A DNA stretch of 36,957 nucleotides from Gammaproteobacteria bacterium (GTDB lineage Bacteria; Pseudomonadota; Gammaproteobacteria; UBA6429; Thiohalophilaceae), in assembly GCA_026197095.1 (NCBI GenBank), contig JAPHTF010000003.1, forward strand, positions 1 through 36,957. The letters are read 5' to 3'. The stretch's first letter is position 1, and each line of letters begins with the position of its first letter. The position numbers and the translations under genes were made by a program. Under the pieces are notes generated by a model, which did no database searches, had not been told where the DNA came from, and saw nothing but the letters and a program-made list of their open reading frames with translations. Positions 1 to 36,957 of this stretch are shown piece by piece.

Positions 1-2166
1 ACCTTCGCCATAAACTGAGTAGGCTTTTTCTAACTGCTTATAGACATTACCATAATCAATAATGAGGCCGTTTTCCTTTTCATCGTCATACACACGGTTT
101 GCGCGCGCAATAGTTTGCATGAGAGTGTGTCCCTTGATCGGCTTATCAAGGTAAACGGTGGAAACACATGGTGCATCAAAACCAGTAATCCACATAGCAC
201 AGACAATAGCTAATCGAAACGGGTTGTCCTCATTCTTAAATTCTTTTTCGAGATCGCGTTCAGCCATCTTTTTGCGATGGGTCTCAATATCCAGACCGAG
301 CTTCTTAAACTTCTTAACCTCATTTTGCTCACTACTAACTACAACGCATACTTCAGTTTCTTCAACTCGCTTTAAATGTTTTTTAAGCTTCAATTCTTCC
401 TGTTGATCTTCTGCTTTATCGACACGTTGTTTAAGATTATCAGTGTATTCAGGCCAATAATGCATAATGAGTTCATACATTCGTACAGCTGTCGGCTTAT
501 CCAAGGCAACAAACATGGCCTTTCCCTGATAACCACGATCATTAAAATGCCATACAAGATCTTTTGCAATTTTATCTAGTCGGTCATCTGAGGTTAATAT
601 AGGATAATCACGGGCAAACTCTCGTTTTAGCTTAGCAATTTGGTCTTCATCTAGCTCTTCATTGTTTATTATCTCTGCCATACGCTCATCGAGTTCTGGA
701 TTTTCTATATCCAGCTTTTCACCTCGATTCAAATATCGAAGCGGTAGAGTCGCACCATCATCAATTGCACGTTTAAAATCATAAACAGAAACATATTCAC
801 CAAATATATTCTTGGTTATTTCAATTTCTTCATCTATAAGAGGTGTACCAGTAAAACCCAGGTAAGATGCCTTAGGTATTCCGTTAAAACGCATGTTGCG
901 TGCGAATGTTCCGCCTTGAGTTCGATGTGCCTCATCGGAGATAACAATAATATTTTCACGATCTGTTATTAGTGGATATTCCGTTTCTTTTTTAGGATCA
1001 ATCGAAAATTTATGGATAAGAGTAAATACATAACGGTGATTCTCGCTTAGTAATTCACGCAAGTGCTCTCGACTCTTAGCGCGAACACCACGCTTGGGTA
1101 ATTTTTCTGGTATGGCTCCACAACCTGAAAAAGTGTCGTACAACTGGTTTTCCAGTTCAGTTCTATCCACAACGATTAAAAATGTGTAACTACCACCATA
1201 TTTTCGTAATATCTTTTGGCATAAAAAAACCATTGAATATGATTTACCTGATCCTTGTGTATGCCAAAACACACCCAGCTTACCTTTTAGTTCTTCTATG
1301 TTCTTTGCCTGATTGACGACTTTATTTACGCCAATAAATTGATGGTTTTTTGCCATTAACTTAACAACTTCATCACCTTCACCGTCAAACAGAAGAAAGT
1401 TTTCAAATAAATCTAATAAACGTGCTTTATCACAAGTACCACGCAACATAGTATCCAGACTAACTAAACCTTCATCATCTTCTTCAATCCTTTTCCATTC
1501 AAGAAAGAATTTGTAAGGACTGGTAACAGTACCAACACGCGCATCTGTGCCGTTACTTAAAATAACAAAGGCATTGCAGTGTAATATTTCAGGGATAGTG
1601 TCTTTATAGTCACTGAGGTTATCTGTGTATCCGTTACGTAGATCTGTATGGTGCGCTTTTAATTCAAAGAACACCAAAGGAATCCCATTCACAAAGCCAA
1701 CAATATCTGGTCTGCGATTATAAAGTTTGCCAACTACCTCTAACTGACGTACAGCTAAAAAATGATTTTCATTAGGATTTTTAAAATCAAATACTTTAAG
1801 CTTTTTCTTTTGTAAAACTCCCTTACTATCCTGATAACTAACGTCTACGCCATCAGTAAGTAAACTATGTTTGAGCTTATTAATAGCACCCAGGCTTTTG
1901 TCGGCTTCAATCTGAGCAATTTGATCGATTGCACTTTGATAGGCGTTATTGGGTAGATCAGGATTAAACTCTTGTAATGCTGCTAGTAAATATCGCTTTA
2001 AGATTACTTCTGATTTGTCAGCGCGCCCCAACAAACCATCACTTCGGTCAGATTTATTAGAAAAGCTTTCCTTATGCCATGCAGTTTCAACCTGCCAACC
2101 TAAGTCCTCTAAAACCTCTTGGCTTGCCGTTTCAACCAAGCCATCTTCAGAATATTCATAACTCAA
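1..2166 (-). CDS. hsdR: Type I restriction enzyme R subunit HsdR (C-terminus cut by window edge)
   Basis: This is the motor and nuclease subunit of a Type I restriction-modification complex. It would translocate DNA with ATP and cut unmethylated DNA together with HsdM and HsdS. About 722 codons are visible with no stop. The nuclease motif is seen as P153-D154 followed by E168-x-K170 (FELKA). Superfamily 2 helicase motifs follow: Walker A GSGKS at 305-309, DEAH at 411-414 and a GFTGTP motif shortly after. The best start is TTG at 2166, giving MSYEYSEDGL, typical of HsdR N-termini. This TTG overlaps the hsdS stop as TTGA, so translation is probably coupled. The nearest ATG (2159) is out of frame and soon meets a stop. 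It is the last gene of the hsdM-hsdS-hsdR operon. The family call is secure; completeness cannot be judged. Confidence 0.95.
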   Translation of the reverse strand, partial: MSYEYSEDGLVETASQEVLEDLGWQVETAWHKESFSNKSDRSDGLLGRADKSEVILKRYLLAALQEFNPDLPNNAYQSAIDQIAQIEADKSLGAINKLKHSLLTDGVDVSYQDSKGVLQKKKLKVFDFKNPNENHFLAVRQLEVVGKLYNRRPDIVGFVNGIPLVFFELKAHHTDLRNGYTDNLSDYKDTIPEILHCNAFVILSNGTDARVGTVTSPYKFFLEWKRIEEDDEGLVSLDTMLRGTCDKARLLDLFENFLLFDGEGDEVVKLMAKNHQFIGVNKVVNQAKNIEELKGKLGVFWHTQGSGKSYSMVFLCQKILRKYGGSYTFLIVVDRTELENQLYDTFSGCGAIPEKLPKRGVRAKSREHLRELLSENHRYVFTLIHKFSIDPKKETEYPLITDRENIIVISDEAHRTQGGTFARNMRFNGIPKASYLGFTGTPLIDEEIEITKNIFGEYVSVYDFKRAIDDGATLPLRYLNRGEKLDIENPELDERMAEIINNEELDEDQIAKLKREFARDYPILTSDDRLDKIAKDLVWHFNDRGYQGKAMFVALDKPTAVRMYELIMHYWPEYTDNLKQRVDKAEDQQEELKLKKHLKRVEETEVCVVVSSEQNEVKKFKKLGLDIETHRKKMAERDLEKEFKNEDNPFRLAIVCAMWITGFDAPCVSTVYLDKPIKGHTLMQTIARANRVYDDEKENGLIIDYGNVYKQLEKAYSVYGEG

Positions 2167-3455
2167 GCGACACTCTCCTTGGCTGCTACACTTTCGTCTA
2201 GTTGTTGGGCTTGACTGTTTTGTTCAGTTCTTTCCAATAATTCTTTTGGCAGTTTTATTTTATTAACGTCGATCATTCCTTTCATAAGGCGGGGTAACAG
2301 AATATCTCTAGCTTCTTTTAAATACTGATTTTGTTTAAAAAGAGCTAAAATTATCTCATCAGCGCTCGAAGCCAATACATCAAATTTTTCCTGTATGTCT
2401 TCCGATGGGAAAGTCAAATTAATTTTCAACATATCATTCTTAGTAACCGAGGCAAAAATAGCTCCGCCCCCCATCATATCTTCTTTAAAAAATATATTTT
2501 GTAGCTGATAAAATAAAAACGATTGAGAACCACCTTTATGTCGAATTGCAGACAACCCTCGGCCTAACACCATAGCCTCAAGTGCAACATTCAAACGTCC
2601 AACAGGAGCTCTAACACTAAACAATATATCACCAGCAATAGCTGTTCTTTTTCCTTCGGTAGTCCAACAAGTATTAATTGGGAACCGATTTCCAAAATCT
2701 TTAACACCTTGGTGGAAAGGTATACCTAATTCTTCGTAGTTATAATATTCTGATTTAGGGCTCTGCCCCATAATCAAAGTACATGAATCCCCTAATTTTG
2801 AATTATGCCATTCTTCCGGCAAACCTGATTCAGGATCAATACTCTTACTTTCATGTCCAGGATATTTCAAACGAACAAACCATTCTTCATAAGTGATTTG
2901 CATCATTTCTTCCAGTAATTTGATGCGCGACAAATTATTTTCGATTAAGTCATCGTATGCCGATAGAATTGATCCAATTCTCTTCTGTACATCAATGGGA
3001 GGGCAAGGAATCTTAAGGTTTTCTGCATCATCAACTTTTATATGTGGCACTGTGGCGCCAAATGCTATGCCATGAACCCAGCCCTGAACAGCTTCACTCT
3101 GAAGAACATATGCTAGATATTGCCAGTCTAATAAATCAGGATTAGGTCTGTAATGAAAAAGCCGCTGCCCTAAAAAAACATTTGTGTCATTTGAAGTAAA
3201 TCTACCAACATCTCCGACCGGTGCTTCTCTTGTGAATATTACATCACCATATTGAGGTTTTGACCTTCTAGTCCAAACCTTAAACGTCTCTTCTTCTACG
3301 TATCTAACGGTGTTTAAATCAATAAATCCTCCCTTTACATTTGTAGTACGAATCATCTTATAGGGTGTTTCGTAATCTACAATAGGAGCTGTCTTATTCA
3401 CGCAATCTATAGCAAATTCACAAAGTTCTGAAACTGGTTTCATCTCCCAGTTCAT
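2163..3455 (-). CDS. hsdS: Type I restriction-modification specificity subunit HsdS
   Basis: This is the DNA-recognition subunit that directs both methylation and restriction. At 430 residues it has the usual size and the two-repeat layout: a first target-recognition domain (about 1-160), a central helical spacer near 165-205 (IGSILSAYDDLIENN then KLLEEM), a second recognition domain (about 215-370) and a second helical conserved region (about 370-405, including ILLPRLM). The start overlaps the hsdM stop as ATGA, with an AGGG ribosome site about 9 bases upstream, so the pair is translationally coupled. The target sequence cannot be read from the protein. There is no frameshift or truncation, so the system looks intact here. 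Confidence 0.95.
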   Translation of the reverse strand: MNWEMKPVSELCEFAIDCVNKTAPIVDYETPYKMIRTTNVKGGFIDLNTVRYVEEETFKVWTRRSKPQYGDVIFTREAPVGDVGRFTSNDTNVFLGQRLFHYRPNPDLLDWQYLAYVLQSEAVQGWVHGIAFGATVPHIKVDDAENLKIPCPPIDVQKRIGSILSAYDDLIENNLSRIKLLEEMMQITYEEWFVRLKYPGHESKSIDPESGLPEEWHNSKLGDSCTLIMGQSPKSEYYNYEELGIPFHQGVKDFGNRFPINTCWTTEGKRTAIAGDILFSVRAPVGRLNVALEAMVLGRGLSAIRHKGGSQSFLFYQLQNIFFKEDMMGGGAIFASVTKNDMLKINLTFPSEDIQEKFDVLASSADEIILALFKQNQYLKEARDILLPRLMKGMIDVNKIKLPKELLERTEQNSQAQQLDESVAAKESVA

Positions 3456-5464
3456 ATATTTATCCCTTGAATCGAAGTCATAAGAGAATTTGCCTCATTA
3501 TTCAAATCATTTAGTTCCTTGTGAATATCATTAATCCGATTTTTATAATCAAAATCCTCATCAAACTGGATGCTGTATCCTACATAACGCCCTGGGGTTA
3601 GACTGTAGTCATTCTCAATAACTTCTTCACGACCAACAATTTTACATAGACCTTCAATGTCTTGGTATTGATTACCAGGAAAGTTTTCTAGAAGGCTGTG
3701 CCAGTCTTTTACTTGCTGTTTATAATTACTGAGAGTCTCTTTGAGTTCTTTTTGGTGGCTAGTAATAGTTGCTATTAAGGCACGCAATAGTTTGCTGTGT
3801 TCGGTAAGTAATCTTTTCTTAGCCTTATTGTCTTCCATCGATTGGGATTTTTTATCCAGTGCTGCTAGGACCTTCTTATCTTCATCCAACTGCACTTGGA
3901 TTTTCTCTACTTGCATAGCTAATAGTTCGACTGGGTTATCGAAGATACCGATAAGTTTGTGGCTATCCTCATAATCAAGATTGATATCAATATTAATCGT
4001 ATTAGCTAGCTCATTAAGTACAGCAGAGAAATCAAACGTGATGGTTTTGTGAGTGCTCAGTATGCTTTGACAGTCGGTTTTAAGCTGATTTATTTCTAAA
4101 GCAATAGCTTGCGCCAACTCGACTGTGGCTTTTTGGTGTTGTTGGTTCGCGTTGGCAATGACAGCGCGGTCACCACGGTAAGCTTCCATTATAGCGTTGA
4201 AGTTAAGTAACTGGCCTGGTGAGAAATCATTAATCGTATTGTTAACTACGTGGAAGGTGTTACGTGCATCAATCATTAAGATCTTATCTTTGTTTTCAGG
4301 CTTTTTACCTTTATCTAGAAACCAAACGTGACATGGTAATGAACGGGTATAAAAGAAGTTATTTCCCACGGCCACTATGCAATCTACCGCACCTGTTTCG
4401 ATGAGTTTTTGTCGAATAGCTTTTTCAGTGTTACCTGCATCGGTAGCAGAGCTTGCCATAACAAAGCCAGCACGACCTTGTTCATTTAAATAATGGTAGA
4501 AATACTGAATCCACAGGTAGTTACCATTATCAGCCTTTGGTATACCTACATCATCAAATAGGCGTACATCATTTTTTACATAGTCTTTTTTCTTGTCGAC
4601 CTTTTTAACATTGAATGGTGGATTAGCCATGACATAGTCACATTTACCCACTAAAGCATGAGGATCAGAATAGAAACTATTGCTCTCAATAATTTTTCCT
4701 TCAATACCATGAATAGCCAGGTTCATTTTGGCTAACCGGTTATTGTTAGATTTAAGCTCAGTACCATAACAAGTGATTGCTTCGTTGATTGATTTATCTA
4801 TATTATGCTCTTCAATAAAGTGACCCGTTTGTACGAACATACCACCTGAACCACAAGCTGGATCGTGAATTACGCCATGATCGGGTTGAATCAAATTCAC
4901 TATTAACTGTACTAGTGATGGAGGTGTGAAGAATTCACCACCTTCCTGAGCACCCGCACCATCCATAGAGAATTTCATTAAGAAGAATTCATAAATACGA
5001 CCAAAGACATCACCAGTTAAATTTTTAACTGCATCTTTATTAAAAACACGAATCAGCTCGCGTAATAAATCGGCATCCATTTCTTGATAGTTTTTAGGTA
5101 AAACACCAGCAAGATCTGGGTATTCATCTTCTATAAGCTTCATTGCCTCATTTACGGCTTCACTAATAACTTCACCCTCTGGAAGATTGGCGAGGTAGTC
5201 ATATTGTGATTGTTCGGGAAGCATCATGGCACCAGCAGCCAGGAAATCATCTTTAGTTACTGCTCGTTTACCGCGTGGACCTTCCGGAATGCTTGCTTCG
5301 ATTTTCGTTTTTGCCTGTTCATATCGGTTTTGGGCATATCGCAGAAGTATTAACCCAAGAACAGGATCTTTATACTCAGCAGCCGTTAGCTTTGAGTTTG
5401 CACGTAAAGTGTTGGCACTATCCCAAAGTTCGGTTTCTAGTTGTTTAATTTGTTGTTGATTCAT
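3452..5464 (-). CDS. hsdM: Type I restriction-modification DNA methyltransferase HsdM
   Basis: This N6-adenine methyltransferase uses SAM to modify the site chosen by HsdS. The N-terminal helical HsdM domain covers about 1-140. The SAM-binding motif DPACGSGGMF starts at D201, and the catalytic NPPF is at 281-284. The protein has 670 residues, longer than the common 500-550, because of a charged, probably coiled-coil C-terminal part (about 440-670) ending in a region of the type that contacts HsdS. The ATG at 5464 has an AGGA about 12 bases upstream, a little far. It is the first structural gene of the hsd operon and lies downstream, in the same direction, of a small regulator gene at 5598-5801. 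Confidence 0.95.
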   Translation of the reverse strand: MNQQQIKQLETELWDSANTLRANSKLTAAEYKDPVLGLILLRYAQNRYEQAKTKIEASIPEGPRGKRAVTKDDFLAAGAMMLPEQSQYDYLANLPEGEVISEAVNEAMKLIEDEYPDLAGVLPKNYQEMDADLLRELIRVFNKDAVKNLTGDVFGRIYEFFLMKFSMDGAGAQEGGEFFTPPSLVQLIVNLIQPDHGVIHDPACGSGGMFVQTGHFIEEHNIDKSINEAITCYGTELKSNNNRLAKMNLAIHGIEGKIIESNSFYSDPHALVGKCDYVMANPPFNVKKVDKKKDYVKNDVRLFDDVGIPKADNGNYLWIQYFYHYLNEQGRAGFVMASSATDAGNTEKAIRQKLIETGAVDCIVAVGNNFFYTRSLPCHVWFLDKGKKPENKDKILMIDARNTFHVVNNTINDFSPGQLLNFNAIMEAYRGDRAVIANANQQHQKATVELAQAIALEINQLKTDCQSILSTHKTITFDFSAVLNELANTINIDINLDYEDSHKLIGIFDNPVELLAMQVEKIQVQLDEDKKVLAALDKKSQSMEDNKAKKRLLTEHSKLLRALIATITSHQKELKETLSNYKQQVKDWHSLLENFPGNQYQDIEGLCKIVGREEVIENDYSLTPGRYVGYSIQFDEDFDYKNRINDIHKELNDLNNEANSLMTSIQGINI

Positions 5465-5577
5465 TAATCATTAAATCCTGTTGAATAATTGCTCAATATT
5501 TATAAAAGAGCGGATGGTATGCATTCGGTGGGGGAAGTTGAACACTACCTTTATCTTACACATATTCTTGTTAGGGA

Positions 5578-5589
5578 CTATTTAAATAG
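5578..5589. promoter_or_regulatory. Perfect 12-bp palindrome between regulator gene and hsdM
   Basis: CTATTTAAATAG is a perfect palindrome in the 133-bp gap between the end of the XRE-like gene and the hsdM start. It lies where the hsd promoter would be expected, so it is a candidate operator for the neighbouring HTH protein. The role is inferred; AT-rich palindromes of this size can arise by chance. Confidence 0.35.
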
Positions 5590-5597
5590 ATTTATTT

Positions 5598-5801
5598 TCA
5601 GTCATCTACCCATTCAAATAAGTCTGATACCTGGCAATTAAACAGCTTACAGAGCTTATTTATCGTATCTAACTCAACTCTATTGGCCGTCTCTTTATAT
5701 AACAAAGTAACGGTATTGCGATGTAAATCTGTGGCTCTCACCACATCGATGACTTTCATCTTATTTTCACCCATTAACCGTGAAAGGTGACATTTAATCA
5801 T
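5598..5801 (-). CDS. Small XRE/Cro-CI-family HTH regulator
   Basis: This 67-residue protein is almost entirely one Cro/CI-type helix-turn-helix domain. The typical signatures are MKVIDVVRATDLHRNTV (scaffold plus recognition helix, about 15-31), then LDTINKLCKLFNCQVSDLFEW, where a core helix and the conserved xVSDLFE ending are visible. It resembles the small stand-alone regulators often found beside restriction-modification genes. It sits upstream of hsdM on the same strand and is divergent from the gene pair at 5919-6561, so it could control either or both. A TGACATTTA repeat lies at its own start (5788-5796) and again before the divergent gene (5891-5899). The target is inferred from position only. 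Confidence 0.85.
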   Translation of the reverse strand: MIKCHLSRLMGENKMKVIDVVRATDLHRNTVTLLYKETANRVELDTINKLCKLFNCQVSDLFEWVDD

Positions 5802-5899
5802 TTTAAAGCCCTGCTAAATGAATTTTCTTTATATTATCTAAAAATACTTCTTGCGGGAAGAACTATCTCGCGTATAAATGTTACTTAGAATGACATTTA
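5788..5899. promoter_or_regulatory. Divergent control region with promoter and repeated TGACATTTA
   Basis: For the plus-strand pair, a promoter is readable as TTGCGG (5851-5856), a 16-bp spacer and TATAAA (5873-5878). The 9-bp TGACATTTA occurs at 5788-5796 and at 5891-5899, the second just after the likely transcription start. AAATGT/ACATTT forms a small inverted repeat around 5876-5898, and TTCTT/AAGAA flanks the -35 element. This is the layout of an autoregulated divergent promoter. Binding by the XRE protein is inference. Confidence 0.45.
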
Positions 5900-5918
5900 C
5901 TACACATAGGAGATACTT

Positions 5919-6311
5919 ATGTCACTTAAAAAAGAAGTAGCAATAAATAACATCGAAATCAGTGGGGCTTCAGTTTCGACCGCTACAGGTCAAGTTATTA
6001 AAGGCTCAAAAGCTGAATCTACCTTAGAGCTTATTGGCTCGATCTACCAAGAGCGTCAACTAGCGAAACGTGCCAAAGAAGTCGCTCTCATTCTAATGGA
6101 TGAACTAGAGATCCCTGACAATGCTTCGATTGTTGGATATCTATGTGGTGGTACAGCAAAAAGTAATGTGAAAGAAATTACTGATTGGGTCTTAAGAGTA
6201 ACAGCAAACTCTATTGATGGTTCTGAGATATATGACTCTGAGTTTATTCATGATCTGTCATTACACCTTCTTAATATCTTGATGGAGGTGCAGCATGACT
6301 ACTACCGTTAA
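5919..6311 (+). CDS. Unrecognised 130-aa protein, first gene of a small pair
   Basis: I do not recognise this family. The start is well supported: AGGAGA lies 5 bases before the ATG and a promoter is visible at 5851-5878. The protein is soluble-looking, with no signal peptide or membrane segment. The first ~35 residues are polar and rich in Ser, Thr, Ala and Gly, followed by a helical stretch around 36-70 (ERQLAKRAKEVALILMDELE). A short Gly-rich turn (GYLCGGTAK) and a second helical part with acidic character follow. The second gene starts 17 bases before this one ends, in another frame, so the two are a translational unit. Its position between a Type I restriction operon and a serine recombinase suggests an island-borne defence, anti-defence or maintenance role, but no motif shows this. 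Confidence 0.7.
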   Translation: MSLKKEVAINNIEISGASVSTATGQVIKGSKAESTLELIGSIYQERQLAKRAKEVALILMDELEIPDNASIVGYLCGGTAKSNVKEITDWVLRVTANSIDGSEIYDSEFIHDLSLHLLNILMEVQHDYYR

Positions 6312-6561
6312 TACTTCACGGTATCTGATTTCTGTATTTGAACACAATTACACACCTGAAATGTATCAATATTTAAATGATTCATTTGATGAATTTTCTA
6401 ATACATATCCAGAAATAGAAGATTTTCGGACAAATGTAATTTTTTATTGGCGTGGTTATTCAATTACACCTGACAGCGTACAGAAGATTTTACTTGGAGC
6501 AAGATCAGTACCTGATGGTTTAACTATGAAAGTTTTTATAAGTGATGGAAGTGTTCATTGA
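6295..6561 (+). CDS. Unrecognised 88-aa protein, second gene of a small pair
   Basis: I do not recognise this protein. It starts inside the end of the preceding gene (17-base overlap) with a strong GGAGG ribosome site at 6284-6288, about 6 bases before the ATG. It is acidic and aromatic-rich in the first half (HNYTPEMYQYLNDSFDEFSN) and has no signal peptide, transmembrane helix or cysteine pair. The secondary structure appears mixed alpha/beta. Overlap with a strong internal ribosome site argues that both genes are real and made in matched amounts. A toxin-antitoxin or immunity pair would fit the size and arrangement but is speculative. Confidence 0.6.
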   Translation: MTTTVNTSRYLISVFEHNYTPEMYQYLNDSFDEFSNTYPEIEDFRTNVIFYWRGYSITPDSVQKILLGARSVPDGLTMKVFISDGSVH

Positions 6562-6752
6562 CGCTTCTTAAATCCTCGAAATGTCATTTTATTAGGGCAA
6601 CTGGATTTTAGAAAAAATTTATATGCCCGTAATGGCCTTAATTTGAGAAATATGAGTCGTACTAATACCTGGCTATAAAAAAAATAGTTATGTCGAGTTT
6701 TAAGGTCTCTAGAAGCTTAATTGAGACCCTAGAAATCAATCTGAGATGACTT
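6562..6752. other. Sparse intergenic DNA in the island
   Basis: I see no gene in this AT-rich stretch. It holds an inverted repeat GGTCTC (6704-6709) and GAGACC (6723-6728) around a 13-base loop, and CTAGAA occurs at both 6709-6714 and 6729-6734. It could be decayed coding DNA or a recombination-associated repeat. The hairpin lacks a T-run, so it is not a clear terminator. Confidence 0.4.
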
Positions 6753-6875
6753 ATGAGACAGCGAAGGAATAGAATAAAAGATAATGTTTTCAATAGGTTA
6801 TGTAAGATGTATGGTATTACTGGAGTAACCAATGAAATAACGACATATCGTCGTAAATTTTATAAGCAAACTTAG
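6753..6875 (+). CDS. Possible 40-aa basic mini-protein
   Basis: An ATG at 6753 opens a 40-codon frame ending in TAG at 6873-6875. The product is strongly basic (MRQRRNRIKDN at the start, TYRRKFYKQ at the end). GAG lies about 8-10 bases upstream, a weak ribosome site. It precedes another small gene and the recombinase in the same direction, which is where very small accessory proteins often lie in recombinase islands. Composition alone cannot exclude chance; I give it less than even odds. Confidence 0.3.
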   Translation: MRQRRNRIKDNVFNRLCKMYGITGVTNEITTYRRKFYKQT

Positions 6876-6903
6876 ATGAAAAAATTAAATTGATATACAT
6901 GTT

Positions 6904-7077
6904 ATGAATACTGCGGCAAATAAAACTAGCAAGAATCTGTCTACAGATAGATGTAACTCTGCTAAATCAAGTAATGAAAAAGAAAGTGGTTCTATTGATC
7001 CACGACTTTTACCATTTCTTGATGCTGTAGCAGAAGTTCTTGCTGAAGATTATTTGTTAAACACAACTAAACATTAA
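6904..7077 (+). CDS. 57-aa conserved-looking small protein upstream of serine recombinase
   Basis: This short frame runs from ATG 6904 to TAA 7075-7077. The N-terminal half is low-complexity (Asn, Lys, Ser), and the C-terminal half is a well-formed helix, IDPRLLPFLDAVAEVLAEDY. A DPRLxPL-like helix in a tiny gene just before a recombinase is a pattern I associate with integrative islands, although I cannot name the family. It ends 16 bases before the recombinase start, so the two are probably one transcript. It could be a recombination accessory or directionality factor; that is inference from position and size only. Confidence 0.6.
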   Translation: MNTAANKTSKNLSTDRCNSAKSSNEKESGSIDPRLLPFLDAVAEVLAEDYLLNTTKH

Positions 7078-7093
7078 TTAACGGAGATTAAAG

Positions 7094-8833
7094 ATGATAA
7101 AGAAGATATTAAGTGCAGCAATTTACGCAAGAAAAAGTAACGATGATGATTACAAATGTTCTGATAATAAATCCATTACTCGCCAGATAGAACATGGAAA
7201 GTCTTATGCTACTAAAAAAGGGTGGACTGTTTCAGATGAAAATATATTTACTGATGATGGGATATCTGGAGCTGAATTTAAAAATAGACCCGGTTTAATT
7301 GGACTACGTAAACGGATAAGCGAATATGATGTAATTATAATGTCCGAATTATCACGCTTAGGACGAGATGGAGATAGAACCTCTTTCGAAGTAATTGATT
7401 TTATAGAAAACGGAAAGAGGATATTTTATTACTTAACGGATGAGGAGGAGAAAGCAAATGATGCAACATCAAAGATTATGTTACGTCTTAAGTCGTTTGC
7501 CGCAGAAATTGAACGAGAAAAAGCTAGTCAGCGTGTTACTGATGCATTACATAGAAGAGCAGAAAAAGGATATGTAGCTTCTGGCCCAGCATATGGTTAT
7601 GACATTGTCCCTATTGAAGCAATAAGCTCTAATGGTGAAAAAGTTAAATCTCACTCAGAATATAGAATTAATAAGAAAGAAGAAGAAATTGTAATTGCTA
7701 TTTTCAAAATGTATCGAGATGGTATTGGTTATCACAGTATTTCGAAAACTTTAAATGGTGACTCAAATGAGCGCTTCCTAGATATAAGAAAAAAATATCT
7801 CAATGGGATGATTCCTTCTCCTCCTAAGAGAAAGAATTCAAATGGCTGGTCTCCACTATTAATACGAGAAATGCTAAGACGTGAAAGATATTGTGGGATA
7901 GTACCATATGGTAAAAAAAAGACTTTGTATAAAGGTGGTTCGAAAACTGTTCAGCAACAAGAAAAATACAAAAAATTTTATAATCCGGATTTGAGAATCG
8001 TACCAGAACCACTTTGGGATGATGTCCAAAAGAGAGTAATAGAAACCGCGAAAAAATATAATGAATCAAGAGGAGGAAATTTTCCTTTCTCTAGAACATT
8101 AAAAACAGAGAGGGATTCAAAATACCTACTGACGGGTATTTCAGAATGCTCGCAGTGTTTTAGTTCAATTGTAACTATAGGTGGAACCACGGGAAAAGGT
8201 AAGAATCGTAAACTAGCTTACAAATATGGTTGCAGCGGCAGACATAATAAAGGTGATAATTATTGTTCAAATAACAATAAAGTAAAACAAGAAGTGCTTG
8301 AGAAAGCAGTAATTCAAGCCATAGAGAAACAAATTTTATCAAATATCACTGTTGACTATATTATTAAAAAAGCCGAAAAGATTGTTTCTGAAAACAACAA
8401 GACGCCAGGCTATAAGTTAAATATTGAAAAAGAATTAAAAAAAGTAGAAAAAGAAATTGAGAAGTTAATATTATTAGCTCAAAAAGTTGATAGCTTGGAT
8501 ATACTTGCCTCGAAAATTAAGGACAAACAAACTCAGCAAGAAAATCTTATTGAGGAACAGAGTAAGGTTGTTAGCATTGAAAGCCAAAGAAATTTGGATA
8601 AAAAAGGACTCCGGAAAGAACTACGAAGTCGAATGCATATCTTTTCAGATATGTTCAGAAGAAATAGTCAGTCAGCTAGAAAAGCATTGAAACTATTGTT
8701 AAAGGAAAAAATCATTATTGACCCAGTTGTAGTAAATGGAAAAAAATCACTTACATTTAGAGGGGTTACAACTGTGGGTGCTCTGCTACCCGATGATGAT
8801 AAGGAGAACCATATAGGGTTAAGTTACCCTTAA
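7094..8833 (+). CDS. Large serine recombinase (integrase/resolvase family)
   Basis: This is a site-specific recombinase that would insert or excise the island through a phosphoserine-DNA intermediate. The N-terminal resolvase domain (about 5-155) shows the catalytic S15 in YARKSNDDD and the SELSRLGRD motif with its conserved arginines. A recombinase domain follows (about 165-330). A zinc-ribbon-like segment has C352, C355, C380 and C391, and a long charged coiled coil lies at about 425-505. The length of 579 residues is normal for large serine recombinases. The start has GGAG about 8 bases upstream. The gene is AT-rich compared with the housekeeping genes to its right and ends 5 bp from the stop of pyrK, which is transcribed towards it. 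It is intact and probably active. Confidence 0.93.
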   Translation: MIKKILSAAIYARKSNDDDYKCSDNKSITRQIEHGKSYATKKGWTVSDENIFTDDGISGAEFKNRPGLIGLRKRISEYDVIIMSELSRLGRDGDRTSFEVIDFIENGKRIFYYLTDEEEKANDATSKIMLRLKSFAAEIEREKASQRVTDALHRRAEKGYVASGPAYGYDIVPIEAISSNGEKVKSHSEYRINKKEEEIVIAIFKMYRDGIGYHSISKTLNGDSNERFLDIRKKYLNGMIPSPPKRKNSNGWSPLLIREMLRRERYCGIVPYGKKKTLYKGGSKTVQQQEKYKKFYNPDLRIVPEPLWDDVQKRVIETAKKYNESRGGNFPFSRTLKTERDSKYLLTGISECSQCFSSIVTIGGTTGKGKNRKLAYKYGCSGRHNKGDNYCSNNNKVKQEVLEKAVIQAIEKQILSNITVDYIIKKAEKIVSENNKTPGYKLNIEKELKKVEKEIEKLILLAQKVDSLDILASKIKDKQTQQENLIEEQSKVVSIESQRNLDKKGLRKELRSRMHIFSDMFRRNSQSARKALKLLLKEKIIIDPVVVNGKKSLTFRGVTTVGALLPDDDKENHIGLSYP

Positions 8834-8843
8834 GTAACTTAAG
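8823..8843. other. Overlapping palindromes at island/pyrK junction, candidate attachment site
   Basis: CTTAAGTAACTTAAG (8829-8843) is a 15-bp palindrome apart from its central base, and GTTAC/GTAAC (8823-8827 and 8834-8838) forms a second, overlapping one. Both recombinase and pyrK stop codons fall inside. Large serine integrases often use short imperfect palindromes next to their own gene. No second copy was found in the window; it would lie left of base 1. Confidence 0.35.
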
Positions 8844-9720
8844 AAAAGACACTGTAAGCATCAAACACTGGCCCATCAACACATACACGCTTCATTGCTG
8901 GGCCTTGTTCGGTTTGAACTTCTACGACACAACCGGCACAACCACCCACGGCACAGGCCATAAACTCTTCAAGTGAAACCTGGCAAGGCAAATCAAATTC
9001 TTTAGCAAGTTTTGCTACTGCTTCTAACATGGGATGTGGACCGCAAGAATAAATTTCTACTTCATTACGTTGTTCATCGGTTAACGCATTTAACCAGTGG
9101 CGTGCAAGGTCGGTTACATAACCTTCATAGGTACCGGCATAACCTTGTAAGCTGGCAAGGCGTGATGCAATACCCCAATCATCAAGTAAAGGCATAGAAG
9201 CAATTACGCCATCGGGGATACCCGGCACCATTATTTCAGAGGGTTTAGTGGTGAAGGGGAAAGGCACTTCTGAACCTAATATAACAAGCGGCACATACTC
9301 ACCTTGTTGTTCACTATTGAGTTGTTTGCATGCTTCAGCAATGAATATCATCGGTGGCATACCAACACCACCACCAATTAATAAAGGACGCTTACGCTCG
9401 GGTTTAATTTCAAAAGCTTTACCTATGGGCCCCATGACATTAATTTGTTCACCCACTTTTCGCTCTGCTAATAATGCGGTACCTTCACCGAGTTTTTTAT
9501 ATAAAAAGTCGACCCAGCCTTGTTTCTTGTTAACGCGCATAATTGAGATGGGCCGGCGCATAGGGCGCAGCGGGTGAACTGTGATATGGGCAAAGCTACC
9601 CGGTTTTGCATTAGCGGCTATTTTTGGTGCGTACACACGCATAATGAATTGATCACCATCAAATGCGTTATGCGATAAAATTTCGCAGTCTTCTACAAAA
9701 ATAGTATTTCGATGTTTCAT
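8839..9720 (-). CDS. pyrK: Dihydroorotate dehydrogenase electron-transfer subunit-like flavoprotein (PyrK)
   Basis: This is an FAD and [2Fe-2S] protein of the ferredoxin-reductase family. In class 1B dihydroorotate dehydrogenase, PyrK passes electrons from PyrD to NAD+. The FAD-binding barrel is at about 10-105, with RRPISI near residue 55-60. The NAD-binding fold begins at LLIGGGVGMPP (about 113). The iron-sulfur cysteines are C256, C261, C264 and C280, all present. The 293 residues exceed the ~255 of Firmicute PyrK. It lies downstream of pyrC' in the pyrimidine block, separated by an inverted repeat. No pyrD is present in the window, and most gammaproteobacteria use a class 2 PyrD that needs no PyrK, so the partner is uncertain. 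Confidence 0.82.
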   Translation of the reverse strand: MKHRNTIFVEDCEILSHNAFDGDQFIMRVYAPKIAANAKPGSFAHITVHPLRPMRRPISIMRVNKKQGWVDFLYKKLGEGTALLAERKVGEQINVMGPIGKAFEIKPERKRPLLIGGGVGMPPMIFIAEACKQLNSEQQGEYVPLVILGSEVPFPFTTKPSEIMVPGIPDGVIASMPLLDDWGIASRLASLQGYAGTYEGYVTDLARHWLNALTDEQRNEVEIYSCGPHPMLEAVAKLAKEFDLPCQVSLEEFMACAVGGCAGCVVEVQTEQGPAMKRVCVDGPVFDAYSVFS

Positions 9721-9755
9721 AAATAGTTACTTATTTTTAAATTGAAAATCATTCA

Positions 9756-9815
9756 CCACAGAGGACACGGAGTTTTAAACGTTTCTTTTCTCTGTGTACT
9801 CCGTGTCCTCGGTGG
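9756..9815. repeat. Intergenic inverted repeat between pyrC' and pyrK
   Basis: Arms at 9756-9772 and 9799-9815 match at 16 of 17 positions (core GAGGACACGGAG) around a 26-base loop. On the minus strand it forms a strong hairpin just after the pyrC' stop and before pyrK. It lacks a T-run directly after the stem. It resembles dispersed intergenic palindromes and could stabilise or attenuate the transcript. Confidence 0.75.
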
Positions 9816-9834
9816 TTAAATTCTTTTTTCTTTA

Positions 9835-11106
9835 TTAAGTGCTAAAAACAATTTTACCATTTAACAGGGTGTGGGTAACTTTGCCCTTTAATTCCCAACC
9901 TTCAAATGGTGTATTGCGTCCGGCACTTAACATATTTTCTGATTTCATTATCCAGTTTGTTTCTGGATTATAAATACAGATATCGGCTTTTTCGCCAACT
10001 GAAAGCGTGCCAGCATCAATACCGAGGATTTTTGCAGGCTGCCAGGTAAGGCGGTTAATCACATCACTAAGGGAGAGATCTTCCGTTAAGCGCAGCGCGA
10101 GCGGTAATAATGTTTCTAAGGTACTGATACCCGCTTCTGTTTCAGCAAAAGGAGCCAGTTTTGCATCAGTGTCATGCGGTTCATGGTCTGAGCAAATGGC
10201 ATTAAGGTTTCCTGTTGCCAGTGCAGCAACCAGGGCTTCGCGATCACGTTGGGTACGAAACGGAGGTCGTACATGGCAGTTGCTATCAAAAAAGCCAATA
10301 TCCATTTCTGTTAAATGTAAATGATGTGCCGTGACATCGGCGGTAACAGGAAAGCCATCATATTGCGCACGGGCAATCATTTGTACCGCACGGGCACTGG
10401 AGACATGACAAAAATGTGCATGGACACCGGTTTGTTCTATGAGTAATAAATCTCTTGCGATAGCATTAGTTTCTGCCGTTTCAGGTATGCCGGGTAACCC
10501 CAAACGTGTACTTATGACACCTTCATGGGCACAGCCTTTTCCTGCCAGACCTTCATCTTCTGCATGTAAAAATACAGTTAAGCCACAGCTCGCAGCATAT
10601 TCCATTGCCCGACGCATAATTAAATTATTTGAGACAGGTTTAAGCGCGTTACTGACTCCAACGCAGTTGCCATATTTCTTTAATAGTGCCATTTCACTTA
10701 ACTGTTCGCCGTTTAGCCCGGCAGTTAATGCACCGAGTGTAACGACTTTTGCGAAACCGGCTTCACTCGCGCGTTGCTGTATTAACTCAACAACAGAAGT
10801 GCTATCAAGAACAGGAGTGGTGTCAGGTGGAATGCATAATGTAGTGATGCCACTGGCGGCAGCTGCGCGCGTTTCAGATGCGATGGTGCCCTTATTTTCC
10901 AGACCGGGTTCCCTTAGACGGGCGCGTAAATCGACAATGCCTGGAATGACATGGCAACCACTGGCATCAATCGTCTTATCAATTGTAAAACCATCGGGTT
11001 GTTTACCTACAGCAGCAATGCGACCTTCTGAAATATAAATATCATGTTTTGCTTCGATATTATTGGCCGGGTCAATAATGAAACCATGGCTTATTTTAAT
11101 GCGCAT
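9835..11106 (-). CDS. pyrC': Non-catalytic dihydroorotase-like protein PyrC' (PyrX), ATCase partner
   Basis: This 423-residue protein has the amidohydrolase fold of Type I dihydroorotases, but the first metal-binding motif is missing. Where active enzymes have HxH before the REPG/RDPG signature, this one has R61-A62-R63 (VDLRARLREPG). Later motifs remain: FLHAED, HFCHVSS, and SDHEPH with its aspartate. This combination is known from the pseudomonad PyrC', which has no dihydroorotase activity but is needed for assembly of active aspartate transcarbamoylase. It starts within the pyrB stop (TAATG, one-base overlap), so the two are translationally coupled, consistent with a fixed complex. A true PyrC should exist elsewhere in the genome. 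Loss of activity is inferred from the missing residues. Confidence 0.9.
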   Translation of the reverse strand: MRIKISHGFIIDPANNIEAKHDIYISEGRIAAVGKQPDGFTIDKTIDASGCHVIPGIVDLRARLREPGLENKGTIASETRAAAASGITTLCIPPDTTPVLDSTSVVELIQQRASEAGFAKVVTLGALTAGLNGEQLSEMALLKKYGNCVGVSNALKPVSNNLIMRRAMEYAASCGLTVFLHAEDEGLAGKGCAHEGVISTRLGLPGIPETAETNAIARDLLLIEQTGVHAHFCHVSSARAVQMIARAQYDGFPVTADVTAHHLHLTEMDIGFFDSNCHVRPPFRTQRDREALVAALATGNLNAICSDHEPHDTDAKLAPFAETEAGISTLETLLPLALRLTEDLSLSDVINRLTWQPAKILGIDAGTLSVGEKADICIYNPETNWIMKSENMLSAGRNTPFEGWELKGKVTHTLLNGKIVFST

Positions 11107-12092
11107 TAGCTTTGGCTCCGTTCTTGATCAACCAGCGAAGAGCGACCCAATGCCATTGACATGACAGCCATACGTACGGATATACCGTGTGTAACTTGCT
11201 CGAGAATGACAGATTGCGATCCATCAGCAACACTCGATTCAATTTCAACACCACGATTTATCGGTCCGGGATGCATCACTATGGCATCTGCTTTAGCTAA
11301 TTTCAGTTTTTCTTCGGTTAAGCCAAACATATGAAAGTATTCATGTTCGCTAGGTAGTAATGCACCCGCCATTCGCTCACGTTGCAGGCGAAGCATGATG
11401 ACAACATCAACATTTTGTAAACCTTGATGCATATCATGATAAACATGAACACCCAGATGGGCGGCTTCATTTGGAATAATCGTTTGTGGGCCGATGACTC
11501 TTATTTCAGGAACACCAAGCGTGTTTAAAGCATGGATTTGCGAACGCGCAACTCGTGAGTGCATGATGTCACCGATAATGGCAACGGTGAGTTTTGTGAA
11601 GTCTTGTTTGTGACGACGAATCGTAAACATATCCAGCATGGCTTGAGTCGGATGAGCATGACTGCCATCACCGGCGTTAATCACGCTGATGTGCGGGGCG
11701 ACGTGTTGAGCAATAAAATGTGCCGCACCACTGCTGTGATGTCGCACTACAAACATATCAACTTGCATTGCCTCGAGGTTATGCAACATGTCTAACAGGC
11801 TTTCACCTTTACTCGTGGCAGAGGTATTAATATTGATATTTAAGACATCTGCCGACAAACGTTTTGCCGCGAGTTCAAACGTTGTACGTGTTCGCGTGCT
11901 GGCTTCAAAAAATAAATTAGCAATGGTTTTACCACGTAATAAAGGAACCTTCTTCACTTGTTGATTACCGACCGAGGAGAAGTTTTCTGCATTGTCTAAA
12001 ATATCCAGCAGCATTTGTTTTTTAAGACCTTCGATGGTCAGAAAATGCCGTAACTTGCCATCGTGATCCAACTGAATATCGTGCTGTTTCAT
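11106..12092 (-). CDS. pyrB: Aspartate carbamoyltransferase catalytic subunit PyrB
   Basis: This enzyme joins carbamoyl phosphate and aspartate to N-carbamoylaspartate, the committed step of pyrimidine synthesis. The carbamoyl-phosphate-binding motif [13 protein letters not shown] is at about 61-73. [10 protein letters not shown] (about 145-155) and the C-terminal [10 protein letters not shown] (about 275) bind substrate. The length of 328 residues fits the Pseudomonas-type enzyme, which forms a dodecamer with PyrC' and lacks a PyrI regulatory chain; none is present here. The start overlaps the pyrR stop as ATGA and has a strong AGGAGG about 5 bases upstream. It is the middle of a coupled pyrR-pyrB-pyrC' unit. 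Confidence 0.97.
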
Positions 12093-12622
12093 TTGCCCTC
12101 CTCAATTGAGAGGGTTAATAAGTGGTGATTATCTTCATTACGGTTAAGCTTAATATGTTGATTTTGTTTTAACTCAATACTTGTCGCGGCAACGTCTGCT
12201 GAGATAGGTAATTCTCTGCAGTCACGTTCAACCAGTACAGCAAGGATGACAGAAGCAGGTCGGCCATAATCAAAAATTTCATTTAATGCTGCACGAATGG
12301 TACGACCGGTATGAAGCACATCGTCAACCAAAACAATATGCTGGTCATTGACATCAAAGGGTAGATTAGATGGCTCAACTTGTGGGTGCATACCAATGCG
12401 AGTGAAATCATCACGATAAAAGGAGATGTTCAAGGTACCCAGAGGTTGTTGAATATTTAATTTATGATGTAATTCTTTAGCAATCCAGGCACCGCCAGAA
12501 TGAATACCAATCATTAATGGATTTTCAATGTTGCGGCTCTGTAATAGATTACGTAAATCGCTGGATAATTTATCCAGAAGGGCGGGAGTATTGAGGTCTT
12601 CTGTTTCCGGACGCTCTGTCAT
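12089..12622 (-). CDS. pyrR: Pyrimidine regulator / uracil phosphoribosyltransferase PyrR
   Basis: This is a Type I phosphoribosyltransferase-fold protein of 177 residues. The PRPP-binding loop [15 protein letters not shown] is at about 98-112, and the flexible-loop region [13 protein letters not shown] is at about 63-76. In Firmicutes PyrR binds pyr mRNA; in gammaproteobacteria it is commonly kept beside pyrB, and its regulatory role is less clear. I see no PyrR-type RNA leader upstream of it. It overlaps pyrB by four bases (ATGA), so expression is coupled. It lies 47 bases after ruvX. Confidence 0.93.
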
Positions 12623-12669
12623 TATTCGTTTATATCCGCTTGTTATAAAATAGCTGCTTCATCATCTGA

Positions 12670-13140
12670 CTATATGTGCTGTGACATCCAGCTTTGCAGG
12701 ATGAGCTGAGCCGATATCATATCAATTTGTGCCTTATCTGGGAACATAGAATCACGAAATTGAGAAGCATGAAATACTGAACCTGATTTTGAATGTGTTT
12801 GTTCATTTAATATCGATTCTGCTTCATCTGAGCTTAACCGCTCATCCATTAAAGCAATGGGTATGTTGTATCGTCCATTTAGCTGGTTTGCAAAGCGCCT
12901 TGCAGTCCGGGTCATTTCTTGTTCTGTTCCATCCATATGTAATGGCAAGCCAACAACTAACAGGTCCGGTTGCCATTCAGAAATGATTTTTGAAATACTA
13001 TCCCAGTCAGGTTTATGTTTAATGGCATTTACGGTGATTAATGGCCTTGCGGTACCCGTTACTTCCTGAGCTATTGCAATACCAATTCGTTTAGTACCAA
13101 AATCAAACCCTAATAATGTACGTTGTCCTTTTTTGCTCAC
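12670..13140 (-). CDS. ruvX: RuvX/YqgF family RNase H-fold nuclease
   Basis: This 156-residue protein has the RNase H-like YqgF fold. LLGFDFGTKRIGIAIA (about 8-23) carries the first acidic residue, LLVVGLPLHMDGTEQ lies at about 60-74, and LMDERLSSDEAE (about 98-109) holds further acidic catalytic residues. Members are proposed to act as Holliday-junction resolvases or, in E. coli, in 5' processing of pre-16S rRNA. It is slightly longer than E. coli YqgF because of an insertion near 110-130. It lies between yqgE (11 bases away) and pyrR, an order conserved in many gammaproteobacteria. Confidence 0.94.
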   Translation of the reverse strand: MSKKGQRTLLGFDFGTKRIGIAIAQEVTGTARPLITVNAIKHKPDWDSISKIISEWQPDLLVVGLPLHMDGTEQEMTRTARRFANQLNGRYNIPIALMDERLSSDEAESILNEQTHSKSGSVFHASQFRDSMFPDKAQIDMISAQLILQSWMSQHI

Positions 13141-13151
13141 GCTTTACTACC

Positions 13152-13730
13152 TTAACTATGACCAATCTCTGTTGAAAGTTGTTGTAAGTTAATTCCAAGT
13201 AAAGCGGCCGCGGCATTCCAGCGTTGTATTACCGGTGTGGAAAATAAAATATCTTTACTGGCAGGGACATTTAGCCAGACATTTTCTGCGATCTCATCTT
13301 CAATTTGATCTTCACTCCAGCCGGCATAACCCAGGGTAATGATGAAGTGTTCGGGTGGCGTATTGTCAGAATCATAACCATCAGCAATGGCCTGAATAAT
13401 ATCCTGGGACATGGTCAAACCGATATCTTTTGTCACGGCGAGTGTGCTTTCCCATTCACCTATAGGTGTATGTAATATAAAGCCTCTTTCTACTTCAACA
13501 GGGCCGCCATGATAAATAGGTACATCAGCTACATCTGTATCTGTAATTTCAATGTCAAGCTGGTCGCAGAGATCAGAAAAAGTGAGATCAGTTAAGCGAT
13601 TGATCACAATGCCCATTGCACCTTCATCATTGTGCTCACATATATAACTTACACTCTGCTGAAAATTGGGATCATTCAGGCTGGGCATGGCAATCAGAAA
13701 TTGATTATTGAGGGATAATCTATCAGACAT
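13152..13730 (-). CDS. yqgE: YqgE/AlgH family protein
   Basis: This 192-residue cytoplasmic protein belongs to the YqgE/AlgH (DUF179) family. The typical start LNNQFLIAMPSLNDPNFQQS is at about 6-25, followed by GAMGIVINRL (about 37-46), YHGGPVE (about 73-79) and a late ITLGYAGWS (about 130). The biochemical function is not established; the Pseudomonas relative AlgH was linked to alginate control. It is clustered with ruvX downstream, as in many relatives, and a MITE-like palindrome separates it from the tonB-like gene upstream. Confidence 0.94.
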   Translation of the reverse strand: MSDRLSLNNQFLIAMPSLNDPNFQQSVSYICEHNDEGAMGIVINRLTDLTFSDLCDQLDIEITDTDVADVPIYHGGPVEVERGFILHTPIGEWESTLAVTKDIGLTMSQDIIQAIADGYDSDNTPPEHFIITLGYAGWSEDQIEDEIAENVWLNVPASKDILFSTPVIQRWNAAAALLGINLQQLSTEIGHS

Positions 13731-13805
13731 AATTCGTTTGCTTTAATTGGGTCATGATGCTTAAAGTATTGATGAGACTTGTGGTTATATCAAGCGACAT
13801 TTTAA

Positions 13806-13900
13806 TGTCATTGCGAGCAAAGCGCGGCAATCTCTTGATAATTTCATTTATTTTGGAGATTGCTTCGTCGCCATAAAGAACATGGCTCCTCGCAATGACA
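13806..13900. repeat. 95-bp MITE-like palindromic repeat
   Basis: Perfect 12-bp terminal inverted repeats, TGTCATTGCGAG (13806-13817) and its complement (13889-13900), enclose a second inverted pair GCAATCTC/GAGATTGC (13827-13834, 13856-13863). The element lies 9 bp beyond the tonB stop and is noncoding. This layout and the end sequence match a type of small dispersed intergenic repeat found in several bacterial lineages. The RNA would fold into one long hairpin. Confidence 0.85.
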
Positions 13901-13909
13901 GCGTGTTTA

Positions 13910-14815
13910 TTATTGGTTAGATGTTTGTAAACGGCTGCCATGCTGGAAACGCCAAAGGCGTGGAATATGTAAGACATCGGTGTCTTTAAGAATATCTTTG
14001 GTTAAAGGTGGATAGGGAGCGGCCAAATTGACAATACGTAACGCAGCTTGATCAAGTTCGCGATAACCTGATGAGCGCGTGATGCGGGCAGAATGAATAG
14101 TGCCATCCGGGTTAATGGCAACATCGAGTAATAAGCTGCCAGTAAGATTTTTTCTTGTTACCAGCGCCGGGTAATTGAGGTTGCCATATTTTTCTACTTG
14201 AGCCCGCCATGCATCCATATAACTGGCAAACCGGTATTGTTTTGCATTCGCACCATGTACCCAGTTGTGCTTTGGTGTTTGCTGGTAGGCTTCTTTTAGT
14301 TCGTTAATTTCTGCGCTCAATTTAGCTATTTGCTGGCTGCGTTCAAAAAGCTGGGCAGCGGTTAAATTTTTGGTTGTAACTGGTGATTCTTCTTTTAGTT
14401 TTTGACTACTTACCTGCTGCTCTGATTGATCAACGCTCATGATTTCGGTTTGTTTTTGTGCTTCTTTAATATGCGGTGGCGTCATGGCACGACGACTATT
14501 AGGTGCGAATCCTTTTTCAGGAATAGGTAGAGGATTAGAGAATGGGCTGCTGGGACGACTTTTATCTTGCTGTTTACCACCACCGAGTTGATTTGCCTGG
14601 GCGAGGTAATCTGCTTCATCAGGCTCATCAAGTGAACGTTGATGTACTAACGTCACTTCCATGGTTGTGATGACATCATTGTTACTGTCCATTAAATCAA
14701 AACTAATACCTAATATTAAGATGGCATGTATGGCTAAAGCAAAAAACAGGGTCATGCTCATACGGTCACTTTGAGTAACTGTGGCAGGGTTAATTGTCTG
14801 GCTATTCATGTTCAT
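13910..14815 (-). CDS. TonB-family energy transducer (TonB3-like)
   Basis: This is a 301-residue envelope protein. One N-terminal membrane anchor is visible at about 22-42 (LFFALAIHAILILGI), followed by a long polar, Pro-, Ser- and Gln-rich periplasmic linker with a coiled-coil patch (about 155-185) and a C-terminal TonB domain (about 205-290, with LLLDVAINPDGTI and SSGYRELDQAAL). TonB proteins couple the proton-motive force through ExbBD to outer-membrane transporters; no exbBD is nearby. In P. aeruginosa the gene in this position is tonB3, needed for twitching motility, and here too the Chp pilus system follows. A TATAAT-like -10 lies at 14868-14873 upstream. The start has no clear ribosome site, and a second ATG lies two codons in. 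Confidence 0.85.
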   Translation of the reverse strand: MNMNSQTINPATVTQSDRMSMTLFFALAIHAILILGISFDLMDSNNDVITTMEVTLVHQRSLDEPDEADYLAQANQLGGGKQQDKSRPSSPFSNPLPIPEKGFAPNSRRAMTPPHIKEAQKQTEIMSVDQSEQQVSSQKLKEESPVTTKNLTAAQLFERSQQIAKLSAEINELKEAYQQTPKHNWVHGANAKQYRFASYMDAWRAQVEKYGNLNYPALVTRKNLTGSLLLDVAINPDGTIHSARITRSSGYRELDQAALRIVNLAAPYPPLTKDILKDTDVLHIPRLWRFQHGSRLQTSNQ

Positions 14816-14886
14816 AGATTAAATTTTTATTAGCGTACTTAATTTTAATTTCAATTTTATCGTTTTTATTATACTGCGGGTATTTA

Positions 14887-16005
14887 TTATAAATCTACGC
14901 GCTCGATAATTTCACGATGTTGTTCAAACTTGACTCGCTTAAGCATGACTTCGCTAGCATGTATTTTACCCTCTTCGTCAATGAGCAATACGTATTTAAT
15001 ATTCATTGATTTTGCTATTTCAACCCATTGTTTTGGTCCCGCAATAAAAAGCGCAGTGGCGGCGGCATCTGCAGTGGCAGCATCTTGATGTAACACGGTA
15101 ATGGATTGTGTTCCAACTGCAGGGTAGCCGGTACGGGGATCAATGATGTGATGAAAATGCTTGTCCTTATTTTTACTTTTTTTGTTTTTAAAATAACGTT
15201 CATAATCACCAGAGGTAAAAGCCGCTTCATTATCATTAAGCTCAAGTGTTGCCACAATGTCTGAACTTGCTGCAGTATTTTTATTATTCAATTGTTTTTT
15301 ATGAGTATCAATACGCGGATCACGAATGGCAATTTTCCATGGGCGATTACCATGTTTGCCAATAACTTTAAGATCTCCGCCGGTATTAATCAGTGCGTTA
15401 TGGACACCACGTTGTTTTAGATAAGTAAGCAAACGATCGATAGCAAAACCTTTAGCAATACCACCAAGATCAATTTTAACCGCAGGGTTGCGGTTATTTA
15501 CCCTGATGCCTCTAATTGTAATATCTTCCAGGGTTGGGTTTTGTCTAACCAGCTCATGGATTGCCTGTGCGGAGGGAAGCACACCGGACTGTTTATGAGA
15601 ATGAAACCCCCATAAGGCACTTAATTTTCCAACAGCAGGATTAAATAAATGTTTACTTTTAATAGCCAGATCTTTGGCGATATGAATCAGCTCTAACTCA
15701 CTGGGCGAAGCAGAGAACTCTACCGTGTGTTCGAGCATCTTATTCATTCTTGTTAGTGAGCCGGGTTCCCATGGGTGCCAAACTTCATGCATTAATTTCA
15801 GATCTTCCCGCATATCACGAAAAGATTCTTCTGCTGTTTTGTCATCAACATCAAACAAGGTAATGTTAATTATGGTGCCGAAGACTAAAAAAGAATCGTG
15901 GTGTTCACGAGGCTGTTGTTGGCAGGCGCTGACAAGTGCAGCAAGTACAATCAGTCCGATTAGAACAGGTAGGTTTGTAATATGATTAATTTTCATTAAA
16001 CGCAC
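14887..16005 (-). CDS. apbE: FAD:protein FMN transferase ApbE (lipoprotein)
   Basis: ApbE attaches FMN to threonines of periplasmic or membrane flavoproteins, using FAD and Mg2+. A lipoprotein signal is visible: a hydrophobic core LIGLIVLAALVSAC with the lipobox cysteine at residue 28, so the enzyme is probably anchored facing the periplasm. Core motifs include KIDLGGIAKGFAID (about 172-185), NTGGDLKVIG, and HHIIDPRTGYP (about 288-298). The 372 residues are normal. The frame can start with GTG at 16005 or ATG at 15996; neither has a strong ribosome site, and ATG seems as likely. It lies between gshB and the tonB gene, where P. aeruginosa has no apbE. Its flavoprotein substrate (Rnf, Nqr or other) is not in the window. 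Confidence 0.93.
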   Translation of the reverse strand: MRLMKINHITNLPVLIGLIVLAALVSACQQQPREHHDSFLVFGTIINITLFDVDDKTAEESFRDMREDLKLMHEVWHPWEPGSLTRMNKMLEHTVEFSASPSELELIHIAKDLAIKSKHLFNPAVGKLSALWGFHSHKQSGVLPSAQAIHELVRQNPTLEDITIRGIRVNNRNPAVKIDLGGIAKGFAIDRLLTYLKQRGVHNALINTGGDLKVIGKHGNRPWKIAIRDPRIDTHKKQLNNKNTAASSDIVATLELNDNEAAFTSGDYERYFKNKKSKNKDKHFHHIIDPRTGYPAVGTQSITVLHQDAATADAAATALFIAGPKQWVEIAKSMNIKYVLLIDEEGKIHASEVMLKRVKFEQHREIIERVDL

Positions 16006-16028
16006 AGTTGTTATTCAGTTAATAAAGC

Positions 16029-16979
16029 TTAATGAGCTCTCTGTTCAGCGATCCAGTCCATTAATAAAGCACTGATATTAATATTATATTGCTTATCAAG
16101 TTCACGAATACAGGTTGGGCTGGTGACATTCACTTCAGTCAGGTAATCACCAATGACATCAATTCCGACAAAAATTAATCCTTTTGCTTTGAGCACGGGC
16201 GCAACCTGTTCACAGATCCAGCGATCACGATCAGTGAGTTCTACACCGACCCCTTCGCCGCCGACTGCAAGGTTTGCACGCGTTTCGCCTTTTGCAGGTA
16301 TTCGGGCGAGGGCATATGGAACAGGAACGCCATTGATTAAAAGGATTCGTTTGTCACCCTGTTTAATTTCAGGGATGAATTTCTGCGCCATGGTGAGTTT
16401 TGAGCCGTGTGCTGTCAGGGTTTCTATAATGACACTGAGGTTTGAATCTCCGGGTTTAATGCGAAAGACCGAGGCGCCACCCATGCCATCTAATGGTTTG
16501 AGAATAATATCTTTGTGTTCTTTAAAAAATGTGGTGATATGTTCCGCCTGAGAAGAAACCAGTGTTGGTGGCATACACTGTGGAAAGTTATTGGTGAATA
16601 ACTTTTCATTGGCATCACGAAGGCTTTGCGCTTTATTGATAATTAAGGTGCCTTTTTCTTCCGCTTTTTCAAGAATATAAGTGCTATAGATATAGTTCAT
16701 GTCAAACGGGGGATCTTTACGCATTAAAATCGCATCGAGTGAATCAAGTTCAAGATCTTCCGCTTCACTTAACTGATACCAGGTGTCTGCATTATTAAAG
16801 ACTTTTAAGGGCTGCATTTTTGCGCGGGCAACTTCATGCGCCATATAAAGATCAGCTTGTTCCATGTAATAAAGCTGCCATCCACGGGATTGTGCTTCGA
16901 GCAACATGGCTAAAGTACTGTCTTTTTTGAAATTGATGTGCCCAATAGGGTCCATTACGACGCCAATTTTTAGTGACAT
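16029..16979 (-). CDS. gshB: Glutathione synthetase GshB
   Basis: This enzyme joins glycine to gamma-glutamylcysteine using ATP. It closely follows the E. coli type: IGVVMDPIGHINFKKDST at the start, LMRKDPPFD (about 88-96), LKPLDGMGGASVFR in the ATP-grasp domain (about 160-175) and a C-terminal INVTSPTCIRELD-like motif (TEVNVTSPTCIREL). I chose the ATG at 16979 (316 residues), which begins like other GshB; an in-frame TTG at 16985 would add two residues. The gene is divergent from pilG across a 387-bp gap, the same arrangement as in Pseudomonas. Confidence 0.96.
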   Translation of the reverse strand: MSLKIGVVMDPIGHINFKKDSTLAMLLEAQSRGWQLYYMEQADLYMAHEVARAKMQPLKVFNNADTWYQLSEAEDLELDSLDAILMRKDPPFDMNYIYSTYILEKAEEKGTLIINKAQSLRDANEKLFTNNFPQCMPPTLVSSQAEHITTFFKEHKDIILKPLDGMGGASVFRIKPGDSNLSVIIETLTAHGSKLTMAQKFIPEIKQGDKRILLINGVPVPYALARIPAKGETRANLAVGGEGVGVELTDRDRWICEQVAPVLKAKGLIFVGIDVIGDYLTEVNVTSPTCIRELDKQYNINISALLMDWIAEQRAH

Positions 16980-17372
16980 AAGCAAAATCTGACTGTTTTT
17001 TGAATAAATAAGGGTTTCATCTGCGCACTATACCGCTAGTTTCTCACAAGGTCATGATGATATTTTCTTAAGTTGGTGAGGTGCATGCCGATATTAAGGG
17101 TGCGAGTATATGGAAGTCACATAAATAGTGTTGCATATGGTGGTTTTCAGTAGAATTTATAATTTTTAATGGCATAGAATACACAGTCTTAATCGACCTT
17201 GTTTTGGTTCAGATTAAGTAATCAAAAAAGCAAAATATTCTATAGATTATAAATACTTATGGAATATAATTAAAATCTGTGTTAAATATATTAACCAAAT
17301 GTGACATGGTTTACATATTTTTGCGAGGAAATATGAAAGCTAATAAAATCATATGGTTAGGTACATATTAGG
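16980..17372. other. Divergent intergenic region between gshB and pilG
   Basis: This stretch must carry the gshB and pil-chp promoters. For the plus strand a TATAAT occurs at 17265-17270 with no good -35, so an activator or another sigma factor may be involved. For gshB a TATAGT-like element lies around 17025-17031 on the minus strand. The region is very AT-rich after 17140. Its right end contains a leader ORF listed separately. No other gene is visible. Confidence 0.4.
17333..17371 (+). CDS. 12-codon leader ORF before pilG
   Basis: An ATG at 17333 with a good GAGGAA ribosome site (17324-17329) opens a 12-codon frame, MKANKIIWLGTY, ending with TAG at 17369-17371, one base before the first pilG ATG (TAG-G-ATG). 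The pilG ATGs have no ribosome site of their own as good as this one. It could couple translation of pilG to the leader. It may equally be a chance frame; expression is unproven. Confidence 0.4.
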   Translation: MKANKIIWLGTY

Positions 17373-17774
17373 ATGTTGGCAGAACAAACAATGAGTGATG
17401 GATTTCAAGATCTGAAAGTGATGGTGATTGACGATAGTAAGACTATTCGTCGAACAGCCGAAACACTTTTGAAAAAAGCAGGCTGCGAGGTATTTACCGC
17501 AACCGATGGTTTTGAAGCACTTTCCAAGATTACCGACCATAAACCGGATATTATATTTGTTGATATTATGATGCCGCGACTGGATGGTTATCAAACAACT
17601 GCCTTAATTAAAAATAATAAAGTATTTAAAAATACACCCGTTGTTATGTTATCAAGTAAGGATGGTCTTTTTGATCGGGCTCGTGGCCGAATTGTGGGAT
17701 CAGAACAATACCTTACGAAACCTTTTACTAAAGATGAATTATTGAGTGCTATTCAGCAGCTTGTGCTGGATTAG
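17373..17774 (+). CDS. pilG: Twitching-motility response regulator PilG
   Basis: PilG is a single-domain CheY-like receiver in the Chp system. It takes phosphate from ChpA and promotes pilus extension and cAMP signalling in Pseudomonas. The receiver is complete: acidic pair in VIDDSKTIRR (about 21-30), phosphoacceptor D64 in FVDIMMPRLDGYQT, and a late LTKPF lysine motif (about 114). From 17373 the protein has 133 residues; an in-frame ATG at 17391 gives MSDGFQDLKV, closer to Pseudomonas PilG length. Neither has a clear ribosome site, which is relevant to the leader ORF just upstream. It is the first gene of pilGHI. Confidence 0.95.
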   Translation: MLAEQTMSDGFQDLKVMVIDDSKTIRRTAETLLKKAGCEVFTATDGFEALSKITDHKPDIIFVDIMMPRLDGYQTTALIKNNKVFKNTPVVMLSSKDGLFDRARGRIVGSEQYLTKPFTKDELLSAIQQLVLD

Positions 17775-17858
17775 TCTGTGTGACCTCTGTTTTAGTTGAT
17801 TAATTACAGAAAAAACGTACTACTAAAATCGGAATATTTTGGAACTAGGAGATAATGA

Positions 17859-18218
17859 ATGGCTAATATATTTATCGTGGATGACTCACCAACAGAAGTC
17901 CATGTACTCAAATCAATCCTTGAGAAAAATGGCCACACAGTAGAGTCTGCAGATAATGCAGAATCTGGCATTGATCAAATAACCGCTAAACAACCTGATC
18001 TTGTTTTGATGGATGTTGTGATGCCAGGTATGAATGGTTTTCAGGCGACTCGTGCATTAACTAAAGCACCCGAGACAGAAAATATTCCTATTATTATTGT
18101 GACGACTAAAGATCAGGAGACAGACAAAATGTGGGGTTTGCGTCAGGGCGCAAAAGATTACATTACTAAGCCTGTTGATGAAGCCATTTTATTAGAAAAA
18201 ATCGGCTCGATTTTGTAA
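17859..18218 (+). CDS. pilH: Twitching-motility response regulator PilH
   Basis: This is the second stand-alone receiver of the Chp pathway. In Pseudomonas PilH counteracts PilG, acting in retraction or as a phosphate sink. The 119 residues form just one receiver domain: IVDDSPTEVH (about 5-14), phosphoacceptor D52 in LMDVVMPGMNGFQ, conserved Thr in IIVTTKD (about 80-86) and lysine in YITKPVDE (about 102). AGGAG lies 9 bases before the ATG. It is 84 bases after pilG and 18 bases before pilI, consistent with one transcript. Confidence 0.95.
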   Translation: MANIFIVDDSPTEVHVLKSILEKNGHTVESADNAESGIDQITAKQPDLVLMDVVMPGMNGFQATRALTKAPETENIPIIIVTTKDQETDKMWGLRQGAKDYITKPVDEAILLEKIGSIL

Positions 18219-18236
18219 GCATAGGTTAATTGATTT

Positions 18237-18785
18237 ATGTCTGTTGTTTCTAAATCTTATGTATTGCTTCAGGATATTGAGTCCCGCAGTCGTAACAAAG
18301 CATTAGGTTTGCCACAACAAATTGAAGTAAGAAGAACATGGTCTGGAGTGGGGTTCAGACTGGGTGGAGCTCACTTATTATCAAAGTTAGAAGAAGTAGA
18401 TGAGATCCTTATTTCGCCCGAGATGACACGCGTACCAAGTGCATTGTCATGGGTGAAAGGTATCGCAAATATTCGGGGATTGTTATTACCGATTATGGAT
18501 TTACGGGATTTTATAGACGGTGAAGCAATAAAAACCGGACGTAAAACTCGCATCATTTTGATCAAAAAAGGTGAGTTAGTATCGGGGTTGATGGTTGATG
18601 AAGTATTTGGTATGCGGCATTTCTTTGAAGAAGAAAGGACGCATAACGTACCCGATGTTTCAGATAACCTGAAAAAATATTTACAGGGTGCTTTTCGTAA
18701 AGGAAATATGCATTGGGGTATTTTTGATATGGATAATTTAGCGGCTGACCCAGGCTTTTTAGAAGTAGCCGCGCGAAATGGATAG
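18237..18785 (+). CDS. pilI: CheW-like adaptor PilI
   Basis: PilI is the coupling protein that would link the receptor PilJ to the kinase ChpA. The CheW-type beta-barrel runs from about 35 to 170, with VGFRLGGAHLLSKLEEVDEIL, then VKGIANIRGLLLPIMDLRDF (about 80-98) as the classical CheW signature, and a late GLMVDEVFGMRHF. There is no enzyme active site. The 182 residues are normal. The start lacks a strong ribosome site, and translation may depend on pilH 18 bases upstream. A 164-bp gap with short repeats and a hairpin separates it from pilJ. Confidence 0.94.
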   Translation: MSVVSKSYVLLQDIESRSRNKALGLPQQIEVRRTWSGVGFRLGGAHLLSKLEEVDEILISPEMTRVPSALSWVKGIANIRGLLLPIMDLRDFIDGEAIKTGRKTRIILIKKGELVSGLMVDEVFGMRHFFEEERTHNVPDVSDNLKKYLQGAFRKGNMHWGIFDMDNLAADPGFLEVAARNG

Positions 18786-18949
18786 ACGGTTTTATAAAAC
18801 TTAACAATATGTTTGTAAGTGTGTTGTTTTTGTAAGTATGTTGTTTTTATTTAGAGCTACGAAATTAAAAAAATATAAATTTTACAATAATTCGTAGTTT
18901 AGTAATTTTTAAATGGACAATATTAATTTGTCGACGTTAGGAGTTAATC

Positions 18950-20962
18950 ATGAAGCTCAGTAGCAAAAACCTATTTTCTGGCCTCAGTTCTGGCCGAATA
19001 ATGGTGTACTTAATTGTAATGTTGATAGCGACAATTATTGTAATGGGTGTGACCTATAGCTTTATTGTTATTCAAGATGCAAAAGATCGTGAATACATTA
19101 ACCGTATCGGTGATCAGCGCGTACTCTCTCAGGAGTTGGCAAAACTCGCATCACAGGCCTCTCGTGGTGATATCAAAGCTTTCCCGCCATTACAGAAAAA
19201 TCGGGATGACTTTGATGAAACCCTGCAATGGCATATTGAGGGCGCTACCGGCCTGGGTATGATGAACCAGCTTGATGATATTTGGCGCAAATATAAAGCG
19301 AACATCGATATTATTCTCAAGCGTCGAGAAGTTGTGGCAAATATGCGTACCTTGATTGCTGAAATTAACGAACAAATTCCTAACCTGCTGGCAGTATCCG
19401 ATGACGTTGTAACGATTATGGCGGAACAAGGTGCGCCACCCGATCAGATTTATATCGCAACACGTCAGTTGATGTTAACTCAACGTATCTCATCTAACGT
19501 TAACCGGGTGCTGGACGGTGGTGAAGAAGCGATTACCGCGGCAGACCGTTTCGGTCGAGATGCGGCATTATTTGGTCGTGTTGTAGAAGATATGTTACGG
19601 GGTAATCGTAACCTGGGTATTAAAAAGATTACTCACAGAGAATCAATTGAAAAACTGAACGCAGTACGTGCTTTATTTAAAGAACTTCGTAATCAGGTTG
19701 GTGCGATCCTGGAACGCTCTCCAGAAATGTTCCAGGTATCTGATGCCGCTGAAAGTGTTCTTGCTGCATCTCCTGTTTTGTTAGAACAAATTGAACAATT
19801 ATCAACATCGTATCAGGCAACATTCAGTGATCGTATATCACAGACGATTGTAACGCTGTCGGGATTACTCTCGCTGGTCTTAATTATTATGTTAGCCGTG
19901 ATCTATTTACGCGACTCTAAAAGACAATTACAGGAAACGGAGTCATCGCGTGTAATAGTACAAGAAACGAATACGAGAAACCAGGAATCTATTTTACGCT
20001 TACTTGATGAAATGGGTAACCTGGCTGACGGTGATTTGACCGTAACAGCAACCGTAACCGAAGATATTACAGGCGCAATCGCGGACTCGATTAACTACAC
20101 TATTGAGGCTTTACGTTCACTGGTAACGTCAATCAATGATACAACTCAACAGGTATCTTCAGCCGCTCAGCAAACACAGGCAACAGCAATTCATCTTGCA
20201 GAAGCTTCTGATCATCAGGCGCAACAAATTACCGGTGCCAGTGCGGCGATCAATGAAATGGCGGTATCAATTGAAGCGGTATCAAACCATGCCGGTGAAC
20301 TGGCTGATGAAGCTGATAAATCGGTTGGCATTGCAAATAAAGGCGCAGACGCGGTACAAAAAACCATTAATGGTATGGATACCATCCGTGAACAAATTCA
20401 GGAAACATCAAAACGTATTAAACGTCTTGGTGAATCATCACAGGAAATCGGTGACATCGTTGAGCTGATCAATGACATCGCAGAACAGACAAATATCCTG
20501 GCATTAAACGCTGCCATCCAGGCAGCCATGGCGGGTGAAGCCGGTCGTGGTTTCGCGGTTGTTGCGGATGAGGTACAACGACTTGCAGAACGTTCAGCTG
20601 ATGCAACACGACAAATCGAAGCACTGGTAAAAGCGATCCAAACGGATACCAATGAAGCTGTAGCTTCAATGGAACAAAGTACCTCTGAGGTAGTATCCGG
20701 TGCGCAACTGGCACAGGATGCGGGTCAATCACTTGAAGAAATTGAAAGTGTATCAACGCATTTAGCTGAACTTATTCGAACCATTTCAGATTCAGCAAAA
20801 CAACAAGCAAGTGCGGCAATTAATATTTCTGACACCATGAACGTAATTCAGGAGATCACTACCCAGACATCAGCAGGTACCAATGAAACGGCTGCATCTA
20901 TCGGTAATCTTGCTGAATTAGCAAATGAATTACGTAACTCTGTTGCAGGCTTCCGTCTATAA
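18950..20962 (+). CDS. pilJ: Methyl-accepting chemotaxis receptor PilJ
   Basis: PilJ is the inner-membrane receptor that feeds the Chp kinase; in Pseudomonas it senses surface contact through pili. The first membrane helix (about 19-42) is followed by a periplasmic region with PilJ-type helical sensor modules (about 45-295), a second helix (about 302-322), a HAMP-like region and a cytoplasmic coiled-coil signalling domain (about 390-670). The hairpin tip is readable around 505-540 ([20 protein letters not shown]). The 670 residues match the family. AGGAG lies about 7 bases before ATG. A methylated-pentapeptide CheR-binding tail is not seen. It is followed by its own methyltransferase and methylesterase genes. 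Confidence 0.95.
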
Positions 20963-21048
20963 GTTGTTTGCTTTATAGCATTCAATTTTATTTTGGCGTG
21001 ATGTAAAAAAGTAAGAGCCCGCACGTGATTTATGCTCAGGAGAAAAAA

Positions 21049-21948
21049 GTGTCTCAAACTCTATGGCAGCTAAATGAACTTATGCCAATGAGTAATACTG
21101 AGTATGCCTTGTGGTTAAAGCTGCTTGAAGATCGAACCGGTATTACATTACCCGAATTACGAAAAAGTTTTTTATTGTCAAAGCTTTCAATACGTATGCA
21201 AGAGTTAGGTATTACTGATTATAAAAGTTATTTTGCTTATGTGACTCATGGTAAAGCAGGTCGTGTTGAATGGGAGATTTTAGTCGACAGGCTTACTATT
21301 CATGAAACACGTTTTTTTCGTGACGCTAAAACATTGTCATTTATTAAACATGCTTATCTTGAAAAACTAAATTTTGAACAGGACAACCCAAGCATTCATA
21401 TTTGGAGTGTGGGTTGTGCGACTGGTGAAGAGCCTTATAGTTTAATGATGTATATAGATAAATATATGGCAGATAAAAATGAACAATGTTACCTGGCTGT
21501 CACTGCCTCTGACATTAGTCATGATGCTTTAGCAGTAGGAAAAAAAGCTGTTTATCATCAAAACCGGTTCACTAATGTCCCCGAAGAATACATTAATCAT
21601 TATTTAGAAAATGTCGGAAAAGATCATTATCTTGTCAATGATTCCTTACGTAAGCGTATTTGTTTTAACCGTCTTAACTTTATAAATCTTGATAGCAGTA
21701 CAGTTGGCAAAATGGATATTATTATTTGCCAGAATGTACTGATTTATTTTAAGCGCGAAACACGAATTCAAATTTTAAATCAACTTGTTAAGCATCTGCT
21801 ACCCGGTGGTGTCCTAATTTTAGGGGCGGGTGAAATTACAGGCTGGCAACATCCCGAAATTAATGCCGTAAAATACAATGGTGTATTAGCCTTTCAACGT
21901 GTTCAATCTCAGCTTGAGTGTATACAACAGCCGGGGTATGACGCATGA
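21049..21948 (+). CDS. pilK: CheR-type protein glutamate methyltransferase PilK
   Basis: This SAM-dependent enzyme would methylate glutamates of PilJ for adaptation. An N-terminal helical CheR domain (about 15-85) precedes a Rossmann domain with the SAM motif WSVGCATGEEPYS (about 115-127) and NVLIYF (about 223-228). I place the start at GTG 21049 because AGGAG (21038-21042) lies six bases before it, giving MSQTLWQ; the frame is open upstream to GTG 21025, but that codon has no ribosome site. The stop overlaps the chpA start as ATGA, so the two are coupled. Length is about 299 residues, as expected for PilK. Confidence 0.93.
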   Translation: MSQTLWQLNELMPMSNTEYALWLKLLEDRTGITLPELRKSFLLSKLSIRMQELGITDYKSYFAYVTHGKAGRVEWEILVDRLTIHETRFFRDAKTLSFIKHAYLEKLNFEQDNPSIHIWSVGCATGEEPYSLMMYIDKYMADKNEQCYLAVTASDISHDALAVGKKAVYHQNRFTNVPEEYINHYLENVGKDHYLVNDSLRKRICFNRLNFINLDSSTVGKMDIIICQNVLIYFKRETRIQILNQLVKHLLPGGVLILGAGEITGWQHPEINAVKYNGVLAFQRVQSQLECIQQPGYDA

Positions 21949-24900
21949 GTATTGTTGATACAAATACACTGAAGTGGGTTAAATCTGAAATTGATGAGAC
22001 CTTAAAGCAAGCACAGGTTTCGCTTGAAGCTTATGTTGAAGACACGGCTGACGATTCACAAATACGTTTTTGCATAAATTATTTGCACCAGGTTCACGGT
22101 ACCTTGCAAATGGTTGAGCTCCACGGTGCAGCTTTAGCTGTAGAGGAAATGGAGAAGCTTGCACAGGCTATTCATGAAGATAATGTTCATAACAAAGATG
22201 ATGCTTATGAAACATTGATGGGAGGCATCTTACAGGTGCCCGATTACCTTGAGCACTTGTTAGCGGGTAATCCTGATATGCCCGTTGTGTTGTTACCTTT
22301 ATTAAATGATATTCGAGCGGCCAGAAATGAGGCGCTGTTAAGTGAAGGTGCATTATTTACCCCCGATTTAAGTGTTACTGCTCCTGTGGTAGATTTTTCA
22401 ATTAGCAGTGGTGGAGAAGGCTTATCTTCTCTCGCGCGTAAGTTACGTCACAATTATCACCTTGGTTTATTATCCTGGTTTAAAAATAGTAATCCTAAAG
22501 CGGGTCTGCAAAAAATCTCAGATGTTATAACTGAGCTCACCCAGGCTGCTGAGTCGGATGAAGCAAGACGAGTCTTTTGGATAGCCAATGGTTTAGTTGA
22601 AAGCCTTAAAGAAGATGGTGTTGAAACCAGCGTTGCCGTAAAGATGTTAATGGGGCACGTTGATCGTCAAATTAAAAAAATTATAGATGAAGGTGAGTTA
22701 GCTCTTGATGAAGCTCCGCCAGAAGAATTAGAAAAAAACCTGCTTTATTATATTGCGACATCAAGTTCTGCTGGTGAGCAAACAAAAAAAATTAAAGATG
22801 CATTCCGCCTTAAAGAAATCATGCCTGATACCCAGGCGCTTGAACAGGCACGAGCAGATTTAACTGCGCCTAATGCGGCATTAATGGAAACAGTCTCTGC
22901 TGTTATCATTGAAGATATTAATAAAGTTAAAGACAGCCTGGATATGTTTGTTCGTTCCGATGAGAAAGACGTGACATTACTCAGTAATGTGCATAGCTCG
23001 TTGAAACAGATGGCCGATACACTCGCCATGCTAAATTTAGGTGTGCAACGTGAAGCTGTTTTGAAGCAAGCGGGTCTTATTAATAATATTGTTAATGGTG
23101 ATCTTGCTGCTGCTGAATCAGAGTTAATGAATATTGCTGCAGCTATGATTGCTGTTGAAAATTCATTAAGCGAAGTATCAACAGCTAAAGCTGCTTCATC
23201 AATAGTCGTTGAAGAAGGTATTGATGCGGGTGATGCAGCACTTGCGCAAATGCAGGGTGCTGAGCAACAGAAACTTATGCAAACTGTACTGGATGAGGCA
23301 AAAATTAACTTATCAAAAGTTAAGGATAGCTTAACGATATTCAGTCAGAATAATGAAGAACGTGATCAGCTAAAACCTATTCCTGCTTTGCTTGAGCAAG
23401 TTCAAGGCAGCTTGATGATTCTGTCATTAGAAAGCGCTGCGAATTTACTGGCGCTAACAAATAACTACATTCGTAAAGATCTTATAAAAGAAACAATCCC
23501 ACCATCATTAGATGATATGAATAACCTGGCTGATGCAATTAGTAGTCTTGAGTATTACATGGAATCACTGATGGGCAGCTGGGGACAGCCGGAAGCTATT
23601 CTTGCTGTTGCAGAACAAAGTTTACAGGCATTGGGTATCAATACGGGTGAAACTGCTGAAAGAGTAGAGGATGTTTCTGATATTGAAGATATTCAGGTAG
23701 AAACACCTGCAAAAGATATTATAGAAAATAATGTTTTTTCGCTTGATGATATCGACAGTGAAGAATCAATAGAGCTCGATTCAGGCTTAGATTTATCTCT
23801 TGAAAGTAATGAATTTGATAATGATAGTTTTGAAAATGCTTTAGATGTTTCTGACGATGTATCTCTCGATGATATAAGTTTTGATTTAACCGAAGCAACG
23901 CTGTCTGATGAAGATGAAGAGGAAATAATTCTAGATGATATAGCGCTAAATGATATATCACTTGATGAAGGTTTGTCTTTTGATATTGAAAGTGATGTTG
24001 TTGCTCATGAAAGTTTAGAAAACGTCGAATCGATCCTTGAAATACAGGATGACACTATTACTGCGCCTCCGGCACCTGTTATAGAAATTGATGCAACTCA
24101 ACCGCCACCATCGAAACCTGATGCAGTAAAAGAACCTTCTTTATTAGATGATACGATTGATGATGAAATTATTGAAATTTTCATGGAAGAAGCTGAAGAG
24201 GCTTATGAAACTATTTCAGAACATCTTCCTGTGTGGGTTGCAAATACAGCAAATGATGAACCATTAAAGGAAATAAGACGGGCATATCATACGCTTAAAG
24301 GTAGTGGTCGTTTAGTAGGTGCAACTGACTTAGGTGAGTTTGCCTGGGCATTTGAAAATATGCTTAATCGTGTTCTTGATAACACTATTAAAGCCAGTCC
24401 AGAGCTTCTTGAATTAATGGATCTTGGTAACAAGGCATTACTTGAATTATTTGAACTGTTCAAGGTGAATGCAAAGCCAGGCAAAAATATTTTGGTTCTC
24501 ATGGCCCACGCTGATGCCTTGAGTCAGGGTAAGTCGATTGACCTTAATGGACTGGCAAATACTGAAGCTGAGTTAGAAAACGAAATGAGTCTGGATTTAG
24601 ATTTAGATGAGTCAATTGCATCTGCATCTGAAGTAGACGATATAATCGAGCTTACAGATTTTGAAGTGCCGGTTGAAGTTGAAGAAGAAATAACATTAGC
24701 CGATTTTGAAGAACCTGTTCTAATAGATGAAGCTGTTGATGTTCCTGATGAAGATTTACTTCCTGTTGATATTGATCCTGTTTTATTAGAAATTTATCGT
24801 AAAGAAGTTGCGGTACATATCGCAACATTAAAGGAATATATTCGTTCATGGCATGATGGTGTTGTCACTCCAGAAGTGAGTTTATTACGTGCGCTACATA

Positions 24901-27791
24901 CGCTAACAGGTAGTTCTCGTACGACAGGTGTAGAATCACTTGCCGTGATTTGCAGCACCTTTGAACATTACGTAAATCATTTAAAAGACAATGAGTATAA
25001 TTTTCCTCAAGTTGCGTTAACTGAATTAGATGAGACAATTTCGTTAATTGAACGAACCATCGCCTGCCTTGATCAGGCTGGTGCCTCACTACCTGAACAT
25101 GAAATACTCTTGTCGCATATCAAAGCGCTACCTAAAGAATTTGAATCCACACCTGAAGTTGCCAGCGCAACTAGTAAGCCTGCTACTGAAGCACCGTTAG
25201 CTGATTACGATGAAGAATTGCTTGAAATTTTCCTTGAAGAAGGAACTGAAATTCTTGATGAGACTGATCAGGTTATTCTTGACTGGGTAGCGAATCCTGA
25301 TGAACGTGAACATGTAGAAGAATTACAGCGCCAACTTCACACCTTGAAAGGTGGCGCGCGTATGGCAGGTATTACCGAGCTAGGTGATTTAGGTCACAGC
25401 ATTGAGTCATTATTAACGGCAGTTGTTGATGGACATATGAAGCCATCAAAACCAATGTTTGAACTTGTACAACGTGCTCAGGATCGACTAGTAAAAATGT
25501 TAGAGCTTGTACAGAACCATAAGGGATTAACAGCTGCTACAGACCTTATTAATGAAGTTGATTTGATACTTAAAAATCGAGGAGAGATAGATGACTTCGA
25601 TTTTAGTGAAGACCTGTCACCAATCGATGAATCTGGACATGTTGCAGAAGTTATAGAAACGCACGAACTACCAAATTCAGCCGCTAGTGAAATCCCTGAA
25701 CTTGAAAAGCTTGAAGAAGAACTGAGATTAGAAATAGAAGGTTCGGTATCTATACCTGATTTAGATATACCTGAAGTTGAAGACATACCTGCAGGTGAAG
25801 AAATCAAACTCAGCACAGATAGCGAAGCAGAAATCGATCAAGCTACGCCTATGTCGCTGGATATTCAGGATGAGCCTGCCCATGAAATTGCTGCAGAAAA
25901 TATTGAGCCTAATTTATTAGCAGAAAATGAACATGACAGACGTAAATCAGGCCGTGTTCAAGCTGAACAGGTTCGTGTAAGAGCGGATCTTTTAGATAAC
26001 CTTGTTAATTTTGCTGGTGAAGTTAGTATATATCGTTCTCGACTTGAGCAACAAACAAATAATTTCAGATATAACATTACAGAATTTGACGACACGGTAA
26101 ATCGTTTACGTGATCAGTTACGTCAATTTGAAATCGAAACTGAAACACAAATTGAATATAAGAATGAAGAGTTAAGTTCTGCTCAGGAAAATTTTGATCC
26201 TTTAGAAATGGATCGATTTACAACTATGCAACATTTATCACGTGCCATGATGGAATCATTAGGCGATCTGGATAGTCTGCGTGGCATATTGAATAATTTA
26301 ACACGTGAATCTGAAACGCTGTTGTTGCAACAGTCTCGTGTTAATACAGATTTACAGGAAGGTCTGATGCGGACACGCATGGTACCTTTCTCTGGACAAG
26401 CTGCAAGACTGCGTCGTATTGTGCGTCAAACCTGTAGTGAGCTGGGTAAACATGCAGAGTTACATTTGCATGGTGTTGATACCGAACTTGATCGTTCTGT
26501 GCTTGAACGTATTATCTCACCTATTGAACATATGTTACGTAATGCCATCGCACATGGTATTGAATCTCCAGCCGATAGAAAAAAATCTGCAAAACCTGAA
26601 TCAGGGAATATTAATTTCTCAATTTCAAATGAAGGTTCAGAAATTGTTATTAGAATTTCAGACGATGGTTCAGGTATTAACCTTGAAGCTATTCGAAATA
26701 AAGCCATTTCAAAAGGCCTGATTTCTGCTGATGCAAAGGTCAGTAAGGAAATGTTGTTAGATCTTATTATGCAGTCGGGTTTCAGTACTGCAGAGTCTGT
26801 TAGTCAGATTGCTGGTCGCGGCGTAGGTATGGATGTTGTTAATACTGAAATCAAGCAACTTGGCGGTGTTTTTAATATCAATACTGAACAGGGCAAGGGA
26901 ACAACATTTACAGTTAGTTTGCCTTTAACACTAGCTATTTCGCGCGCATTAATGGTTATGGTCGGTGACGATTATTATGCTATACCGTTGTTAAGCGTTG
27001 AAGGTGTTGAACGTATTAGCGCAAGTAAAATTAAAGAAATCATGGCTTCTGATGAAAAGATATATAACTGGGTTGGTGAAGATTACAAATTCATGCACCT
27101 TGGTTCGATCATGGGCATTAATGAAATGAATATAAACGATGATGCACAACAACTACCGATGTTAATGGTTAGAAGCGGTGATCATCATGCTGCAATATTA
27201 GTTGATAATTTATTAGGTAGTCGTGAAATTGTTGTTAAATCAGTTGGGCCACAACTAAGTACACTGCGAGGTATATCGGGTGCTACGATAATGGGTGATG
27301 GCAGCGTCGTTTTAATTATTGATTTAGGTATGTTAATTCGGCTATCTGCTACAACGGAAAGTCATGATTATGTTGCCCCTGTTGTTGTTGCCACTGCAAC
27401 AGAACGCCCTGAGAGTAGTGCTCCTCTGGTCATGGTGGTAGATGACTCGATTACTGTGCGTAAAGTGACAACACGTTTACTCGAGCGCCATGAGATGCAA
27501 GTAGTTGCGGCAAAAGATGGTGTTGATGCCTTATCTCAGTTACAGGAAACTATTCCTGATATCATGTTGCTTGATGTGGAAATGCCAAGAATGGATGGTT
27601 TCGAACTGGCAACCAATATGCGTAATGATGAACGATTAAAAAATATTCCTATTATAATGATTACGTCACGTACCGGACAAAAACATCGGGACCGTGCCGC
27701 TTCAATTGGTGTTAATATTTATATGGGTAAACCATTTACCGAATCAGATCTTCTGGACAATATAAATGTTTTGACTGGAAAAGATTTGTAA
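21945..27791 (+). CDS. chpA: ChpA hybrid chemotaxis histidine kinase
   Basis: This CheA-like hybrid kinase is the hub of the Chp system and phosphorylates PilG and PilH. Domains in order: an N-terminal FimL-like Xpt-type domain (about 1-145, H48-QV-H51-G); two related degenerate segments (about 325-410 and 460-550), the second with E484 where histidine would be; an acidic linker (about 580-740); Hpt domains with H782 (HTLKGS), H985 (HTLTGS) and H1132 (HTLKGG); another linker; dimerisation helices; the ATPase with IEHMLRNAIAHG (about 1525) and GRGVGMDVVN (about 1624); a CheW domain; and a C-terminal receiver with D1877. At 1948 residues it is shorter than the ~2470 of P. aeruginosa ChpA, so it appears to have fewer phosphotransfer domains. 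Confidence 0.95.
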   Translation: MSIVDTNTLKWVKSEIDETLKQAQVSLEAYVEDTADDSQIRFCINYLHQVHGTLQMVELHGAALAVEEMEKLAQAIHEDNVHNKDDAYETLMGGILQVPDYLEHLLAGNPDMPVVLLPLLNDIRAARNEALLSEGALFTPDLSVTAPVVDFSISSGGEGLSSLARKLRHNYHLGLLSWFKNSNPKAGLQKISDVITELTQAAESDEARRVFWIANGLVESLKEDGVETSVAVKMLMGHVDRQIKKIIDEGELALDEAPPEELEKNLLYYIATSSSAGEQTKKIKDAFRLKEIMPDTQALEQARADLTAPNAALMETVSAVIIEDINKVKDSLDMFVRSDEKDVTLLSNVHSSLKQMADTLAMLNLGVQREAVLKQAGLINNIVNGDLAAAESELMNIAAAMIAVENSLSEVSTAKAASSIVVEEGIDAGDAALAQMQGAEQQKLMQTVLDEAKINLSKVKDSLTIFSQNNEERDQLKPIPALLEQVQGSLMILSLESAANLLALTNNYIRKDLIKETIPPSLDDMNNLADAISSLEYYMESLMGSWGQPEAILAVAEQSLQALGINTGETAERVEDVSDIEDIQVETPAKDIIENNVFSLDDIDSEESIELDSGLDLSLESNEFDNDSFENALDVSDDVSLDDISFDLTEATLSDEDEEEIILDDIALNDISLDEGLSFDIESDVVAHESLENVESILEIQDDTITAPPAPVIEIDATQPPPSKPDAVKEPSLLDDTIDDEIIEIFMEEAEEAYETISEHLPVWVANTANDEPLKEIRRAYHTLKGSGRLVGATDLGEFAWAFENMLNRVLDNTIKASPELLELMDLGNKALLELFELFKVNAKPGKNILVLMAHADALSQGKSIDLNGLANTEAELENEMSLDLDLDESIASASEVDDIIELTDFEVPVEVEEEITLADFEEPVLIDEAVDVPDEDLLPVDIDPVLLEIYRKEVAVHIATLKEYIRSWHDGVVTPEVSLLRALHTLTGSSRTTGVESLAVICSTFEHYVNHLKDNEYNFPQVALTELDETISLIERTIACLDQAGASLPEHEILLSHIKALPKEFESTPEVASATSKPATEAPLADYDEELLEIFLEEGTEILDETDQVILDWVANPDEREHVEELQRQLHTLKGGARMAGITELGDLGHSIESLLTAVVDGHMKPSKPMFELVQRAQDRLVKMLELVQNHKGLTAATDLINEVDLILKNRGEIDDFDFSEDLSPIDESGHVAEVIETHELPNSAASEIPELEKLEEELRLEIEGSVSIPDLDIPEVEDIPAGEEIKLSTDSEAEIDQATPMSLDIQDEPAHEIAAENIEPNLLAENEHDRRKSGRVQAEQVRVRADLLDNLVNFAGEVSIYRSRLEQQTNNFRYNITEFDDTVNRLRDQLRQFEIETETQIEYKNEELSSAQENFDPLEMDRFTTMQHLSRAMMESLGDLDSLRGILNNLTRESETLLLQQSRVNTDLQEGLMRTRMVPFSGQAARLRRIVRQTCSELGKHAELHLHGVDTELDRSVLERIISPIEHMLRNAIAHGIESPADRKKSAKPESGNINFSISNEGSEIVIRISDDGSGINLEAIRNKAISKGLISADAKVSKEMLLDLIMQSGFSTAESVSQIAGRGVGMDVVNTEIKQLGGVFNINTEQGKGTTFTVSLPLTLAISRALMVMVGDDYYAIPLLSVEGVERISASKIKEIMASDEKIYNWVGEDYKFMHLGSIMGINEMNINDDAQQLPMLMVRSGDHHAAILVDNLLGSREIVVKSVGPQLSTLRGISGATIMGDGSVVLIIDLGMLIRLSATTESHDYVAPVVVATATERPESSAPLVMVVDDSITVRKVTTRLLERHEMQVVAAKDGVDALSQLQETIPDIMLLDVEMPRMDGFELATNMRNDERLKNIPIIMITSRTGQKHRDRAASIGVNIYMGKPFTESDLLDNINVLTGKDL

Positions 27792-27883
27792 GTTGAATTT
27801 TCATTGAAGTTCCAGGCCATGAATATTTAACTGAGGAATATTTTAACTAGCAGGCTAATTTAGCGCATTTATCTTCCCCCAAT

Positions 27884-28882
27884 ATGATGCAAAACGAAGC
27901 TGACAATATACGCATTGCAATTACATCTGATTCTGTTACTCATCGAAATTATTTACAAAAATCAATGGAGTACAATGGAATTCAGGTTGTATTAAATGAA
28001 TCACTGACTGAAAAATTTATGAATAAGCTTGATAGCATTAAAAGTGATGTTCTTATTTTTGATGTTGCATCAATAGAAGATGAACACATTGAATACCTGG
28101 AACGCTTATTAGAACAGTCAAAAATCCCTGTCATTATTGATGATGTTTCTGCTTTAACATTAAATGAGCCTAAGGCATCATTTGAATGGAACAATAAATT
28201 ATTAAAAAAGATAGCTAATATAACCGGCAGAAATAGTTGGGAAGAAGATTTTTCAAATGTGAAACTGTTTGAACAAAAAGAACAGGGTGATATCAGGAAT
28301 AAAGATAAGCTGGCTAAAAATGTCTGGGTGCTGGGTGCATCACTGGGTGGTCCGGAAGCACTTAAGCGGTTTTTAGCTGAAATACCGGCTGATTTGCCCG
28401 TTACCTTTGTGATAGCCCAGCATTTAGGCGAAAATTTTGTTTCACTCCTGGCTGAGCAATTAGATCGCTATACAGCCTTTAAAGTACTTGTACCGAAAGC
28501 CGGGCATGTTGTTCGACACCATGAAGTGTTAGTCACTCCGACTGACGAACGCATAGTGATAAATCCGATAGGTGCGGTTGAATTAAAAAAAATACCAGAA
28601 AATATAAAATATACGCCTTCAATCAATCATGCTATTCATGATGTTGCTGTGCGGTATAAGCACAACTCAGGAGCGATAATTTTTAGCGGTATGTGTGATG
28701 ATGGTGTTGAAGGCTGTGAAGTTTTAGCGAAAATAGGTGGGCAGGTTTGGGTGCAGGATGCTGCAAGCTGTGTCATTAGTGCAATGTCCGAAAGTGTGGC
28801 AAAAAAAGTACCGGTGAATTTTAGCGGTACACCTGAAGTGTTAGCAAAACAACTGGTGTCTTTTTATAAAAATACACATTAA
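27884..28882 (+). CDS. chpB: CheB-type methylesterase ChpB
   Basis: This would remove methyl groups from PilJ, opposing PilK. The C-terminal methylesterase domain (about 145-325) has the triad: S153 in GASLGGPEA, H180 in AQHLG, and D273 in FSGMCDDG. The N-terminal ~110 residues look like a degenerate receiver: the acidic pair is replaced (ITSDSVT), although an aspartate remains in LIFDVAS. Phospho-control may therefore be altered. The ATG at 27884 has no clear ribosome site and lies 92 bases after chpA; a second ATG follows immediately. The 332 residues are normal for ChpB. Confidence 0.92.
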   Translation: MMQNEADNIRIAITSDSVTHRNYLQKSMEYNGIQVVLNESLTEKFMNKLDSIKSDVLIFDVASIEDEHIEYLERLLEQSKIPVIIDDVSALTLNEPKASFEWNNKLLKKIANITGRNSWEEDFSNVKLFEQKEQGDIRNKDKLAKNVWVLGASLGGPEALKRFLAEIPADLPVTFVIAQHLGENFVSLLAEQLDRYTAFKVLVPKAGHVVRHHEVLVTPTDERIVINPIGAVELKKIPENIKYTPSINHAIHDVAVRYKHNSGAIIFSGMCDDGVEGCEVLAKIGGQVWVQDAASCVISAMSESVAKKVPVNFSGTPEVLAKQLVSFYKNTH

Positions 28883-28894
28883 GAGGTAACGAAC

Positions 28895-29386
28895 ATGGTA
28901 GATACAAAAGAAATGGTCGCTTCTGGTAAAACATCAGGAGCTATTCACTGTTTAACCATACCGTTATATGACGAAACAGCTTTATTACCTAATGCGGCAA
29001 TTGCCGAAGTTGTCGCATATAAAAATCCAACGGCTATTGAAGATGGTCCGGATTGGTTTCTTGGTTATCTTGAGTGGCGTGATAAAAAAGTACCCCTAAT
29101 TTCATTTGAAGGGGTGAGTGGTAAAGAGGTGCATCCTCCAGTTAAAAACAGTCGTGTTGCAGTATTAAATACACTTACTGGTAATGCCCAGATGCCCTAT
29201 GTTGGCATTTTGACTCAAGGTATTCCCAGTCTTGCGATTGTTCAGGAACAAGGATTAGCAGATAAAGATAATATGGATAAAAGTCGGCCATCGGTAGCGG
29301 CCTTTGTTGAACTCGGTGGCGTTGATGCACTTGTGCCTAATATTGATGATATAGAGCAACGTTTGATGAGATTGAGTTTTGGCTAA
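28895..29386 (+). CDS. chpC: CheW-like protein ChpC
   Basis: This is a second adaptor of the Chp system with a single CheW-like beta fold (about 20-160). Visible signs are CLTIPLYDETALLPNAAIAE at the start and WFLGYLEWRDKKVPLISFE (about 50-68), which matches the CheW core pattern loosely. In Pseudomonas ChpC links an additional signal or receptor to ChpA. Start support: AGAGGTAACGAAC precedes ATG, 12 bases after chpB ends. It is the last gene of the cluster and ends 18 bases before the convergent rsmE stop, with no obvious hairpin between. Confidence 0.9.
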   Translation: MVDTKEMVASGKTSGAIHCLTIPLYDETALLPNAAIAEVVAYKNPTAIEDGPDWFLGYLEWRDKKVPLISFEGVSGKEVHPPVKNSRVAVLNTLTGNAQMPYVGILTQGIPSLAIVQEQGLADKDNMDKSRPSVAAFVELGGVDALVPNIDDIEQRLMRLSFG

Positions 29387-29404
29387 TGTTTGTCTTTATC
29401 TCTA

Positions 29405-30139
29405 TTACTGCAGTAAATCACCCCAAAGAATTTGTGCGGCTGTAATAGCAGAAACGGCAGCCGTTTCAGTGCGTAAAATACGGGGACCAAATTTAACTGC
29501 ATGGAAGTTTGATTTTTTAATAAGTTCTGAAATCTCATGAGAACTCAATCCACCTTCCGGCCCTATTATAAGATTGAGCTTATTGTTTTCAGGGTTGATC
29601 GTTCTTAACGTTGCTGAAGCCAAAGGATCAAAGATAATGGATAAGTCACTTACCGTTTCAGCCCATGGTAATAAACTGGCTGTCGTATTTAAAGCTGGTA
29701 AGACGCTTCTTCCACATTGCTCACAAGCACTAATCATTATTCCTTGCCAATGTTGTAAACGTTTTTGAATACGTTTTTCATCAAGATTTACTACACAATG
29801 CTCAGTAAACAGCGGTGTAATTTTTGTAACACCAAGTTCAACTGCTTTTTGAATGGCATAATCCATGCGTTCACCTTTAGAAATGCCCAGCCCAAGATGT
29901 ATCTCCAGGTTTGATTCTGTTGTTAAATTTATTGATTCTAAAATTGTAACGAAGGCGTTTTTTTTATTAACTATTTCAACCATAGCTGAAAATTCAGCAC
30001 CTTCACCGTTAAATAAAATAAGTTTTGAATCTGGTTTTAGTCGTAATACTTTAATGGCATGTTGAAAAGCATGTTCACTTAATTCAACGGATTGACCTAT
30101 GGTTAACGGGGATGGCTGGTATATTCTTGGTATGCGCAT
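29405..30139 (-). CDS. rsmE: 16S rRNA m3U1498 methyltransferase RsmE
   Basis: This SPOUT-fold enzyme methylates U1498 of 16S rRNA with SAM. An N-terminal PUA-like domain (about 1-70) is followed by the knotted domain. Motifs include GLGISKGERMDYAIQKAVELGV (read in two parts, about 88-109), IGPEGGLSSHEI (about 192-203) and the C-terminal LGPRILRTETA-like motif (here FGPRILRTETAA, about 216-227). The 244 residues match E. coli RsmE. In many gammaproteobacteria it is near gshB; here the chp cluster separates them. It is convergent with chpC and isolated from the upstream small gene by a strong terminator. Confidence 0.95.
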   Translation of the reverse strand: MRIPRIYQPSPLTIGQSVELSEHAFQHAIKVLRLKPDSKLILFNGEGAEFSAMVEIVNKKNAFVTILESINLTTESNLEIHLGLGISKGERMDYAIQKAVELGVTKITPLFTEHCVVNLDEKRIQKRLQHWQGIMISACEQCGRSVLPALNTTASLLPWAETVSDLSIIFDPLASATLRTINPENNKLNLIIGPEGGLSSHEISELIKKSNFHAVKFGPRILRTETAAVSAITAAQILWGDLLQ

Positions 30140-30164
30140 AGTGAAAGACTATATAACTTATTCA

Positions 30165-30208
30165 GAAAAAAACACAAAAAGGCAGAATAAATCTGCCTTT
30201 TTGTGTTT
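30165..30208 (-). terminator. Strong intrinsic terminator after the small membrane-protein gene
   Basis: The arms 30171-30186 and 30192-30207 are perfectly complementary (16 bp, extending one more pair) around a 5-base loop. Read on the minus strand, the lower arm ends in A/T pairs and runs into a T-tract (30165-30171). It closes the transcript of the 69-aa gene and insulates rsmE; the symmetric A/T tracts could let it work in both directions. Confidence 0.88.
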
Positions 30209-30222
30209 AAAAGAAAAGATTG

Positions 30223-30432
30223 TTACAGCTTATTCCAGTTTTTAATAACGTATGAAATAGCAATAGCGGTAACGCCAACGGCTAACCAGGTTTGATTCTC
30301 ATCTTGAAAATAATAACCATTTTTAACGACTTTAAAGCTGAAGATATTATAGGCAGTTAACGCAACACCTGTTAATAGCATAATTACGTATGTTAGTTTT
30401 AGTGCTAAAGCTTGCATTTGAGCATTACTCAT
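30223..30432 (-). CDS. Small two-helix membrane protein, function unknown
   Basis: This 69-residue protein has two predicted membrane segments: about 11-31 (LTYVIMLLTGVALTAYNIF) and about 48-62 (WLAVGVTAIAISYVI), joined by a short polar loop containing KNGYYFQDENQ. It has no signal-cleavage motif. The ATG is preceded by AAGGGGAA, a strong ribosome site, and the gene ends just before a perfect terminator, so it is probably a genuine monocistronic gene. I do not recognise the family. It lies between metF and rsmE without clear functional link. Confidence 0.75.
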   Translation of the reverse strand: MSNAQMQALALKLTYVIMLLTGVALTAYNIFSFKVVKNGYYFQDENQTWLAVGVTAIAISYVIKNWNKL

Positions 30433-30519
30433 AAAATTCCCCTTTTATATTATTTTTAATTGTAATACTTATAGCATCTGAGATTAGTGAAAAAGATCAC
30501 GAAACCAGTTTTATACAAA

Positions 30520-31365
30520 TTATAAACCTAAATTTTTCCAGATCGCTAAAGTGGGTGCAGTAACATTCATGGTATAAAAATGTAATCCTGGTGCGCCGGC
30601 TTCAAGTAGCTGCTGACACATTTCACTAATCACATCTTCACCAAATGCTTTAATCGAATCTCTGTCATCACCATAGCTTTCAAGACGTTTACGAATCCAG
30701 CGTGGTATTTCTGCTCCACACATATCTGAGAAACGCGCAAGTTGGATGTAGTTTGTAATAGGCATAATACCTGGAACAATAGGGATAGTTAAATTGAGAT
30801 CTTCACAATCATTAACAAAACGAAAATAGGCATCGGGGTTAAAAAAGTACTGAGTGATCGCACTGTTTGCACCTGCTTCAACTTTACGTTTGAAGTTATT
30901 TAAATCATCTTCTGCAGAAGATGCCTGGGGGTGAAACTCCGGATAGGCGGCTACTTCGATATGAAAGTGGTCATTGGTTTCATTGCGGATGAACTCAACA
31001 AGTTCATTTGCAAAACGAAATTCACCAATATCGTGAGTGCCAGAAGGCATATCACCGCGTAAAGCAACAATACGATTAATGCCTTTATCTTTGTAGCTTT
31101 TTAATATTTCACGAACATTTTCTTTAGTTGAACCCACACAGGATAAATGAGGTGCAGCATTGAAGCCTGCTTCCTGAATTGAAGTCACAGTATCGAACGT
31201 GCCTTGTTGGGTACTACCACCGGCGCCAAAAGTAACAGAAAAGTATTTTGGATTTAAAGCACCAAGTGTATCTCTGACTTTAATAAGGTTTTCAGCACCT
31301 TCGGGTGTTTTAGGTGGAAAAAATTCAAAACTAAATTGCTGTGGGTATTCTTGTTGGCTTTCCAT
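30520..31365 (-). CDS. metF: 5,10-methylenetetrahydrofolate reductase MetF
   Basis: MetF makes 5-methyl-THF, the methyl donor for methionine synthase, using FADH2 or NADH. The TIM-barrel protein has 281 residues. The start FSFEFFPPKTPEG (about 11-23) carries the catalytic glutamate, VTFGAGGSTQ is at about 44-53, RGDMP at about 103-107, and ITQYFFNPDAYFRF at about 180-193. AGGTAAC precedes the ATG. It lies downstream of ahcY and metK on the same strand, so one set of genes covers methyl-THF, SAM and SAH handling. It is separated from ahcY by a palindromic repeat, and no riboswitch is seen before it. Confidence 0.96.
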   Translation of the reverse strand: MESQQEYPQQFSFEFFPPKTPEGAENLIKVRDTLGALNPKYFSVTFGAGGSTQQGTFDTVTSIQEAGFNAAPHLSCVGSTKENVREILKSYKDKGINRIVALRGDMPSGTHDIGEFRFANELVEFIRNETNDHFHIEVAAYPEFHPQASSAEDDLNNFKRKVEAGANSAITQYFFNPDAYFRFVNDCEDLNLTIPIVPGIMPITNYIQLARFSDMCGAEIPRWIRKRLESYGDDRDSIKAFGEDVISEMCQQLLEAGAPGLHFYTMNVTAPTLAIWKNLGL

Positions 31366-31383
31366 TTTTGTTACCTGAGTAAT

Positions 31384-31531
31384 AAACGCAAAGAGCGCAG
31401 AGGCGCTAAGGTCGCAAAGTTTTTAATTTTGCAGAATTGTCATTAAATGTTGTTTAACGCAGGTTCGCGGAAGTCACAAAAATCACAAATTTGCTTTGCG
31501 TTCTCTGCAACTTCGCGTCCTTTGCGTTAAA
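31384..31531. repeat. GCAAAG-type imperfect palindromic repeat between ahcY and metF
   Basis: The left part (31384-31420) has AACGCAAAG and GTCGCAAAG blocks spaced by about 20 bases, and the right part (31495-31531) is a diverged inverse copy (CTTTGCGTTC and CTTTGCGTT). The element is about 148 bp, noncoding, and of the same family as the repeat at 33119-33210. The transcript could fold into a long imperfect hairpin. Confidence 0.75.
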
Positions 31532-31542
31532 TCACATATCGA

Positions 31543-32952
31543 TTAGTAACGATAGTGATCAGGTTTGTATGGGCCTTCAACAGGAACATCAATATAGTCA
31601 GCTTGTTGCTGGCTTAATGTTGTTAAGTACGCACCAATTTTATTTAAGTGTAAACGCGCCACTTTCTCATCAAGTATTTTAGGCAAGATATACACCTTGT
31701 TTTCATACTTTTCTGCATGTTGAAAGAATTCCATTTGCGCCATAACCTGGTTAGTAAATGAAGCTGACATCACAAAACTTGGATGACCTGTAGCACAACC
31801 GAGGTTAACCAAGCGGCCTTTAGCAAGAATAATAATGCGCTTGCCATCAGGGAAGATAACGTGATCCACCTGTGGTTTAATTTCAGACCATTCATATTTT
31901 TCTAAAGATGCAATATCAATTTCAGAATCGAAGTGACCGATGTTACATACGATAGCTTCATTCTTCATTACTGCCATGTGGTCATGTTGAATAACTTTTT
32001 CATTACCTGTTGTTGTTACGAAGATGTCGCCAATTTTGCAGGCTTCATTCATATCAACAACACGGTAGCCTTCCATTGCGGCTTGTAACGCACAGATAGG
32101 ATCAATTTCAGTTACCCATACAGTTGCGCCCATGCCTTTAAATGCTTGTGCACACCCTTTACCTACATCACCATAACCGAGAACAACAGCAATTTTACCG
32201 GCAATCATTACGTCAGTTGCGCGTTTGATTGAATCGATTAAAGATTCACGACAACCATATAAGTTATCGAATTTAGATTTAGTTGCTGAATCATTTACAT
32301 TCATTGCAGGGAACATGAGTTCTGCTTTTTTCTGCATTTCATATAAACGGTGTACACCGGTTGTTGTTTCTTCAGTTACACCTTTAATGCTTGTTGCTGT
32401 ATCAGTCCAGAAAGTAGAACCAGTGCTAATTGTGCGTCGTAATACGTCAAGAATCGCTTTGTATTCTTCATTGTCATTGGCTTTAGTCGCAGGGATCGCG
32501 CCTTCTTTTTCAAACTGGGCACCTTTATGTACGAGTAAAGTCGCATCACCACCGTCATCCAGGATCATGTTAGGGAACTGACCATCTGGCCATTGTAGCG
32601 CTTGCTCAGTACACCACCAGTATTCTTCGATGGTTTCACCTTTCCATGCGTAAACAGGAATGTTTTGATCTGCAATCGCAGCAGCAGCATGATCCTGTGT
32701 TGAGAAAATATTACAAGACACCCAACGAACTTCAGCGCCGAGTGCAACAAGCGTCTCGATCAATACAGCAGTTTGGATAGTCATGTGCAGGCTACCCATG
32801 ATGCGAGCGCCTTTAAGAGGTTGGTCTTTGCCAAATTCTTCACGCAAGGCCATCAGACCCGGCATTTCAGTTTCAGCAATAGATATTTCTTTGTGGCCCC
32901 ATTCAGCAAGTGAAATGTCGGCAACTTTGTAATCGGTAAAATCAGCGTTCAT
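31543..32952 (-). CDS. ahcY: Adenosylhomocysteinase AhcY (SahH)
   Basis: AhcY splits S-adenosylhomocysteine into adenosine and homocysteine, removing the product inhibitor of methyltransferases. The 469 residues are typical of the longer bacterial form. The NAD-binding motif [18 protein letters not shown] is at about 230-247; the active-site regions [11 protein letters not shown] (about 52-62) and [14 protein letters not shown] (about 81-94) are clear, and the C-terminus ends in the conserved KPDHYRY. The start has AGGAGA (32960-32965) seven bases upstream. An SAH riboswitch directly precedes it, so SAH should raise its expression. It lies between metK and metF on the same strand, with GCAAAG-type repeats on both sides. 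Confidence 0.97.
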
Positions 32953-32983
32953 GCATCATTCTCCTATAAGTAGTTAAAAGAAT

Positions 32984-33088
32984 GAGCGCCGTTTTATCCA
33001 ATCATCATGTTGTAAAATACAAACAGTTGAAGCGGATCTGCCTTTCCCAAGCCTGACGAAAATAAATTCCGCTGCAGCGCCCCTCAGA
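32984..33088 (-). promoter_or_regulatory. SAH riboswitch upstream of ahcY
   Basis: On the minus strand the element reads CTGAGGGGCGCTGCAGCGG (33069-33087), a variable loop, GTCAGGCTTGGGAA (33044-33057), then ACGGCGCTC (32984-32992) close to the ribosome site. This is the conserved order of the SAH riboswitch: a GCGCTGC block, the CAGGCT core and a 3' GGCGCTC that pairs back as a pseudoknot. CTGAG can pair with CTTGG as P1, and GGGCGC with GCGCTC as the pseudoknot. It binds SAH and activates ahcY in known cases. Confidence 0.9.
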
Positions 33089-33118
33089 AAAAACAGTTTG
33101 TTCAGATTAATTAGCTAT

Positions 33119-33210
33119 TTTAAACGCAAAGTACGCCAAGGCGCAAAAAGAACGCAAAGATTTTTTGTTTTCTTTGCGACCTCCGCGTCTCTGCGGCCTT
33201 TGCGTAAATA
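33119..33210. repeat. GCAAAG-type imperfect palindromic repeat between metK and ahcY
   Basis: TAAACGCAAAG followed by CGCAAAAAGAACGCAAAG (33120-33161) is mirrored by CTTTGCGACC and CCTTTGCGTAAA (33173-33210). It is noncoding and lies between the metK stop and the SAH riboswitch. Together with 31384-31531 it makes two related copies bracketing ahcY. Confidence 0.78.
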
Positions 33211-33223
33211 AGCTACTGTATGT

Positions 33224-34381
33224 TCAGATACCTGCCGCGTCACGTAACGCATCTGCTTTATCGGTTTGTTCCCAGCTGACATTAAGATCGTCACGGCCAA
33301 AGTGACCATAAGCCGCGGTTGGTGCATAAATTGGACGAAGTAAATCAAGCATTTTCACCAGGCCACCGGCACGTAAATCAAAATGTTCACGGACTAACTC
33401 AACAATGCGAGAATCTTCAACTTTACCCGTGCCAAACGTTTCTACACTAATAGAAGTAGGTTCAGAGACACCGATCGCATATGAAACCTGAATTTCACAA
33501 CGTTCAGCTAAGCCAGCAGCAACAACATTTTTAGCCACATAACGACCCGCATAGGCGGCAGAACGGTCGACTTTTGATGGATCTTTACCAGAGAAAGCGC
33601 CACCACCGTGACGTGCCATACCACCATAGGTATCAACAATAATTTTGCGCCCCGTTAAACCACAGTCACCAACAGGGCCACCAATAACAAAACGGCCGGT
33701 TGGGTTAATGAAATACTTAGTGTCTTTAGTCAACCATTCGCCGGGCAATATGGGCTTAATAATTTCATCCATTACCGCCTCAATCAGCGTATCTTGCGCG
33801 ATATCAGGTGTATGTTGTGTTGATAATACAACTGCATCGATACCAACAGGTTTGTTGTCAACGTAACGGAAAGTCACCTGGCTTTTTGCATCAGGACGTA
33901 ACCAGGGTAAGGTGCCATTTTTGCGTACTTCAGCTTGACGCTTAACCAGACGATGAGCATAAGTAATCGGTGCTGGCATTAAAACGTCAGTTTCATTACT
34001 GGCGTAACCAAACATGAGTCCTTGATCGCCTGCACCTTGTTCGTGCGATTCATCTTCATCAACGCCCATCGCGATATCTGCAGACTGTTTATCAATTGAA
34101 GTTAAAATCGCGCAGGATTCATAATCAAAGCCCATATCCGAACTGTTGTAACCGATTTCCTTAATGCGATTACGCACAACTTCATTCATATCAACCCACG
34201 CAGTCGTGGTGATTTCACCGGCTAAAACAACCATGCCAGTGTTTACCAACGTTTCACAGGCGACACGTGCTTTAGGATCTTGCTCTAAAATAGCATCTAA
34301 AATTGAGTCTGAAATTTGATCGGCAACTTTGTCTGGATGGCCTTCTGATACTGATTCTGATGTAAATAAGTGCTTACTCAT
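33224..34381 (-). CDS. metK: S-adenosylmethionine synthetase MetK
   Basis: MetK makes SAM from methionine and ATP. The 385 residues show all signatures: [16 protein letters not shown] (about 9-24), [12 protein letters not shown] (about 115-126), and [19 protein letters not shown] (about 257-275) with phosphate- and metal-binding residues. GAAGGA (34391-34396) lies nine bases before the ATG. Upstream are, in order of transcription, a near-consensus promoter, a SAM-II-type riboswitch and an intrinsic terminator, so high SAM should stop transcription before the gene. It heads the minus-strand metK-ahcY-metF block. Confidence 0.98.
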
Positions 34382-34397
34382 TATTTTGTTTCCTTCA

Positions 34398-34433
34398 TAA
34401 AAAAACCCGCTTTAGCAAAAGACTAAAGCGGGT
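34398..34433 (-). terminator. metK: Intrinsic terminator in the metK leader
   Basis: Arms 34405-34415 and 34423-34433 (ACCCGCTTTAG against its complement) form an 11-bp perfect stem with a 7-base loop, followed on the minus strand by seven T (34399-34405). It lies between the riboswitch and the metK ribosome site, so it works as an attenuator. Its upstream arm is also exactly complementary to the last conserved block of the riboswitch (34456-34464). Confidence 0.92.
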
Positions 34434-34455
34434 TTTTGGAATTTAGAACTTGGTT

Positions 34456-34508
34456 CCGCTTTAGCCGTATTTTTTAAGCGCCCGCAATCTGTCTTCAAAT
34501 CGGCGCTG
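34456..34508 (-). promoter_or_regulatory. SAM-II/SAM-V-type riboswitch before metK
   Basis: P1 is AGCGCC (34502-34507) with GGCGCT (34477-34482), a perfect 6-bp stem. Its loop begins with GATTTG (34496-34501) and ends with TTGC (34484-34487). An A-rich linker and GCTAAAG (34459-34465) follow. The order stem, GATTT, TTGC, stem, A-rich, GCTAAAG is the hallmark of the SAM-II pseudoknot, shared with SAM-V. Binding of SAM lowers expression in known cases. The class within the SAM-II/V group is not resolved here. Confidence 0.82.
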
Positions 34509-34519
34509 TAACGCGGGCT

Positions 34520-34547
34520 ATTATAGCGATAGTTCAGCTTAAATCAA
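34520..34547 (-). promoter_or_regulatory. metK promoter
   Basis: On the minus strand a perfect TATAAT (34520-34525) is preceded by TTGATT (34542-34547) with a 16-bp spacer. The expected start near 34512 places the riboswitch at the very 5' end of the transcript, which supports both calls. Confidence 0.75.
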
Positions 34548-34654
34548 AGCCTATCTCGAAGTAGTTAAAGTGAATCTACAAATTTTAACAAAATTTATTG
34601 TATGCTTAGTTCTTGATATGGCTGATTACCTAATTTTAAAGAAGAGGATATTCC

Positions 34655-35215
34655 ATGGTTAGTTTAGAAACACCCGTTTGTGAGTTTGATAAAGCGGCAG
34701 TTGAATTTTCACTGCCTGGTGTTGATGGTAAAAACTGGAACCTGGCTGATTGCGCGGGTGAAAAAGGATTACTCGTGATGTTCATCTGTAATCACTGTCC
34801 CTATGTAAAAGCGATTCGTGAAAGGCTGGTAAGAGATACCACTGCACTTAAAGAATTAGGCATTAATACGGTTGCCATTATGTCGAATGATCCGACTGAA
34901 TATGAAGAAGACTCTTTTGACAATATGAAGAAAATTGCCAGAGACTACCAGTTCTCTTTCCCCTATTTATTAGATGAATCTCAGCAGGTTGCTAAAGCCT
35001 ATGGCGCCGTATGCACACCAGATTTTTTTGGCTATAACGCCGACTTGAAGCTGCAATATCGTGGGCGTTTTGATGCCAGTCGTAAGGAAACTGCCGCTGA
35101 TGATGTTCGCCGAGACTTATTTGAATCCATGTCAGAAGTTGCACGAACAGGAAACGGACCGGCAGAACAGATTCCGAGTATGGGTTGTTCTATTAAATGG
35201 AAGAATGAAGACTAA
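34655..35215 (+). CDS. Thioredoxin-fold (AhpC/TSA-like) redox protein
   Basis: This 186-residue protein has a peroxiredoxin/TlpA-type thioredoxin fold. The active site is CNHCPYVK (about 48-55), a CxxC embedded in the pattern common to a widespread but poorly studied family annotated as thioredoxin family protein. VAIMSNDPTEYEEDSF (about 74-89) and AYGAVCTPDFFGY (about 112-124), with the cis-proline-type TP motif, follow. There is no signal peptide, so it is probably cytoplasmic. AGAGGA lies about 8 bases before the ATG. It is divergent from metK. The substrate is unknown. Confidence 0.88.
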   Translation: MVSLETPVCEFDKAAVEFSLPGVDGKNWNLADCAGEKGLLVMFICNHCPYVKAIRERLVRDTTALKELGINTVAIMSNDPTEYEEDSFDNMKKIARDYQFSFPYLLDESQQVAKAYGAVCTPDFFGYNADLKLQYRGRFDASRKETAADDVRRDLFESMSEVARTGNGPAEQIPSMGCSIKWKNED

Positions 35216-35635
35216 CTCATCAAAAAATCTAAAGAGAAAAAGCAGGGTATAAATCGCTCTTTATCCAACTTTATTCAGGAATATTTGTTTAGAACACCGG
35301 CAAAATCCACATAAATTCAGCTTATCTACCCTTTTTAAAGGTTTATTAGAAGGTGGATTTGTCTTGCCCGCAGGGGGTAAAAAATGGGAGAATTGCCGGC
35401 TCCATTTTTCGCTGTCGGGGATTGGCTAACTATTTCGATATTTGCGATGGATTAGGGAAGCACAGACGAAGATTATTGCGGTATTTATGCCGGCTGCAAT
35501 TCCGTAATTTGGAACCAATTTTAATGCTGTTGCCATACATTTTATGGCGATTGCGGGGCGTTATTGTATTTAAAACAAGTACATAGAGTCCAAAAAGCTT
35601 TTTAATTTTAAAATATAAACCTTAGGGAGAGAGTT
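35216..35635. other. 420-bp structured intergenic region before tkt
   Basis: No convincing gene is seen. Several inverted repeats are present: GGCAAAATCCAC (35299-35310) with GTGGATTTGTC (35353-35363); a hairpin with G-bulged arms AAAAATGGGAG and CTCCATTTTT (about 35382-35412) that may terminate the thioredoxin gene; and GAATTGCCGGC with GCCGGCTGCAATTC, joining its loop to bases about 35487-35502. It may hold a long 5' leader or a small RNA. No known riboswitch class was recognised. Confidence 0.45.
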
Positions 35636-36957
35636 ATGTCATCTCGCAAAAATCTTGCAAATGCAATTCGTGCTTTAAGTATGGATGCAGTTCAAAAGGC
35701 CAATTCTGGTCATCCAGGTGCCCCTATGGGTATGGCGGATATTGCTGAAGTGTTGTGGAACGACAACATGAATCACAATCCAGCAAATCCAAAATGGAGC
35801 AACCGCGATCGTTTCATTCTTTCGAATGGCCATGGTTCTATGCTTATATATTCATTATTGCATTTGACGGGTTACGATCTCTCAATTGATGATTTGAAAA
35901 ATTTCCGTCAATTACATTCAAGAACCCCCGGTCATCCTGAATACGGCTATGCACCCGGCGTTGAAACAACAACCGGTCCATTAGGTCAGGGTATTACTAA
36001 TGGTGTGGGCATGGCGATTGCTGAAAAAGCACTAGCACAACAATTTAACCAAAAAGGCCACACAATCGTTGACCACAACACCTACGTGTTCCTGGGTGAT
36101 GGTTGTTTAATGGAAGGCATTTCTCACGAAGCATGTTCTTTAGCCGGTACTTTAGGCTTAGGAAAATTAATTGCGTTCTGGGATGACAACGGTATTTCTA
36201 TCGATGGCCACGTAGATGGCTGGTTCTCTGATGATACCCCCAAACGTTTTGAAGCTTATGGCTGGCATGTACTTGCAGATGTTGATGGTCACGATCCAGA
36301 AGCGATTGCGAAAGCCGTTGAAATGGCGAAAGCCATGACGGATAAGCCAACAATGATTTGCTGTAAAACCACTATCGGTTTTGGTTCGCCAAACAAAGCC
36401 GGTTCACATGCATGTCACGGTGCACCATTAGGTGAAGAAGAAATTAACTTAACTAAAGCAGCACTAGGTTGGGATCACGGTCCTTTCGAAGTACCTAAAG
36501 ACGTATACGCTGGCTGGGATGCAAAAGATAAAGGTGCGAAAGCTGAAGCGGCATGGAATGAAAAATTTGCGGCATATAAAGCAGCGTTTCCAGAAATGGC
36601 GGCTGAATACGAACGCCGTGTTGCAGGTGAGCTGCCCGCTGACTGGGCTAAAAAATCGGCTGATTTCATCGCAAGTGTCGTAGCTGAAGCGAAAAGCCCG
36701 GCGACTCGTCAGGCTTCATTAGCCTCTATCGAAGCTTACTCACCTATGTTACCTGAGCTATTCGGTGGTTCAGCTGATTTAGGTTGTTCTAACCTGACTG
36801 AATGGTCTGGTTTCAAGCCAATGGATAATAGCGAAGTATCTAACTACGTTCGCTACGGTGTGCGTGAATTTGGTATGTCTGCCATTATGAACGGTATTGC
36901 CTTACACGGTGGTTTAATTCCATTTGGTTCGACTTTCTTAATGTTCTCAGAATACGC
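35636..36957 (+). CDS. tkt: Transketolase (C-terminus cut by window edge)
   Basis: Transketolase moves two-carbon ketol units in the pentose phosphate and Calvin cycles using thiamine diphosphate. About 440 codons are visible from ATG 35636, with AGGGAGAGAG just upstream. Signatures are [20 protein letters not shown] (about 21-40), the TPP motif [13 protein letters not shown] (about 155-167) followed by DDNGISIDG (about 183-191), and the start of the pyrimidine-binding domain (about 355 on, [10 protein letters not shown] at about 412-421). About two thirds of a normal ~665-residue enzyme is present. The distant upstream region is long and structured. It follows the thioredoxin-family gene on the same strand. 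Confidence 0.97.

Follow-up and report, generated by a model that had tools for sequence, protein, structure and literature searches.

The metK leader and its genomic setting

The window analysed here, a 36,957-nt stretch of gammaproteobacterial DNA, carries on its minus strand metK (33224–34381, ATG at 34381), which encodes an ordinary S-adenosylmethionine (SAM) synthetase: the 385-aa product contains the N, M and C domains of Pfam S-AdoMet_synt and matches solved S-adenosylmethionine synthases with E-values down to 7.5e-203. Between metK and ahcY, on the same strand, lies an SAH riboswitch (RF01057; 32977–33091; 47.3 bits against a cut-off of 37), which is a second, neighbouring switch separate from that of metK; SAH matches occur in 38 of the 40 order genomes. 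Beyond the SAH switch are metF (30520–31365) and an RNA methyltransferase gene (29405–30139), and SAM and SAH sensors thus stand in one cluster.

All features of the metK leader lie on the minus strand. Most upstream is a sigma-70 promoter-like pair (34520–34547), composed of a −35 element TTGATT (34547–34542), a 16-nt spacer and a −10 element TATAAT (34525–34520). With 10 of 12 consensus matches, this pair agrees with the initial annotation, which had described from the letters alone a SAM-II-type riboswitch, terminator and antiterminator in this leader and had judged the promoter spacing to fit. The promoter score by itself is weak evidence, since shuffles of the same 401-base region average 1.0 such sites. 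In relatives, a promoter-like pair with at least 9 of 12 matches (best site per leader, counted without a shuffle control) precedes the aptamer in 40 of 45 order leaders, at a median distance of 10 nt (range 6–35) from aptamer stem P1, and TTGACA-16-TATAAT, matching at 12/12 positions, occurs in eight metK leaders.

Downstream of the promoter-like pair, the SAM-II aptamer (SAM_alpha, RF00521) spans 34440–34516 as an Rfam match of 36.0 bits (E 6.3e-07). Its stem-loop P1 (34478–34506), assigned from the sequence and its alignment to the Rfam model, pairs GCGCC (34506–34502) with GGCGC (34482–34478) over 5 bp and encloses GATTTG (34501–34496) and TTGC (34487–34484). The aptamer 3′ strand, GGCTAAAGCGG (34456–34466), would serve both as the pseudoknot partner in the SAM-bound state and as the 5′ arm of the antiterminator. 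Next, past a linker in which folding predicts a small hairpin, comes the intrinsic terminator hairpin (34401–34437), which has 16 bp including A-T pairs at its base and appears in both the MFE and the centroid structure. By sequence, the upstream side of the terminator carries CCCGCTTTAGTC (34432–34421), and the segment CCGCTTTAGTC (34421–34431), consisting of the terminator 5′ arm CCGCTTTAG (34431–34423) and the loop bases TC, would form the antiterminator 3′ arm. The downstream side, GCTAAAGCGGG (34416–34406), is followed by a U-tract of seven T (34399–34405) and by the Shine-Dalgarno region GAAGGA (34396–34391). The leader as a whole folds better than 200 of 200 shuffles (z −3.46). A consensus terminator scanner listed no terminator in 34300–34700, and the hairpin assignment comes from MFE and centroid folding. 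That the hairpin might instead terminate a plus-strand gene was considered and rejected, as no plus-strand ORF of at least 80 aa ends there.

Aptamer family and pseudoknot

The SAM-II-type assignment of the initial annotation is borne out by Rfam, whose SAM_alpha model matches the leader at the cut-off. With the leader scanned alone, its score equals the curated cut-off of 36 with nothing to spare; a whole-window Rfam scan at the gathering threshold reported the SAH switch alone and did not list the aptamer. It is the sole SAM_alpha match at E ≤ 0.001 in its own genome, and the top score among order relatives is 43.6 bits. The conserved core elements GAUUUG, UUGC and GCUAAAG are all present and aligned to the model. 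Of related families, the SAM-II long-loop model gave 22.5 bits on the leader against a cut-off of 44, and SAM-V (RF01826), which the initial annotation had named beside SAM-II, is absent from the 45 matches listed for the leader at E up to 10.

The pseudoknot register was examined across the order, the class and the named genomes (among the matches listed) in 246 distinct aptamers, all picked by the core motif; four loci (L059, L078, L145 and L151) also contribute their second motifs. Among the loop/3′ position pairs scanned, the highest mutual information (0.183, the next being 0.104) falls on loop-9, the loop base 5′ of the conserved C, and 3′+9, the base three past GCTAAAG; these two form standard pairs in 73% of the 246 aptamers vs 64% expected. 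This peak supports the assigned register. In the window copy the covarying pair is broken (A.G), which reduces the final pseudoknot helix to one C-G pair. For 60% of SAM-II a final helix of 5 bp is given by Huang and Lilley (2018, PMC6061858); the helix has 1, 2 and 3 bp in 11, 20 and 9, respectively, of 40 distinct order aptamers. A stable final 3′ helix is not found in the window copy; its membership stands as a short-helix form, the 5-bp helix not being universal in the family. The idea that beta- and gammaproteobacteria have a short-helix form of their own was dropped, as the 21 alpha-titled aptamers are mostly short too (0–5 bp, with 18 of 21 at most 3 bp). The final helix of class aptamers ranges from 0 to 6 bp, and in these aptamers shortness goes with the search motif and not clearly with taxon.

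Taken as sequence evidence, these comparisons support a real SAM-II aptamer in the window leader, which would be expected to bind SAM. Two other SAM-sensing families resemble it in part. SAM-V likewise forms an H-type pseudoknot whose final helix is short and whose SAM site is nearly the same (PMC6061858), but is translational, whereas the metK leader appears to be transcriptional, and its model does not match. The SAM/SAH riboswitch (RF01727) also provides a SAM-sensing metK leader in proteobacteria, in Rhodobacterales (PMC2864571), but belongs to another family, with no RF01727 match in the window at the gathering threshold or in the leader at E up to 10.

Terminator, antiterminator and their conservation

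As the initial annotation had noted, nine letters of the aptamer 3′ strand, CTAAAGCGG (34464–34456), recur exactly in the terminator 3′ side (34415–34407). By a hand estimate, a given 9-mer would recur by chance within ~60 nt with a probability of 60/4^9, or ~2e-4. The terminator 5′ arm can indeed pair with either copy; the antiterminator, however, is not 9 bp long as had been proposed but 11 bp, through an additional G.U and an additional G-C pair. Its duplex was evaluated at −19.2 and −19.0 kcal/mol and beats all 200 shuffles of the hairpin.

To place the two structures in order of synthesis, growing-transcript folds were taken every 3 bases, with the SAM-bound pseudoknot lying outside the model. 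The antiterminator is absent before 34427 and has a probability of 1.00 from 34421 through 34409; the terminator takes over at 34406, with a probability of 0.99, once its 3′ arm is complete. For the full-length leader, the terminator state (−38.2 kcal/mol) lies 7.2 kcal/mol below the forced antiterminator state (−31.0 kcal/mol). Given this difference, control would have to be kinetic, as metK would otherwise be terminated with or without SAM, and the antiterminator could win only by holding on during passage of the U-tract. Since the competing strands are identical, strand exchange would gain nothing until the outer pairs form, which would fit slow displacement. Within these folding models, the leader thus combines the two elements of an attenuator, an intrinsic terminator and a mutually exclusive antiterminator, which share the aptamer bases.

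Conservation of this arrangement was assessed in 253 distinct leaders. A terminator was found by our criterion in 197, leaving 56 (55 with none and 1 short or with N). The 197 hairpins derive from the order (42, of which 13 precede metK), the class (75, 8 before metK) and named genomes (80, 1 before metK, among the matches listed); as these sequences share ancestry and were selected through the aptamer motif, the counts are to be read as non-independent events. Eight loci without the core pattern (L038, L047, L109, L174, L186, L194, L199 and L226) were left out of this set and of the 246 aptamers above, as were duplicates and stretches with N. In a separate selection of hairpins, a wrong one was taken for L021 and none for L029 (both at contig ends); the shuffle-test set misses L008 and L013, each of which has a hairpin in that selection. 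The aptamer strand varies too little for covariation to be followed pair by pair in the antiterminator, and tests of one-sidedness and against shuffles were used instead.

In pairing with their own aptamer strand, order hairpins beat at least 190 of 200 dinucleotide shuffles in 12 of 13 metK leaders and 26 of 29 others; the corresponding counts are 3 of 8 and 49 of 67 in the class, and 0 of 1 and 32 of 79 in named genomes (among the matches listed). The real hairpin beat its own reversal in all 13 metK and all 29 other leaders of the order, in 5 of 8 and 64 of 67 of the class, and in 1 of 1 and 59 of 79 of the named genomes (among the matches listed). Complementarity was no better than that of shuffles in the metK leaders L057, L190 and L197 (ranks 96, 78 and 89 of 200).

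Furthermore, a plain terminator might carry CTTTAG in either arm, and the orientation test set CTTT[AG]G, the complement of aptamer CTAAAG, on the 5′ side of the hairpin against the mirror case, in which C[CT]AAAG occupies that side. The complement was found there in 98 of 197 hairpins and the mirror in 0 of 197 (named part among the matches listed). By sample, these are 37 of 42 in the order and 51 of 75 in the class (together 88 of 117, with the mirror in 0 of 117) and 10 of 80 in the named genomes, mostly alpha- and betaproteobacterial (among the matches listed). Four hairpins, all in the named set (among the matches listed), have CTTT[AG]G on the 3′ side alone, and a looser five-letter version of the test gave 116 vs 7 over the 197 hairpins (named part among the matches listed). 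Across the sequences compared, the order and class samples follow this orientation rule strongly, whereas the named genomes, mostly alpha- and betaproteobacterial, follow it weakly.

The copy in the 3′ arm behaves differently from this complement. CTAAAG is lacking from the 3′ arm of 87 of the 98 hairpins that bear CTTT[AG]G on the 5′ side (named part among the matches listed); among metK hairpins it is present in 10 of the 13 from the order and 2 of the 8 from the class, and it occurs in none of the other 176 hairpins (96 of them from the order and class, the rest among the matches listed). By eye, all nine letters are identical in 9 of 13 order and 0 of 8 class metK hairpins, and the same-genus L043 keeps eight letters. 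The identity on which the initial annotation had built its design is thus shared by most order metK hairpins and by none of those from the class, and an exact identity confined to metK leaders is not what selection keeps. The feature kept in the order and class leaders is the complementarity of the terminator 5′ arm or loop to the aptamer, independently of the 3′-arm copy, which is a by-product. Where the metK stem is altered, the complement reappears in the loop, as seen by eye in L211 (CGCTTTTGCC) and L037 (CGCTTAAGCC) against CGCTTTAGCC, and is partly present in the loop of L014, L033, L162 and L248.

On this evidence it is very likely that the metK leader is a SAM-II riboswitch repressing metK through transcription attenuation, and competition between terminator and antiterminator through the aptamer 3′ strand is strongly supported by the comparison of leaders. 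Transcription would start a few bases upstream of P1. With abundant SAM, the pseudoknot would close as the aptamer emerges and hold the 3′ strand GGCUAAAGCGG; CCGCUUUAG would then be free to pair with the downstream CUAAAGCGG, forming the terminator at the U-tract and switching metK off. With scarce SAM, the 3′ strand would pair over 11 bp with CCGCUUUAGUC as the antiterminator, and polymerase would clear the U-tract before this helix is displaced, allowing metK to be made through what would be a kinetic choice. The aptamer match, the two mutually exclusive helices, the terminator, the promoter-like sequence and the complementarity conserved among relatives are observed; the start site, SAM binding by this copy, SAM-dependent termination and the kinetic nature of the choice are inferred.

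A reading in which the aptamer controls translation through Shine-Dalgarno access, like SAM-V and rare SAM-II, and the hairpin is a fixed, SAM-independent attenuator appears improbable. The final pseudoknot helix, at 1–3 bp in the 40 order aptamers, is short, SAM-V being described with a 2-bp P2a (PMC6061858), and terminator stability alone would keep the hairpin formed; the Shine-Dalgarno GAAGGA, however, comes only after the terminator, with 60 nt between it and the aptamer 3′ strand, and a SAM-independent hairpin gives no reason for the one-sided placement of CTTT[AG]G (88 vs 0 of 117 in the order and class). We find it harder still to credit that the repeated CTAAAGCGG is due to chance or is purely structural, the likeness of a strong terminator to the aptamer end being accidental: hairpin arms mirror each other, so that one accidental match brings the other, and leaders within one family share ancestry, but the repeat has the low chance estimate given above in a single leader, and the complement is kept in order and class terminators and moves to the loop when the stem differs.

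Distribution, the metXZ element and significance

SAM_alpha matches are found in 36 of 40 order genomes at E ≤ 0.001 and in 15 of 40 above the cut-off. The 47 order matches comprise 13 before metK, 33 before metZ (O-succinylhomoserine sulfhydrylase) and 1 at a contig end (L029), which lies inside a metK-type leader. The metZ assignment was made by tblastn for 31 loci and by translation for L038 and L047. Gene names were checked with Pfam/NCBIfam on single proteins; the MetZ, MetX, MetA and MetH labels exceed the curated NCBIfam cut-off (one protein each), and a MetN-like protein falls below it. The possibility that the window's own genome lacks a metZ switch was rejected, since its metZ (L266, G000:C165:38400-39845) starts 75 bases from a contig end; the metZ leader, which is expected to hold a second switch, is therefore missing from the assembly. 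A blastn search of metK and its leader against plasmids returned matches to the metK coding sequence only.

In the class, 369 genomes were sampled; SAM_alpha has a match at E ≤ 0.001 in 118 of them and exceeds the cut-off in 31, which suggests that the Rfam cut-off undercounts SAM-II in the class. Among 100 class loci (20 + 80 fetched by place, a part of the class matches), 86 precede methionine or SAM genes, namely 75 metZ, 9 metK, 1 metX and 1 metN-like, and 14 are unassigned. A pattern scan of named genomes gave at least 117 stretches with mostly alpha-, beta- and gammaproteobacterial titles; taxon lists (59 beta, 24 gamma and 21 alpha, among the matches listed) were sorted by the taxon in the record titles, several of which seem to be mislabelled metagenome bins. 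A SAM-II variant with switched specificity for a different ligand can be all but set aside, for although changed-ligand variants are known for SAM-I (PMC10853860) and the loop GACAGATTGC differs, outside the core, from the consensus in Rfam, GAUUUG, UUGC and GCUAAAG all fit the SAM_alpha model and the downstream genes, metK included, are SAM/methionine genes.

Several further arrangements were observed among these loci. In four metZ leaders of the window's genus (L022, L039, L041 and L045), the script-called start lies 241–478 bases after P1, with repeat-like stretches between. Ten loci (L187, at 887–964 minus, L059, L078, L089, L123, L124, L138, L151, L167 and L185) have a second SAM-II-like motif 93–168 bases behind the first GATTTG, with GATTTAA in 7 of the 10; that of L187 scores 17.9 bits with SAM_alpha, and SAM-V does not match it at E up to 0.5. 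Tandem arrangements, both of SAM-II and of SAM-II/SAM-V, have been described before (PMC9481103). By eye, an extra hairpin or long insert separates the P1 3′ arm from GCTAAA in L084, L087, L088, L099, L149, L172, L174, L179 and L184. SAM-II also precedes further methionine genes, encoding a MetN-like protein (below the family cut-off) in L077, a cystathionine gamma-synthase family protein in L088, MetA in L165 and MetH in L181; L073 and L164 resemble L077 by translation.

The 59 beta-titled loci (among the matches listed) stand before metX (38), metZ (7), metH (3) and others or none (11), and the Rfam cut-off is exceeded in 8 of 18 beta loci scanned. metZ follows SAM-II in Novimethylophilus, Nitrosospira and Methylophilales HTCC2181, and metX does so in most other beta loci. 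Leyn (2014, PMC4239095) published the metXZ RNA element of betaproteobacteria as a new element without an assigned ligand; it has a pseudoknot and a terminator, for which an antiterminator was proposed. Of 35 genomes, 30 have it upstream of metXW; the gene behind it is metZ in three Methylophilales, in Nitrosospira multiformis and in Thiobacillus denitrificans. The metXZ element and SAM-II share a pseudoknot, a terminator/antiterminator and the same genes in the same groups, and differ in that metXZ was presented as new and with no assigned ligand; the comparison here is with its text and figure legend. Beta loci such as L069, L070, L082, L143 and L177 fit the metXZ description. Because the same genes in the same beta groups carry SAM-II, the orphan metXZ element, matched by description, is very probably SAM-II, an identification that we did not find in the open-licence literature.

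The initial annotation had regarded a gammaproteobacterial SAM-II with transcriptional readout as worth recording, yet this kind is already in print. Coxiella burnetii is among the SAM-II carriers of Corbino (2005), who also gives putative terminators, and Barrick and Breaker (2007, PMC2258182) report isolated gammaproteobacterial examples, naming terminators as the commonest SAM-II platform in alpha- and betaproteobacteria and describing the mechanism as not established. The majority of SAM-II is transcriptional according to PMC6061858. For the metZ SAM-II of Sinorhizobium meliloti, Scheuer (2022, PMC9373788) presents a predicted terminator, with which RNA levels in vivo agree. That system shares with the metK leader the aptamer core, a promoter near P1, a methionine/SAM gene behind and a terminator after the aptamer predicted to form on SAM binding; the metK leader differs in its target, in its single-pair final helix and in a terminator 3′ arm that copies the aptamer end exactly. 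No paper on SAM-II before metK in gammaproteobacteria was found in the open-licence literature, and PMC3766115 does not mention SAM-II.

Altogether, we think it likely that SAM-II is also a common beta- and gammaproteobacterial SAM sensor with metK among its targets, that its gammaproteobacterial antiterminator lies in the terminator 5′ arm and that metXZ is the same riboswitch; if so, a published orphan element gains an identity. The comparison of leaders offers sequence evidence for how SAM-II may reach its terminator, a point left open in PMC2258182 and given as a prediction in PMC9373788. In the window, two RNA sensors in neighbouring genes would cover both halves of the SAM cycle, metK with SAM and ahcY with SAH, and the metK switch would close a feedback loop in a gammaproteobacterial family, in which SAM shuts off its own synthetase through a device that relatives share.
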